This document shows positions 1 through 53,355 of a DNA stretch of 53,355 bases, piece after piece. The notes beneath the pieces are model-generated. The model was not told where the DNA came from. It saw only the letters and a program-made list of their open reading frames with translations, and did not search any database. How positions within the stretch are numbered: position 1 is the first letter of the stretch; each line of letters opens with the position of its first letter. A program made the translations under genes and the position numbers. The DNA is from Chloroflexota bacterium (lineage in GTDB: Bacteria; Chloroflexota; Anaerolineae; DUEN01): positions 1 to 53,355 of the forward strand of contig JAADGJ010000046.1 in the NCBI GenBank assembly GCA_013152435.1, given 5' to 3'.

Positions 1-596
1 GGATGAGGGCCGTTTTCCCTCGGTCGATGATCAGGGGAATGTCTTGCGTCGGGCGACACGTGGGGTGTTCCTACCACCCCGATTTCCATCATTGACTTTG
101 AAAAAGCCCTGGCTCCTACGAACAGCCGATCTTTCCGATCTTCCTCGTCGCGGGCACGGCTTGGCACAGCGCGACAGGGCTGATTCGCATCTGATGATGC
201 GGCGTGACCTATAATGGGCGAGTTTGGATCGTAATGTGATTTTTAGAGTCCCGGTTTGCTTGTGTTCTTGATTTATGGTATGCTTAACTGACTTCACCAG
301 GGTCAATGCCGACCGGTACTGGTTCGAATGTCCTCTCTCCTGCCATGGCGAATGGGCCTTTTGTGGCCATGAGACCATTGTCCATCCCAAGAGATTTGTG
401 TGTTGCCCGTTTGATGTTCTTTCATGATTGGCCTGATGCTCCATTGTCAGCGATGCCGGAGCCACGCCATGGCGATCTCTGCTGAAATCCTCGATATTCA
501 GGGATGACGAAGGCCATCTACAACAGGGATATATCCGATCGGACTTAGGTGCATAGCGGGTATTTGCCCCTTTCGGTCCGTCACCGCGTGCACCTG
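1..596. other. intergenic, no gene supported
   Basis: No reading frame here has a plausible protein composition, ribosome-binding site and start together. The longest open frame (minus strand, about 31-465) is rich in Arg, His, Ser and Gln and reads like chance coding. I see no tRNA or terminator. The only suggestive signal is the promoter-like element near 256-284. The upstream gene, if any, lies outside the window. Confidence 0.5.
256..284 (+). promoter_or_regulatory. possible extended -10 promoter
   Basis: TTGCTT at 256-261 is followed after 17 bases by TATGCT (279-284), preceded by TGG, giving an extended -10. It points toward the peptide ABC operon but lies about 735 bases upstream of that start, so its target is uncertain. 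Confidence 0.25.
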
Positions 597-760
597 AGAG
601 CGTGTCTGAGAGATGTCATCGCTTCCGCCATGGGGAGGCCCGGAGGGGCCTGCCCCTCCGGAAAAAGCCCTTCCCCCGCCTTTCGCCTGCCGACCTTGGT
701 CCAAACCCCTACGGAGAGGGCCGAGAAGGGCAGGTGCTGGGCAGATTTTCAGACACGCTC
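597..760 (+). mobile_element. MITE-like inverted-repeat element, copy A (164 bp)
   Basis: The element begins with AGAGCGTGTCTGAGA (597-611) and ends with the near-perfect reverse complement TTTTCAGACACGCTC (746-760). The interior carries a G+C-rich palindromic core that recurs at 38.3 kb and 45.5 kb. It has no transposase frame; small open frames across it arise from its low stop content. The flanks (GA and GG) show no target duplication, so this copy looks old or internally deleted. Confidence 0.75.
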
Positions 761-1019
761 GGAACGATGAGCATGGGCACGGTTTCATCCTCCGACGGGT
801 GTGGTCGAGAGGAGATCATTGAGCTGGCTTGACGGTTTTCTGGAGACCTATCAGGAGGAAAAGGAGGTGGCCCGCTTCAAGATCCGATGAATGCTCGACC
901 CATAGCAGCGTCAAGTTGTCCGGTAAAGTGGGGTGCGGCTGACCACCCCGGCCCTTGCGGAGGTGGCTCGGCGGCACCGAGGCGTTCGTCACCCAGCGTT
1001 CACACTTTGGAGGGGACGT
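761..1019. other. leader of the peptide ABC operon
   Basis: This holds no clear gene. One plus frame from 771 to 894 reads like the C-terminal tail of a protein (ending EVARFKIR and a stop at 892-894) but has no credible start, because the mobile element lies just upstream. It could be a gene remnant or chance. The ribosome-binding site GGAGGGG of the next gene is at 1009-1015. Confidence 0.35.
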
Positions 1020-2840
1020 ATGATGACCAAGCGAACTTGGACCATGCTCATCGGAATGATGGTGGCCTTCGGGCTGTTGGTAACCGCCTGTGCCCCCCAG
1101 GCTGCACCCGCCCCACCCGCAGAACAGCCAGCTCCTGAAGAGAAAGCACCCGCGGAGGAACCCGCAGCAGCCCCGGAAGCGGCGGAAGAAGATGCCTACA
1201 TGACGATCTACGGTGAGCGGCTTCCCGAGGATGCTGCGACGTACGATATGCAGATCTACAAGGTGCCCTGCGATATCAAGGGCAACCACATCACCTTCGA
1301 CTTTCAGGTGGCCGTCTACCAGCGGTTCTGCCTGAGCGACCTGTTCCAGGATCAGCTGGTGAACCTGGACAAGGACTTCAACGTGATCCCCGCGTCGGCT
1401 GAGAGCTGGGAGGTCTCCGAGGATGGCTTGACCTGGACCTTCCACATCAAGCCGGGGCTGCAGTGGTCGGATGGTACCCCGCTGACCGCCTATGACTGGG
1501 AAGCCACCTACCAGATGATCGCCAACCCCGAGCATGCCTGGGACTTCGCCTGGTTCTACTCCGGCGTGCTCAAGAACTGGGACGAGATCATTGCGGGTGA
1601 GCTCCCCCCCAGCGAGCTGGGCGTGAAGGCCGTGGACGATCTGACGCTGCAGATCACCACCGAGACCCCGTGGCCTCCTCTGCCGGCGATGATGCAGTTC
1701 TCCTTCGTCATGCAGAAGAAGGCGTTGGAGGAGCATGGCCCGCTGTACAACAGCAACGTGGAGACCTCCGTCTCCGCTGGCCCCTTCATCCTGGACGTGC
1801 TGGAGCCGGGCAAGCGGATCGAGCTGGTGGCCAATCCCATGTACAAGGGATATCGCCAGCCTCGCCTCCAGCGGCTGATCGCCGAATACCGGGATATGAG
1901 CACCGCCTTCGTGGCCTTCCAGAACTATGAGATCGATCAGGTGGGCTACGAGTGGCTCTCCCCGGCCGACTTCGAGATCATCCTCTCGGATCCGGTGCTG
2001 AAGGAGAACTACCTGCGTCACTACGGCGACTTCCGCACGGACTATCTCCTCTTCGACACCTACAACCCGCCCTTCAACGACATCAACGTGCGTAAGGCCT
2101 TCGCCCATGCCGTGGACCGGGAGGCCATCGTCAAGAACGTCTACGGCGAGATCAAGGCCATGCCTGCCTACTCCATGCTGATGCCGGGATACCCCGCGTC
2201 GGACACGGAGGGCAAGCTGAAGGAGTACCAGAAGTACGACTGTGACCTGGCCAAGGAGTACCTGGCCAAGGCCGGTTATCCCAATGGCGAGGGGTTCCCC
2301 AAGCTGGAGATGTGGCTGCGCAATGAGGGCCCGGCCATGCAGGCCGTGTTCCAGGCGGTGGCCGCCTCGATCTCCGAATGTCTGAACATCCAGATCGAGG
2401 TGTCCAACAAGGACTTCAAGGTCTACATGGATGCGCTCAACGCGAAGCCGACTCAGCTCCAGTTCGGCGCCGTGTCCTACGGCATGGACTTCCTGGATCC
2501 CGCCAATCTGCTGGGTATCTGGCTCTCCACCGGGCGCCACTCCTGGAAGAACGACGAGTTCGACCGGATAGTGCGCGAGGCCAGCAGCCTGGTCGGCGAT
2601 CCGGAGAAGCGCAAGGCGATGTTCCAGGAGGCGGAGCGGATCCTGGTGGACGACGTGGGTGGCGTCTTCATCGCTCACCGCTGGCAGGGCGACCTGTTCC
2701 AGCCGTTCATCCAGGGCGATTGTATCCGCGAGCCGGACTCCCAGGGAATCGCCGCCTGGCACTGGGGGAACGACTGGTGCTGGGGCAATATCTACATCTC
2801 CAAGGACGTCTACAACTACGACACGTATCGGGGGAAGTAG
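1020..2840 (+). CDS. peptide-type ABC transporter substrate-binding lipoprotein
   Basis: This is a family-5 (DppA/OppA-like) solute-binding protein of 606 residues, which captures oligopeptides or similar ligands outside the membrane for the permeases encoded next. I chose ATG 1020 because GGAGGGG lies 4 bases upstream and it opens a lipoprotein signal peptide with lipobox LVTAC, Cys24 being the lipid-anchored residue. A Pro/Ala/Glu-rich tether (about residues 25-60) precedes the binding domain. The mid-protein stretch with FHIKPGLQWSDGTPLTAYDW is the typical family signature. A GTG at 933 would only add a non-signal extension. It is the first gene of an operon with two permeases; no ATPase gene follows, so the ATPases must be encoded elsewhere. 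The ligand cannot be told from sequence. Confidence 0.9.
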   Translation: MMTKRTWTMLIGMMVAFGLLVTACAPQAAPAPPAEQPAPEEKAPAEEPAAAPEAAEEDAYMTIYGERLPEDAATYDMQIYKVPCDIKGNHITFDFQVAVYQRFCLSDLFQDQLVNLDKDFNVIPASAESWEVSEDGLTWTFHIKPGLQWSDGTPLTAYDWEATYQMIANPEHAWDFAWFYSGVLKNWDEIIAGELPPSELGVKAVDDLTLQITTETPWPPLPAMMQFSFVMQKKALEEHGPLYNSNVETSVSAGPFILDVLEPGKRIELVANPMYKGYRQPRLQRLIAEYRDMSTAFVAFQNYEIDQVGYEWLSPADFEIILSDPVLKENYLRHYGDFRTDYLLFDTYNPPFNDINVRKAFAHAVDREAIVKNVYGEIKAMPAYSMLMPGYPASDTEGKLKEYQKYDCDLAKEYLAKAGYPNGEGFPKLEMWLRNEGPAMQAVFQAVAASISECLNIQIEVSNKDFKVYMDALNAKPTQLQFGAVSYGMDFLDPANLLGIWLSTGRHSWKNDEFDRIVREASSLVGDPEKRKAMFQEAERILVDDVGGVFIAHRWQGDLFQPFIQGDCIREPDSQGIAAWHWGNDWCWGNIYISKDVYNYDTYRGK

Positions 2841-2855
2841 CGTCCTTTAGCCTGA

Positions 2856-2888
2856 GGCAGGAGTCGGGAGCCACTCCCGGCTCCTGCC
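2856..2888 (+). other. strong hairpin after the binding-protein gene
   Basis: GGCAGGAGTCGGGAG (2856-2870) pairs with CTCCCGGCTCCTGCC (2874-2888) around a 3-base loop, with one G-U pair. No T-run follows, so it is more likely an mRNA 3'-end stabiliser or partial attenuator than a full terminator. It lies in the 68-base gap between the abundant binding protein and the permeases. Confidence 0.7.
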
Positions 2889-2908
2889 GCTCTGCTGTGG
2901 AGTGATGG

Positions 2909-3877
2909 ATGACTCGCTATATTCTCGGCCGGCTGATATCCTTGATCTTCGTCCTCTGGGTCGTTTCTATCATCACCTTCACGCTCATGCATTCGGTGCC
3001 GGGAGGGCCGTTCGATGAGGGGAAGCAGCGGCTCCCTCCGGCGGCGAAGGAGAACCTCCTTCGCAAATACGGGCTGGATCAACCGATCTGGAAGCAGTAC
3101 CTGAAGTACATGTGGAATGCCCTTCATTTCGACTTCGGTGTCCCCTATCAGGTTCCCACTACCACCGTAACCGCCTTGATCGCCAAAACCTGGATCATCA
3201 CGGCCCAGGTGGGGGCGATGACCATCGCGCTGGCGTACGGATTCGGCTTGCTGGCGGGCTTGCTGGCGGCTTACTATCAGAATTCCTGGATCGACAACGT
3301 CGTCACGTTCACGGCCATGTTGGGGATCACGGTGCCCAACTTCGTCGTCGCTCTGTGGCTCATCCTGATCTTCTCCGTGCGGCTCAAGGTGCTGCCATCC
3401 GGCGGATGGAGCGAGCCGGATCACTGGCTGATCCCGGGGGTGTTTTCGAAGGACTGGATCATGCCCGTCGTGGCCTATGCGCTGGCTCCATTCTCTTTGG
3501 TGGCCCGGTACACGCGCTCCAGCGTGGTCGATACCATCCGGTCCGACTACGTGCGCACAGCCCGGGCGAAAGGATTGAAGGAGCGCACCATCCTGATCCG
3601 CCACGTCCTCAAGAACGCCCTGATCCCCATGGTGACGGCGTTGGGGCCGGAGATTCCCAACCTGTTGACCGGCTCGATCTTCATCGAGGCCACCTTCCGG
3701 ATTCCCGGGCTGGGTAAGTACTTTGTAACCAGCACTTTTAATCGTGATTATCCGATGATCATGGCGTTGGTCTTGCTCATCGCGACGTTGTGGGGGATCA
3801 CGTATTTGCTGACGGACATCGTCTATACGTGGATCGATCCACGGGTACGGCTGGGCGGAAGCGAGGGGAGTGTATGA
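2909..3877 (+). CDS. ABC transporter permease, DppB/OppB type
   Basis: This inner-membrane permease of 322 residues belongs to the binding-protein-dependent transport family and forms half of the translocation pore for peptides. The N-terminus ([20 protein letters not shown]) is the conserved first helix of DppB proteins, followed by a periplasmic loop with PGGPFD. Several hydrophobic helices follow. The EAA loop that contacts the ATPase is seen as [19 protein letters not shown] near residue 215, then the family ending [21 protein letters not shown] 2909 follows GGAGTGATGG. The stop overlaps the start of the next gene (ATGA), so the two permeases are translationally coupled. Confidence 0.92.
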
Positions 3878-4788
3878 TGGCACATAGCACGACCCAACCC
3901 GTGGAGATCTCCCTGTCGCTGCAAGAGGCCGCTTTGCAGCATCGCAGCCTGTGGCGCGATGCGGTCCGGCGGTTTTTCAGAAATCGCCTGGCGGTTTTGG
4001 GCCTGGTGATCGTCCTGTTCTTCCTGTTCCTGGCGATTTTTGCGGACCTCCTGGCCCCTCATCCCTATGACAAAGTGTATTTCGACAAGGTGTTGCTGTT
4101 CCCCTTTGTGGACCCGGCCTTCCCCTTGGGCACCGATGATGTGGGGCGGGACTATCTGAGCCGGCTGATCTACGGAGCTCGGACCTCCATGACGGTGGGG
4201 TTGACCGTCCAGCTGATCGCCCTGAGCATTGGGGTGCCCTTGGGGGCCTTGGCCGGCTTCCGGGGCGGCAAGACGGACTTCCTGATCTCCCGTCTGATCG
4301 ACGTGATGACCGCCTTCCCCGGCCTGCTCTTCGCTATCTTCCTGATCACCGTCTTCGGCGGGGGGCTGTCGAAGGTGATCCTGGTGCTGGGCTTTACGAG
4401 CTGGGTGGGGATCGCCCGCCTAGTCCGTGGTCAGCTGCTCTCCTTGCGGGAGAAGGAGTACGTGGAGGCGGCGCGTTGTATTGGCGCCTCGGAATGGCAT
4501 ATCATCTTTCGTCATTTGCTGCCCAACTCCCTGACGCCGTTGTTGGTCGCCGTTAGCTTCGGCATTCCGGCGGCTATCTTTGGCGAGGCGGGGTTGAGCT
4601 TCCTGGGGATCGGCATCAACGATCCTCTTCCCAGCTGGGGCAAGATGGTGGGGATTAGCAGCGCTTACGTGCGGGTGTACTGGCACCTCGCGCTCTTCCC
4701 CACGTTGCTGATCGCGCTCACCATGTTGGGGTTCACCTTCGTGGGCGATGGTCTGCGCGACGCGCTAGACCCCCGGCTGCTGGAGTAG
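3874..4788 (+). CDS. ABC transporter permease, DppC/OppC type
   Basis: This second permease subunit of 304 residues pairs with the DppB-like protein. An N-terminal cytoplasmic stretch leads into the first helix (about residues 38-58). The segment [20 protein letters not shown] is the DppC signature, and the EAA loop is [20 protein letters not shown]. The C-terminus [14 protein letters not shown] is also typical. I chose ATG 3874, which overlaps the dppB-like stop and follows GAGGGGAG; a longer frame from 3790 would start deep inside the previous gene. The next gene follows after 52 bases on the same strand. Confidence 0.92.
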
Positions 4789-4840
4789 GAGAATGCGATC
4801 GGAGTCCCCCAGGCTCAGATCATCGTGAGAGAGGCGGGAT

Positions 4841-5311
4841 ATGAGAGAAAGATATCGCAGGCGGTGGATGCTTGTTCTTGTCTTGATTGCTGCAGGCTTG
4901 GTCCTGCTGGCTTGTGGCGCGCGTGAGCGGGCGACCGAGCAAGCAGGGGAGAAGGCTGCCCAGCTGGCGGGCGTCACGCCGTTGCCGACCCATGTATTCG
5001 AGCAGCCTACGACGATCATCACGGTGGCTGCCACGCCTACCGAAGAGATAGACCTGGAGCGGGGCAAGCGGCTCTACGAGAATCGGGGCTGTGCGGATTG
5101 CCATGGCGCTCAGGGCGAGGGCGTGGAGGGCAAGGCGAAGGGCCTGGCCGGGACCCAGCTGACGGAGGAGGAGTTTACGGATATCCTCCGCACCGGTGGA
5201 GACGGTGAGCTCGGGAACGAGCATCTTTATGGCCTCTACGGTCCGCAGGCCATCAGCATTTCTGGGATGAAGGCGCTCTATGCCTACGTCAAGTCGTTCC
5301 CGACGCAATAA
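4841..5311 (+). CDS. monoheme cytochrome c lipoprotein
   Basis: This is a small class-I cytochrome c of 156 residues, anchored on the outer face of the membrane, that carries electrons in respiration. The signal peptide is Arg-rich at the start and ends in lipobox LLAC with Cys25. A Thr/Pro-containing tether of about 40 residues follows. The heme site is CADCH (Cys84, Cys87, His88), and Met143 in the C-terminal helix (SGMKALYAYV) is the likely sixth ligand. It follows the peptide permease by 52 bases and overlaps the next gene by 32 bases, so the latter pair is probably co-translated. The redox partner cannot be inferred, and no oxidase or other respiratory gene is in the window. Confidence 0.85.
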   Translation: MRERYRRRWMLVLVLIAAGLVLLACGARERATEQAGEKAAQLAGVTPLPTHVFEQPTTIITVAATPTEEIDLERGKRLYENRGCADCHGAQGEGVEGKAKGLAGTQLTEEEFTDILRTGGDGELGNEHLYGLYGPQAISISGMKALYAYVKSFPTQ

Positions 5312-5843
5312 GCGCCGCAGGAGGACCACGCGATCGCCCTGGATCGGCCGTGGGCTGATCCTGATGCTGGCTGTGGGGCTGATCGTCATCTTGTGGATGA
5401 GCCTGTACGTGCCCGGGCGGTCGCTCTTCACGATGCCCACGCCCGGCACACCCCTGGCGGGGGGGACGCCATACCCCGGCGTGGCGGCCACCGTAACCGC
5501 AGTGCGCCGGCTGCCCACGCTATCCGCCGAACAGGCGCGCCCTTATAATGAGATCAGCGCGCTGGTCCGCCAATGCGGCGAATTCCACCCCAATCGGCAG
5601 CGTGCGATCCTCCAGCACATGGCCTGGCTCACCCATCCCTCTGATGTGCCGGTGGAGCTCATCTCGATCTATGGTGATCAGTGGCCTACCCGACTGGTGT
5701 TCGGCGCCGCGTATCTGACGGCGGTCGAGTGGAAGGAGTCGGGGAGGAAGCAGGAGTCCTGTTTGATCCCGGTGGGAACCCGGCTGAATGCGTTGCTGGT
5801 CGAGATGGGCGAAGAGCCGCTCAGCGACTTTCAGGAGTTTTGA
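5280..5843 (+). CDS. membrane-anchored protein of unknown function
   Basis: I do not recognise a family for this 187-residue protein. It begins with a very basic cytoplasmic segment (RRNKRRRR at residues 8-15), then one transmembrane helix at about 25-43, a Thr/Pro/Gly-rich outer linker (about 50-80) and a compact C-terminal domain of about 100 residues with Cys99 and Cys161, which could form a disulfide if exported. It starts inside the cytochrome gene (ATG 5280, GAAGG upstream) and the overlap suggests that the two proteins act together, perhaps as an electron-transfer accessory; that is inference. A good terminator follows at 5886. Confidence 0.65.
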   Translation: MPTSSRSRRNKRRRRTTRSPWIGRGLILMLAVGLIVILWMSLYVPGRSLFTMPTPGTPLAGGTPYPGVAATVTAVRRLPTLSAEQARPYNEISALVRQCGEFHPNRQRAILQHMAWLTHPSDVPVELISIYGDQWPTRLVFGAAYLTAVEWKESGRKQESCLIPVGTRLNALLVEMGEEPLSDFQEF

Positions 5844-5885
5844 TCGCCCCTACGGACGAGTGACGGATCTCCCTCTTCGGCAGGA

Positions 5886-5928
5886 AGGCTCTGCGAGCGT
5901 GATATCCCCTCGCAGAGCCTTTTTCTTT
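5886..5928 (+). terminator. intrinsic terminator of the ABC/cytochrome operon
   Basis: AGGCTCTGCGAG (5886-5897) pairs perfectly with CTCGCAGAGCCT (5909-5920) and is followed by TTTTCTTT. The 12-bp stem plus T-run is a standard Rho-independent terminator. Confidence 0.9.
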
Positions 5929-5968
5929 GCATGACCTGCCGGTGGCGTGCCTTTTTTCGGTGGAAGTC

Positions 5969-6006
5969 GGGGGAGGTGTGGTGGGGGCCTCTCCTCCACG
6001 GAAATC
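5969..6006 (-). repeat. degraded MITE fragment (inverted)
   Basis: GGGGGAGGTGTGGTGGGGGC and the bases after it, ending CCTCCACGGAAATC, match the reverse complement of the interior of the full element at 38312-38571 (about 38473-38510). No terminal repeat survives. Confidence 0.5.
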
Positions 6007-6044
6007 TCTCTGCTACCGGGCCGGTAGGCAGGAAGGCGTATTGA

Positions 6045-6053
6045 TGGTATAAT
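6045..6053 (+). promoter_or_regulatory. extended -10 promoter for the two-component genes
   Basis: TGGTATAAT at 6045-6053 is a perfect extended -10. No good -35 hexamer is visible at the usual distance. It lies about 185 bases upstream of the histidine kinase start. Confidence 0.5.
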
Positions 6054-6237
6054 GTATGTAGAGACGATCACATACTTGTCGTGTATTTGTTGGGTCTATC
6101 ACACACGGCCTTCTTGCGCTTCCCTGCTGTCCGCATCACCGGCGCCCGTCATGCTTTCCACCCAATTCTCCGCATCTCATAGCGCTTCATCGCCTGTGGC
6201 GTCAGTTTGAAGGGCGTGCTGGGTGGGGGAGGAAAAG

Positions 6238-7878
6238 GTGGCGGGCATGCAGATGGGCTCCCTTTGCCTGATCTGTGGCTTCGCCCTGTTCATCACTGGG
6301 TTGGCGACCTTCGTGATGGGACAGGCGATCCTCCTTTCCTTGCCTCGTAGTCACCGTCTCCCATTGGCCCGACAGCTTCGTTACCTAGGGGCCTTCGCCC
6401 TGGTGCAGAGCCTGGCGACCTGGGTAAGCGTGGCGTTGCTTTGGGGACTGGTGAGTGGGGCGGCGGTTTGCTATATCCAGATCGGCCTCTCTGCGATCGC
6501 CGCCACGCTGCTGGCGCGGTTCGGCTGCGAGATCCTCTCGCGGCGCACCCGTCGCTATACTCTGTGCGTGCGGAGCATACCGTTCGCGCTGGGCGTGATC
6601 TGCCTGGTCATTGTGCTGGCAGAGGCGCTTGTGTGGACTCGGGACGGGATCGCTCAACTTCTGACGATGGGAGGGCTGTACCTGCCCGGCGTGGCGTTGG
6701 CCGCGTTGGCTTTCTCCACCCTGCGGGCGGAGCTGCGGGCGATGGGCCTGGATAGCTCCGATCGAGATGCCCGATTCGTCTCTGCCTCGTTCGTTTTGCA
6801 CGCCGTGGTCGTCGGGTCGATGGTCCTGCCGGCCGATTCACTGGTCGCGTGGCGAGGCTTTTCATCTCACCACTATATGGCGACGCTGGCGAATGTGATG
6901 TTGCCGCTGACTGTCTTGCTCCTGTCCGTCGGTGTTTTGCGCTTCCTGCGCTTCTTTGATCTGGAGACGCAGCGATATATCGAATCGCTGGAACAGGAGC
7001 GTCTGGATGCGCTCAGGAGGGCTGAGGAGACGCAGGCACGGCTGATGCAGGAGATCGCCTACCTGGGGACGCAGTTGGAGTCGGTAGCCCGGCGACGCGC
7101 TCGACGAGCGCTGTCGGATGATCAGGACCTTGCCCGATGGCGGGAGGGCCTCCAGGCTGTGGCCATCGCCCAGGAGCGCGAGCGCATTAGCCAGGAATTG
7201 CATGATGGGATCGCCCAACTGGTGGGCTATATCGATCTTCGGATCCAGTTGGCCCGTCGCTCCCTGCTGGCGGGGAGGATGTCGGAGGTGGCTGTCGCCC
7301 TGCAGGAGGTGGAGATCATGACTCAAAGGATGCAGGGTGAGATCCGTGAGGCCATTTTGGGGTTGCGTTGCGGGGGAGCGTCAAGTGACATGGTGGTGTG
7401 TCTCAGCGAGTACCTGAAGGACTTTCAGGAGCGTTGGGGGATCGTGGTGGAGCTGTCGATTGAGGATGCGGATGCGTTGGTGTTGTCGTCTTTGGCGGAG
7501 CTTCAGCTCCTGCGCGTGATCCAGGAGGCGTTGAGGAATGTGCGCCAGCACGCCGCGGCGCGACATGTCTGGATCACGTTTCGGGTGGATGGCGGCATGG
7601 TAGTGGTGGCGATCGAGGATGATGGGAAGGGATTCAGACCTGATGAGGTACAGAGTGGGCACTTTGGCCTGCGGTTGATGCAGGAGCGGTGTGAAAGTGT
7701 CGGGGGAACGCTGCGCGTGGAGAGCGTCCTTGGTAGGGGGACCAGGGTGGAGGCGCGATTGCCTTTGCACACGTGTGGCGAGGAGGAGGGACTCCATGAA
7801 ACCGATCTCTGTCCTGATCGTGGACGATCACGCCCTCTTTCGTCAGGGATTGATCAACCTGCTGGCTGGATTCGATGA
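6238..7878 (+). CDS. sensor histidine kinase, NarL/HisKA_3 type, membrane bound
   Basis: This protein autophosphorylates on His and passes the phosphate to the response regulator encoded next. About seven hydrophobic segments fill the first 235 residues and form an integral-membrane sensor with no recognised ligand. A coiled coil (about 240-290) leads to the HisKA_3 box [18 protein letters not shown], with phospho-accepting His at residue 322 from the GTG 6238 start. The HATPase domain shows the N box ([10 protein letters not shown]), the G1 box (EDDGKGF) and a late Gly-rich segment ([20 protein letters not shown]). GTG 6238 has GGGGAGGAAAA upstream; GTG 6223 and ATG 6247 are alternatives. 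The last 83 bases overlap the regulator gene, giving a tail unlike any ATPase domain. Confidence 0.9.
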
Positions 7879-8461
7879 GGTTCGTGTGGTGGGCGAGGCG
7901 TCCTCGGCGTTAGAGGCGCTTGTTGCGGTTCGGCGGCTGCATCCCGACGTGATACTGATGGATATCCGTATGCCTGGGGCATCCGCTTTTCCGGTGATCC
8001 GGCGGATCAAGCAAGAACTGCCCGAGGTGCGGGTGGTCATCCTGACGATGTCAGAGGCCGCCGAGGACCTCTTCGAGTCGATCCGGGCCGGTGCCGAGGG
8101 GTACATCCTGAAGGACACTCGGGTGGAGGATCTCGTGCGCATGCTCATGGGACTCTTCCGGGGCGAGACTCCGATCTCGGGCGTCATGGCGACCAAGATG
8201 TTGAAAAAACTCGCCTGCCAGGCCGAGCGGGAGGGCCGATCTTCAGGCTCTGATGAGTTGACCGAGCGTGAGCGGGAGGTGCTGGCCCTGGTAGCGAGGG
8301 GGGCGTCGAACCCGGAGATCGCTTGTCAGTTGCATATCAGCGAGAACACCGTCAAGAAGCACTTGCGGAACATCCTGAGCAAGCTCCATCTCCGGAATCG
8401 GGTGGAGGCTGCGATCTACGCGTTGAGAGAGGATCTGATCACCGGGACGCATTTGGAGTGA
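7796..8461 (+). CDS. response regulator, NarL/FixJ family with LuxR-type HTH
   Basis: This is the DNA-binding partner of the kinase, 221 residues. The receiver domain has the acidic pair Asp10/Asp11, phospho-acceptor Asp56 in ILMDIRMPG, and Lys106 in GYILKDT. The C-terminal LuxR helix-turn-helix (about residues 153-215) starts [20 protein letters not shown] and contains the recognition segment [18 protein letters not shown] chose ATG 7796 (GAGGAGGGACTCC upstream), which makes the gene begin inside the kinase gene and implies translational coupling. The regulon cannot be predicted; the promoter of the CBS gene 340 bases downstream is one possible target. Confidence 0.93.
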
Positions 8462-8553
8462 GGCGTGCGAGGGGTGGACAGGCAGAGGGGGCCCTGCTGG
8501 GATGCCTTGCGTAAACTTGGCGGCTGACGAATACGCCTTTTTGAGCCACCCTG

Positions 8554-8562
8554 TGGTATACT
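8554..8562 (+). promoter_or_regulatory. extended -10 promoter for the CBS-pair gene
   Basis: TGGTATACT at 8554-8562 is an extended -10 about 148 bases before the next start. TTGAGC lies only 10 bases upstream and is not at -35 spacing. The 248-base gap holds no gene. Confidence 0.45.
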
Positions 8563-8709
8563 TTTGGGTACCTGATCTGGTTGCGAAGGGGAATAGCCAT
8601 ATCAGGGGAGAGGGGCTAAAATGGGGTGGGGCAATCATGAGCTCTTTCGGCCCGGCAGGGTCTATCCTTTGCATCTGAAAAGTCCAATGCATCGAGGAAG
8701 GAGGATATC

Positions 8710-9153
8710 ATGAAATTGGTCCGGGATATCTTACAAACGAAGGGGTATGATGTCTGGTCTGTCTCGCCGGACGCCATGGTCTATGAAGCCCTTCAGGTGA
8801 TGGCGGATAAGAATATCGGCGCCGTCCTCGTACTGGAAGATGGGGAGGTGGTCGGGATCTTTTCGGAGCGGGACTACGCCCGGAAGGTGATCCTGGAAGG
8901 CCGGTCTTCGTTGAACACACCGGTGCGGGAGATCATGACGTCCAAGGTGTACTATGTGCATCCTGGGCAATCCCTGGAGGAGTGCATGGCGCTGATGACG
9001 GAGAAGCACATCCGGCATCTTCCCGTGCTCGAGAATGGTCGGCTGATCGGCATTATCTCCATCGGTGATGTGGTCAAGGCGATTATCTCGGATCAGAAGG
9101 TCACCATTCAGCAGCTTGAAAATTATATTTTGGGGCGCGGGTATGGACAGTAA
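8710..9153 (+). CDS. CBS-domain-pair protein
   Basis: This 147-residue protein consists of two CBS domains (about 8-64 and 74-130), a module that binds adenine nucleotides such as AMP, ATP or SAM and usually regulates a partner. Seen in the sequence are the paired motifs GAVLVLEDGEVVGIFSERDY and RHLPVLENGRLIGIISIGDV, with (S/G)xxD ends typical of nucleotide-binding CBS pairs. The N-terminus (MKLVRDILQTKG) and size match the stand-alone CBS proteins often annotated as inosine-5'-monophosphate dehydrogenase related; it has no IMPDH catalytic domain. ATG 8710 follows GGAAGGAGG. It is monocistronic: promoter upstream and terminator at 9253. Confidence 0.9.
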   Translation: MKLVRDILQTKGYDVWSVSPDAMVYEALQVMADKNIGAVLVLEDGEVVGIFSERDYARKVILEGRSSLNTPVREIMTSKVYYVHPGQSLEECMALMTEKHIRHLPVLENGRLIGIISIGDVVKAIISDQKVTIQQLENYILGRGYGQ

Positions 9154-9252
9154 CGGGAGTCGTGTGATCCCAAACCCGTGGGGCCTCCCCTGAGGCGATG
9201 GCGATGGATCCTTCATTTGCGTCGCCATTTCGCATATACGAGTATCCTTTTG

Positions 9253-9276
9253 GGCCATCGCAAGATGGCCTTTTTT
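9253..9276 (+). terminator. intrinsic terminator of the CBS-pair gene
   Basis: GGCCATC (9253-9259), loop GCAA (a GNRA tetraloop) and GATGGCC (9264-9270) are followed by six T. A compact, strong terminator. Confidence 0.9.
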
Positions 9277-9406
9277 GATACCCCGGAATGGTCATCATGG
9301 GGCTGGCGGCAGGGCCGGTTGAGTCATAAATTAGGATGAGAGGATGAGCTTGGCGCTGGATCGCTCGTTATGATGGCCAGATCGCTTATGGGAAAGGAGT
9401 GGGCCA

Positions 9407-9868
9407 ATGGTGTCGCCAGAGATCTTCCGCAAGTCCCTTTTCTTCGCCCCGATGAGCGAGGAGCAACTCGCTCGGCTGGCTGGGATCTCTGAAGAAGAGG
9501 AGTATCCACAAGGAGACATCATTTTCAAGGAGGGTGATCCCGCCGACAAGCTCTACCTGATCTTGAGTGGTGCCATTGAGCTGCAGATGTGCATTGATGT
9601 GCTGGAGCGCGTGATCCCCGTGGATGTTTTGGGGCCGGGGGAGGTCGTGGGGTGGTCCACTTTAGTGGCGCCCTATCAGTATACGGCCAGCGGGGAGGCG
9701 CGCACGACAACCCGGGTGGTGGCCATCGATAGCACGGCATTGCGACGATTGGCCGAGGAAGATCCCTCGTTGGGGTATCACCTGTATCGCCAGGTGGCCA
9801 GCGTGATTGCTCAGCGTCTGCGTGACACGCGACTTCGGTTGGCCAGCTTGTTGCCTGCGCCCGATTAG
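9407..9868 (+). CDS. cyclic-nucleotide-binding-fold protein without DNA-binding domain
   Basis: This 153-residue protein is a single cNMP-binding (CRP-like) beta-barrel. The N-terminus FRKSLFFAPMSEEQLARLAG and the phrase GDIIFKEGDPADKLYLILSG are standard for the family, followed by LGPGEVVGWSTL where a phosphate-binding cassette would sit. The canonical Arg-Ala pair that binds the cyclic phosphate is not clearly present in this cassette, so ligand binding is uncertain. The protein ends after the C-helix (VIAQRLRDTRLRLASL) with no winged helix, so it is not itself a transcription factor. ATG 9407 has AAGGAG upstream. A terminator follows at 9920. Confidence 0.85.
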   Translation: MVSPEIFRKSLFFAPMSEEQLARLAGISEEEEYPQGDIIFKEGDPADKLYLILSGAIELQMCIDVLERVIPVDVLGPGEVVGWSTLVAPYQYTASGEARTTTRVVAIDSTALRRLAEEDPSLGYHLYRQVASVIAQRLRDTRLRLASLLPAPD

Positions 9869-9919
9869 GAAGGATGTCGGGCTGGTTGCTTCTCTGATCT
9901 GTGGATAGTCACCCGCGCG

Positions 9920-9944
9920 GGGCTTCTCCCAAGAAGCCCTTTTT
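9920..9944 (+). terminator. intrinsic terminator
   Basis: GGGCTTCT (9920-9927), loop CCCA, AGAAGCCC (9932-9939), then TTTTT. It ends the cyclic-nucleotide-binding-fold gene. Confidence 0.9.
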
Positions 9945-10344
9945 CCCTGCCTCGAACTGGCTATCCCGGTTTCGCGCAGGGATTTGCTCCCCGCTTTTCT
10001 CCCTTCTCGAGGCCGGGAGGGGGCCTCGCCCTCCGGAGAAAGCCTTTCCCTTATCCGCGAATTTGCTATTGCGCTGTGAGCCAAAATCGTGTATGATTAT
10101 GATAGTGTGTTCATGTCAGTTCGTCTTCTCATCGGGAGATTTGGGGCTCTCGTCTTTATTGTGACTATCCTCGCTTCAGGTTGCGCTTCCTTTGTCGTGA
10201 TCGGTTATTCTTCATTCATCTAGCTGGCTGTGCGGATGCTGATGTATCCGGAAGAAGTCCTTACAACTCTATAAAAGAAAGGAGGGGATCTGAGGTTATC
10301 TTGCATCTGACAACCGAATAGCATCCAAGGGAGGTAGTTCCGGG
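9945..10344. other. gene-free stretch before the PIN-TRAM gene
   Basis: It holds a decayed MITE core (10004-10050) and an A+T-rich segment near 10080-10110 with two overlapping TATGAT hexamers (10092-10097 and 10098-10103) that could serve as -10 elements. AAAGGAGGGG at about 10279-10288 lacks a following start. The working ribosome-binding site is GGGAGG at about 10329. No small gene is convincing. Confidence 0.4.
10004..10050 (+). repeat. degraded MITE core fragment
   Basis: GAGGCCGGGAGGGGGCCTCG followed by CCCTCCGGAGAAAGCC matches the core just inside the left end of the elements at 597 and 38312. Both ends are gone. Confidence 0.5.
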
Positions 10345-11409
10345 ATGAGCGCAAGGCTCTTCGTTCGAATCATCGGACTTATCGTTTTTGGCCTCATCGG
10401 CTGGCAGATCGGCGTCGTCATCACGGGGTCTTCTTCTTGGACGGCGGAATCTGCTCGCTGGTTTATCCCTCTGACGACGATTGGGGCTCTGATCGGGGCG
10501 CTCATCGCTCCCTGGCTGACGCTTGAGCCAGCGGCTTTCATGAAGCGTACGATCCGTCAGCTCCCCCCGCAGCAGATCCTGGCCAGCACCATCGGCCTGG
10601 CTGTGGGGTTGATCATCGCGGCTCTGCTGGCGTGGCCCCTATCCCTGCTCCCTTCTCCATTTGGCAAGACTTTGCCCATGATTGGGGCGATTGTCTTTGG
10701 CTATCTGGGCATCACGGTGATGACTTTGCGCCAGAAGGAGATCTTCGCTTTGCTGGGTGGAGGCCGCTGGAGTGGGTTGAAGGAGGAGGAGGGCGTAGCG
10801 TCGGGTGAATCGCCGGTATTGTTGGATACCAGCGTGATCATCGATGGACGTATCGCGGACATCAGCCACACCGGCTTTATTCCGGGGCCGATGATCGTGC
10901 CTCGTTTCGTGCTGAACGAGTTGCAATACATTGCGGATTCTCCCGATCCGCTGCGCCGCAATCGAGGACGCCGTGGTCTGGACATGCTCAATCGCATGCA
11001 GAGGGAGTCGGTTGTGCCGATCCGCATCGTGGATATGGACGTGGAGGATGCCCATCAGGTAGATGAAAAGCTGATCCGGCTGGCGCAGAAATTGCATTGC
11101 CCGATCGTCACCAACGACTTCAACCTGAATCGGGTAGCTGGCCTGCAAGGGGTCTCCGTCCTCAACGTCAACGAGCTGGCGAACGCTGTCAAAGTGGTCG
11201 TTTTGCCCGGGGAGACGATGCGGGTGCACATCATCCAGGAGGGGAAAGAGGCCGGGCAGGGCGTCGGCTATCTGGACGATGGGACCATGGTGGTCGTGGA
11301 GAACGGCCGCCAGTTCATGAACCAGGAGATTGAGGTGTTGGTCACCAAGGTGCTACAGACCAACGCCGGTCGGATGATCTTCGCCCAGCCGAATGGGCGA
11401 GGTTCGTGA
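10345..11409 (+). CDS. membrane PIN-TRAM domain protein (YacL-like putative RNase)
   Basis: This 354-residue protein has four N-terminal membrane helices (about 6-27, 41-60, 80-102, 110-128), then a PIN nuclease domain (about 157-270) and a C-terminal TRAM RNA-binding domain (about 285-345). The four acidic residues expected of a PIN metal site are seen: Asp161 (LLDTSVIIDGR), Glu192 (LNELQ), Asp240 and Asp258 (TNDFN). The domain order matches B. subtilis YacL and its relatives in Gram-positive bacteria and Chloroflexi, which are thought to act as membrane-tethered RNases. ATG 10345 follows GGGAGGTAGTTCCGGG. The cytidylate-kinase-like gene follows on the same strand after an inverted repeat. 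Confidence 0.9.
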   Translation: MSARLFVRIIGLIVFGLIGWQIGVVITGSSSWTAESARWFIPLTTIGALIGALIAPWLTLEPAAFMKRTIRQLPPQQILASTIGLAVGLIIAALLAWPLSLLPSPFGKTLPMIGAIVFGYLGITVMTLRQKEIFALLGGGRWSGLKEEEGVASGESPVLLDTSVIIDGRIADISHTGFIPGPMIVPRFVLNELQYIADSPDPLRRNRGRRGLDMLNRMQRESVVPIRIVDMDVEDAHQVDEKLIRLAQKLHCPIVTNDFNLNRVAGLQGVSVLNVNELANAVKVVVLPGETMRVHIIQEGKEAGQGVGYLDDGTMVVVENGRQFMNQEIEVLVTKVLQTNAGRMIFAQPNGRGS

Positions 11410-11424
11410 TAGTGACGCGTTTGT

Positions 11425-11465
11425 GGAGTGCCTGTCGTGTCGATGGAGTGCACGACAGGCACTCC
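11425..11465. repeat. 15-bp perfect inverted repeat
   Basis: GGAGTGCCTGTCGTG (11425-11439) and CACGACAGGCACTCC (11451-11465) are perfect reverse complements separated by 11 bases. There is no T-run on the plus strand, so it is not a standard terminator. It lies in the 90-base gap between the PIN-TRAM gene and the next start. Confidence 0.8.
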
Positions 11466-11499
11466 GTGTGTGGTGTCATGTGCGAGTGCGGATAGTGAT

Positions 11500-12189
11500 A
11501 TGACGGTTATTACGCTTTCTCGCCAGCTGGGAAGCGGCGGCGACGAGATCGCCAGCCGGGTTGCAGGGGCGTTGGGGTTGGATCTGGTCGATCACGTCCG
11601 GCTGCGCCGGGCGGCTGTGGCCGCAGGCGTCTCCGAATTGGCCTGGGAGGAGCTGGAGTTGATCGGGCGGGGTGATTTCGTGGAGCAGCTCACCAAGGCG
11701 CTGCGCAGCGTCCCGCCCACGTCCACCAGCGAGCGCGAGCTATATCCCGTGCTGACGACCCGGGCGGGGCCGTTGGACGGCATCTTCGCTCCGCCTCTGC
11801 CCCCCGCCTCCATCGCCCTGGCCGAGTCCGTGCGTATTCTCGAGCAGGTGGTGAGGCGCCTGGCGGAGATCGACAATGTACTGATCATCGGAGGGGGCGG
11901 CCAGGCGATTCTGGCCGACTCCCCAGGCGTGTTGCATGTGTCCATCATCGCCCCGTTTGAGCAGCGGGTGGCCACCGTGCAACAACGGGAGGGGATCACC
12001 CGCTCGCAGGCGCGGCGCAAGGTTCGGGCCAGTGACCGCAATCGGGCGGAGTTCCTGCGTCGCTTCTATCACGTGCGGTGGGACGACCCGATGTTGTACC
12101 ATCTTGTGCTGAATACCGGTCGTCTGAAGCGCTCGGAGGCCGTCATGACCATTGTGGCGGCTGCTCGTGCCATGAGGACGGCGGGATAG
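11500..12189 (+). CDS. cytidylate-kinase-like P-loop protein
   Basis: This 229-residue protein belongs to the cytidylate-kinase-like family (Cytidylate_kin2), P-loop proteins related to Cmk with poorly defined substrates. The N-terminus TVITLSRQLGSGGDEIA is the family's modified Walker A, in which the usual GKS end is replaced by GGD. A segment NVLIIGGGGQAIL (about 125-137) and the Arg-rich RSQARRKVRASDRNRAEFLRR lid region (about 166-186) follow the family plan. I chose ATG 11500 because it opens the beta-strand before the P-loop; the longer frame from 11428 runs through the inverted repeat. The Shine-Dalgarno sequence is weak. It is not a canonical Cmk. Confidence 0.8.
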   Translation: MTVITLSRQLGSGGDEIASRVAGALGLDLVDHVRLRRAAVAAGVSELAWEELELIGRGDFVEQLTKALRSVPPTSTSERELYPVLTTRAGPLDGIFAPPLPPASIALAESVRILEQVVRRLAEIDNVLIIGGGGQAILADSPGVLHVSIIAPFEQRVATVQQREGITRSQARRKVRASDRNRAEFLRRFYHVRWDDPMLYHLVLNTGRLKRSEAVMTIVAAARAMRTAG

Positions 12190-12219
12190 GCTGGTGATTT
12201 TCCAAGCGGATATGAGATG

Positions 12220-12228
12220 TGCTAGAAT
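12220..12228 (+). promoter_or_regulatory. extended -10 promoter of cysS
   Basis: TGCTAGAAT at 12220-12228 is an extended -10, about 70 bases upstream of the cysS start. Confidence 0.45.
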
Positions 12229-12247
12229 GAATGCCGTTTCGGTATGG

Positions 12248-12271
12248 GATGGGCCGCACTCGCGGCCCATC
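12248..12271 (+). promoter_or_regulatory. leader hairpin upstream of cysS
   Basis: GATGGGCCGC (12248-12257), loop ACTC, GCGGCCCATC (12262-12271) form a perfect 10-bp stem between the promoter and the GGAGGAG ribosome-binding site. No T-run follows and no T-box features are visible, so it is a leader hairpin of unknown role. Confidence 0.6.
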
Positions 12272-12297
12272 GATCTCTGTGGAGGAGCTGAGGGACG

Positions 12298-13698
12298 ATG
12301 ACGTTGAAGATCTATAACACGCTTACCCGTCGGAAAGAGGAGTTCAAGCCGCTGGAGGATAAAGTCGTCCGCATGTACGTGTGCGGACCTACCGTGTACG
12401 ACAAGGCCCACGTGGGACATGCCATGTCGGCCATCGTCTTCGATGTGATCCGCCGGTACCTCGAATACAAGGGGTATCGTGTGATCCATGTCATGAACTT
12501 CACCGACGTGGATGACAAGATCATCGATCGGGCTCGGGAGCTGGGGGAGGACCCCATCCGCCTGGCCGAGCGTTACATCCAGGAGTTCATGGATCACATC
12601 CAGGCGTTGAATCTCCTCCCGGCCACGATATATCCCCGCGCCACCCATGAGATCCCTTATATCATTCAAGTGATCCAGGGGCTGATTGAGAAGGGATATG
12701 CCTATCAGGCCAATGGTGACGTGTACTTCCGGGTGCGGAAGGACGAAGACTACGGCAAGCTGTCCCACCGCAAGATTGATGAGCTCCGCAGCGGCGCCCG
12801 TGTGGCCCCAGGGGAGCACAAGGAGGATCCCCTGGACTTCGCCTTGTGGAAGGCGGCGAAGCCCGGAGAGCCGGCCTGGGATAGTCCGTGGGGGCCGGGG
12901 CGTCCCGGCTGGCATATCGAGTGCTCGGCCATGAACCTGCATCATCTTGGGCCTCAGATCGATATCCACGGCGGTGGCAATGACCTGATCTTTCCGCATC
13001 ACGAGAACGAGATCGCTCAAAGCGAGAGCTATACCGATCGCCCCTTCGCCCGCTACTGGGTGCATAATGGGATGCTCCAATTCGGCGGGGAGAAGATGTC
13101 CAAGTCCCTGGGGAATCTGGTCACCATCGAGGATTTCCTGGCCGAGCATGATGCGGATGTGTTGCGCCTGATCGTGCTGGGATCGCATTATCGCAGCCCG
13201 CTGACCTTCAACGAGGAAGTGATCCAGCAGGGCGAGCGGGCCCTGTCCCGGTTGCGATCGGCGCTGCGTCCCAGCGTGGGGCAGATCACGGAGGGAGAGC
13301 AGGCGGATGCGCTGAGGGCACAGGCTGCGCGCGCCCGGGAGCGCTTCGAGGCGGCCATGGACGACGATTTCAATACCGCCGGCGCCCTGGCCGCCCTGTT
13401 CGATCTGGTGCGGGCCATCAACGCCGCCCGGGATGCGGGCATCGGCGGAGAGCCTTTCGCTGAGGCGCAGCGGACGCTGCGGGAGTTGGCAGGCGTGTTG
13501 GGGTTGCGCCTGACGGAGTCGGCGGGGAAGGCGGCTGCGAAGGAGGTCACCCCCTTCATCGATCTCCTGGTAGATGTGCGGACCCGCCTACGGCAGGCTA
13601 AGCAGTGGGAATTGGCTGATCTGATTCGGGATCGCCTGGGCGAACTTGGCGTGATCCTGGAGGACACCCCACAGGGGACTCATTGGCGGTTCAAGTGA
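12298..13698 (+). CDS. cysS: cysteinyl-tRNA synthetase
   Basis: This enzyme charges tRNA-Cys with cysteine using ATP. The 466-residue length is normal. It begins [15 protein letters not shown] and carries the first zinc-ligand motif [14 protein letters not shown], which includes the HIGH-class signature as HVGH. Further zinc residues are seen in GWHIECSAM and in HHENEIAQS. The KMSKS loop is present as [11 protein letters not shown] (about residues 262-272). The C-terminal DALR and anticodon-binding regions are intact. ATG 12298 has GGAGGAG upstream. The rlmB start overlaps its stop, so the two are co-translated, a common pairing in bacteria. Confidence 0.97.
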
Positions 13699-14441
13699 CC
13701 GAGATGTTGTATGGCCGTCAGGCCGTGTTAGAGGCTTTGCGCGCCGGGCGTCGACGTGCCCGGCGCGTGTTCTTGGCCGATGGCGTGCGCGAGCAGGGCA
13801 TCATCGCCGAGATCATCGAAGCGGCTCGCCGGCGGGGGGTGCCCGTGCAGCGGGTGCGCCGATCCGAGTTAGATCGGCTGGGCCTGACACACCATCAGGG
13901 TGTGGCGTTGGAGGCGGCTCCGTACCCCTTCGCCGCCCTGGAGGATGTGTTGGCCCAGGCCGGGCGGCGGGGCGAGCCTCCCTTCCTGTTGCTCCTGGAC
14001 CATCTGCAAGATCCTCAGAACCTCGGCTCGCTGTTTCGCACGGCCGAGGCAGTTGGGGTGCACGGCGTGATCATCCCAAAGCGCCGGGCGGCCGGGGTCA
14101 CCCCAGCCGTGAGCCATACCTCTGCGGGCGCAGTGGAGCACCTTGCCGTGGTGCAGGTGGCCAATCTCCCACAGACGATCTCGAAGTTGCAGCAGGAGGG
14201 TGTGTGGGTGGTCGGGTTGGAACGGACGCCGGAGGCCCGCCCTCTGGATGAGGCCGACCTGACCGGGCCGCTGGCGCTGGTCGTGGGGAGCGAGGGGAAA
14301 GGGCTCAGCCGGCTGGTGCGTGAGCGATGTGACTGGCTGGTGATGCTGCCCATGCGAGGCCGGGTGACCTCGCTGAACGCTGCTGTGGCGGGGTCGATCG
14401 TGCTATACACCGCCTGGCGGGCCCGGGAGCGGGGCGCGTAG
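13695..14441 (+). CDS. rlmB: 23S rRNA (guanosine-2'-O-)-methyltransferase RlmB-like, SpoU family
   Basis: This enzyme methylates the ribose 2'-OH of a guanosine in 23S rRNA (G2251 in E. coli) using SAM. The 248-residue protein has the N-terminal substrate-binding domain (about 1-75, beginning [16 protein letters not shown]) and the SPOUT knot with its three motifs: [35 protein letters not shown] and [19 protein letters not shown] chose GTG 13695, which overlaps the cysS stop as GTGA; TTG 13683 and ATG 13704 are in frame. A stem-loop at 14477 separates it from convergent polA. The rlmB/trmH distinction rests on the N-terminal domain and the cysS linkage. Confidence 0.93.
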
Positions 14442-14476
14442 CGTTTGCCTGGTCGGATGGTGGTGTAAGACAACCC

Positions 14477-14510
14477 GAATCCCGGGGTTTTCAATGCCCC
14501 GGGATTCTCT
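14477..14510 (+). terminator. stem-loop between convergent rlmB and polA
   Basis: GAATCCCGGGG (14477-14487) pairs perfectly with CCCCGGGATTC (14497-14507). The T-run is poor (TCT), but it lies between convergent genes and may serve both strands. Confidence 0.65.
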
Positions 14511-14534
14511 ATGAAGCTCGTATGTCTACCTTGG

Positions 14535-17321
14535 TCAGGAGGTAGTCAACGAGAGCGGCTCCAGGTCGTACCAGTTGGGACCGACCTCCACGTCGACCTT
14601 CAGCGGCGCGTCCAGTTCGAAGGCGCCCTCCATCTTCTCCTTCACCAGGGCGGCCGCATCTGCGACCTCATCCCGTGGACACTCCAGCACCAGCTCATCG
14701 TGCACCTGCAGGATCATGCGGCTGCGCATTCCGGCCGCTTTCAGCGCCTGGTGCAGGCGGATCATCGCGATCTTGATGATGTCGGCGGCCGTCCCCTGGA
14801 TGGGGGCGTTGATGGCGGCTCGCTCGGCCGCCATCCGCACGTTATGGGAGACGTGCGGCCGCTGTAGCTCCGGGAAGTAGCGCCTGCGCCCCAGGAGCGT
14901 CTCCACGTATCCACGCTCCGCCGCCTCCCGCCGCGTGCGGTCCAGGTATTCCTTCACCTTGGGGTACGTCTTGAAGTACGCCTCGATAAACCGGGCGGCC
15001 TGGTCCTGATCCATGCCGGTTTGTTGCGCCAGTCCGTATGCGCTCTGGCCGTACATCAGCCCGAAGTTCACCGCCTTGGCCACACGGCGTTGTTCTGACG
15101 TGACCTCCTCGATGGGGATGCCGTATACCTTCGCGGCCGTGCTGGCGTGGATGTCCTCCCCCCGCCGGAACGCCTCCAGCATGGTGGGATCCTGCGAGAC
15201 GTGGGCCAGGATACGCAGCTCCACCTGTGAGTAGTCGGCAGCCAGGAGGAGCCATCCGGGCTCCGCGATGAACGCCTTGCGAATGCGACGGCCCTCCTCG
15301 GTGCGGATGGGGATGTTCTGCAGGTTGGGGTTGGAGCTGCTGATCCGGCCGGTCTCCGTACCGGTCTGGTTATAGTCGGTGTGCAGACGCCCGGTCTCCG
15401 GATTGACCATCTGCGGCAGGGCGTCGACGTAGGTGGATCGGAGCTTCTCCAGCGCCCGGTGCTCCAGGATCAGCTCGATGACGGGATGTTGCCCGCGGAG
15501 GGACTCCAGAACGCCCGCGGCGGTCGAGTAATGTCCGCTGGACGTCTTCCGCAGCCCGGCCGTGGGCAGCGCCAGCTTGCCGAAGAGCGCCTCGGAGAGC
15601 TGCTGAGTGGAGTTCAGGTTGAAGGAGTAGCCGACCCACTCAAAGATCTGCTCCCGCAGGGCGGATAGGCGTTGCCCGAGCTCCCGAGACATCTCACGCA
15701 GCAGATCGACGTCCAGTGCCACGCCCGTCATCTCCATGTCGACCAGGACGGGCACCAGGGGCATCTCCACCTCTCGGAACAGCCGGATAAGCCCCTTCTC
15801 CTCCAGTTCGGGCGCCTGCAGATCGACCAGCCGGAGCGTGACATCCACATCGGCGGCTGCGTAGGGCGCTACTTGCGCCACCGGCACCGCATCCATCGTG
15901 ATCTGCGACTTGCCCTTGCCGATCAGCTCCGTGATCTCCGTCATGGTGACCCCCAGCCGGGTGAAGGCCAGGGCCTTGAGCCCGAGGTTCCGGCTGCCAG
16001 GGTTGAGCAGCCACTCGGCGATCATCGTGTCCCAATCCACGCCCTCGATAGACAAGCCGTGCCTTCGCAGGACGGTGATGTCGTAGTTGGCGTTGTGGGC
16101 CACCTTCGTCCGGTTTGCATCGGCGAAAATGGCGCTCAGGGCGCCTCGGACCTTCTCCCAAGGCAGCTGGCCTTCCGGCCCTGCCTGATCTGGGAGGTGG
16201 CCGATGGGGATGTACGCAGCCTCTCCTTTGGCCCAGGCGATAGCCAGCCCGACCAGGTTGGCCCTCATGGCGTCAGTGGATGTGGTCTCCACATCGAAGG
16301 CGATCATGGGGGCGTCCTGCAGTTCTCGGACGATCGCTTGCAGGGATGCTTCCGTCGTAATGACCCTGCCGGATTCCTCCGGGGAGGGCGGGCGATCCGG
16401 CGTGCTGGCGCCGAATAGCGGGAGTTGCATCCCCTTGGTGGGAGGCTGGGGGCGGGTGCTGTGCGGGAGCCGGTTGACCAGGCTGTGGAACTCCAGCTCC
16501 TGGAAAAGGGCCAGGACCTGATCCCGGTCGAAGTCGCTGGTGCGGCACCGCTCCAGGTCGAGCTCTACCGGCAGGTCGGTGATGATGGTGGCCAGTTGCT
16601 TACTGAGGAAAGCCTGGTCCCGATATTGGAGGAGCGCCTCCCGAACCCGCTTGCGGCTGATCTCGTCCAGGTGCTCGTAGATCCCTTCCAGCGATCCGTA
16701 TTGTTGCAACAGGGTCGTCGCCGTCTTCTGCCCGATGCCCGGGATGCCCGGGATGTTATCCGATTTATCTCCCGTCAGGGCCTTGAGATCGACCAGTTGA
16801 GGTGGGTCCAGATGATAGCGCTTGCGGACCGCTTCGATATCGTAGATGACGGTCTTGGGGCGTGGCCCTCCGGGCGTGTACCGGACGACGATATGCTCAT
16901 CGATCACCTGGAACAGATCTCGATCGCCGGAGCAGATGGTGGCATCCGTCTCCTTCCGCTCAGCCTGACGGGCCAGCGTCCCCAACAGATCGTCCGCCTC
17001 GTAGCCCTCGATCTCGAAGATGGGGATATTGAACGCCTCGATGATCTGTCGAATGCGAGGGATCTGCGCGTGTAGGTCATCCGGCATGCGCGCCCGGGTC
17101 CCCTTGTACTCCGGCGCGATCTCCTGCCGGAATGAGGGGCCTACGTCGAAGGCCACCGCGATGTAATCGGGGTTCTCCTCCTGCAGGATGCTGAGCAGCA
17201 TGGAGGTGAACCCGTATACGGCGTTGGTCACCTCTCCCTTAGAGGTGGCCATATCCGCCGGGAGCGCATGATAGGCTCGAAACGCCAGGCTATGGCCGTC
17301 GAGCAGAACCAGTTTCGGCAT
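14535..17321 (-). CDS. polA: DNA polymerase I
   Basis: This repair and Okazaki-processing polymerase has 928 residues. It has the 5'-3' flap nuclease (about 1-290), a 3'-5' exonuclease domain (about 320-505) and the family A polymerase (about 510-928). The proofreading site looks intact: Asp343 and Glu345 (FDVETT), Asp414 (NANYD), Tyr487 and Asp491 (YAAAD). The Taq-type enzyme lacks these. Polymerase motif A (LLAADYSQVELRILAH, Asp696), motif B (RRVAKAVNFGLMYG, Phe753) and motif C (QVHDELVLE, Asp875) are all present. I chose ATG 17321 (MPKLVLLDGHSLAFRAYHAL; GGAAGGGAT upstream) over an upstream in-frame start. The 76-residue gene lies just upstream. Confidence 0.97.
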   Translation of the reverse strand: MPKLVLLDGHSLAFRAYHALPADMATSKGEVTNAVYGFTSMLLSILQEENPDYIAVAFDVGPSFRQEIAPEYKGTRARMPDDLHAQIPRIRQIIEAFNIPIFEIEGYEADDLLGTLARQAERKETDATICSGDRDLFQVIDEHIVVRYTPGGPRPKTVIYDIEAVRKRYHLDPPQLVDLKALTGDKSDNIPGIPGIGQKTATTLLQQYGSLEGIYEHLDEISRKRVREALLQYRDQAFLSKQLATIITDLPVELDLERCRTSDFDRDQVLALFQELEFHSLVNRLPHSTRPQPPTKGMQLPLFGASTPDRPPSPEESGRVITTEASLQAIVRELQDAPMIAFDVETTSTDAMRANLVGLAIAWAKGEAAYIPIGHLPDQAGPEGQLPWEKVRGALSAIFADANRTKVAHNANYDITVLRRHGLSIEGVDWDTMIAEWLLNPGSRNLGLKALAFTRLGVTMTEITELIGKGKSQITMDAVPVAQVAPYAAADVDVTLRLVDLQAPELEEKGLIRLFREVEMPLVPVLVDMEMTGVALDVDLLREMSRELGQRLSALREQIFEWVGYSFNLNSTQQLSEALFGKLALPTAGLRKTSSGHYSTAAGVLESLRGQHPVIELILEHRALEKLRSTYVDALPQMVNPETGRLHTDYNQTGTETGRISSSNPNLQNIPIRTEEGRRIRKAFIAEPGWLLLAADYSQVELRILAHVSQDPTMLEAFRRGEDIHASTAAKVYGIPIEEVTSEQRRVAKAVNFGLMYGQSAYGLAQQTGMDQDQAARFIEAYFKTYPKVKEYLDRTRREAAERGYVETLLGRRRYFPELQRPHVSHNVRMAAERAAINAPIQGTAADIIKIAMIRLHQALKAAGMRSRMILQVHDELVLECPRDEVADAAALVKEKMEGAFELDAPLKVDVEVGPNWYDLEPLSLTTS

Positions 17322-17353
17322 GAAAGGATCCCTTCCGCTGTTGATGTAATCCG

Positions 17354-17584
17354 CTAGCGCCCGTTTCTCATCGGCTTCCATGTGAGCTTGCCCGCCTCGA
17401 CCAGGTCCTTGACCGCGGGCAGCTCCAGGATCTTCGCGCTCACCATCCGGCTTCGACCGACCTCCAGGCGCATGCGGCCGGTGGGCAGCTTGAGCGCCAG
17501 GTTCTCGTCAGACGCGTTGGTGAGGATGATGACGTCCTTCGGATTCGGCTTCCATGTGGGACCGATGGGCTTGCGATCGGGCAT
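17354..17584 (-). CDS. small protein of unknown function upstream of polA
   Basis: I do not recognise a family for this 76-residue protein. It is basic, has no membrane helix or signal peptide and no cysteine. It begins MPDRKPIGPTWKPNPKD and contains two short beta-rich stretches (DVIILTN and RMRLEVGRSR). ATG 17584 has GGAGCAGGAAG upstream, a good ribosome-binding site, and the 32-base gap to polA makes co-transcription likely. Composition and position support a real gene; a role in DNA or RNA binding would be a guess from its charge alone. Confidence 0.65.
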   Translation of the reverse strand: MPDRKPIGPTWKPNPKDVIILTNASDENLALKLPTGRMRLEVGRSRMVSAKILELPAVKDLVEAGKLTWKPMRNGR

Positions 17585-17683
17585 CTTCCTGCTCCTTCGG
17601 ACAGACGAGATGGGTGTTCCACTCTCATTCTACTCTTGGGCTCGCGGATGGTCAAGGGACGCTTCGGATGTGCATGCTAAGAG

Positions 17684-17722
17684 AAAGGGGTAGCTGGCGG
17701 TATGGACCTCAGCTACCCCTTT
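17684..17722 (-). terminator. terminator of the sugar ABC operon
   Basis: AAAGGGGTAGCTG (17684-17696) pairs with CAGCTACCCCTTT (17710-17722), a perfect 13-bp stem with A/T-rich ends, 24 bases beyond the ATPase stop on the minus strand. On that strand the tail is CTTTCTCTT. Confidence 0.75.
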
Positions 17723-17745
17723 GCCCCTGTGGAGATAGGGTGGGC

Positions 17746-18831
17746 TCACGGCCAGAGCAGCGATTTCTCCGTTTGGGGATCGAATAGCTGGAGCTTCTCC
17801 ATATCGAATCGCAGGGTGACCTGATCGCCGATATCGCCCTCAAAGGAGGATGGGGCCAACACTTGCAGCCTGGAGCCTCCCACCCGGCAGTCCAGGAGAT
17901 CGTCTCGCCCCAGTGGCTCGATCATGTAGATCTCCGCCTGCACGCCGCCTTGGGGGTCCAGATACACGTCCTCCGGTCGGATCCCCAGGAGCACTTGCTG
18001 GGGCGCGTTGCGCTCTCGCAATAGGGCCGCGGTGGCATCCGGCAGGCGCAAGGAGAACCCATCTCCGGCAACGATGAGTCCGTCGCCGTCGGACTGAAGG
18101 GTGGCGTTCAGGAAATTCATGGGCGGATTGCCGATGAACTCGGCCACGAACAGGTTGGGGGGATGGTTATAGATGTCGTCGGGCGTCATGAAGGCCTGCA
18201 GGTGTCCCTGCTTCATCACGGCGATGCGGTCGGCCATCGTCATGGCTTCCACCTGGTCGTGGGTGACGTAGATGGCCGTGATGCCCAGGTCCTTTTGGAG
18301 GCGCTTGATCTCCCCCCGCATGCTGACTCGTAACTTCGCGTCCAGGTTGGAGAGGGGCTCATCGAACAGCAGGATGTCGGGCTCCTTGGCCAGGGCCCGG
18401 CATAGGGCCACGCGTTGTTGCTGCCCGCCGGACAGTTGGGCCGGCTTTCGGTCCATCAGGTCGCTGATCTGCATCATCTCCGCCACCTTGCGAGCCCGCT
18501 CCATCCGCTCGTTTCGAGGGAGCTTTTTCAGCTCGAGTGGGAAGGTGATGTTCTGCAACACGGTCATGTGCGGGTATAGCGCGTAGCTCTGGAACACCAT
18601 GCCGATGTTGCGGTCCTTGGGAGGCAGATCGTTCACAATTCGGTCGCCGAAGTAGATGTATCCGGAGGTCGGCTTGTAGATACCGGCTACCATCAGCAGG
18701 GTGGTCGTCTTGCCACAGCCGCTTGGCCCGAGTAGCGAGACGAACTCCCCGTGCTCGATCTCCAGGTCGAGGTCGTTGACGGCCACAACGGAGCCGAATT
18801 CCTTGCGTAGGTCTTTCAGAAGTACCCGCAT
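17746..18831 (-). CDS. sugar-type ABC transporter ATP-binding protein (UgpC/MsmK-like)
   Basis: This 361-residue ATPase of the CUT1 class energises carbohydrate import by the permeases encoded upstream. Walker A is GPSGCGKTT (about 35-43), the Q-loop is in GMVFQSYALYPHM, the signature is LSGGQQQRVALCRAL, Walker B is ILLFDEPLSNLD and the switch His is in IYVTHDQVEA. The C-terminal third is a TOBE/MOP regulatory domain (LGIRPEDVYLDPQGG onward), as in MalK, UgpC and MsmX. ATG 18831 follows GAGGAGAGG. It is the last gene of the operon and a terminator follows. ATPases of this class often serve several importers. Confidence 0.93.
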   Translation of the reverse strand: MRVLLKDLRKEFGSVVAVNDLDLEIEHGEFVSLLGPSGCGKTTTLLMVAGIYKPTSGYIYFGDRIVNDLPPKDRNIGMVFQSYALYPHMTVLQNITFPLELKKLPRNERMERARKVAEMMQISDLMDRKPAQLSGGQQQRVALCRALAKEPDILLFDEPLSNLDAKLRVSMRGEIKRLQKDLGITAIYVTHDQVEAMTMADRIAVMKQGHLQAFMTPDDIYNHPPNLFVAEFIGNPPMNFLNATLQSDGDGLIVAGDGFSLRLPDATAALLRERNAPQQVLLGIRPEDVYLDPQGGVQAEIYMIEPLGRDDLLDCRVGGSRLQVLAPSSFEGDIGDQVTLRFDMEKLQLFDPQTEKSLLWP

Positions 18832-18841
18832 TTTCCTCTCC

Positions 18842-19777
18842 TCATCCCTTGACGCCGCCGAAGGAGACCCTCAGCAGTGATTTCTGTGTGAATAGGAAGA
18901 ACAGCAAGGGTGGGATCATATAGAACAGGGCGGCTGCGGACAGCAGCCCGTAGTCCACGAATTTGAAATCGCCGATCAGTTGCTTGACATAAAGAGATAG
19001 CGTGTAATTCTTTTGCTCGAAGATGAAGGTGAACAGATACAGGAACTCCGACCATCCGGCCAGGAAGGCGAAGATGGCCACGGAGGCGATGCCCGGCTGG
19101 ATCACGGGCAGGATCACCCGTCGCCATGCCTGCAGCCGGCTGCACCCGTCCACGTAAGCAGCCCACTCGATGTCCCACGGGATGTCATCGAAGAAGCCCT
19201 TTACGATCCAGGCCGCCATGGGGATCTCCAGGGCGGATTTGACGAACACCACCCCCCAGATGCTGTTCAGGCCGAAGATGGGGCCGATGACCGGGATCTT
19301 CCAGATGGTGTAGAGGATGTAGTAGATGGCGATCAGAAGCGTCACGCCGGGGAAGGCGTGCAGGAGGATCGTCAGCCGTGTGAGCTGGGTGCGGCCCCGG
19401 AATTGGAGCCGGGAGAGGGCGAAGCCGGACAGCGTGCTCACCAGGACGACCAGGAAAGTGACCCCCCCGGCGAAGAGTACGGTGTTGATCACCACGGGCC
19501 AGATGCTGGAGTACGTCCTCGCCCCGATGGTGACCTCGCTCCATAGGAACCGCCAGTTTTCCAGGGTGATGTGTTCCGGGATGAATCCCAGGAGCACCCG
19601 GGTGCTGATGGATTGCATGAAGAGCCAGATGTACATCACCACGATGGGGACCGAGACGCCAACGATCAGAGCATATGCCAGGATGCGGCCCGCCCGGGTT
19701 CGTATGCGCTCGCGCAGCGGCACTTTCGCCACGATCCCCACGGGGGCAGCGGATGCGATCGTCTCTTGTGCGCCCAT
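18842..19777 (-). CDS. sugar-type ABC transporter permease (MalG-like)
   Basis: This inner-membrane subunit of 311 residues is one of two CUT1 permeases forming the pore. It has an N-terminal cytoplasmic stretch, a first helix (about 31-54), a large outer segment with ENWRFLWSE, further helices, and the EAA loop EWAAYVDGCSRLQAWRRVILP near residue 215. It ends with the short GGVKG tail. ATG 19777 has GGAGGAAG upstream. The gap to the ATPase gene is 10 bases and to the other permease 16 bases, so the three are one transcript. Confidence 0.92.
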   Translation of the reverse strand: MGAQETIASAAPVGIVAKVPLRERIRTRAGRILAYALIVGVSVPIVVMYIWLFMQSISTRVLLGFIPEHITLENWRFLWSEVTIGARTYSSIWPVVINTVLFAGGVTFLVVLVSTLSGFALSRLQFRGRTQLTRLTILLHAFPGVTLLIAIYYILYTIWKIPVIGPIFGLNSIWGVVFVKSALEIPMAAWIVKGFFDDIPWDIEWAAYVDGCSRLQAWRRVILPVIQPGIASVAIFAFLAGWSEFLYLFTFIFEQKNYTLSLYVKQLIGDFKFVDYGLLSAAALFYMIPPLLFFLFTQKSLLRVSFGGVKG

Positions 19778-19793
19778 GTATCTTCCTCCGCTT

Positions 19794-20744
19794 TCAGGTG
19801 CCCACCTTCGTGGGCTCCATCATTCGCTCGAAGCCGAACAGCCGGAGCATGATCAGCGTCAGGGTCACGCCCACGATCACCAGGATCAGGGCGATGGAGG
19901 CCCCGTAACCGAATTGCAGGCTGGAAAAGGCCCGGTGGTACGCGTTCAATGCCCAGACCTCGCTCTTGTAGAAGGGGCCACCGTCGGTGAGCAGCAGGAT
20001 GTAGTCATAGGAGGCCAGCAGCGAGAGCGTCTGCCAGATGGTCAGGAACATGATCGGCCATTTAAGCAGTGGGATGATCAATCGGCGTACGATGGCCAGA
20101 TCCGATGCGCCGTCCACCCGGGCCGCCCGGATCAGGTCGATCGGGATGGATTTGATGGCGGCGGAGAAGACGATCATCCCAAAGGAGGCGCCGATGACCC
20201 CGTTCACCAGGATCACAATGGGCATGGGGTGTCTCGCCAGCCATGCCTGAGGCGGATAGCCGAGCAGGCTCCGTATCTGGTTGATCAGCCCCACGTCGGT
20301 GGGGGACACGAACCATTGCCACATGAGCACATAGATGACGGGAGGCGTCATGCGTGGCAGGAGCCAGATGGAGCGGAAGACCAGCCCGACGTTCTCGCGT
20401 TCCACAAAGTAGGTGGTCAATAAGGCCAGGAAGAACCCGAATAGGACGTTGAAGAGACAGGTGGAGACCACGTAAATGAGGGTATTGCGGGCGATCTTAG
20501 GGATGATCGGGTCTGCGAACAGACGCCGGAAGTTCTCCAATCCGACGAACTCCCATTGCATCTTGCTGTCCATGCCCGTAAAGGACAGGGCCGTGGTGAG
20601 GACCACGGGCAGAAAGAAGTACGTGGTGACGAGGAACAGAAAGGGGCCCAGGAACACCGTGTACACGGCCAGGCCTCGCAATCGCGCCAGGAGCGATCGT
20701 GGCCGCTCCTCAAAGGTCTCTATCGTCATGACTTCGCTGGTCAA
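19794..20744 (-). CDS. sugar-type ABC transporter permease (MalF-like)
   Basis: This partner CUT1 permease of about 316 residues has about six helices, a typical SFTGMDSKMQWEFVGLENFR outer segment after helix 1, and an EAA loop IRAARVDGASDLAIVRRLIIP. I prefer the TTG start at 20744 because AAGGAGG lies 6 bases upstream; ATG 20729 (MTIETFEERPRSLLARL) is an in-frame alternative with no Shine-Dalgarno at proper spacing. It is separated from the binding-protein gene by about 300 bases carrying a strong hairpin, so its expression may be tuned below that of the binding protein. Confidence 0.88.
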   Translation of the reverse strand: MTSEVMTIETFEERPRSLLARLRGLAVYTVFLGPFLFLVTTYFFLPVVLTTALSFTGMDSKMQWEFVGLENFRRLFADPIIPKIARNTLIYVVSTCLFNVLFGFFLALLTTYFVERENVGLVFRSIWLLPRMTPPVIYVLMWQWFVSPTDVGLINQIRSLLGYPPQAWLARHPMPIVILVNGVIGASFGMIVFSAAIKSIPIDLIRAARVDGASDLAIVRRLIIPLLKWPIMFLTIWQTLSLLASYDYILLLTDGGPFYKSEVWALNAYHRAFSSLQFGYGASIALILVIVGVTLTLIMLRLFGFERMMEPTKVGT

Positions 20745-20966
20745 TCTATGCCTCCTTGTGTCTCCCCGCGTCTCCCGTGAGCCGGTAAGCGGATTGGGAG
20801 GGGATCGCCCAGGATGTGATCCTGAGTGGCACGGCACGGAGTGGTGACATGGACCCTGTTAGAGGAGAGGTGGCGATCTCACGCACAAATTCCCCTCGCG
20901 TGCTCGGGTCACATGATAACGGGATGGATTGTCGATGGAGCGAATGAGATCTGCTGAGGACAAGAT

Positions 20967-21014
20967 GCGCCTGTTCCCCCGGATCGGGGAACTGGGCTGC
21001 GGGGGAACAGGCGC
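20967..21014 (-). other. strong hairpin after the sugar-binding-protein gene
   Basis: GCGCCTGTTCCCCC (20967-20980) pairs perfectly with GGGGGAACAGGCGC (21001-21014). It sits 27 bases beyond the binding-protein stop on the minus strand without a U-run. This repeats the arrangement at 2856 and fits an mRNA-stabilising or attenuating role. The rest of the 20745-21040 gap shows no gene. Confidence 0.7.
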
Positions 21015-21040
21015 GAGAGATATCCGTCAACACGGCTGGC

Positions 21041-22531
21041 CTATTCTACGATGATCAGCTCGTCGCCCAGGGCGGCCTGCAGCTCGCTCTTCAGGAACTC
21101 CAACGCCTCTTCCGGCGTGAGCTCGCCCAGCTCCACACCCTGGATCGTGTTGTACCAGATCGTCAGGTAGTCATTCCACTGCGGATGCGCGGGCATGAAG
21201 CTGGTGTACTCCAGGTACGGCGTGACGCTGCTGGTGAACTCATCCGCTTTGTACGCCTCGACCTCGAGGGCCGCCTTGCGCCAGGCCAGATGCCCGCTCT
21301 CCAGCGCGTGCTTGACCACCAGGTCGGGGCTGGACGCCTCGGCGATCACCTGGAAGGCGACGTCGGGGTACTGGCAGGACGAGGAGATCATGTAGACGTA
21401 GGGGTTCGAGCTGGTGACGGGCTTGCCGCCCTTCTCGGCCGCCGGATAGAGCATGACCCCGAAGATCTTCTTCATATCCTCGGAGGTCCACTTGCCCTGG
21501 CCGTAGTCCACACGCTGGTACTCGGCCCAGTGCCAGGTGCCGCCGAACCAGAAGAGGGTCTCGCCCTTGACGACTGCCGGATGGATGCCGTCACGCCAGC
21601 CGTAGCTGGTGATCTCGGGCGGGGTGACCTTGGCCACCTGGGCGATGTTGTAATGGAACTCCAGGTTGCCCAGCGCTGCCGACTCGTCCAGCACCAGCTT
21701 CCCGGTGTCCGGATCCTGGAGGATGCCGCCGTATGCCAGATATGGATGGAGGAACGTGTTCCCCTTGCTGGGCCGGTGGTAGATGCCCCACTTGGTGACG
21801 CCCTTGTCCACCGACTCCTTGGCTACGGCGATCAGGTCGTCCAGCGTGAACTCGCCGTCCATGACCTTCTGCGGCAGGGCCTCGATCTCCTCATCGCTCC
21901 AGCCCAGCTCTTTGAGCTTGTCCTTGCGATAGAATACGACCCGAACCTCCGTGTCCTGGAGCACGCCGTATCGCTTGCCCTTCCACGTCACGGCCTTCCA
22001 GAGGGCCTCGAAGGTGTCCCCGAAGACGTCCGGGTACTGCTCGATGTACTCGTCAACCGGGATGATGTAGCCAGCTTCCGCCCACTCCGGGATCTCGGTG
22101 TATGCGGAGGCCCGGATGCAGGGCGCCGTTCCAGCCTGGGAGGCCAGGACGAACCGCTGGCGGAATCCATCCATATCCCCGGCCGTCTCGAACTCGGAGA
22201 CCTCGAGGATGATCCGCTCATCCTTCCCCTCCGCCTTGAACTTCTTGTTCAGGCGGCCGGCCGCCTCCTGCAGATTGGTCACTCGCGTGATGTCAGACGG
22301 GCCACCGTAGCCCATGGCCTTGATCACGATGTCTCCAGGGCGGACGGCAGGGGTCGGAGTAACCACGACCTCCACTGGCTTCTCTACCACCTTCTCGACG
22401 ACCTTGGTGACCACGACCGTCTCTTTGACCACCTTCTCCACGACTTCCGGGGTGGGCGTGGCACAGGCCGTCACGAGGCTCAGGGTAACAACCAGCGCGA
22501 CCGTGAGCCACAACCATGTGCGCTTGGACAT
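21041..22531 (-). CDS. sugar-type ABC transporter substrate-binding lipoprotein
   Basis: This is a family-1 extracellular solute-binding protein of 496 residues that should deliver a carbohydrate to the permeases encoded downstream. The signal peptide ends in lipobox LVTAC, with lipid-anchored Cys23. An unusual Val/Glu/Lys-rich segment with repeated VVEKVV units (about 29-55) precedes the binding domain and may act as a stiff tether. The ligand-binding fold shows GGTWHWAEYQ and SNPYVYMISSSCQYPDVAFQ, consistent with the class. ATG 22531 has AAGGAGGTGA, a near-perfect ribosome-binding site. The ligand is not predictable; the LacI-type operator at its promoter favours a sugar. Confidence 0.9.
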   Translation of the reverse strand: MSKRTWLWLTVALVVTLSLVTACATPTPEVVEKVVKETVVVTKVVEKVVEKPVEVVVTPTPAVRPGDIVIKAMGYGGPSDITRVTNLQEAAGRLNKKFKAEGKDERIILEVSEFETAGDMDGFRQRFVLASQAGTAPCIRASAYTEIPEWAEAGYIIPVDEYIEQYPDVFGDTFEALWKAVTWKGKRYGVLQDTEVRVVFYRKDKLKELGWSDEEIEALPQKVMDGEFTLDDLIAVAKESVDKGVTKWGIYHRPSKGNTFLHPYLAYGGILQDPDTGKLVLDESAALGNLEFHYNIAQVAKVTPPEITSYGWRDGIHPAVVKGETLFWFGGTWHWAEYQRVDYGQGKWTSEDMKKIFGVMLYPAAEKGGKPVTSSNPYVYMISSSCQYPDVAFQVIAEASSPDLVVKHALESGHLAWRKAALEVEAYKADEFTSSVTPYLEYTSFMPAHPQWNDYLTIWYNTIQGVELGELTPEEALEFLKSELQAALGDELIIVE

Positions 22532-22964
22532 GATGAATCACCTCCTTTTCCTTCTGCATGGAATGGCCGAAATGCTTTCCGTGGCTCACAACGGATTAGG
22601 ATGTGATCGCCACGGGCGCGTGTAAGCCCGGTGAGCCCTGGCTTTCTTTTGCGGTATCACCCCCCTTCATCGTGTGATGTTCATCCATCACGATGTCCAT
22701 GGGGACCCTCCGTGATTGGGGGACCGGTTCATTCAGTTATGGGATGGTTTTGGATAACTCGGGAAGCGAATCACCCGATGTGTCTCGGCTATCGCTTCAA
22801 GAGGTAGCACATACGTGAATGGTTGGCGTGAAGACTTGATCCTCTTTAGGCGTGAATACGCCCCTCTCACATCACGTGAATCAGGTTGCGCTACCCTTCA
22901 AGATGATGCTGTGGATACGGGTGGTAAAACGCGATCGCATCGGAGTCATGCGATTTGTACGTCT

Positions 22965-22973
22965 ATTTTACCA
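22965..22973 (-). promoter_or_regulatory. extended -10 promoter of the sugar ABC operon
   Basis: On the minus strand TGGTAAAAT (22973 down to 22965) is an extended -10. The hexamer 17 bases upstream is TTGCAC (22993-22988), a weak -35 that overlaps the palindromic operator. The leader would be about 430 bases. Confidence 0.45.
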
Positions 22974-22989
22974 GAATTGTCCCGGTTGT

Positions 22990-23001
22990 GCAAACGTTTG
23001 C
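22990..23001. promoter_or_regulatory. LacI-family operator-like palindrome
   Basis: GCAAACGTTTGC is a perfect 12-bp palindrome with the central CG typical of LacI/GalR-family (CRE-like) operators. It overlaps the -35 region of the sugar ABC promoter. No LacI-type regulator gene is in the window. Confidence 0.55.
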
Positions 23002-23017
23002 TCACTTTTTGATCCCT

Positions 23018-23041
23018 CAAACGGAGCGTCCGATCCGTTTG
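23018..23041. promoter_or_regulatory. 8-bp inverted repeat upstream of dnaE
   Basis: CAAACGGA (23018-23025) and TCCGTTTG (23034-23041) are exact reverse complements with an 8-base spacer, possibly a second regulator site or a hairpin. It is 55 bases upstream of the dnaE -10. Confidence 0.4.
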
Positions 23042-23096
23042 TATCTTAAAAATCCTGCTTCTTTTATCGTCCGGCTTGGGAGGCCAGAATGGGCTG

Positions 23097-23105
23097 TGGT
23101 ATAAT
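23097..23105 (+). promoter_or_regulatory. extended -10 promoter of dnaE
   Basis: TGGTATAAT (23097-23105) is identical to the element upstream of the histidine kinase gene. It gives a dnaE leader of about 165 bases. Confidence 0.5.
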
Positions 23106-23276
23106 CGTGGTGACGGGCGAGCGAACGCCTGTTCTGTATCTCTTGTCTGCTATGGGCCCTTCTCCGTCGGATGGCATCGCGTTACGCCGTCCGTAAAGGG
23201 AAGAGCGCTCACACCGGAAACCACGTGCGGGATTGTCCCTGTAGATCTGTGACGATATCGTGACATGGAGCGGCTG

Positions 23277-26200
23277 ATGGCTTCTGACTTCGTTCATCTC
23301 CACGTGCACAGCGAGTTCTCCCTTCTGGATGGGCTGAGTCGAATCCCGGAGTTGGTGCAGCGGGCCAAAGAGCTGGACATGCCGGCCCTGGCTCTGACCG
23401 ATCACGGCACCATGTATGCGACGATCCAGTTCTATCGCGCCTGTAAGGGCGCCGGTATCCGGCCGCTGATCGGCGTGGAGGCGTATCTGGCCGAGCGGCG
23501 CATGGAGGATCGTGATCCGCAGATCGACAGCAAGCGCTACCATCTGCTGCTGTTGGCCCAGAACCAGACGGGTTATCAGAATCTGCTCAAGATCTGTTCG
23601 GCGGCTCAGCTCAGGGGATTCTACTATAAGCCCCGTATCGATCGGGAGTTCCTGGCGGAGCATTCGGAGGGGCTGATCTGCACGTCCGGTTGTGCCGCCG
23701 GCGAGATCCCCCGGCTGCTGGAGGAGGGGCGGGAGGAGGAGGCGATCCGAAGGCTCTCCTGGTACCGGGATGTGTTCGGCCCGGACCGCTTCTTCCTGGA
23801 GCTGCAGGACCATGATATCCCGTGGCTGCACGAGTTGAACGGCAAGCTGTTGGAGTTCAGCCGCAAATTCGATCTCAAGCTGGTGGCCACGAACGACGTG
23901 CATTACGTGTATGCCGACCAGTGGCAGGCGCATGATGTCCTCCTCTGCATCCAGACGGGCTCTCTGGTCAACGACCAGGAGCGCATGCGCATGAGCGACA
24001 ACAGCTACTACCTGCGCTCGGCGGAGGAGATGGCGCAGATCTTCCGGCATGTGCCGGAGGCACTGAAGAACACCCGGCTCATCGCCGAGATGTGTGAGGT
24101 GGATCTGGACCCCAAAGGCTATCACCTGCCGATCTTCGATGTCCCGGAGGGGTTCACGGCCGAAAGTTATCTTCGTCATCTGGTGGAGGAGGGGATCCGC
24201 CGTCGCTATGGGGAGCGGGCGGATGACCCGGAGGTGCAGGCCCGCAAGGAACACGAGCTGAAGATCATCCACCAGATGGGATTTGATACCTACTTCCTCA
24301 TCGTGTGGGACCTGTGCCGGGCCGCCCGGGAGCGAGGGATCTGGTGGAATGTCCGAGGCTCGGGTGCCGGGTCCATTGTGGCGTATGCCATCGGCATCAC
24401 CAACCTGGATCCGCTGGCGCACAATCTGATCTTCGAGCGCTTCCTGAACCCTGGCCGTGTTTCCATGCCGGATATCGACCTGGACTTCCCGGACGATCGC
24501 CGGGCAGAGATGCTGGAGTACACCGTGCAGAAGTACGGCCAGGAGAACGTCGCCCAGATCATCACCTTCGGGACCATGGGGGCCCGTGCGGCGGTGCGGG
24601 ATGTCGGCCGGGCGCTGGATATCCCGTTGCCAGAGGTGGATAACGTCGCCAAGCTCATCCCCTCCATCCCCGGCAAGCCGATCACCATCAAGGAGGCGCT
24701 GGAGCAGGTGCCGGACCTCCGGCAGATCTATGAGGAGGTCGACTATCTGCGTGAGCTCCTGGACACGGCGATGCAGTTGGAGGGGGTGGCCCGCCATGCC
24801 TCCACCCATGCGGCGGGAGTGATCATCTCGGATCGGCCGTTGGTGGAGTATTGCCCGCTGCATCGTCCCACCAAGGGAGACGACGAGGGAGGCATCGGCG
24901 TCGTGACCCAGTGGGATATGGGCATCTGTGAGTCCATGGGGCTGCTCAAGGTGGATTTCCTGGGGCTTTCGACGCTGACCATCATGCGCAAGGCGTGTGA
25001 GCTCATCAAGGAACGGCATGGCGTGGAGTTCGATCTGACCAATATCCCCGTGGAGGACGAGGAGGCTTACAAGCTGCTGGCACGGGGGGAGGTGGCCGGG
25101 ATCTTCCAGGTGGAAGGTGCGGGCATGCGTCGGGTGCTCATGTCCATGCAGCCCAAGAAGTTTGAGCATATCGTGGCCACTATCTCCCTGTATCGCCCGG
25201 GGCCCATGGAGTACATCGATACGTACATCCGCCGTATGCATGGCGAGGAAGAGGTGACGTATCGGCATCCGAAGCTGGAGCCGATTCTGGCGGAGACGTA
25301 TGGCATCATCGTGTATCAGGAGCAGATCATCCGGATCGCCTCGGAGCTGGCAGGGTACAGCCCGGGCGAGGCGGACATGATCCGCAAGGCCGTGGGCAAG
25401 AAGATCAAGGCGAAGATCCTGGAGCACCGGGAGAAGTTCGTCAAGGGCGCCGTCGAGCGCGGCATTCCCCAGGACGTCGCAGAAGGCATCTACGACGATA
25501 TCGAATACTTCGCCCGGTACGGGTTCAACAAGGCCCACGCGGCTGATTATGCGGTCATCACCTGTCAGACGGCCTATCTGAAGGCCCATTATCCGGTGGA
25601 GTACATGACCGCTCTGCTCACCGTTGAGCGGCATAACACGGACAAGATCGGCTTCCTGGTGGCTGAATGTCGTCGCATGGGTATCGAGGTGCTGCCGCCC
25701 GATGTGAACCATAGCGATCTGGACTTCGTCATCGAGGATCGGGTGGATGACCAGGGGCGGCCGAATCCCGCCATCCGCTTTGGCCTGGGGGCGATCAAGA
25801 ATGTGGGCGAGGGCCCCGTGCAGGTCATTCTGGAGGCGCGCCGGGCCGGTGGCCCGTTCACCTCGCTGGATGACTTCTGCCAGCGAGTCGATCTGCGGCA
25901 GGTGAACCGCCGGGCCTTGGAGAGCCTGATCAAGGCGGGGGCTTTGAACTGCTTCGGCAAGCGCTCTCAGCTTTTGGCCGTGATCGACCGCATGATCGGC
26001 GTGAGCGTTCAGGCGCATCAGGCCCGAGACGTGGGGCAGCTGACCCTATTTGATCTGGGGGAGGCCGGGTTCAGCGACGCCTCGGTGCTGTACCCTCTCC
26101 CGGAGGTCGAGGAGGTCAGCCGACGAGATCTGCTGAATTGGGAGAAGGAGTTGGTGGGCGTGTACGTCTCCGCCCATCCGTTGCAGCAGCTGACGGTTGA

Positions 26201-27002
26201 TCTCAGCGATGTGATCACGGCTTTCTGTGGGCAGGTCGGCGAGGAACTGAACGGACAGCGGGTGGTGCTGGCCGGGATGTGTGCGGATGTGCGGCGCATC
26301 ACCACCAAAAAGGGCGATCCCATGGCGTTCGTGCAGCTCGAGGACCTGCACGGCTCGTGTGAGGTGGTGGTGTTCCCCCGGGTGTATGAGGAAGCCCAGG
26401 ATCTGTTGGTGGAGGACAGGCTGATCCTGGTGCGGGGCCGGGTGGAGGTGCGGGACACCAAGACCAACGTGATCGCCGATGAGATCACGAACTACATCGA
26501 GCGGGCGCGTCCGGTGTCGGAGGAAGAGGAAGGGACGGGCGATGTGGCGCCTCGCGGCGTCACTCACATGGCTCGCGAGGGGAACGGCAACGGGATGTGG
26601 TCGCCTGCGGACGCGTTCATCGACGCCCCGCCGGACGAGGAGGGGCCTATGCCCTGGTTGGAGGAGCCGCCCGCCTGGCTGCATGCGGTGGAACCCACGT
26701 CGCCGCCCGCACAGGATGCTCCCAAGGCCATCTACATCACCCTGCAGCGGACTCAGGATCTGGAGGAGGATAAGCGCCGGTTGCATCGGGTGGTGCAGTG
26801 CCTGCGGGATCATCCTGGCACGGATCGGTTCTTCATCGAGGTGGAGGGACGTGAGGGGCGGTATCGGCTCTCCTTCCCTAACGATACCACCCGCCACTGT
26901 CCGGAGTTGATCCGGGCGTTGGAGGAGCTGGTGGGGGCAGACCGGGTGCGTGTGGAGCCGTTGTCCCTGGGGATGGAGCGCCCGGTGCGCTCGGCCGCTT
27001 AG
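23277..27002 (+). CDS. dnaE: DNA polymerase III alpha subunit
   Basis: This is the replicative polymerase, 1241 residues. An N-terminal PHP domain (about 5-275) has all nine usual metal ligands: His7, His9, Asp42, His43, Glu68, His89, Cys139, Asp207 and His209. The C-family core carries [12 protein letters not shown] with Asp401 and Asp403, and a third Asp in [10 protein letters not shown] helix-hairpin-helix region and an OB fold ([20 protein letters not shown] onward, about 1000) follow. The last 150 residues are an extension with a Pro/Glu-rich linker. I prefer ATG 23277 (GGAG 6 bases upstream); ATG 23265 is also in frame. The stop codon TAG lies in the terminal repeat of a MITE remnant. 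Confidence 0.97.
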
Positions 27003-27073
27003 AGCGTATCTGAGAATTTAACCGGTCCCGGCCCTTTCCGCAGGGATCTGGGCTGAGGTTGGGCAGGTCGAAG
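26999..27073 (-). mobile_element. truncated MITE copy (inverted) at the dnaE stop
   Basis: TTAGAGCGTATCTGAGAATT and the following TAACCGG match the reverse complement of the right end of the element at 38312-38571, and the stretch TTCCGCAGGGATCTGGGCTG to GGCAGGTCGAAG matches its interior. The segment between and the far end are deleted. Its first bases overlap the dnaE stop codon. Confidence 0.65.
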
Positions 27074-27088
27074 TCTGAGAGATCCGTG

Positions 27089-27115
27089 GGGCTGGCTTTC
27101 GTGCCGGCCCTTTTC
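27089..27115 (+). terminator. intrinsic terminator of dnaE
   Basis: GGGCTGGC (27089-27096), loop TTTCGT, GCCGGCCC (27103-27110), then TTTT. It falls just before the convergent CPBP gene. Confidence 0.75.
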
Positions 27116-27116
27116 A

Positions 27117-27803
27117 TTATCCTGGGGATGGCCGTCGTCGGTAGGACAACCAGAGCTGTAACCCGTTGGCCACATAGTGTGCCGTCAGCGGGGCCAGCAG
27201 GCTGCCTCGAGCCCGGAAAAGCCACGCGAAGAGCAGCCCGGCCAGCGTGGTGACGATCACGGCCAGTTTCCCCTGTGGCAGGTGGACGACGCCAAAGCAG
27301 AGGGCCAGGACGATCGCCAGCGGCCAGAAGGGGAGCGGTGGGGATAATCCTCCCAGGAGCAGTGACCGGAAGAGGATCTCCTCGGTGGCCACGGCCAGGA
27401 AGAGGGCCAACAGCACTGCCGGCCATTCGCCCGGGGTGCGGGGGGTGATGTTCCGCATGATGAATGCGTCGTACAGGCGGTTGCCCCAGCGTTGGATCAC
27501 CCATTGGGTGCCCCAGTAGATGGCGAGGGCCAAGACCCCGCCGACGCACACTCCCCACACGAGATCGTTCAGGGGGGCATTCGGAGCCCATCCCAGGCGC
27601 TCATACGGCAACCCGCTGAACGCTCCCAGGGCCAAGGCCACGATCAACAGGACGCCACGCAGCAAGTTCTCCGCAGGCAGCAGGAGCAGGTTGCGGTCAG
27701 GGCGCCATTGCCGGAGGAGCCGGGCGGTGCGCAGCGCGCCGAAGATGACCAGCGCCAGCAGCCCCAGAGAGCCCAGCAGGAACAGTGCGTATCCCGGAGT
27801 CAC
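27117..27803 (-). CDS. CPBP-family intramembrane metalloprotease
   Basis: This 228-residue protein is a polytopic membrane protein of the CAAX-protease/bacteriocin-processing family, which cleaves or binds proteins within the membrane. The diagnostic motifs are the glutamate pair in VATEEILFRSLLLGG, the second-motif His in FGVVHLPQGK, and HYVANG near the C-terminus. About six to seven helices are visible. The start is GTG 27803 with AGGGGCAGG upstream. It ends a minus-strand run that also encodes a metalloprotease anchored outside the membrane, 12 bases upstream, so the two may be co-transcribed. Substrate unknown. Confidence 0.88.
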   Translation of the reverse strand: MTPGYALFLLGSLGLLALVIFGALRTARLLRQWRPDRNLLLLPAENLLRGVLLIVALALGAFSGLPYERLGWAPNAPLNDLVWGVCVGGVLALAIYWGTQWVIQRWGNRLYDAFIMRNITPRTPGEWPAVLLALFLAVATEEILFRSLLLGGLSPPLPFWPLAIVLALCFGVVHLPQGKLAVIVTTLAGLLFAWLFRARGSLLAPLTAHYVANGLQLWLSYRRRPSPG

Positions 27804-27815
27804 GCCTGCCCCTGT

Positions 27816-29882
27816 TTATCGTGGTTCGATGGTGTACCGGTATGGGGCGACCTCTGTGGTGACGGGCGCCATGGCGCTGATGACCAGCACGGCCGACTTG
27901 CCGTTGCGCCCGAGCCCGTCGATGGCGACGGCTCCCGTCCCGTCCGGGCCGATCTCCATGCGTCGCACTTCCACGCCGCGGCGTCCCCCCTCGATGATCT
28001 GGATCAGCCAGCGCTGATAGAGCAGATTGTCCGTGCGGATCCAGCCCTCGCTGACCCAGCCGCCGTCGTCCGTCTCGAAGTCCGCGCTGTACCCGATCTC
28101 GGGAATGGACACATCGTCGATGAAGAGGCCGGGATAGTTGACCGCGTCATCGGTGATGTACTCCAGGCGCACCAGCACCTTCTGACCCGTGTATGGGGTG
28201 AGATCGATCTCCTCCAGCACCCATTTGGGAGTGTCCCCGCCTCCGCTCTTCCCCGTGTAACCGTGTCCGAAGGAGTTGCCGGTGGGGTTCTCGTCCGTGG
28301 TGTACTTGCCCTTCAGGATCGTCCACGTCTTGCCGCCGTCTGTGGAGACCTCCACGTACGCAAAGTCGTACTTGTCCTCCAGGTCGTACCACATCCACAT
28401 CTTCAGCGTCGCCTGATCCACCCCGGACAGGTCGAACTCTCGGGTGAGCCGGGTGTCGCTGTCATCCGCCCGATTCGCCCACCAGGTGAAGCGTCCGCTG
28501 TGGGCCTCCATATCGGCCAGGCGCACCGTCGACGCGCCCTGGAAGCGCACCACGACGTCTCCCCGTCCCTGGAGGAGGATATAATCGGCCGCGTACTGAT
28601 GAACCTCGCTCTCTCGCTCTACGGGATAAGATCGGTGACGTCGGTCGATGGCCACCGTCTGTGGGCGGTAGAGCTTATATCCATAGCGGCCGTCGGCGAT
28701 ATCCGGGTTGTTCAGGAAATTGGCGATCAGCCAGTCGGCGAAGATGTCCTCGAAGCGCTCGGAGCGGCCGGCTGCTGCCAGCGCCTCGTTGAAGCCGGCG
28801 ACGCCATTGGCCGGGGAGGCGACCACGGCCTTGGTCAGCTCCTCGCCAAACCGTTCCAGGAAGTAGGCCATGAACAGGAAGGAGCCGCCGTAATGCGGCC
28901 CGTTGCCGCCCGGGTCGTCGGTCCATGTGTTGAGCTGGGTATCGGGCAGCTCGGTGAAGAGTTGATCCGCCCGGCCGATGTTGAACCCGTTCAACACGGC
29001 GGCCAGCTCGGAGAACCCCTCGTTGACCCAGGTCTCCTCGTTGCGATCGTTGTACCAGTGGATCATGTGCTGAAATTCGTGGGCCAGCACACTGTCGTAG
29101 AACTCCGTTCCGGGACGAACGTTGTCGAGGTTGATGTAGAACATCTCGCGTTCGTTGGAGTACGGCTGGGCCAGGCGGGAGACCTCGTCGGCCGAGGAAT
29201 AGTATCCGGCGATGTGATCGCCCAATCGGCGGGCATGCAGGATGGTCAGGTGCGGGTCGTTGTCCACGCCCGGCGTCCACTCCGTGCCGAAGAACTCCCG
29301 GTTGGTCGGGTAGATCTCGTTCTCGAAGCGGTTGGCCGAGCGTTCCAGGTCCTCTTGATCGACTTTGGCTCCGACCTCCACCCACATGTACACGTGGGGG
29401 GTGATGTAGCGGAGCTCTGCTTCGATCTGAAAGTGCTCGTCGGTGTCCGTGTCGCCGACCCAGAAGGTCTCCCGGTCCCCCACCTGGTAAGTGGGCGGGG
29501 TGGGGTTCACGGTCGGTGGGATCTCGCCTACCCCGGGGCGCAGCCGTTGCGCCAGATCCCGCAGGTCTCTGGTCGGTATGACCACCTCCTCAAGCTGACG
29601 TTCCGTCTCGCTCGTCGGCCGAGGCGCCGTGGGGACCGGAGTGGGCGTGGGTTGTTGCGGGAGGGTGGGGAGAGGCGCCGGCTCGGTGACCCGAAACTCC
29701 GGCTCGGATGGCATGGGCCACGGAGCGGAGGACGGGCTGTCGGAGCGGTCGATCAAGTAGATCAGACCGCCGGCGGTGAGGAGCGCCAGACAGCAACAAC
29801 ATAGGGCGATGAAGGCGGTGCCCAGAATGGCGATAAGGGTCCGGTTGGTTTTGCTCTTCGTGCTCTCTTGAAGCTCGTTCAC
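27816..29882 (-). CDS. membrane-anchored M6-like metalloprotease
   Basis: This 688-residue protein resembles immune-inhibitor-A (M6-like) zinc proteases and probably degrades proteins at the cell surface. A short cytoplasmic start is followed by one helix (about 15-44) with four consecutive Cys, then a Thr/Pro linker (about 60-95). The zinc site is HEFQH (His268, Glu269, His272) with the downstream Glu288 in NEGFSE as probable third ligand. The C-terminal 270 residues are beta-rich with YVEVSTDGGKTWTILKG and PGLFIDDVSIPEIGY, typical of the M6-associated beta-sandwich. GTG 29882 has AGGAGTC upstream. Secreted proteases suit a cell that imports peptides, but no direct link is shown. Confidence 0.85.
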   Translation of the reverse strand: MNELQESTKSKTNRTLIAILGTAFIALCCCCLALLTAGGLIYLIDRSDSPSSAPWPMPSEPEFRVTEPAPLPTLPQQPTPTPVPTAPRPTSETERQLEEVVIPTRDLRDLAQRLRPGVGEIPPTVNPTPPTYQVGDRETFWVGDTDTDEHFQIEAELRYITPHVYMWVEVGAKVDQEDLERSANRFENEIYPTNREFFGTEWTPGVDNDPHLTILHARRLGDHIAGYYSSADEVSRLAQPYSNEREMFYINLDNVRPGTEFYDSVLAHEFQHMIHWYNDRNEETWVNEGFSELAAVLNGFNIGRADQLFTELPDTQLNTWTDDPGGNGPHYGGSFLFMAYFLERFGEELTKAVVASPANGVAGFNEALAAAGRSERFEDIFADWLIANFLNNPDIADGRYGYKLYRPQTVAIDRRHRSYPVERESEVHQYAADYILLQGRGDVVVRFQGASTVRLADMEAHSGRFTWWANRADDSDTRLTREFDLSGVDQATLKMWMWYDLEDKYDFAYVEVSTDGGKTWTILKGKYTTDENPTGNSFGHGYTGKSGGGDTPKWVLEEIDLTPYTGQKVLVRLEYITDDAVNYPGLFIDDVSIPEIGYSADFETDDGGWVSEGWIRTDNLLYQRWLIQIIEGGRRGVEVRRMEIGPDGTGAVAIDGLGRNGKSAVLVISAMAPVTTEVAPYRYTIEPR

Positions 29883-29918
29883 AGACTCGACTCCTGTCCT
29901 GGTATCTGCCGGGGCCGC

Positions 29919-32771
29919 CTATGGCCGGCAGCCTACGATCGGTTGATCCATGATGGGAAACCGGGTGCGGGCGTCTACGCCGTGCACCCACACATTCGAG
30001 CGGGTAACGTATCCATCCACCTCCACCCAGAAGGCCCAGCGAGAGCGGCCATCCCGGGCGGCGCTTACGTCGATATTGTCGAAATCCCAGACCGGGTAGG
30101 AGAACCCGTTTGTGGCGATGCGCATGTGTCCGATGCCGACGGTCCGACCGATCCCGTTATCCAGGGCGCCGATCAGCCTCACGACCAGGTCCCGCTCAGG
30201 GGGGATGGAGGTGAAGGTGCCCGGCAGGTAGAGCCCGACACGTACATTGGCCAGATCCGCCTCCTCGACGGAACGAGGTCGCCCCCGGGTATCGTGGGGC
30301 CAGACCACCAGAATCCGGGCATCGATCTCCTTTTCCGGCATGGCGGTCGCCACGGCGCTGGGCCATGTGGGCTGGGGATAATAGGTTCGCGGGTCGGCGG
30401 CATGGGCCCACATGCTGGTGCGTGTGATCGCATCGGGCACACGCACCAGATAGTACAGCTTGGCGTCCGGCCGCTGGGCATAGCTGACATCCATGTCGTT
30501 GAGATCCCACATGGTGCTGAGGGCATCCCCGATAGGTCGCCGCCGGGCCTGCGCCAGAAAGCGGGCGGGCTCGCTGTCCCGGGCCTCCCATATTTCCACC
30601 CGTGGTTCCCATCCACACGGCACGGGCTCCAGGCTATCGGGATAAAACAGGCGCAGGCTCATATTCGCCCGTGTGGCCTCGGCGACGGGGGCCCAGCCGT
30701 GCGGCCACACGATCTCGATTCGGGCGTCGACCGCCTCTGGCGAGGGGCTCTCGCTTCCGGGCTGCCCGCTGGCCCATATCCCGGCATGGGATGTGCCGAC
30801 GACCACATCCTCGGGTGATCGATAGTCGGCTGCGATGGCCGTGACCTTGTTATCCCCCAATGTGTGTCCGATGGAGAGCCACGTATGCCCTCCATCTTCG
30901 CTGATCCACAGCCCGGCATCCTGTCGGGCGGCGAGGATGCGCTCTGGCGATCGGGGGTCCGTCCACACCACGTCGAACGTGACGTCCGTGGGGAGGCCCG
31001 GCGCCTGGCGCCAACTCCGCCCCCCGTCTTCGCTGATCCATAGCCCCTGTTCAGCCACAGTGGCGATCAACAGCTGATCATTCCCGACGAGTTGGGCCAT
31101 GTCCGCCCCGGAGGCGACTGGCCATGGGAGCTTCTGCCAGCTTGCCCCGCCGTCCGTCGATCGATACAGTCCTGGCTCACCGTCCTGGGCGGTGACATAC
31201 AGGCCATCGGAGCGGATGAGTATCGAGCCGATCCTTGCGTCGGCAAAGCCGATCTGTGTCCAGGTGTCGCCTCCGTCGTCTGATCGGTAGAGCCCGGCTC
31301 CATAGGTCCCCGCGTATAGCGTGCCGTGCGGGTCCACCTGTATGTCTCGGATGATTGTATCCTGCAATGCGCATTTCGTCCAGGTACGCCCGTTGTCCAG
31401 GCTCTGACAAATGCCATCATATGTCGCCGCATAGACACGCTCGGGCTGATCGGGGAGGCTGACCAGGGCGTTGACCCTGGTCTCTCCCAGCCCTCGCGTC
31501 ACATGCCAGCTGCGGCCGCCATCCTCGCTGCGCAGAAGGGCCGGAGGAGCCAGGTAACCGCCTCCCCAGGCCATGGCGGCCAACCACGTCTGCGGGCGAT
31601 CGGGGAAGCTGTACAGCGCTCGGATCGAGCCGTTGGGGGGCAGACCCTGGTTGTGCGCCACCCATATCGCCCGGTCCTGGTTCCAGCGATAGACGCCGAG
31701 CGGAGTAGCGGCCCATAGCGTGCCCTTTTCCCTCTGGTCCAGGAGGAGCTGGTTGGCACCCATCGCCCCCAGATCGCCCTCCATGGCCTCCCAGATGTTA
31801 TCCTCCCACGAGCCCAGGAAGACGCCCGTCCGGGTGGCGAGGACGAGCCGATGATCCGGGAGGGCGATGAGATCGAGGGGCGGAGAGCCCGGGATGGGCA
31901 GGATGGCCTCCGACCAGCTCCGCCCGCGATCCTGGCTACGCGCCAGCGCCAGATGGAAGCCCCGATCATCTTGGATCAGGCGGGCGGCGAACAGAGTGGG
32001 GGGATCGTCGGCGGTCAGGGCAAGGACGGTCATTCCCTGGGTGAGGGAGGGGTCGAGGCCGCCCGGAATCCATGTGTTCCCCCCGTCCTGGCTGATCAGG
32101 ATCCCTCCTCGGGTGGCCGCGTAGAGTCGATCGATGTCGGTGGGATCGACCAGTACACGCCCCAGCCCGCTGCCCGGGTTGGTGTCGAACTCCTGGACCA
32201 GCAGGCGCTCGAAGGTCTGTCCTCCATCTCGGCTCCGGAAGAGCCAGTGCTTGGCGTATTTGTGGTTTTCCGCGGCGATCACGTAGATGCGGGTGGGGTC
32301 TGTGGCGGGCAGAAGGACCTGCCGGATGGTCATGCCGCGCTCCGGCCAGTAGCCCGGCTCCGTGTCGCCCATCGCGTTCTCCAACGGCACTCGGATCCAG
32401 ATCGGGTCCCCGGCGGCGCGCCGAAATAGCCCGTTGCTGGTGCCCAGGTACAGGGTTCCCGTGGGGGATATGGCGATCGTCATCAGGGTGAGCCAGCTCA
32501 GATCATTGCCAGCCGGCTTCCAACTTTCCCCACCGTCTTGAGTCCGATAGAGCGCGGTCACCGAACGACCGGCGGTCGTAGCTGAGGCGATAGCCCACAT
32601 GTCATTCGGTTGGATCGGGTGCTGTGCCAGCGAGACGACGGCGCCATAGGGCGTGTTCAACGGATATAAGTTGGGCTCTCCGGCTGCTGTCGCAGGGAGC
32701 GGCCACGCCCCGGCGACGGACATGATGATGATCAGGGCGCCGAGCAGCCGGATCCGTAGGGCTGGAAGCAT
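29919..32771 (-). CDS. secreted Asp-box (BNR/sortilin-like) beta-propeller protein
   Basis: This 950-residue exported protein has a signal peptide (about 1-30, ending PATAA) and then about a dozen repeats with the Asp-box pattern SxDGGxxW, for example SRDGGQTF, SQDGGNTW, SDDGGDTW, STDGGASW and two copies of SEDGG. Such repeats build one or two beta-propellers like those of sialidases, YCF48 and sortilin. The last 280 residues hold two similar modules that each contain IVWPH and a WDxxDIDVS- or WDLNDMDVS-type motif, suggesting a duplicated adhesion or binding domain. No catalytic sialidase residues are evident. I chose ATG 32771; GTG 32813 adds 14 residues. Function unknown. Confidence 0.8.
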   Translation of the reverse strand: MLPALRIRLLGALIIIMSVAGAWPLPATAAGEPNLYPLNTPYGAVVSLAQHPIQPNDMWAIASATTAGRSVTALYRTQDGGESWKPAGNDLSWLTLMTIAISPTGTLYLGTSNGLFRRAAGDPIWIRVPLENAMGDTEPGYWPERGMTIRQVLLPATDPTRIYVIAAENHKYAKHWLFRSRDGGQTFERLLVQEFDTNPGSGLGRVLVDPTDIDRLYAATRGGILISQDGGNTWIPGGLDPSLTQGMTVLALTADDPPTLFAARLIQDDRGFHLALARSQDRGRSWSEAILPIPGSPPLDLIALPDHRLVLATRTGVFLGSWEDNIWEAMEGDLGAMGANQLLLDQREKGTLWAATPLGVYRWNQDRAIWVAHNQGLPPNGSIRALYSFPDRPQTWLAAMAWGGGYLAPPALLRSEDGGRSWHVTRGLGETRVNALVSLPDQPERVYAATYDGICQSLDNGRTWTKCALQDTIIRDIQVDPHGTLYAGTYGAGLYRSDDGGDTWTQIGFADARIGSILIRSDGLYVTAQDGEPGLYRSTDGGASWQKLPWPVASGADMAQLVGNDQLLIATVAEQGLWISEDGGRSWRQAPGLPTDVTFDVVWTDPRSPERILAARQDAGLWISEDGGHTWLSIGHTLGDNKVTAIAADYRSPEDVVVGTSHAGIWASGQPGSESPSPEAVDARIEIVWPHGWAPVAEATRANMSLRLFYPDSLEPVPCGWEPRVEIWEARDSEPARFLAQARRRPIGDALSTMWDLNDMDVSYAQRPDAKLYYLVRVPDAITRTSMWAHAADPRTYYPQPTWPSAVATAMPEKEIDARILVVWPHDTRGRPRSVEEADLANVRVGLYLPGTFTSIPPERDLVVRLIGALDNGIGRTVGIGHMRIATNGFSYPVWDFDNIDVSAARDGRSRWAFWVEVDGYVTRSNVWVHGVDARTRFPIMDQPIVGCRP

Positions 32772-32921
32772 AATATGGGTCTCTGGGATAAGGGAGCGTC
32801 GATTGATTCGCACGCGATATCATAGCCTGCCCGGGTGGTTCGCGCAAATCGAGCGCGGACTACCCTGGTGGTCATGGGCCCTGGACGCGGGCATCGCCGC
32901 CCCTCGGCGGCGAGACGCGGC

Positions 32922-32961
32922 GCACCCGCCCGCGGGGTGGGACCGGCGGGCGGGTGCTTTT
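32922..32961 (+). terminator. GC-rich hairpin with T-run
   Basis: GCACCCGCCCGC (32922-32933) pairs perfectly with GCGGGCGGGTGC (32946-32957), followed by TTTT on the plus strand. Neighbouring genes run on the minus strand, where it lies directly after the SIMPL gene stop with four A before it and no U-run, so it may act there as a 3'-end stem. Confidence 0.55.
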
Positions 32962-32975
32962 CAGGGAAGGAGAAG

Positions 32976-33740
32976 TCATTTGATGGCGAACACCACCTGT
33001 AGCTGAGCCTGGAAGGTCAGTTCGCCGGGGGCGATGGGTCCGGCGCCGCCAAAGGCCGCTCGAGCCGCTTCCGCGATGCCCATGACCGGGAAGGCTGGAG
33101 AGCCGATGACCTCGCTTACGCTGACCACCTCTCCCAGCTCCACGCCGGCCAGCTCCGCCAGCTCTGCCGCCTTGTCTCGTGCGTTCTCCATAGCCTTCGC
33201 CCGGGCCTCTGATTCGGCCTCACTGGCGTCCTCGATGTCGAAGCTCACCCCCCAGATGGTGTTGGCGCCGGCCTCCACCGCCGCATCCAGCACGGCGGCG
33301 ACGGTGTCCAGGTCCCGGATCGTCACCTGAACCATGTTGGATACCCGGTAGCGGCCCTGTGGCTCGGCCATGGGGAGCGTTTCCTTGCCGGGCATCATCG
33401 GAGCGGCCATGTAGGGCTCTCGCTCAAAGTTGATGCTGTAGTTGGATGTCTGAATGTCCTTCTCCTCGATCCCGGCCTTTTGTAGCGCCTCCAGGATGGC
33501 CGTCATCTGCTCTCGGTTTTTGGCCGTGGCCTCTTTGACCGTTGGGGCGAACACTTCCACCCCGATCTGTGCTCGCGCTACGTCCGGCTCCACGCGTACT
33601 TTGCCATGGCCTACCACGGTGATCGTTCGGGTGGCCCCGCTGGCGGGCGTGGTCTGTGGTTGGGTGAACGCCAGTCCGCCCAGGGCGGCACCTAGCAATG
33701 AGATGATCAGGATCGCGATCAGGCTTTTCCTGCGTGACAT
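32976..33740 (-). CDS. SIMPL domain protein (DUF541, YggE-like), exported
   Basis: This 254-residue protein has an N-terminal signal or anchor helix (about 5-27) and a SIMPL/DUF541 domain. The family start ITVVGHGKVRVEPDVARAQI is clear, as are EALQKAGIEEKDIQTSNYSI and NTIWGVSFDIED. E. coli YggE, the best known member, is periplasmic and linked to oxidative-stress tolerance; the biochemical activity is not settled. ATG 33740 has GAGGAGG upstream. It follows the unknown membrane-protein gene on the same strand. Confidence 0.92.
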   Translation of the reverse strand: MSRRKSLIAILIISLLGAALGGLAFTQPQTTPASGATRTITVVGHGKVRVEPDVARAQIGVEVFAPTVKEATAKNREQMTAILEALQKAGIEEKDIQTSNYSINFEREPYMAAPMMPGKETLPMAEPQGRYRVSNMVQVTIRDLDTVAAVLDAAVEAGANTIWGVSFDIEDASEAESEARAKAMENARDKAAELAELAGVELGEVVSVSEVIGSPAFPVMGIAEAARAAFGGAGPIAPGELTFQAQLQVVFAIK

Positions 33741-33906
33741 GGGGACCTCCTCTTGGGGTATAGGTTGGCGCGACGTCAGGTCTGCCTGACGTTCATCTCT
33801 TAGACGTCAACGTGTGGGTGAGTGTTCCGATGGGAGGCAAACGGCCGGGTCAGGATCGTTGAAACGGCGAAGCCTCTCGGCTGTGTTGGGCCTTTTCCCT
33901 ATGGGC

Positions 33907-34641
33907 TCAATGCACGACGTTGATCGTGACTTCACATGGTGGAGGGTAGTTGCCTGTGTTGTCCACCACGACCAGGCGCAATGTGTAGGCGCCGTCAGGC
34001 AGGGGAGAGGTATCCCACATGCCCAGGACGCCATCGGCGGGGCGGTCTTGGCCGGTGATGTAGGCGAACTCCATGGAAGTTCCTGCCGGTCGGAACTCCA
34101 GTTTGTAGTATTGCATGTTGGGTGTGTTCGCCGTCCCTACGACCTGGACCACGCCGCTCACCGTCTGGTTTTGTCCCGGAGAGACCAGACGGGCCAGGGG
34201 ATTGGGGCAGTCAGGGGCCGTCACCGGCGGTTCCGTGGGCTCAGGTGGAGGGGGCAGCGGGCGCAACGTCGGGCGTGGGCGCGGCGTCGGCGGTGGTTGG
34301 GTTGGCGTCGGCGATGGAGTGGGCGTGGGCTCTTGCGCATCCAGCGCGGGCAGGACGATCGCCGGCGTGGGGGAGGCGGTTCCCTCCATGAAGGGTTGGA
34401 CCGCCTCCAATAGCACGTTGCTGATGAAGTAGGTGACGCCCATGACGGTCAGGAGCGCTACGGCGACCCCGAACGCGTTATAGACGCGTTGAAGCGCCGC
34501 CTCGCGCTCCAGGGCGAAGACGGCTCGTTTTCGCTCCCTGCGCGCCCGGATCACCACGCGCAGGTACCAGAGCGCGATGAACGCACATGTGACGTATACC
34601 CAGGACGCGTTGTCGGCGATGAATTGGAGTAAGACGGTCAT
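33907..34641 (-). CDS. two-helix membrane protein with Pro/Thr linker and Ig-like domain
   Basis: I do not recognise a named family for this 244-residue protein. It has two membrane helices (about 9-29 and 55-77), separated by a basic, coiled-coil-like cytoplasmic segment (RARRERKRAVFALEREAAL). A long Pro/Thr-rich linker (about 90-140) leads to a C-terminal beta-sandwich domain with two Cys (the CPNP and PPPCEVTINV segments), probably a disulfide, and PDGAYTLRLVVVDNTGNYP, typical of Ig-like modules on Chloroflexi surface proteins. The last domain should face outward. ATG 34641 has GGAAGG upstream. It lies next to the SIMPL gene; a surface-binding role is inference. Confidence 0.7.
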   Translation of the reverse strand: MTVLLQFIADNASWVYVTCAFIALWYLRVVIRARRERKRAVFALEREAALQRVYNAFGVAVALLTVMGVTYFISNVLLEAVQPFMEGTASPTPAIVLPALDAQEPTPTPSPTPTQPPPTPRPRPTLRPLPPPPEPTEPPVTAPDCPNPLARLVSPGQNQTVSGVVQVVGTANTPNMQYYKLEFRPAGTSMEFAYITGQDRPADGVLGMWDTSPLPDGAYTLRLVVVDNTGNYPPPCEVTINVVH

Positions 34642-34698
34642 GCTGGTCCCGAGCCTTCCGCGGGGATATCCCGTGCTGATGCGTGCGTGCCCGCGGCC

Positions 34699-35568
34699 TT
34701 ATGAGGTGGGCAGGCTGTCTAGGCGCGATAGGACGCCCATGATCAGTCGGGTGAGACGAGGCGTAATCGTCTTCCCGGCCTCCAGGACCTCCTCGTGGCT
34801 GGCTCCCACCTCGGCGTCAGGATCGTCGATGGCGATGTTGCTGATACCGGAAATACCGAGAACGCGCATGCCTCCATGCCGGGCCACGATCACCTCGGGG
34901 ACCGTCGACATCCCTACGGCGTCGGCGCCCACCATGCGCAAGAAGCGGATGTCGGCTGGGGTCTCGAACGTGGGGCCGGCCAGCCCTGCGTAGACGCCCT
35001 CCTTCAATTCGATATCCAGGTCGGCTGCGACCTGACGGGCGAGCTCTCTCAGCGTCCGATTGTAGGCTTGCGACATATCCAGGAAACGGGGGCCAAGCGA
35101 TGGGTCGTTCGGGCCGCGCAACGGGCTTAACCCTGCCATCCCGATCAGGTTCAGGTGATCCTTGATCAACATGAGATCACCCGCCCGGAACGTGGTGTTG
35201 ATGCCCCCAGCGGCGTTGGTCACGATCAGCGTCTGAATCCCCATGATCTGCATCACGCGTATGGGGAATGTGACCTGCTGGAGCGAGTAGCCCTCGTAGT
35301 AATGAGCCCTCCCCTGCATGACCATGACGGTCTGGCCTGCCAGCCGGCCGATGACCAGTTGCCCACGATGTCCTTCCACAGTGGACACCGGAAAATGCGG
35401 AATCTCCGGATAGGGGATGGTTTGCGCGTCTTCTACGTGATCGGCCAGGCTGCTGAGCCCGGACCCCAACACGATCCCCACTGCTGGTTGGTGTCGTGTC
35501 CGAGAGCGGATCACCTGAATGGCTGTCTGGAAGTCTTCGACGGTAAATGTGTGCTCCACTTTTTGCAT
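34699..35568 (-). CDS. punA: purine nucleoside phosphorylase, trimeric type
   Basis: This enzyme cleaves inosine or guanosine with phosphate to give the base and ribose-1-phosphate, in purine salvage. The 289-residue protein has GIVLGSGLSSLAD (phosphate-binding Ser36), GRAHYYEGY (Arg87, His89), VTNAAGGIN, Glu202 in AGPTFETPADIR, Met220, and Asn244 in GISGISNIA, all features of the low-molecular-mass PNP class. Glu202 with Asn244 suggests 6-oxopurine preference. I chose ATG 35568 (AAGG upstream); a longer frame reaches back to 35736 across the recombinase end. The recombinase gene lies 37 bases upstream. Confidence 0.93.
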   Translation of the reverse strand: MQKVEHTFTVEDFQTAIQVIRSRTRHQPAVGIVLGSGLSSLADHVEDAQTIPYPEIPHFPVSTVEGHRGQLVIGRLAGQTVMVMQGRAHYYEGYSLQQVTFPIRVMQIMGIQTLIVTNAAGGINTTFRAGDLMLIKDHLNLIGMAGLSPLRGPNDPSLGPRFLDMSQAYNRTLRELARQVAADLDIELKEGVYAGLAGPTFETPADIRFLRMVGADAVGMSTVPEVIVARHGGMRVLGISGISNIAIDDPDAEVGASHEEVLEAGKTITPRLTRLIMGVLSRLDSLPTS

Positions 35569-35605
35569 CCTTGTCCGTGTGATGTGGGTTGAATGGGTAT
35601 GACTC

Positions 35606-36490
35606 TCAAGAGGATGGATGGTCGGGTCGCTCTTGGAGAAGGGCGGTATATGCCTGCGTGGTCGAGGGGCTGGCATGCCCCAGCAGTTGCTGGACCTCGC
35701 GTATATCGGCGCCCTGATTGAGCATGTGAAGCGCAAAGGAGTGGCGCAGCGTATGCGGTGTCACCTCATCGCTGATGCCGGCCGCACGCACGTAGCGTTT
35801 GATGATGAGCCAGAGCCCTTGGCGGGTGAGGCGCTTCCCCCGGTGGTTGACGAACAGCGCTCTCTCCTCGCTGCTCGCGCCGAGGCGTGGACGACCGTTG
35901 TGCAGGTATTCCCGCAGGGCCTGCACGGCCATCGCGTTTAATTGGACCACGCGCTCCTGATCTCCCCGGCTTGCGCATCGCACGGTGCCCACCGTCAGGT
36001 TCACATCCGTCAGGTCGAGCGAGACCAACTCGGTGACCCGCATCCCCGTGGCGTACAGGAGGACCATCAACGCCCGATCCCGTAGCCCTTTGGCGCTGCG
36101 ATCCTTGGCTGATTCCGCCAGCAGATGTTCGATCTGTTGGCGGGATAGCGCCTTGGGAGGCTGTTTCTTGACCTTGGGAGAGTCGATCGAGGCCGTGGGA
36201 TCTTCCGCGATCACGCCGGTTTGCTGGATGAATCGAAAGAAGGACTTGACGGCGGCGACTTTTCGGGCCACGGTCGACGTGGCATACTCTCGATCCTTGA
36301 GATGCAGGATGTAATCGATGATGTGAGCCTGGTTTACATCGGACCATCCCGGGTTGGTGGGCAAGCGGCCGGAATTGCTGATGTAGGTGAGGAATTGGGT
36401 CAGATCATTGCGGTAGGCGGCGATGGTGTTCGCGGAATAGTTCTTCTCGACGATCAGGTAGTCCAAAAAGGCCTGGACCTGTTGTTCCAT
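35606..36490 (-). CDS. Xer-like tyrosine recombinase with Arg at the catalytic Lys position
   Basis: This 294-residue site-specific recombinase has the size and layout of XerC/XerD, which resolve chromosome dimers. The N-terminal SAM-like DNA-binding domain spans about 1-90 and starts VQAFLDYLIVEKNYSANTIA. Catalytic residues seen are Arg151 (TGMRVTELVSL), His246 and Arg249 (TPHTLRHSFA), His272 (LLGHASPSTTQ) and nucleophile Tyr281 (QAYT). In the beta-hairpin where E. coli XerD has GKGNKER, this protein has SRGDQER, so Lys is replaced by Arg175. ATG 36490 follows AGAGGAG. Location beside purine salvage suggests a housekeeping recombinase rather than an integrase; I leave the symbol blank because XerC and XerD cannot be separated here. 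Confidence 0.85.
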   Translation of the reverse strand: MEQQVQAFLDYLIVEKNYSANTIAAYRNDLTQFLTYISNSGRLPTNPGWSDVNQAHIIDYILHLKDREYATSTVARKVAAVKSFFRFIQQTGVIAEDPTASIDSPKVKKQPPKALSRQQIEHLLAESAKDRSAKGLRDRALMVLLYATGMRVTELVSLDLTDVNLTVGTVRCASRGDQERVVQLNAMAVQALREYLHNGRPRLGASSEERALFVNHRGKRLTRQGLWLIIKRYVRAAGISDEVTPHTLRHSFALHMLNQGADIREVQQLLGHASPSTTQAYTALLQERPDHPSS

Positions 36491-36852
36491 GATGATTCTC
36501 CTCTGAACTTGCCACCGCGCGAGGCTTGGGGCTTTGTGGGCTGAGATGGTAGGGCTGACATGGACATTCTACCACAGCTTTGCATAAAGCGAAAACACCC
36601 TGATACGCAGAGTGGCGCGCCTTTTGTGGGGTGAAAATGAGGGGCAGGGAGAGGAGCATGGCTCATCCGTGGTCGAGGCGAAGGATGGACCAGCGATATC
36701 GAGCGGCAGCCATCCACCGCCGCTCGCAGGGCGGGTATGGGGGTCGGCCATCAGGGCCTGGGCTGTGGCCGGGCAGGTCAGAGGCAGTGGATCAACTCGC
36801 TCATAGAGCGTGTGTGAGAAATGCCGTTGCTCTTGCTATGAGGACGTCGTCG
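36491..36852. other. intergenic with MITE end remnant
   Basis: No gene is supported. A block of direct and inverted G+C-rich words (about 36715-36800) has no clear structure. The right side is the left-end MITE fragment at 36805-36846. Confidence 0.4.
36805..36846 (+). mobile_element. left-end MITE remnant (42 bp)
   Basis: AGAGCGTGTGTGAGAAATGC followed by CGTTGCTCTTGCTATGAGGA matches the left end of the full copy at 38312 with few differences. TA is at the boundary. The rest of the element is missing; the remnant stops 6 bases before the sigma-factor stop codon. Confidence 0.65.
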
Positions 36853-37473
36853 TCACGCGGGTATCCACGCGGTGCCGCGGCGGAGGGCATATCGCCGTGC
36901 GTAGGGCATGGCTTGAGGCACGCGAGAGGCGACCAACGCGTCCCTGACGGCGGCCCGGGCGCGGGACAGCCGGGATTTCACCGTGCCTACCGGGATGTTC
37001 AACACCTGTGCGATCTCCGGATAGGAGAGCCCCTCCACATCGGAGAGCACCAGGACTGTGCGCAGCGTGGTGGGGAGCCGATCTATCGCCTGGGCGATGC
37101 GCTCGCCCAGCTCTTTGCGAATCACCGCGTGCTCCGGCCCCTCGGTGTGGGTGGGCAGTGAGAGGTCACCATCCAGCGTGGTCGCCATCTCCTCCAGCGA
37201 GAGCGCCTGGCGCACCTTTTGCCGGCGCAGGTGGTCATAGCAGGCGTTCGTCACGATGCGGAGCAACCACGCTCGGAAGGAGCCACCGTGGAAGGTGTGT
37301 AGGTGGCGGAACGCTTTGAGGAAAGCCTCCTGCGTGATATCGGCAGCGGCCTCGCGATCTCTCACGATGCGCCAGGCCACGTGGTATGCCTGATCCTGAT
37401 ACTTTTCCACGAGCGGGTTGAACGCCGTCACATTGCCTTGTTGCGCGGCTCTCACGAGCATCTCCTCGTCCAT
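36853..37473 (-). CDS. ECF-type RNA polymerase sigma factor
   Basis: This 206-residue protein contains only regions 2 and 4, as in extracytoplasmic-function sigma factors. Region 2 shows VEKYQDQAYHVAWRIVRD and DITQEAFLKAFRHLHTF, and region 4 shows LPTTLRTVLVLSDVEGLSYPEI then GTVKSRLSRARAAVRDALV. A C-terminal extension of about 30 basic residues (about 177-206) is beyond the family core. ATG 37473 has AAGGAGGAGG upstream. No anti-sigma gene is adjacent. It lies downstream of the broken FHA regulator on the same strand with a 116-base gap, and may belong to the same signalling unit as the kinase. Confidence 0.93.
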   Translation of the reverse strand: MDEEMLVRAAQQGNVTAFNPLVEKYQDQAYHVAWRIVRDREAAADITQEAFLKAFRHLHTFHGGSFRAWLLRIVTNACYDHLRRQKVRQALSLEEMATTLDGDLSLPTHTEGPEHAVIRKELGERIAQAIDRLPTTLRTVLVLSDVEGLSYPEIAQVLNIPVGTVKSRLSRARAAVRDALVASRVPQAMPYARRYALRRGTAWIPA

Positions 37474-37589
37474 CGGTCCTCCTCCTTCGGGGAAGTGGGC
37501 GTTTACCCACTCCTATCGTAGCACCACATGGTTCGGAGGGTCGGATCGAAATCGGACCGAATTCGGACGAGATTTGGGCGGAAACGGGT

Positions 37590-38233
37590 TTATTCCGTCT
37601 CCAGTCGGAAGCCGAAGCCGCGCACGGTGTGGATGAAGCGAGGGTGTCGTCCTTCGTCCCCCAGGCGGGCGCGCAGCCGGCTGATCATGCGGTCGATGGA
37701 GCCATCGCATACGGCTCCGCCGGTGTGGGCCCATACCTGCTGGGCGATCTCATCCTTGCTCACCGCACGGCCCTTGGCCCGCCAGAGGAGCAGGAGGAGG
37801 GTGAACTGGGTGGGCGACAGGACAGGGGGGGATCCAGGAGGCGGCCATCCACCCATACCTCTCGCCGCTCCGGATCCACCCAAAGGCCGTGTTGGGGAGA
37901 TGCAGGGGCGGCGACCTGGGTTCTTGTCGCCGCCGGATCGTGGAAGCGGAGCTGTATGTCGGCCAGCTGCAGTACGCAGCCGTCGTCCAGCCAGGCCTCC
38001 TGCACTCGCTGGCCATCCAGGAAGACGCCATTCTTGCTGCCCAGATCACGGACCCGGTAACGCCCATCCTCCCAGAGGATCTCCGCGTGTCGCCGTGAGG
38101 CGAATGGATCCTGCAGGACGATGTCGTTATCGGGCGCCCGGCCGATTCGAGTACATTCCCGGTCCAGCGTGTAGGTTGTGCCCGCGTCAGGGCCGCTCAG
38201 GACGACCAGCCGTCCTCGTCCCGTAAAGCTCAT
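37590..38233 (-). pseudogene. FHA / winged-helix transcription regulator, frameshifted
   Basis: The upstream part encodes an FHA phosphothreonine-binding domain with Gly31-Arg32, Ser46 and His49 (ASRRHAE) and Asn68-Gly69 (GSKNG), the usual phosphopeptide-contact residues. The downstream part, in another frame, encodes an OmpR/PhoB-type winged helix (SPTQFTLLLLLW then IDRMISRLRARLGD and IHTVRGFGFRLETE). The break coincides with a tandem GACAG GACAG at 37816-37825; removing one 5-bp copy gives the standard joining sequence LLDPPLSPTQF and one frame through the whole gene. The intact product of about 212 residues would be an FHA-DNA-binding regulator. The start is ATG 38233 or GTG 38242. Either the break is real or it is an assembly error. 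Confidence 0.85.
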
Positions 38234-38287
38234 GATCTTCACCCCCAGGCCGCTGGTCGGTGAAGCTTAGCCAAAAGCCTGGCCTTA

Positions 38288-38296
38288 TGTTAGAAT
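38288..38296 (+). promoter_or_regulatory. extended -10 promoter of the Ser/Thr kinase gene
   Basis: TGTTAGAAT (38288-38296) is an extended -10 located just left of the MITE copy. The kinase leader would therefore contain the whole element. Confidence 0.4.
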
Positions 38297-38311
38297 CCAT
38301 CGCTGCTATTA

Positions 38312-38571
38312 AGAGTGTGTCTGAGAAATGCCGTTGCTTCTGCTATGGGGAGGCCCGGAGGGACTTCGCCCCTTCGGAAAAAGCCCTTCTTACGCCTTCG
38401 ACCTGCCTCGCCTCGGCTTAGATCCCTGCGGAAGGGGCCGAGAAAGGCAGGTGCAGGCCGGAAAAGTGGGATTTCTGTGGAGGGGACCTCCCCTCCACAC
38501 CTCCCCCTGTGGAGCTGATAGCTGAGGGAGCCCCTCAGACGTCTTATCGGTTAAACTCTCAGACACGCTCT
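38312..38571 (+). mobile_element. MITE-like element, best-preserved copy (260 bp)
   Basis: The left end AGAGTGTGTCTGAGA (38312-38326) and the right end TCTCAGACACGCTCT (38557-38571) are reverse complements with one mismatch. The interior has G+C-rich palindromic blocks, including GTGGAGGGGACCTCCCCTCC. No coding frame for a transposase is present. TA follows CGCTC at the right end. It lies between the kinase promoter and its start codon. Confidence 0.8.
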
Positions 38572-38665
38572 AAGATTGTATCCGGATCGTTGCCATGTGC
38601 CAAGCGGCTCTCTGTGGTGTTACAGGCTGTGGCCGATCCCGGAATCAGCCTCTTTGAGGGGCATC

Positions 38666-40399
38666 GTGCGGGCAGATGAACTGATCGGGCGCACCGTAGG
38701 CCGCTATCGGATCGAGAAGACGTTGGGTGTGGGCGGCGTTGCTGTGGTTTACGTCGCCTGGGACATGGCCCTCCACCGCCCGGTTGCCCTCAAGGTGTTG
38801 CTGCCCCATCCTTCTCTACCTCCCTCCGTTGTGGAGCGATTCCGCCTGGAGGCCATAACCGCTGCCCGGTTGGATCACCCTGGCATCGTGCCCATCTACG
38901 ATGTGGGCGAGGACCAGGGGCTGGTTTACATCGCGATGAAGTGGATCCAGGGCGAGACGCTGGCCGACGTGCTGGCTCGAGCCGGACGGTTATATGAGGG
39001 GGACGCGATACGGTTGGTGGCGCAGGTGGCCGAGGCGCTGGACTATGCCCACCGACAAGGCGTGATCCATCGAGATGTGAAGCCGGCGAACATCCTGTTG
39101 GCCCGGGAAGAGGACAGCGCCACCGACGCGGGCGTGTGTGCTTATCTCACCGATTTTGGGGTCGCCCGGGCGCTGGATGCACCTGACCTGACCCAGGCAG
39201 GCTTTACTGTGGGCACGCCCGCGTACATGTCACCGGAGCAGGCGGCGGGGAAGCGTGCCCTGGATGGGCGTAGCGACTTATACAGCCTGGGAGCTGTGCT
39301 CTATCACTGCCTGGCCGGGCGCCCCCCCTTCACCGGCGGGACACCTCATATCCTCTACGCGCACGTGTATGAGGCCCCGCCTCCGCTCCCCGCCGATGTG
39401 TCGCCGGAGATCGCTGCCATCGTCGATCGGGCGCTGGCGAAGGATCCGGACCAGCGGTTCCAGACCGGGGAGCAGATGGCGGCCGCCCTGCGATCCCTGC
39501 CAGCCCCACCTTCCCGGCAGGGACTCTCCCCTGTTTCCTGGCCTGCGGGCCCGCCGGGTGATGCGGCGGCGGGGGCGGAACGAAAGGGGCGGTGGCGAGG
39601 AGTGCGCCGGCTTGCCTTGGTTGGCGTTCTGCTGTTGATGCTCTCGGCACTGGTCGTTGGCGGTTGGGCGGCGGTTTCCCGCGCGCGTCGAGAGGGCTCG
39701 ACGCCGACGCCGACGGCGACCTCGCCCGTGGCGGCGATGGGGTACGCCCGCCGATTCACTCCTCCCCCCACGCCGACCCCCTTGCCGACGCCCACGGCTA
39801 CATCGACGCCGACGGCCACACCCCAGCCGACTCCAACCCCTTCGCCCACACCGGTGCCGACGCCACGTCCCGTGGTGGTGCCTCCTTCGCCCACGCCTAC
39901 GCCGATGCCCACCCCCGTCAACGTCTGCCCCATTGCGCCGCATATCGCTTTTATGGAGTGGTTATCCGTTCCCGAGCAGGCGGAGCAGATCGGATGTCCG
40001 ACAACGGGGGCTGTGATCACCTCGGCTGTCTTTCAGCGCTTTGAGTATGGGCAGATGATCTGGCGAGAAGATCGCCGCCTGATCTACGTGCGCTACGATG
40101 ATGGCGGCTGGGAGGTGGTGGAAGATACATGGCAGGAGGGAGACGCTCCTGTTGATCCGAACCTCACCCCTCCTCCCGGGCTTCGGCAGCCGGAACGACG
40201 TCTGGGAAAGGCATGGCGAACGTATCCCTATATCCGAGAGCGCTTGGGATGGGCCACCTCCGAGGAGATCTCCTTTGAGGGGGTATTCCAGTCCTTCGAA
40301 CACGGCGAGTTGATCGCGCAGCCGCCGGATCGCGTGTACGTCTTTCTGGAGGATTTGCGTCTGCGCCTCCTCTCATCGGAGGAGGGTACATCGCCGTAA
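38666..40399 (+). CDS. transmembrane Ser/Thr protein kinase (PknB-like) with outer sensor domain
   Basis: This 577-residue Hanks-type kinase phosphorylates Ser/Thr of target proteins. The kinase domain spans about 14-275 with a variant Gly loop (GVGGVAVVY), Lys43 (VALK), Glu62, catalytic Asp137 (HRDVKPANILL), Mg-binding Asp163 (DFG) and GTPAYMSPEQ. One helix (about 315-338) follows, then an outside Thr/Pro linker (about 345-418) and a C-terminal domain with two related units (EQIGCPTTGA...QRFEYGQMIW and ERLGWATSEE...QSFEHGELI) resembling LGFP-type repeats of cell-wall proteins. Start GTG 38666 has GAGGGG upstream; a longer frame begins at 38576. The divergent FHA regulator is a plausible substrate or reader. 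Confidence 0.93.
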   Translation: MRADELIGRTVGRYRIEKTLGVGGVAVVYVAWDMALHRPVALKVLLPHPSLPPSVVERFRLEAITAARLDHPGIVPIYDVGEDQGLVYIAMKWIQGETLADVLARAGRLYEGDAIRLVAQVAEALDYAHRQGVIHRDVKPANILLAREEDSATDAGVCAYLTDFGVARALDAPDLTQAGFTVGTPAYMSPEQAAGKRALDGRSDLYSLGAVLYHCLAGRPPFTGGTPHILYAHVYEAPPPLPADVSPEIAAIVDRALAKDPDQRFQTGEQMAAALRSLPAPPSRQGLSPVSWPAGPPGDAAAGAERKGRWRGVRRLALVGVLLLMLSALVVGGWAAVSRARREGSTPTPTATSPVAAMGYARRFTPPPTPTPLPTPTATSTPTATPQPTPTPSPTPVPTPRPVVVPPSPTPTPMPTPVNVCPIAPHIAFMEWLSVPEQAEQIGCPTTGAVITSAVFQRFEYGQMIWREDRRLIYVRYDDGGWEVVEDTWQEGDAPVDPNLTPPPGLRQPERRLGKAWRTYPYIRERLGWATSEEISFEGVFQSFEHGELIAQPPDRVYVFLEDLRLRLLSSEEGTSP

Positions 40400-40578
40400 T
40401 CGGGCTTGAAAGAGAAGGCCCCGATCATGGCGACCTTCGATTGCGATGAGAGGCTTGGGAGGGTGGGGCTCCATCTGCCAGGCAGCGATGTAGGGCCATG
40501 CACTCGGGGCTGTAATTCATGTTGATGGGGGCAACTCACAATGCACTCACAGCAAGCCCCCCGTTTCCTCCGCCTCGT
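40400..40578. other. intergenic before the riboflavin unit, nothing seen
   Basis: Apart from a weak GAAGG/CCTTC pairing just after the kinase stop, no gene, terminator or repeat is evident before the promoter at 40579. Confidence 0.4.
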
Positions 40579-40607
40579 TTGACCGGGGCGCCTTTTGTGG
40601 TTATAAT
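40579..40607 (+). promoter_or_regulatory. sigma-70-type promoter of the riboflavin unit
   Basis: TTGACC (40579-40584) and TATAAT (40602-40607) are separated by exactly 17 bases. The predicted transcript starts near 40614, about 25 bases before the riboswitch. Confidence 0.85.
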
Positions 40608-40638
40608 CCCCGCAAATCGCATAATGAGGAAAGAGAAG

Positions 40639-40787
40639 CACCTTCGGGGCAGGGTGAGCCTCGTTTCGGCGGGGCAATTCCCGACCGGCGGTATGGCCTG
40701 GACTATCAGGCCGAGCCCGCGACCCGCGTGAGCGGTGGATCCGGTGAGAGGCCGGAGCCGACGGTATAGTCCGGATGGGAGAAGGTG
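40639..40787 (+). ncRNA. FMN riboswitch (RFN element)
   Basis: The conserved RFN core is plain: CTTCGGGGCAGGGTGAG (40642-40658), TTCCCGACCGGCGGTA, GAGCCCGCGA, GGATCCGGTGAGAG, CCGGAGCCGACGGT, AGTCCGGATGGGAGAAGG. Helix P1 pairs CACCTTC (40639-40645) with GAAGGTG (40781-40787). FMN binding to this aptamer class represses downstream genes, here by transcription termination at the hairpin that follows. Confidence 0.97.
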
Positions 40788-40826
40788 ACGGATCGCTTTG
40801 TGATCACGCGCGGTTGGTCCGCAAGT

Positions 40827-40859
40827 CCCGGAGGTCTTTATGGCTTCCGGGCTTTTTTT
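40827..40859 (+). terminator. riboswitch-controlled terminator
   Basis: CCCGGAGG (40827-40834) pairs with CTTCCGGG (40844-40851; one G-U), followed by C and TTTTTTT. It is 40 bases after the aptamer and before the first gene, as expected for the FMN-dependent off switch. Confidence 0.92.
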
Positions 40860-40885
40860 GTGGCTTGAAGATGGGGAGGGGATCG

Positions 40886-41719
40886 GTGGCTGTAGGAACG
40901 AGAAGACAGACGTGGGGACGACGGCTCGCTGCGGCGGGGCGGCCGGATCTCCGGCGATGGATCATACGCAACGCGGAGACGCTGCTGGTTCCTGTCGTGT
41001 TGATCGTCTTCCTGGTCGTGTGGGACCTGATCGTCCGGGTGCGGGGGTATCCGGCGTTTATCCTGCCCTCGCCGGCCAGGGTGTGGGCCAAGTTCCTGAT
41101 CGTGGCCTCAGACGGCACGCTGTGGCGACATGCCCAGATCACGTTGCTGGAGATCGCAGGCGGTCTGGGCATCGGCGTGCCGCTGGCCTTGCTCATCGGA
41201 TATGGGCTGGCCAAGTCCTCCTTCCTCGAGCGGTTGCTCGCCCCTTATATCGTCGCCTCACAGGCGGTTCCGGTGGTCACCATCGCCCCTTTGGTGTTGA
41301 TCTGGTTTGGCTTTGGCGCGCTGTCCAAGGTGTTGATCTGTGCTCTGACCGTCTTCTTCCCCATGCTGGTGAATACGATCATCGGCATCCGGTCCGTTGA
41401 CCCGGATCTGGTGGCGCTGATGCGGTCACTGCGGGCAACGCGCTGGCAGACCTTCGTGCTGTTGGAGGTTCCGGCGGCCTTGCCCGTTCTGTTCGGGGGG
41501 CTGAAGGTCTCCGTGACCCTGGCTGTGATCGGCGCCGTCGTCGGCGAGTTCGTGGGAGCGGATCGGGGCCTGGGATTCCTGTTGAACCTGGCCCGGGGGA
41601 TATTGGACACCCCATTGCTCTTCGTCGCCCTGTTCACGTTGGTTCTGATCGCCCTGGCCTTGTATCTGGCGGTGAGCTTGCTGGAGGCACGGTTGCTGCG
41701 GTGGCGGCAGGAGGAGTGA
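40886..41719 (+). CDS. ribX: ABC transporter permease of the riboswitch-controlled importer (RibX-like)
   Basis: This membrane subunit of about 277 residues belongs to the SsuC/TauC/ThiX permease family. It has about six helices, begins with a basic N-terminus, and contains AFILPSPARVWAKF after helix 1 and the EAA loop LVALMRSLRATRWQTFVLLEVP. Under an FMN riboswitch and next to a THI5-like binding protein, it most likely imports riboflavin or a precursor, as proposed for RibXY in Chloroflexi; substrate is inferred from context only. GTG 40886 has GGGGAGGGG upstream; ATG 40871 is in frame but lacks a good ribosome-binding site. Any earlier start would fall inside the terminator. Confidence 0.85.
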   Translation: MAVGTRRQTWGRRLAAAGRPDLRRWIIRNAETLLVPVVLIVFLVVWDLIVRVRGYPAFILPSPARVWAKFLIVASDGTLWRHAQITLLEIAGGLGIGVPLALLIGYGLAKSSFLERLLAPYIVASQAVPVVTIAPLVLIWFGFGALSKVLICALTVFFPMLVNTIIGIRSVDPDLVALMRSLRATRWQTFVLLEVPAALPVLFGGLKVSVTLAVIGAVVGEFVGADRGLGFLLNLARGILDTPLLFVALFTLVLIALALYLAVSLLEARLLRWRQEE

Positions 41720-41767
41720 TGGGCGCCGATGGGATAGGCTGAGAGACCAAACATCAGGAGGTTGTGG

Positions 41768-42793
41768 ATGTCCTTTCGTAGGTTGCTTTTATGGATGGCG
41801 GTGCTATTGACCCTCGCCGGGTGTGTCCCACCGATGATGTCGACGCCTCAGCTGGCGGAGACGGGTGTCGGCGCATCGCCTCCGCCTCTGGAGAAGCTGA
41901 CGCTCGGATTGGGATATATCCCCAGCGTGCAGTTCGCTCCCTTCTACGTGGCCCAGGCAAAGGGCTACTTCCGGGAGGAGGGATTGGATGTCACATTCCG
42001 GCACGGTTTTGAGACCGATTTCATCAAGTTGGTGGGGACCGATGAGTTGCACTTCGCCGTCGCCAGCGGGGAGGAGGTGATCCTGGCGCGAGCGCAGGGG
42101 TTGCCGGTGGTGTACGTCATGACCTGGTACAACCAATTCCCAGTGGTCGTATTCGCGTTGAAGGAAGCGGGGATCGACTCGCCGAAGGCGTTGGAGGGAC
42201 GCCGGGTGGGGATCCCAGGGTTGTTCGGGGCCAGCTTTGTGGCGTGGAAGGCCTTGGTTTACGCGGGCGGCATCGACGAATCGAAGGTGACGCTGGAGAG
42301 CATCGGCTTTACCCAGGCGGAGGCGGTGAGTCAGGGCCGGGTGGATGCGGCGATCGATTACGCCGTCAACGGGCCGGTGCAATTACGCCTGGCCGGGCGA
42401 GAGGTCAGCGTGATTCAGGTGTCGGATTACGTCGATCTGCCGTCCAATGGCCTGGTGACCAATGAGAGGACGATCGCCGAGCGGCCGGATTTGGTTCAGC
42501 GGGTGGTGCGGGCGACATTGCGAGGCCTTCAGTACACGCTATCCCATCCCGATGAGGCGTTCGCCATCTCCGTTGAGGCCGTGCCGGAGGCGGGCGGCGA
42601 GAACGAGCAAGTCAATCGGGCGATCTTCGACACCGTTTTGGAGGAGTGGCGCCCTCCTGAGGGGACCCCGTTGGGATGGACGGATCCTGAGCGATGGGAA
42701 CAGGCGGCTCGGTTCATGCGGGAGATGGGGTTGATCGATGTGGATGTGGACACGAGCGTCCTGTTCACCAACCGGTTTGTGGAGTCACCGTAG
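41768..42793 (+). CDS. ribY: THI5/SsuA-like substrate-binding lipoprotein (RibY-like)
   Basis: This 341-residue periplasmic-type binding protein has a lipoprotein signal ending LAGC with Cys19. The mature domain begins KLTLGLGYIPSVQFAPFYVA, typical of the NMT1/THI5 family that includes pyrimidine, nitrate and sulfonate binders, with QAKGYFREEGLDV directly after. The position between an FMN-riboswitch-led permease and an ATPase, upstream of ribD, argues for a flavin ligand. ATG 41768 has AGGAGG 6 bases upstream; the in-frame GTG at 41762 abuts that site and is unlikely. The ATPase gene follows by 3 bases. Confidence 0.87.
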   Translation: MSFRRLLLWMAVLLTLAGCVPPMMSTPQLAETGVGASPPPLEKLTLGLGYIPSVQFAPFYVAQAKGYFREEGLDVTFRHGFETDFIKLVGTDELHFAVASGEEVILARAQGLPVVYVMTWYNQFPVVVFALKEAGIDSPKALEGRRVGIPGLFGASFVAWKALVYAGGIDESKVTLESIGFTQAEAVSQGRVDAAIDYAVNGPVQLRLAGREVSVIQVSDYVDLPSNGLVTNERTIAERPDLVQRVVRATLRGLQYTLSHPDEAFAISVEAVPEAGGENEQVNRAIFDTVLEEWRPPEGTPLGWTDPERWEQAARFMREMGLIDVDVDTSVLFTNRFVESP

Positions 42794-42796
42794 ATC

Positions 42797-43651
42797 GTGA
42801 GTGAGCGAACTGCTGTGGTCGAGGGTGTGCGCCCGACGACGCCGCACGATCACGTGTTGTCGGCGGAGGGGGTGACCAAAGTCTTTCATAGCGCCCAGGG
42901 GCGTGTGCTGGCGCTGGACGACGTCTCCCTGCGGGTGGGGGCGGGGGAGTTCGTGTGCGTCGTCGGGGCATCGGGATGCGGCAAGTCGACGCTCTTGCGC
43001 GTGCTGGGGGGGCTGATCCCCCCCACGCGAGGGCGCGTCCTGTTGGGGGGAGAGCCGGTGATCGCCCCTCGCCGTCGCATCGGCTTCGTCTTCCAGCGAA
43101 CCAACCTCATGCCGTGGCGCACGGTGCTGCGCAATGTGATGCTGCCGTTGGAGATCGCCGGCGTCTCCCGGGAGGAGGCGGTGGCTCGGGCCCGGGCGTT
43201 GATCGGGCTGGTCGGGCTGGAGGGGTACGAGCAGGTGTATCCGCATCAGCTCTCCGGCGGCATGCAGCAGCGGGTGGTCCTGGCGCGGGCGTTGATCCAC
43301 AATCCGGCGCTGCTGCTGCTGGATGAGCCGTTTGGGGCGTTGGACGCGCTCACTCGAGAGCGTATGAACCTGGAGCTGTTGCGCATCTGGGATCTACGAC
43401 GTCCGACGGTGATCCTGGTGACGCACAGCATCGCGGAGGCTGTCTTCCTGGCCGATCGTGTGTTGGTCATGCAGGGCCCACCGGGGCATATCTCCCATGA
43501 GATCACGGTCGATCTCGGGCGGCCTCGCACACTGCAGATGATGTACGGAGAGCGGTTCGCCGCTCTGGCGAGGCAGGTGCGGCAGGCGATCGGCCCGCTG
43601 GCGGATAATGGCGGGTGGGGGGAGGACATCCACCGTGGAGGTGCGGAATAG
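42797..43651 (+). CDS. ABC transporter ATP-binding protein of the riboswitch-controlled importer
   Basis: This 284-residue ATPase is of the SsuB/TauB (nitrate/sulfonate/taurine) class and should power the RibXY-like importer. Walker A is GASGCGKST, the Q-loop lies in GFVFQRTNLMPWRTV, the signature is LSGGMQQRVVLARAL, Walker B is LLLLDEPFGALD, and the switch His is in ILVTHSIAEAV. GTG 42797 starts 3 bases after the binding-protein stop, so translation is coupled. A tail of about 35 residues follows the ATPase core. ribD begins 8 bases later. Confidence 0.9.
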   Translation: MSERTAVVEGVRPTTPHDHVLSAEGVTKVFHSAQGRVLALDDVSLRVGAGEFVCVVGASGCGKSTLLRVLGGLIPPTRGRVLLGGEPVIAPRRRIGFVFQRTNLMPWRTVLRNVMLPLEIAGVSREEAVARARALIGLVGLEGYEQVYPHQLSGGMQQRVVLARALIHNPALLLLDEPFGALDALTRERMNLELLRIWDLRRPTVILVTHSIAEAVFLADRVLVMQGPPGHISHEITVDLGRPRTLQMMYGERFAALARQVRQAIGPLADNGGWGEDIHRGGAE

Positions 43652-43659
43652 GCGACGGA

Positions 43660-44763
43660 ATGGATGATGGGTTTATGCGCCGGGCCCTGCGCCTGGCTGA
43701 GCGTGGCCGGGGACGCACCAGTCCCAACCCCATGGTGGGGGCTGTCCTGGTCCGGAATGGCCGGGTCGTGGGAGAGGGGTTTCATCCCCGTGCAGGCGAG
43801 CCGCATGCCGAGATCATGGCTTTGCGACAGGCTGGGGAGGCTGCTCGGGGGGCGACGCTTTACGTTACCCTGGAGCCGTGCTGTCACTTCGGCCGGACGC
43901 CCCCCTGCACCCAGGCGATCATCGCCGCTGGGGTGGCTGAGGTGCATATGGCGATGTTGGACCCCAATCCCCGGGTGGCCGGGCAGGGGCGCGCCGAGTT
44001 GGAGGCGGCCGGCATTCGCACCTTCGTCGGCGAGTTGGAGGCGGAGGCGCGTGCTCTCAACGAGGTGTTCATCCATTGGATCACGACGGGGCGTCCTTTC
44101 GTCCTCGTTAAGTTCGCCATGAGCCTGGATGGCAAGATCGCCACGCGCACGGGTGACTCGCGCTGGATTACCGGACCGGAGGCCAGGAGACGAGGACATC
44201 AGTTCCGTGATCAGGCTGATGCGATCCTGGTGGGGGTGAACACCGTCATCGCGGACAATCCACAACTGACGACGCGGTTGGACGGAGCCGACGTTCATCA
44301 TCCCCTGCGGGTGATCCTGGATAGCCGCGGGCGCATCCCTTTGATCGCTCGGGTGTTGGATCCGGCCTTGCCCGGCCGGACTATGGTGGCGACGACCGAG
44401 GCGATGTCTCTGGAGCGGCATCGGGCTCTCGCCTCTCGAGGAGCCCGGGTATCGGTCTTGCCTTCACGAAATGGACGCGTGAGCTTGCCGGACCTGTTGG
44501 AGCGGTTGGGGCAGGAGGAGATCACCAGCGTGCTGGTGGAGGGGGGTGAGACGGTCATAGGGGCCTTCTTTGCTCATCGGCTGGTCGACAAAGTGGCGGC
44601 CTTCATCGCCCCCATGATCATCGGCGGGCGGGAGGCGCCTACGCCGGTCGGCGATCTAGGTGTGGAGCGGATCTCCCAGGCTCTTCGCCTGGAGCGGGTG
44701 CAGGTGGAGCGAGTTGGCTCTGATCTGCTCATCACCGGCTACCCGTCCTGGCAGGAGGCGTAG
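43660..44763 (+). CDS. ribD: bifunctional pyrimidine deaminase/reductase RibD
   Basis: This enzyme performs the second and third steps of riboflavin synthesis: deamination of the pyrimidine from GTP cyclohydrolase II and reduction of its ribosyl side chain with NADPH. The 367-residue protein has a zinc deaminase domain (about 1-145) with His49 (PHAEIMAL) and Cys74 and Cys83 (EPCCHFGRTPPC), and a reductase domain (about 148-367) with KFAMSLDGKIATRTGDSRWI, ILVGVNTVIADNPQLT and LVEGGETVIGAFF. ATG 43660 follows the ATPase stop by 8 bases; the longer frame from 43615 overlaps that gene. The next gene begins at the base after its stop. Confidence 0.96.
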   Translation: MDDGFMRRALRLAERGRGRTSPNPMVGAVLVRNGRVVGEGFHPRAGEPHAEIMALRQAGEAARGATLYVTLEPCCHFGRTPPCTQAIIAAGVAEVHMAMLDPNPRVAGQGRAELEAAGIRTFVGELEAEARALNEVFIHWITTGRPFVLVKFAMSLDGKIATRTGDSRWITGPEARRRGHQFRDQADAILVGVNTVIADNPQLTTRLDGADVHHPLRVILDSRGRIPLIARVLDPALPGRTMVATTEAMSLERHRALASRGARVSVLPSRNGRVSLPDLLERLGQEEITSVLVEGGETVIGAFFAHRLVDKVAAFIAPMIIGGREAPTPVGDLGVERISQALRLERVQVERVGSDLLITGYPSWQEA

Positions 44764-45405
44764 ATGTTTAGCGGTATCGTAGAGGAGATGGGGACGGTGC
44801 GTCGCATGAGGCGGCGTGGGAGGTCGGCGACGCTGGAGGTGGCTGCCCGGCAGGTGTTGCAGGGGACGCGGGTGGGCGATAGCATCGCCATCAACGGCGT
44901 CTGCCTGACGGTCACGATCCTGGAGCCGGGATGGTTCGCTGTGGATCTGACGCCGGAGACCTTACGACGCACCAACCTGGGGGCGCTGCGCCCGGGGAGT
45001 CCCGTCAACCTGGAGCGCAGCCTGTGCGTGGGAGATCGCATTGGGGGGCATTTCGTGCAGGGGCATGTGGATGGCGTTGGTCGGGTGGTAGCTCTTGTGC
45101 CGGAGGGGGAAGCGGTCCTCGTGCGCTTCCACGCGCCGTCCTCGGTGACACGGTACCTCGTCCCCAAGGGGTTTATCGCCGTGGACGGGGTCAGCCTGAC
45201 GGTGGTGGAGCGGTGGGCCGAGGGCTTTACGGTTTCCCTGATCCCTCATACGATGGCCCATACCCTGGCGGGGCGTTACCAGATCGGCGATGAGGTGAAT
45301 CTGGAGGTGGATGTTTTGGGCAAATATGTGGAGCGATTCCTGTTGGAGCGAGAGGGGGAAGGGGTGGGTTACGAGTTCTTGGTTCGGTATGGATTTGCGC
45401 GTTAG
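44764..45405 (+). CDS. ribE: riboflavin synthase
   Basis: This enzyme dismutates two 6,7-dimethyl-8-ribityllumazine molecules to riboflavin and a pyrimidine that is recycled. The 213-residue length and the duplicated lumazine-binding domains (about 1-96 and 97-200) match the alpha-subunit family. Domain one begins MFSGIVEEMGTV and contains GDSIAINGVCLTVT; domain two contains GHFVQGHVDGVGRV and FIAVDGVSLTVV, the parallel active-site segments. ATG 44764 directly follows the ribD stop, so translation is coupled. A MITE copy separates it from ribBA. The name ribE follows the naming in which ribH is lumazine synthase. Confidence 0.96.
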   Translation: MFSGIVEEMGTVRRMRRRGRSATLEVAARQVLQGTRVGDSIAINGVCLTVTILEPGWFAVDLTPETLRRTNLGALRPGSPVNLERSLCVGDRIGGHFVQGHVDGVGRVVALVPEGEAVLVRFHAPSSVTRYLVPKGFIAVDGVSLTVVERWAEGFTVSLIPHTMAHTLAGRYQIGDEVNLEVDVLGKYVERFLLEREGEGVGYEFLVRYGFAR

Positions 45406-45428
45406 AGGTTATTAGAGGGCGATAGCCT

Positions 45429-45718
45429 CGGGGAAGCCCCTCCGCACCTCCCCTACAAAGCGGACTGTTGTCCGCTTCGAGCACGTATGGGCAGGTGCAA
45501 AGACTCGAGATATAGCCCTTCAAAGGGACTGCCTCTATGGAGAGGCCCGGAGGGGCGAAGCCCCTCCGGAAAAAGCCTGTCTCCCGCCTTTGACCTGCCC
45601 GGCCTCGGCCTGGGTCCTTCGGAAAGGGCCGAGAGGGGCAGGTGCAGGCCGGGAAAGGGGGAGGTGGTGGCTGAGGGAGACCCTCAGCCACCTTACCGGT
45701 GAATGTTCAGAACGTTCT
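45429..45718 (+). mobile_element. diverged MITE copy inside the riboflavin unit
   Basis: The region from 45530 to 45718 matches the full element at 38312 along its length: GGAGAGGCCCGGAGGGGCGA, CCTCCGGAAAAAGCC, TTTGACCTGCC, the block ending GGGCAGGTGCAGGCCGG, GCTGAGGGAGACCCTCAG, and a degenerate right end TTCAGAACGTTC followed by TA. A further fragment of the element's interior (GGGGAAGCCCCTCC) lies at 45429-45455, so the copy is rearranged. The left end is not recognisable. It lies between ribE and ribBA and ends 10 bases before the ribBA start. Confidence 0.65.
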
Positions 45719-45728
45719 AAGGGGGGAT

Positions 45729-46937
45729 ATGGCGCTGGCGACGATCGAGCAGGCGTTAGAGGAGCTGCGGGCGGGACGGATGATCATCGTCGTGGATGAC
45801 GAAGGCCGGGAGAACGAGGGCGATCTGGTGATGGCGGCGGAGAAGGTCTCGCCCGAGGCCGTCAATTTCATGGCCGCTCACGGGCGTGGATTGATCTGTG
45901 TGGCGTTGACGGGGGATCGCCTGGACGCTTTGCGAATCCCCATGATGGTCCCGTCGGATGGGAACACCTCACGCTTCCAGACGGCCTTTACCGTCTCTGT
46001 GGACGCCAGACATGGCATCACGACGGGGATCTCCGCACCTGATCGGGCGATTACGATTCGCGCCCTGGTCGACCCGGCGACCCGGCCGGAGGATCTGGTG
46101 ATGCCCGGACATGTCTTCCCTCTGCGGGCGCGAGAGGGAGGCGTGTTGGAGCGGGCCGGGCACACCGAGGCGGCGGTGGACTTGGCGCGGCTGGCGGGAT
46201 TGCGGCCGGCCGGCGTGATCTGCGAGATCCTGGCGGAGGATGGGAGCATGGCCCGGATGCCGGATCTGGAGGCCTTCGCCGCTGCTCATCGCTTGAAGAT
46301 CGTTCGTGTCGCCGATTTGATCGCTTATCGTCGCCAGCACGAGAGGTGGGTTCGGCGTGTGGCCCAGGCGCATTTGCCCACCCGGCATGGGACGTTCGCC
46401 ATCCTGGCCTACGAGGAGGCCGCCACCGGCGCGTGTCACCTTGCTCTGGTGATGGGGGAGGTGGATGACGACCGCCCCGTGTTGGTGCGAGTGCACTCCG
46501 AGTGTCTCACGGGGGAGGTCTTCGGCTCCCAACGGTGCGACTGCGGTCCCCAGCTCGACCTGGCGATGCAGCGGATCGGCGCGGAGGGACGCGGGGTTGT
46601 GCTTTACCTGCGCCAGGAAGGGCGTGGGATCGGCTTGTGCAACAAGCTCCACGCGTATGCCCTGCAGGAACAGGGGATGGACACCGTGGAGGCGAACGAG
46701 CAGTTGGGCTTCCCTCCTGACTTGCGGGACTATAGCGTCGGCGCTCAGATCCTGCTCGATCTCGGGGTGCGAGAGCTTCGGCTGCTGACGAACAATCCTC
46801 GCAAGGTGGCGGGGCTGGCGGAGTACGGACTGCATGTGGTGGAGCGGATTCCATTGGTGGTGCAGCCGACGCCGGAGAATCGATTTTATCTGCGGACTAA
46901 GCGGGAGAAGCTGGGGCATCTCCTGGAAACATTCTGA
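45729..46937 (+). CDS. ribBA: bifunctional DHBP synthase / GTP cyclohydrolase II
   Basis: This fused enzyme makes both riboflavin precursors: 3,4-dihydroxybutanone 4-phosphate from ribulose 5-phosphate and a pyrimidine from GTP. The 402-residue protein has the RibB domain (about 1-200) with [25 protein letters not shown] and His145 ([14 protein letters not shown]), and the RibA domain (about 205-402) with zinc ligands Cys259, Cys270 and Cys272 ([17 protein letters not shown]) and [11 protein letters not shown] containing Arg299. Both active sites look complete. ATG 45729 follows AAGGGGGGAT, which abuts the MITE end; the in-frame codon at 45699 lies in the element. Confidence 0.96.
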
Positions 46938-46960
46938 AAGTTCCGATGGGAGGAATCGAT

Positions 46961-47431
46961 ATGGGGCAGGTCTGTGAGGGGACGCTGCTTGGGCAGGGAT
47001 TGCGGTTCGCCCTGGTCGTGGCTCGTTTCAACGAGTTCATCACCGGCAAGCTATTGGAAGGCGCGCGGGATGCGCTGCGGCGACATGGTGTGGCGGATGA
47101 ACATGTGGATGTTGCCTGGGCGCCGGGAGCTTTCGAGATCCCGCTGGTGGCCAGGTGGTTGGCGGAGAGCGGCCGCTATGATGCGGTGATCTGCCTGGGG
47201 GCGGTGATTCGGGGGGCGACTCCCCACTTCGATTTCGTGGCGGCCGAGGCGGCCAAGGGAGTAGCCTCCGTGGGGCTGAGCACCGGCGTGCCCGTCATTT
47301 TGGGTATCCTGACCACGGACACGATCGAACAGGCCATCGAGCGCGCCGGCACCAAGGCCGGGAACAAGGGGTTCCACGCGGCCATGGCCGCTATCGAGAT
47401 GGCGAACTTACGGCGGGAGATCGCGGCGTGA
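46961..47431 (+). CDS. ribH: 6,7-dimethyl-8-ribityllumazine synthase
   Basis: This enzyme condenses the pyrimidine and butanone precursors to the lumazine used by RibE, and usually assembles into pentamers or 60-subunit shells. The 156-residue protein shows [13 protein letters not shown] (substrate-binding Phe/Asn region), [14 protein letters not shown], and [17 protein letters not shown] with catalytic His89. In that segment the usual GET is replaced by GAT. I chose ATG 46961 because GGGAGGAATCGAT precedes it; ATG 46946 is in frame. It is the last gene of the FMN-riboswitch unit, followed by a convergent gene without an obvious terminator. Confidence 0.96.
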
Positions 47432-47447
47432 GAGGGGCGTTGGGGGA

Positions 47448-47978
47448 TTACACGAGGCCGTGGCGCCCTTGATGCCCGTTGCTACGGGGGCAGAAATGTC
47501 CGGTCGGATCGATGGGTTCGCCGCACAACGGGCAGATGGGGCGTCCGGCGGCGACCACCTCGGCGGCATGCCGGCTCAGCGCCCGCGCCTGGGCCTTGCT
47601 CATCCAGAAGCGAGCGGTCATGGGCGATCGTATCTCGGCCTCCTCCTCGGGAAGCAGTTCCTCCACGATGACGACCACCTGCTCGTGGTTCTCCTCGTAT
47701 CCCAGTCCCATTTGCCCGATGCGGAACTCGGGATCGACGGGCTCGTGTAGCGTCAGATCAATCTGTTCCTCGGGCTCGTCCGCTTCTTTCTCCCCGAGCT
47801 GCTCTAGCAGCTGGTCGATGGCGCTTGCCAGGGCGGCTGCCTGCTCCTTCTCCATGATCATCGTTAACAGCGTCAGCCCCTGGCTGGCCTGCAGGAAGAA
47901 CGTGCGCTGCCCGGGCGGGCCTATGGTCTCCACGGTGATGTGGCTCACGGGATTGAAATCATATGTCAGCTCAGCCAT
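47448..47978 (-). CDS. DUF3090 family protein with C-terminal zinc ribbon
   Basis: This 176-residue protein matches the DUF3090/TIGR03847 type known mainly from Actinobacteria and Chloroflexi, of unknown function. The start AELTYDFNPVSHITVETIGP and GQRTFFLQASQG are the family opening, followed by an acidic middle (EEQIDLTLHEPVDPEFRIGQ) and RARALSRHAAEVV-like helices. The C-terminus carries CPLCGEPIDPTGHFCPR, a likely zinc site with three Cys and one His. ATG 47978 has AAGGGGA upstream; the frame continues to 48179 but the extension is not protein-like. The usual partner genes (SCO1664 family, histidine phosphatase) are not adjacent. Confidence 0.85.
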   Translation of the reverse strand: MAELTYDFNPVSHITVETIGPPGQRTFFLQASQGLTLLTMIMEKEQAAALASAIDQLLEQLGEKEADEPEEQIDLTLHEPVDPEFRIGQMGLGYEENHEQVVVIVEELLPEEEAEIRSPMTARFWMSKAQARALSRHAAEVVAAGRPICPLCGEPIDPTGHFCPRSNGHQGRHGLV

Positions 47979-48188
47979 ACGTCCCCTTGCCTCAAATCGC
48001 CCTCTGCTTTCCTCTTGACTCACTTGCTCGTTCTGACTCGCCAGCGTCCTCTTCCACCATCTCACGTTTCCGTGCGGTGCTATCTCCGATCCCATTGTAC
48101 TCGAAAAGCCGGGTGGGGACAAAGCGGCGCCCGAAAGCCTGATCCACCGTTCAATCGTTGCCTGTGCGGGACGCCGCACGATGTGGGG

Positions 48189-49379
48189 CTACCCCCGGAC
48201 GTGTGGAGCCCCCAGCCTGCTGTACGCCAGCGCCCCTACGGCGGCCAGCAGGGCGGGGATGGCGAGCGAGGAGAGCGCCAGGGTCAGCCCCCAGTGATCG
48301 GCCAGGTAGCCGGTGACCCATGCCCCGATGCCGCCCACCAGCCATCCAGTGCCCAGCACCAGCCCGGAGGCCACGGCGGGCATGTGGGGCCAGGATTCAT
48401 TGCCCATGACCAGGTTGATAGGGAAGGGCATGCCGCTGAGGATGCCGAAGATGGCCACCAGGGGCAGCGTCATCCAGGGAGGCACGTGCAGAAGCAGCAG
48501 GAGCACAGGGGGCATGGCCAGGAAGGCGATCATCTCCGTCTGCCAGCGGCCGATGCGATCGGCCAGCATCCCCCCGACGATAGATCCTCCGCCCAGGCTG
48601 AACAGCATCACGGAGAGCGACGCGCTGCCGACGAAGATCGCCTCGCCGCGGCTCTGATACAGGAGGGGGAGGTAGGTGGTGAAGCTGCGGTGCAGATACG
48701 CGTGCATCATGGCGATGATCATGGCCAGGATCAGTCCTCCCAGGCGCCCGTTGCGGGCGACGGCGCGCCGACGTGCGGATTCCTCGGCATCGACCCCGCC
48801 GCGGGGCAGCCAGCGGAACAGGAGGATCCCCATACCCACGCCGATGGGGATCAGGATCGCCGTGCCGCGCAGCCCTGCGCTGGCGATGACGGCCGTGATG
48901 AGGAGCGGGGAGAACGCAGCCCCCAGGTTGCCGCCAACGGAGAAGAGGGACATGGCGGTACCGCGCCGGGTGTGGCTGGCTGCGGAGGTGGCGGCTGCGC
49001 CCACCGGATGGAAGATGGCCGAGCCTAAGGAGCCCAGGGTGACCATCACAGCCAGCGCTGCGTAGCCTTTCGTGAACCCCACCAGCCCCATGATGATGCC
49101 GATCCAGATCAGGCTGAGCGCTCCCCAGAATCGGTTGTCATGTCGATCTGCCAGGTAGCCCATCAGCGGCTGTGGGATCGTGCCGCTGGCCCCGGACAGG
49201 AGAGAGAGAAGCCCGATTTGTGAATAGGTCAATCCCAGGGTGGAGACCAGGATCGGGTAGATGGCCGGCAGATAGTTGTTGCATAGCTCTAACGTGAAGT
49301 GTCCCAGGGCGGCCGCGCTTAAAGCCGGGTTGATGGCCGGCCGGGAGAACCGGAAGGGAAGGATACGAGGGAGATGCAT
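48189..49379 (-). CDS. MFS exporter, Fsr (fosmidomycin resistance)-like
   Basis: This 396-residue membrane protein has about 12 helices in two halves joined by a basic loop (ARRRAVARNGR, about 205-216). The start region GHFTLELCNNYLPAIYPILV and the motif-A-like loop GYLADRHDNRFWG follow the Fsr subgroup of the major facilitator superfamily, as do GSAIFHPVGAAATSAAS and GGMLADRIGRWQTEM. Fsr of E. coli exports fosmidomycin; here the natural substrate is unknown, so I give no symbol. ATG 49379 has only AGAGGTAACGG upstream as a weak ribosome-binding site. It is not obviously linked to neighbours. Confidence 0.88.
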   Translation of the reverse strand: MHLPRILPFRFSRPAINPALSAAALGHFTLELCNNYLPAIYPILVSTLGLTYSQIGLLSLLSGASGTIPQPLMGYLADRHDNRFWGALSLIWIGIIMGLVGFTKGYAALAVMVTLGSLGSAIFHPVGAAATSAASHTRRGTAMSLFSVGGNLGAAFSPLLITAVIASAGLRGTAILIPIGVGMGILLFRWLPRGGVDAEESARRRAVARNGRLGGLILAMIIAMMHAYLHRSFTTYLPLLYQSRGEAIFVGSASLSVMLFSLGGGSIVGGMLADRIGRWQTEMIAFLAMPPVLLLLLHVPPWMTLPLVAIFGILSGMPFPINLVMGNESWPHMPAVASGLVLGTGWLVGGIGAWVTGYLADHWGLTLALSSLAIPALLAAVGALAYSRLGAPHVRG

Positions 49380-49514
49380 GGGATGACACCGTTACCTCTG
49401 CGTTGGATTTCGGCTATTGTAACCTCGCCTCGCACTCTTGTAAAATAGCCATCTCGTTATGGTGGTGTATCTTTTCCTGCTTTTGGCCTGCTGTTTTTGG
49501 GGGGCTATCCCGCT

Positions 49515-49543
49515 TTGACAGCGGCCATGCCCTCTTTTATACT
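49515..49543 (+). promoter_or_regulatory. sigma-70-type promoter of the UPF0173 gene
   Basis: TTGACA (49515-49520) and TATACT (49538-49543) with a 17-base spacer form the best promoter in the window. The predicted start is near 49550, giving a leader of about 270 bases that contains the 65-bp repeat. Confidence 0.8.
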
Positions 49544-49544
49544 C

Positions 49545-49558
49545 TGCACTGCAGTGCA
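49545..49558. promoter_or_regulatory. 14-bp palindrome at the transcription start
   Basis: TGCACTGCAGTGCA is a perfect palindrome immediately after the -10 box and across the predicted +1. This position suits a repressor operator. Confidence 0.5.
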
Positions 49559-49565
49559 CTTCCAC

Positions 49566-49630
49566 CGCCTACCTGTAGGCAGGGACGATTCATGAATCGC
49601 CCCTGCCCCGGCAACACCCATGAGGGAGAC
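49566..49630. repeat. 65-bp intergenic repeat, copy 1
   Basis: CGCCTACCTG to GGGAGAC matches the segment at 52261-52325 at about 59 of 65 positions. It contains GGCAGGGACGATTC and GAATCGCCCCTGCC, which can form a hairpin centred on CATG. In this copy it lies in the leader of the UPF0173 gene; 49631-49818 shows nothing further than the ribosome-binding site. Confidence 0.75.
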
Positions 49631-49818
49631 TGCCGGGCTTGGCGCCTCTGTGGTTCTTATGATCTTTTCAGATGCACTCTGATATGCCCAATATGTGGGA
49701 TATGTTTTTGTGTAGAACACAAGATGTGGGTTGAAAGACCTACACACCCCCACGGTTCGACGCAGGGCTTCCGCTGATGACGAAGGCTCTCCCAAGCGAT
49801 GATGGCAAGGAGGAAACG

Positions 49819-50502
49819 ATGGCGATCAAGGTTACCTGGTACAGTCATGCTGCCTTCCTGATCGAAACCAACGGCGTCAAACTGCTCATAGACCCCTTCT
49901 TCACGGGAAACCCGCTGGCACCGGTGAGCGCTGACGAGGTGGAGGCCGATTACATCCTCGTCTCCCATGGTCATGGTGATCATGTGGGGGATACTGTGGC
50001 GATCGCCAAGCGGACCGGGGCGACGGTGATCTCCAATTTCGAAATTCAGAACTGGCTAGTCGCCCAGGGAGTGCAGAATGCTCACCCACAGCACATCGGG
50101 GGAGGATATGACTACCCGTGGGGGCGGGTCAAACTAACCATCGCTCAACATGGCTCTGCGCTCCCCGATGGATCTTACGGCGGCAACCCGGCCGGGTTCC
50201 TGCTCTACATCGAGGGCAAGAAGATCTACCACGCCTGCGATACCGGCCTGTTCTACGACATGAAGCTCATCGGCGAGGAGGGGATCGATCTGGCGATCCT
50301 GCCCATCGGAGACAACTTCACCATGGGGCCCGACGATGCGCTGCGGGCGGTGAAGCTCATCGAGCCCGGGCTGGTCGTTCCGATCCATTACGACACCTTC
50401 GATGTCATCCGCCAGGATCCGTATGCCTGGGCGAAGCGCGTGGAGGAGGAGACTTCGGCCCGGGTGCGGGTGATGAAGCCGGGGGAGACGCTGGAGCTGT
50501 AG
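49819..50502 (+). CDS. metal-dependent hydrolase, UPF0173 (metallo-beta-lactamase fold)
   Basis: This 227-residue enzyme belongs to the UPF0173/YtkL group of metallo-beta-lactamase-fold hydrolases. The metal motif is SHGHGDHVGD (His50, His52, Asp54, His55), with further ligands expected in AQHGSA, CDTG and PIHYDTF, all present. The opening VTWYSHAAFLIETNGVKLLI is typical. The substrate of this group is not established. I chose ATG 49819 (AAGGAGGAAACG upstream). It has its own strong promoter with a palindrome and a downstream terminator, so it looks like a single, regulated gene. Confidence 0.92.
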   Translation: MAIKVTWYSHAAFLIETNGVKLLIDPFFTGNPLAPVSADEVEADYILVSHGHGDHVGDTVAIAKRTGATVISNFEIQNWLVAQGVQNAHPQHIGGGYDYPWGRVKLTIAQHGSALPDGSYGGNPAGFLLYIEGKKIYHACDTGLFYDMKLIGEEGIDLAILPIGDNFTMGPDDALRAVKLIEPGLVVPIHYDTFDVIRQDPYAWAKRVEEETSARVRVMKPGETLEL

Positions 50503-50529
50503 GAGCGGGAAATCGATAGGCGGATATGC

Positions 50530-50570
50530 CCGGGCGGGTTCATCCTCAGTGATGATGCCCGCCCGGCTTT
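50530..50570 (+). terminator. intrinsic terminator of the UPF0173 gene
   Basis: CCGGGCGGG (50530-50538) pairs with CCCGCCCGG (50558-50566), with extra pairing of ATC/GAT inside, followed by CTTTCT. It may also work for the convergent methyltransferase gene. Confidence 0.75.
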
Positions 50571-50598
50571 CTCCGTGGGGCTCTGCGCTTGATGGATC

Positions 50599-51348
50599 TC
50601 ACCCGGGTTTGTGGGCCAGCATCACCAATCGTCGGGCGGTGTGGTCATATGGGCCACCCTCCAGGCTCCCGTATGCCTGGATCTTGACGAACCCGACATC
50701 GTTTAGCAGCTTGCCCAGCTCGGCCGCTGAATACAGCCGAAGGCCCAGCCGGAATTCCTCTCGCCGGCTTCCACGGATGGCGATCCAACGATTCTCGAGC
50801 CAGCTCCAGTCCCGGGTGATGGTGCGTTCCTCCAGGAAGAGCGTGCCATCTTCTTCCTCATGCCAGTCCCGCTCTCGGAAGACGCGCGCGAGTACCTCTT
50901 TCCCCATCATGTCCATGAGCAGCCGCCCGCCGGGCTTGAGGGAGGCGAAGAAGTTCTCGGCCACCCGGCGATCCTCGGCAGGATCCTCGAAGTAGCCGAA
51001 GGAGGTGAACAGGTTGATGATGGCGTCAAACGCCCCTGGCCGACGGAAATCTCGCATGTCCGCCTCGATCCACTCGACCTGCACGTTGGCCTCCTGTGAG
51101 CGTCGGCGGGCCTCGTCCAGGTAGGCGGCCGTGCGGTCGACGCCGGTGACCTGGAATCCACGGCGGGCTAACTCCAGGGCATGTCGCCCGGGACCGCAGG
51201 GGAGGTCCAGGATGGATGCCCCCTCTGGGACCCCCAGCAATCTCAAGGCGGCCTCCACCTCGGCCGGGGCTGTCTCCCAGCGTCGCCGGTGGAACATCCG
51301 ATCTCGCGTCTTCTCCCAGAATCGGTCGTCATCATGCCATCGGGTCAT
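50599..51348 (-). CDS. class I SAM-dependent methyltransferase
   Basis: This 249-residue protein has the Rossmann methyltransferase fold. Motif I is ILDLPCGPGRHALELA (about 45-60), followed by the ribose-binding Asp in VTGVDRTAAYLDEARRR, the adenine-contact WIEADMRDF, and post-motif GAFDAIINLFTSFGYF. Small-molecule methyltransferases of the methyltransf_25 type share this plan; the substrate is unknown. ATG 51348 has AGGAGG upstream, and the longer open frame to 51441 is not protein-like. It is divergent from the DapF-like gene with a 69-base gap. Confidence 0.9.
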   Translation of the reverse strand: MTRWHDDDRFWEKTRDRMFHRRRWETAPAEVEAALRLLGVPEGASILDLPCGPGRHALELARRGFQVTGVDRTAAYLDEARRRSQEANVQVEWIEADMRDFRRPGAFDAIINLFTSFGYFEDPAEDRRVAENFFASLKPGGRLLMDMMGKEVLARVFRERDWHEEEDGTLFLEERTITRDWSWLENRWIAIRGSRREEFRLGLRLYSAAELGKLLNDVGFVKIQAYGSLEGGPYDHTARRLVMLAHKPG

Positions 51349-51417
51349 GGGGGTGCCTCCTGGATCGTCTTCACGCCTGGAGCGGGACGGTCGTAGCTGA
51401 GTGATGGGATGCTTTGC

Positions 51418-52290
51418 ATGGCAGAATACCACAAATATCACGCTTTAGGTAACGACTATCTGGTGATCGATCCGGTGACCTGTGATGTGCTCCTGACACC
51501 TGATGCCGTGCGGACGATTTGCGATCGCCACCGTGGAATCGGGGCTGATGGTGTGTTGTATGGGCCTGTGCCTGGTGAGCGGGAGTGGACTCTACGGATC
51601 TACAACGCCGATGGCAGCGAGGCGGAGAAGAGCGGTAACGGGGTGCGGATCTTCGCTCGGTACCTGTTGGAGGCAGGCTACGTCGCCACGGAGCGGTTCA
51701 CGATCGCCACGTCGGGGGGAGAGGTGGAGGTGCATCTGGAGGCCGCCGATGGGAGCGTGAGCACGGTGGACATGGGGCGGCTGACGTTCTGGAGCGAGGA
51801 GATCCCCGTGTCCGGGCCGCCTCGTGAGGTGCTGCGGGAGCGGGTCACCGTGGCCGACCGGGAGCTCGAGTTCTCCGCCGTTTCCATCGGCAACCCGCAC
51901 TGCGTCATCATCCTGGACGAAGTGGACTGGCGGGTGGCTCGTACGTACGGCCCTTTGTTGGAGGCGCATCCCCTGTTCCCGAATCGGACGAACGTCCAGT
52001 TCGTGCGCGTGCTGGATCGGAGGAACATCCGCATCGAGATCTGGGAACGGGGGTCGGGATACACGCTGGCCTCGGGCAGCAGCAGTTGTGCGGCGGCGGG
52101 CGTGGTCCATCGGTTGGGTAGCTGTGATCATGAGGTTACCGTGCATATGCCTGGTGGGGCGCTGGATGTTCGCATAGCCAATGACGGCCGGGTATGGCTG
52201 CGCGGCCCGGTGAACAGCATTGGCCGAGGGGAATTCTCGCAGGAGTTTAAACGTATCCTTCGCCTACCTGTGGGCCGGGGCGATTCATGA
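51418..52290 (+). CDS. DapF-like diaminopimelate epimerase homologue lacking both catalytic cysteines
   Basis: This 290-residue protein has the DapF fold: HKYHALGNDYLVID at the start, the first half-site IYNADGSEAEKSGNGVRIFA, IGNPHCVIIL, and the second half-site RGSGYTLASGSSSCAAAG. DapF interconverts LL- and meso-diaminopimelate with two active-site cysteines. Here both are Ser: Ser72 (usual CGNG) and Ser219 (usual ACGTG). Cys224 corresponds to a non-catalytic position. It may be a subfamily variant, a different isomerase, or inactive, so the symbol is left blank. ATG 51418 fits the family start; ATG 51409 is in frame. The last ten residues, RLPVGRGDS included, come from an inserted 65-bp repeat. 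Confidence 0.85.
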   Translation: MAEYHKYHALGNDYLVIDPVTCDVLLTPDAVRTICDRHRGIGADGVLYGPVPGEREWTLRIYNADGSEAEKSGNGVRIFARYLLEAGYVATERFTIATSGGEVEVHLEAADGSVSTVDMGRLTFWSEEIPVSGPPREVLRERVTVADRELEFSAVSIGNPHCVIILDEVDWRVARTYGPLLEAHPLFPNRTNVQFVRVLDRRNIRIEIWERGSGYTLASGSSSCAAAGVVHRLGSCDHEVTVHMPGGALDVRIANDGRVWLRGPVNSIGRGEFSQEFKRILRLPVGRGDS

Positions 52291-52325
52291 ATCACCTCTG
52301 CCCCGGCAACGCCCATGAGGGAGAC
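52261..52325. repeat. 65-bp intergenic repeat, copy 2
   Basis: This matches 49566-49630 (CGCCTACCTG, CGATTCATGAATC, CTGCCCCGGCAAC, CCCATGAGGGAGAC). It begins inside the dapF-like gene, supplying its last nine codons and stop, and ends at the stop codon of the convergent SDR gene. Confidence 0.75.
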
Positions 52326-53220
52326 TACCTCCCTCGGTATAGCTTCCTGTTTCTTCTTTCGATAATGGAATCTATCGTTGTCTGGGGGAGCAACTCAAGA
52401 AGAGCGGCGAAGCCAGACATGTACCCCACCTGATATCTCCTTTTCGGCTTTGGGCTGGTAAGCGCCTTATAAACGACTTTGGCCACCTCTGAGGGCTCGG
52501 TTCGCTTTTTATCGAACTCTCTCAGATCCCTTTGGGTTTTTTCCAACGCCCTCGCGTACAGCTCATATCTTTCCCTGGGCCAATTTTGTACATCCTCGGC
52601 TAGGGTGCGATATGTCCTTTGGGGAGAGTCGGTTTTTATGCCCCCGCAGCGGATTAGGATGCTTGGGATGTTCCAGGGCATGAGCTCGATTTGGAGGGTT
52701 CTGGCGATGAAGTTGACCGCAAAATCGCAGGCATGGATGTCCGTTAAGTAGGGGCTTGGCAGTAGTGCCGGTGTGGCTATCCAGAGCACGCGTCCCTTGG
52801 CCTCGCGAAGCAGCGGTAGGAAGGATTGTAACAAGGCGACCGGTCCGAGGACGCGAGCTTGTAGTTCCGTGTGGAATCTGTCCAAATCCAGTAGTTCGAT
52901 GGGGGCGATGCTTCCACCCCCGGCGTTATTGATCAACCCGTACAATCCCTCAAGCTCTCGATGTCTCAACTCCTCTTCGACAAACGCCCGGACTTTCTGG
53001 ATATGGTCCAAGTTTGTCAAATCGAGAGGATAGGTTGGGATCAGGTTGGGTCTTCGCAGCTCTTCTCCACATCTTCGCTCTTTCTGACGGTTGCAAATAC
53101 CGTGAAATCGTTTGCCGACAGATGGGTTGCGATGGCGCGGCCTATGCCCGAAGAGCAGCCGGTGACCAATACAGCCTTTTGGGCGTAGCTGTTTCGTTGG
53201 GTTTTCCTTGCAAAGTGCAA
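52325..53220 (-). pseudogene. short-chain dehydrogenase/reductase-like gene, frameshifted
   Basis: The 5' part encodes the Rossmann start KAVLVTGCSSGIGRAIATHL with the NAD(P) motif TGxxxGIG. The frame is lost near 53040, and the rest, with LINNAGGG, continues in another frame to 52325. The break coincides with a near-tandem repeat (ATAGGTTGGG 53030-53039, ATCAGGTTGGG 53040-53050); deleting 11 bases restores one frame reading EDPTYPLDLTN. The catalytic site is also absent: where SDRs have Ser and YxASK this protein has IATPA and IHACD. It may be a decaying gene or a non-catalytic SDR. The start is TTG 53220 with AAGGAGG upstream, 26 bases after the permease stop. Confidence 0.8.
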
Positions 53221-53246
53221 TGGGTTTACCTCCTTCTTTTTGATCC

Positions 53247-53355
53247 TCACTCGTACGCCAGAGCCTCTCGCACGCTGACCTGCGCCGCGCGCAGGGCTGG
53301 CCAAAGGCTTGCCAGCGCCGAAAGCGTGGTCACGATCAGCAGCCAAAGCGTTACT
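53247..53355 (-). CDS. FtsX/MacB-like ABC transporter permease, C-terminal end (partial)
   Basis: Only the last 35 or so codons are in the window. The minus-strand frame reads a final helix (LWLLIVTTLSALASLWPALR) followed by AAQVSVREALAYE and a stop at 53247-53249. The PAxRAAxxxVREAL ending is the hallmark of FtsX-like permeases of the MacB/LolC class, which work in lipoprotein or drug export. The SDR-like gene begins 26 bases downstream with a good ribosome-binding site, so the two were probably co-transcribed. This short frame is supported by its end motif only. Confidence 0.7.
   Translation of the reverse strand, partial: VTLWLLIVTTLSALASLWPALRAAQVSVREALAYE

Follow-up and report, generated by a model that had tools for sequence, protein, structure and literature searches.

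The window analysed here is a stretch of 53,355 nt from the draft genome of a Chloroflexota bacterium (contig JAADGJ010000046.1, positions 1 to 53,355). It carries a group of genes centred on a regulator with a broken reading frame. The features of this group are as follows (positions are those of the window).

36853-37473, minus strand: ECF sigma-70 factor gene, intact, downstream of the regulator on the same strand (Pfam Sigma70_r2/r4_2; position conserved in relatives)
37590-38233, minus strand: frameshifted FHA-winged-helix (FHA-wHTH) regulator gene (open reading frames in two frames; single-frame ortholog of 639 nt in genome G003)
37602-37826, minus strand: winged-helix domain of the OmpR/PhoB type (Trans_reg_C), encoded in the second frame (open reading frame and Pfam)
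37760-38233, minus strand: truncated open reading frame with the FHA domain and a tail of ~20 out-of-frame residues past the duplication (open reading frames; Pfam PF00498 at 37964-38152)
37816-37825: GACAG twice in tandem (37816-37820 and 37821-37825), the frame-breaking excess of 5 nt over relatives
37825-37831: run of seven G (C7 on the coding strand), not found in relatives
38268-38296, plus strand: promoter-like site directed towards the kinase (TAGCCA-17-TAGAAT, the second hexamer preceded by TG; consensus scan)
38313-38570: MITE-like element of 258 bp, bounded by terminal inverted repeats of 12 bp (GAGYGTGTCTGA) and flanked by a TAA target duplication
38666-40399, plus strand: divergent Ser/Thr protein kinase gene with start GTG 38666, intact (Pfam Pkinase, E 2e-44; start set by aligning it to the kinase of G003, L095)

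The regulator gene occupies 644 nt of the minus strand, a strand that the original prediction had not given, down to its original stop at 37590. ATG 38233 is its likely start, because it matches the ATG of the closest ortholog, which lies in a genome of the same family (G003). The first frame (minus strand, from 38242 or 38233 to 37760) encodes an FHA domain (PF00498, E 9e-23), followed by the out-of-frame residues and a stop at 37760. The phosphothreonine-binding motifs (GR, SxxH and N-G) are kept in this half as GRAPDND, SRRH and SKNG. At FHA residue 43 (38105-38107) this genome reads DPFASR, where DQFASR is invariant in nine relatives; the change from DQF to DPF is possibly an early sign of relaxed constraint. 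The second frame (minus strand, 37883 to 37590) contains a nearly complete Trans_reg_C domain (PF00486, positions 4-77 of 77, E 1e-19). An independent restart of this half was considered and rejected, since the best candidate codon, TTG 37883, has no visible ribosome site and an inner GTG cuts into the domain. Both domains pass the Pfam cut-offs, although the copy in the window lacks the single frame which joins them in the rest of the family. Judged by its sequence, it is a broken member, by descent, of the FHA-wHTH regulators. The original prediction, which had recognized an FHA / OmpR-type winged-helix regulator with both domains intact in different frames, and had placed the repeated GACAG and the adjoining G run beside the break, is borne out by the open reading frames, the Pfam matches and the single-frame relatives.

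The architecture resembles two known systems. EmbR of Mycobacterium tuberculosis combines an FHA with an OmpR-type DNA-binding domain in one regulator and is functionally paired with the Ser/Thr kinase PknH (PMC4601284); its FHA domain is also the best PDB match of the FHA-wHTH family profile (2FEZ, E 4e-19). However, EmbR is a protein of ~388 aa in the order wHTH-BTAD-FHA, whereas members of the family described here have ~213 aa, no BTAD and the reversed order, and the window copy is frameshifted besides. No BTAD match and no N-terminal winged helix of the EmbR type was found in the window gene; the family is thus not EmbR. The C-terminal winged helix is the Trans_reg_C domain of OmpR/PhoB response regulators, with RegX3 (2OQR) as best PDB match to this part, but an FHA domain stands in place of the receiver domain. 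The expected input is therefore phosphothreonine and not phosphoaspartate.

Loci from a search of about 100 genomes of the class show the gene neighbourhood. A Ser/Thr kinase is found within ~1.5 kb at 22 of 30 FHA-wHTH loci (window locus included) and is divergent in 21 of them, as is the kinase at 38666-40399. The pairing of kinase and regulator without a sigma factor is common across the class, and in the subgroup of the window gene (the window, G003, G097 and most of loci L015-L022) an ECF sigma gene follows the regulator. The complete module of kinase, FHA-wHTH regulator and ECF sigma factor spans 36853-40399 in the window and is also seen at L003/L095, L015, L017-L022 and L103. In several Caldilineaceae-type loci a second kinase-like match lies ~3 kb past the first kinase (L015-L019 and L021; first 550 bases), which suggests further kinase genes near these loci. 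From the gene pairing we infer that the kinase acts on the regulator. By analogy with EmbR and PknH, the FHA domain would then read phosphothreonine and tune DNA binding. Literature searches returned nothing on point for the FHA-wHTH family in Chloroflexota.

The cause of the frame break can be approached by comparison with relatives. The whole-genome search revealed a syntenic ortholog in G003 with 73% DNA identity and the gene order of the window: XerC/D-like recombinase, ECF sigma, FHA-wHTH, divergent kinase. This ortholog is a single frame of 213 aa and measures 639 nt from the matching ATG, compared with 644 nt in the window; relative to it the window gene is disrupted in the manner of a pseudogene. 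When the two are aligned, the 5-nt gap falls at the duplicated pentamer. In all nine relatives (G003 and eight Chloroflexota loci, L015-L022) the junction of the two domains reads DPPLS without added residues, and none of the nine has a C7 run or a GACAG tandem there. The exact 5-nt excess and the invariant junction favour one 5-bp tandem duplication, as originally proposed, as the most economical cause of the break. The G7 run, which had been named as an alternative cause, is less economical: as sole cause, an indel in it would give the junction two residues more than any relative has, and a second event would be needed. Among the matches listed in the class search, no other FHA-wHTH match is split within one contig. 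Partial matches in three genomes (G024, G026 and G065) were considered as further frame breaks and rejected, as all three run off contig ends.

A tandem pentamer is by itself not unusual. The window contains 46 tandems of two pentamers against ~55 expected from Markov shuffles, and 0.8 are expected per 653 bp; runs of G7 or C7 number seven against ~18 expected. What chance does not explain is the position: the 5 nt by which the gene exceeds its syntenic ortholog fall exactly on the tandem and exactly at the change of frame. The tandem is thus uninformative alone and gains its meaning from the comparison with relatives.

How old is the break? Relative to G003, omega is 0.15 for the FHA half and 0.135 for the winged-helix half, similar to the neighbouring genes, with synonymous sites near saturation. 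This genome has 12 lineage-specific replacements and G003 has 11, so the rate is not raised, and the relaxed selection that follows the break in a pseudogene is not seen in either measure. On these values we reject decay over a long time. Of the columns invariant in the outgroup, five have changed in this genome (Q to P, P to V, D to T, V to A and R to K) and four, conservatively, in G003; the five look harsher, yet so few changes do not allow a decision. As both halves are under purifying selection at an ordinary rate, the break is either recent or not real in cells.

The latter would be the case if the true gene were intact and the error lay in the draft, as a spurious duplication of 5 bp or a homopolymer of wrong length. 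The genome is a draft of 149 contigs, the site adjoins the G7 run, and both halves evolve without acceleration under normal purifying selection, like a working gene. Against this, inspection by eye of the open reading frames in the window found no other split-looking gene, and the remaining 19 wHTH matches of the genome all lie in open frames. A homopolymer miscount alone would leave the two surplus junction residues noted above, and exact tandem duplications of 5 bp are not among the errors that common sequencing platforms typically make. We therefore regard an assembly or consensus artefact as unlikely. Still more doubtful is a translational or transcriptional remedy, by which a -1 slip of the ribosome or the polymerase at the C7 run would yet yield one protein. 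The run is placed where a -1 frame change would join the halves, and both halves are conserved. However, RNA downstream folds no better than shuffled sequences (z +1.2), no Shine-Dalgarno-like stimulator is seen upstream, the relatives have neither the run nor the frame change, and the product would again be longer by two residues at the invariant junction; the chances of this explanation seem very slim.

The original prediction also envisaged a switchable slip that would turn the regulator on and off. As phase variation, this would mean reversible gain and loss of one GACAG (or one G) among the cells of a population. Like phase-variable genes with simple sequence repeats, the regulator has a frame-changing tandem repeat inside its coding sequence, here beside G7 at the junction of the domains. 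It differs from them in having just two copies and no repeat tract in relatives, where both the tandem and the G run are missing from this site, and no second allele was seen. Such tandems are about as frequent in the window as chance predicts and G/C7 runs less frequent, and phase-variable genes do not typically encode regulators of this sort. In the published scale, two pentamer copies and 6-8 G are "mutable" (1e-7 to 1e-5 per division), and "hypermutable" requires more (PMC4235727, Table 1). Two pentamers and G7 reach the former class and not the latter, which makes back-mutation possible but slow; moreover, the class is intermediate, and switching from such tracts may be rare according to the same source. 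With the repeat confined to this class, absent in relatives and no commoner than chance, we find the switch unsupported and consider phase variation improbable. A variant of the idea is that the two-copy pentamer acts as a low-rate contingency switch, uncoupling the kinase-reading FHA from the DNA-binding domain, and that the free FHA of the off-state competes for the kinase, in the way reported for EmbR2 and PknH. We hold this to be highly improbable; if it were true, the two states would signal in opposite ways.

We suggest instead that the gene is probably an allele, broken not long ago, of a conserved transcription regulator linked to a Ser/Thr kinase. The observation of a frame break is confirmed, the duplication is supported as its cause, the switch is not, and a recent loss-of-function allele is the most likely reading. 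In intact relatives, where the single frame is directly seen, the N-terminal FHA domain would recognize phosphothreonine, either in the divergent kinase or in the regulator's own chain, and would thereby govern how the C-terminal OmpR-type winged helix binds DNA. In this genome one GACAG (CTGTC on the coding strand) was presumably duplicated in tandem at the junction, probably by replication slippage beside the C7 run. Translation past the duplication would run out of frame for ~20 residues and stop, releasing a free FHA protein without the DNA-binding domain. The result would probably be a loss of function; at best, the free FHA would compete weakly for the kinase.

Such a loss may be tolerable because the same genome has two intact FHA-wHTH paralogs and because close relatives apparently do without the module. 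The paralogs encode 245 aa (contig C93) and 207 aa (contig C24), and each adjoins a kinase. Orthologs of the regulator, kinase and sigma factor of the window module were not found in a genome of the same genus (G001, 92% complete) or in another of the same family (G002, 85% complete), where the FHA-wHTH matches are apparent counterparts of the two paralogs only. Given these degrees of completeness, absence of the module from both is likely rather than certain.

The divergent promoter region offers a further trace of disturbance. The MITE-like element is inserted between the promoter-like site at 38268-38296 and the start of the kinase gene. In G003 a similar TGnTAnAATCC motif is recognizable by eye in the intergenic sequence, which contains no MITE-like insert at the corresponding place. 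The element belongs to a family with 3-bp TNA target duplications. A search that scored 40 of its 338 first-look candidates puts the family at 40 copies or more in this genome, identical 3-bp flanks of the form TNA surround 10 of 14 scored copies, and one good copy was found in G001. Insertion and duplication together suggest that the module, in this particular copy, is undergoing disturbance or loss. On the other hand, the flanking kinase and sigma genes are intact and under selection, which argues that the module as a whole is no relic and counts against our preferred explanation.

As a mutation the break is an ordinary one, in which a short tandem duplication disrupts a regulator that is probably non-essential. 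The module around it is a candidate kinase-to-promoter pathway whose regulator has the domain order opposite to that of EmbR, and of which we found no description in the literature searched. If it is as we propose, the broken copy represents a natural case of an FHA half parted from its DNA-binding half.
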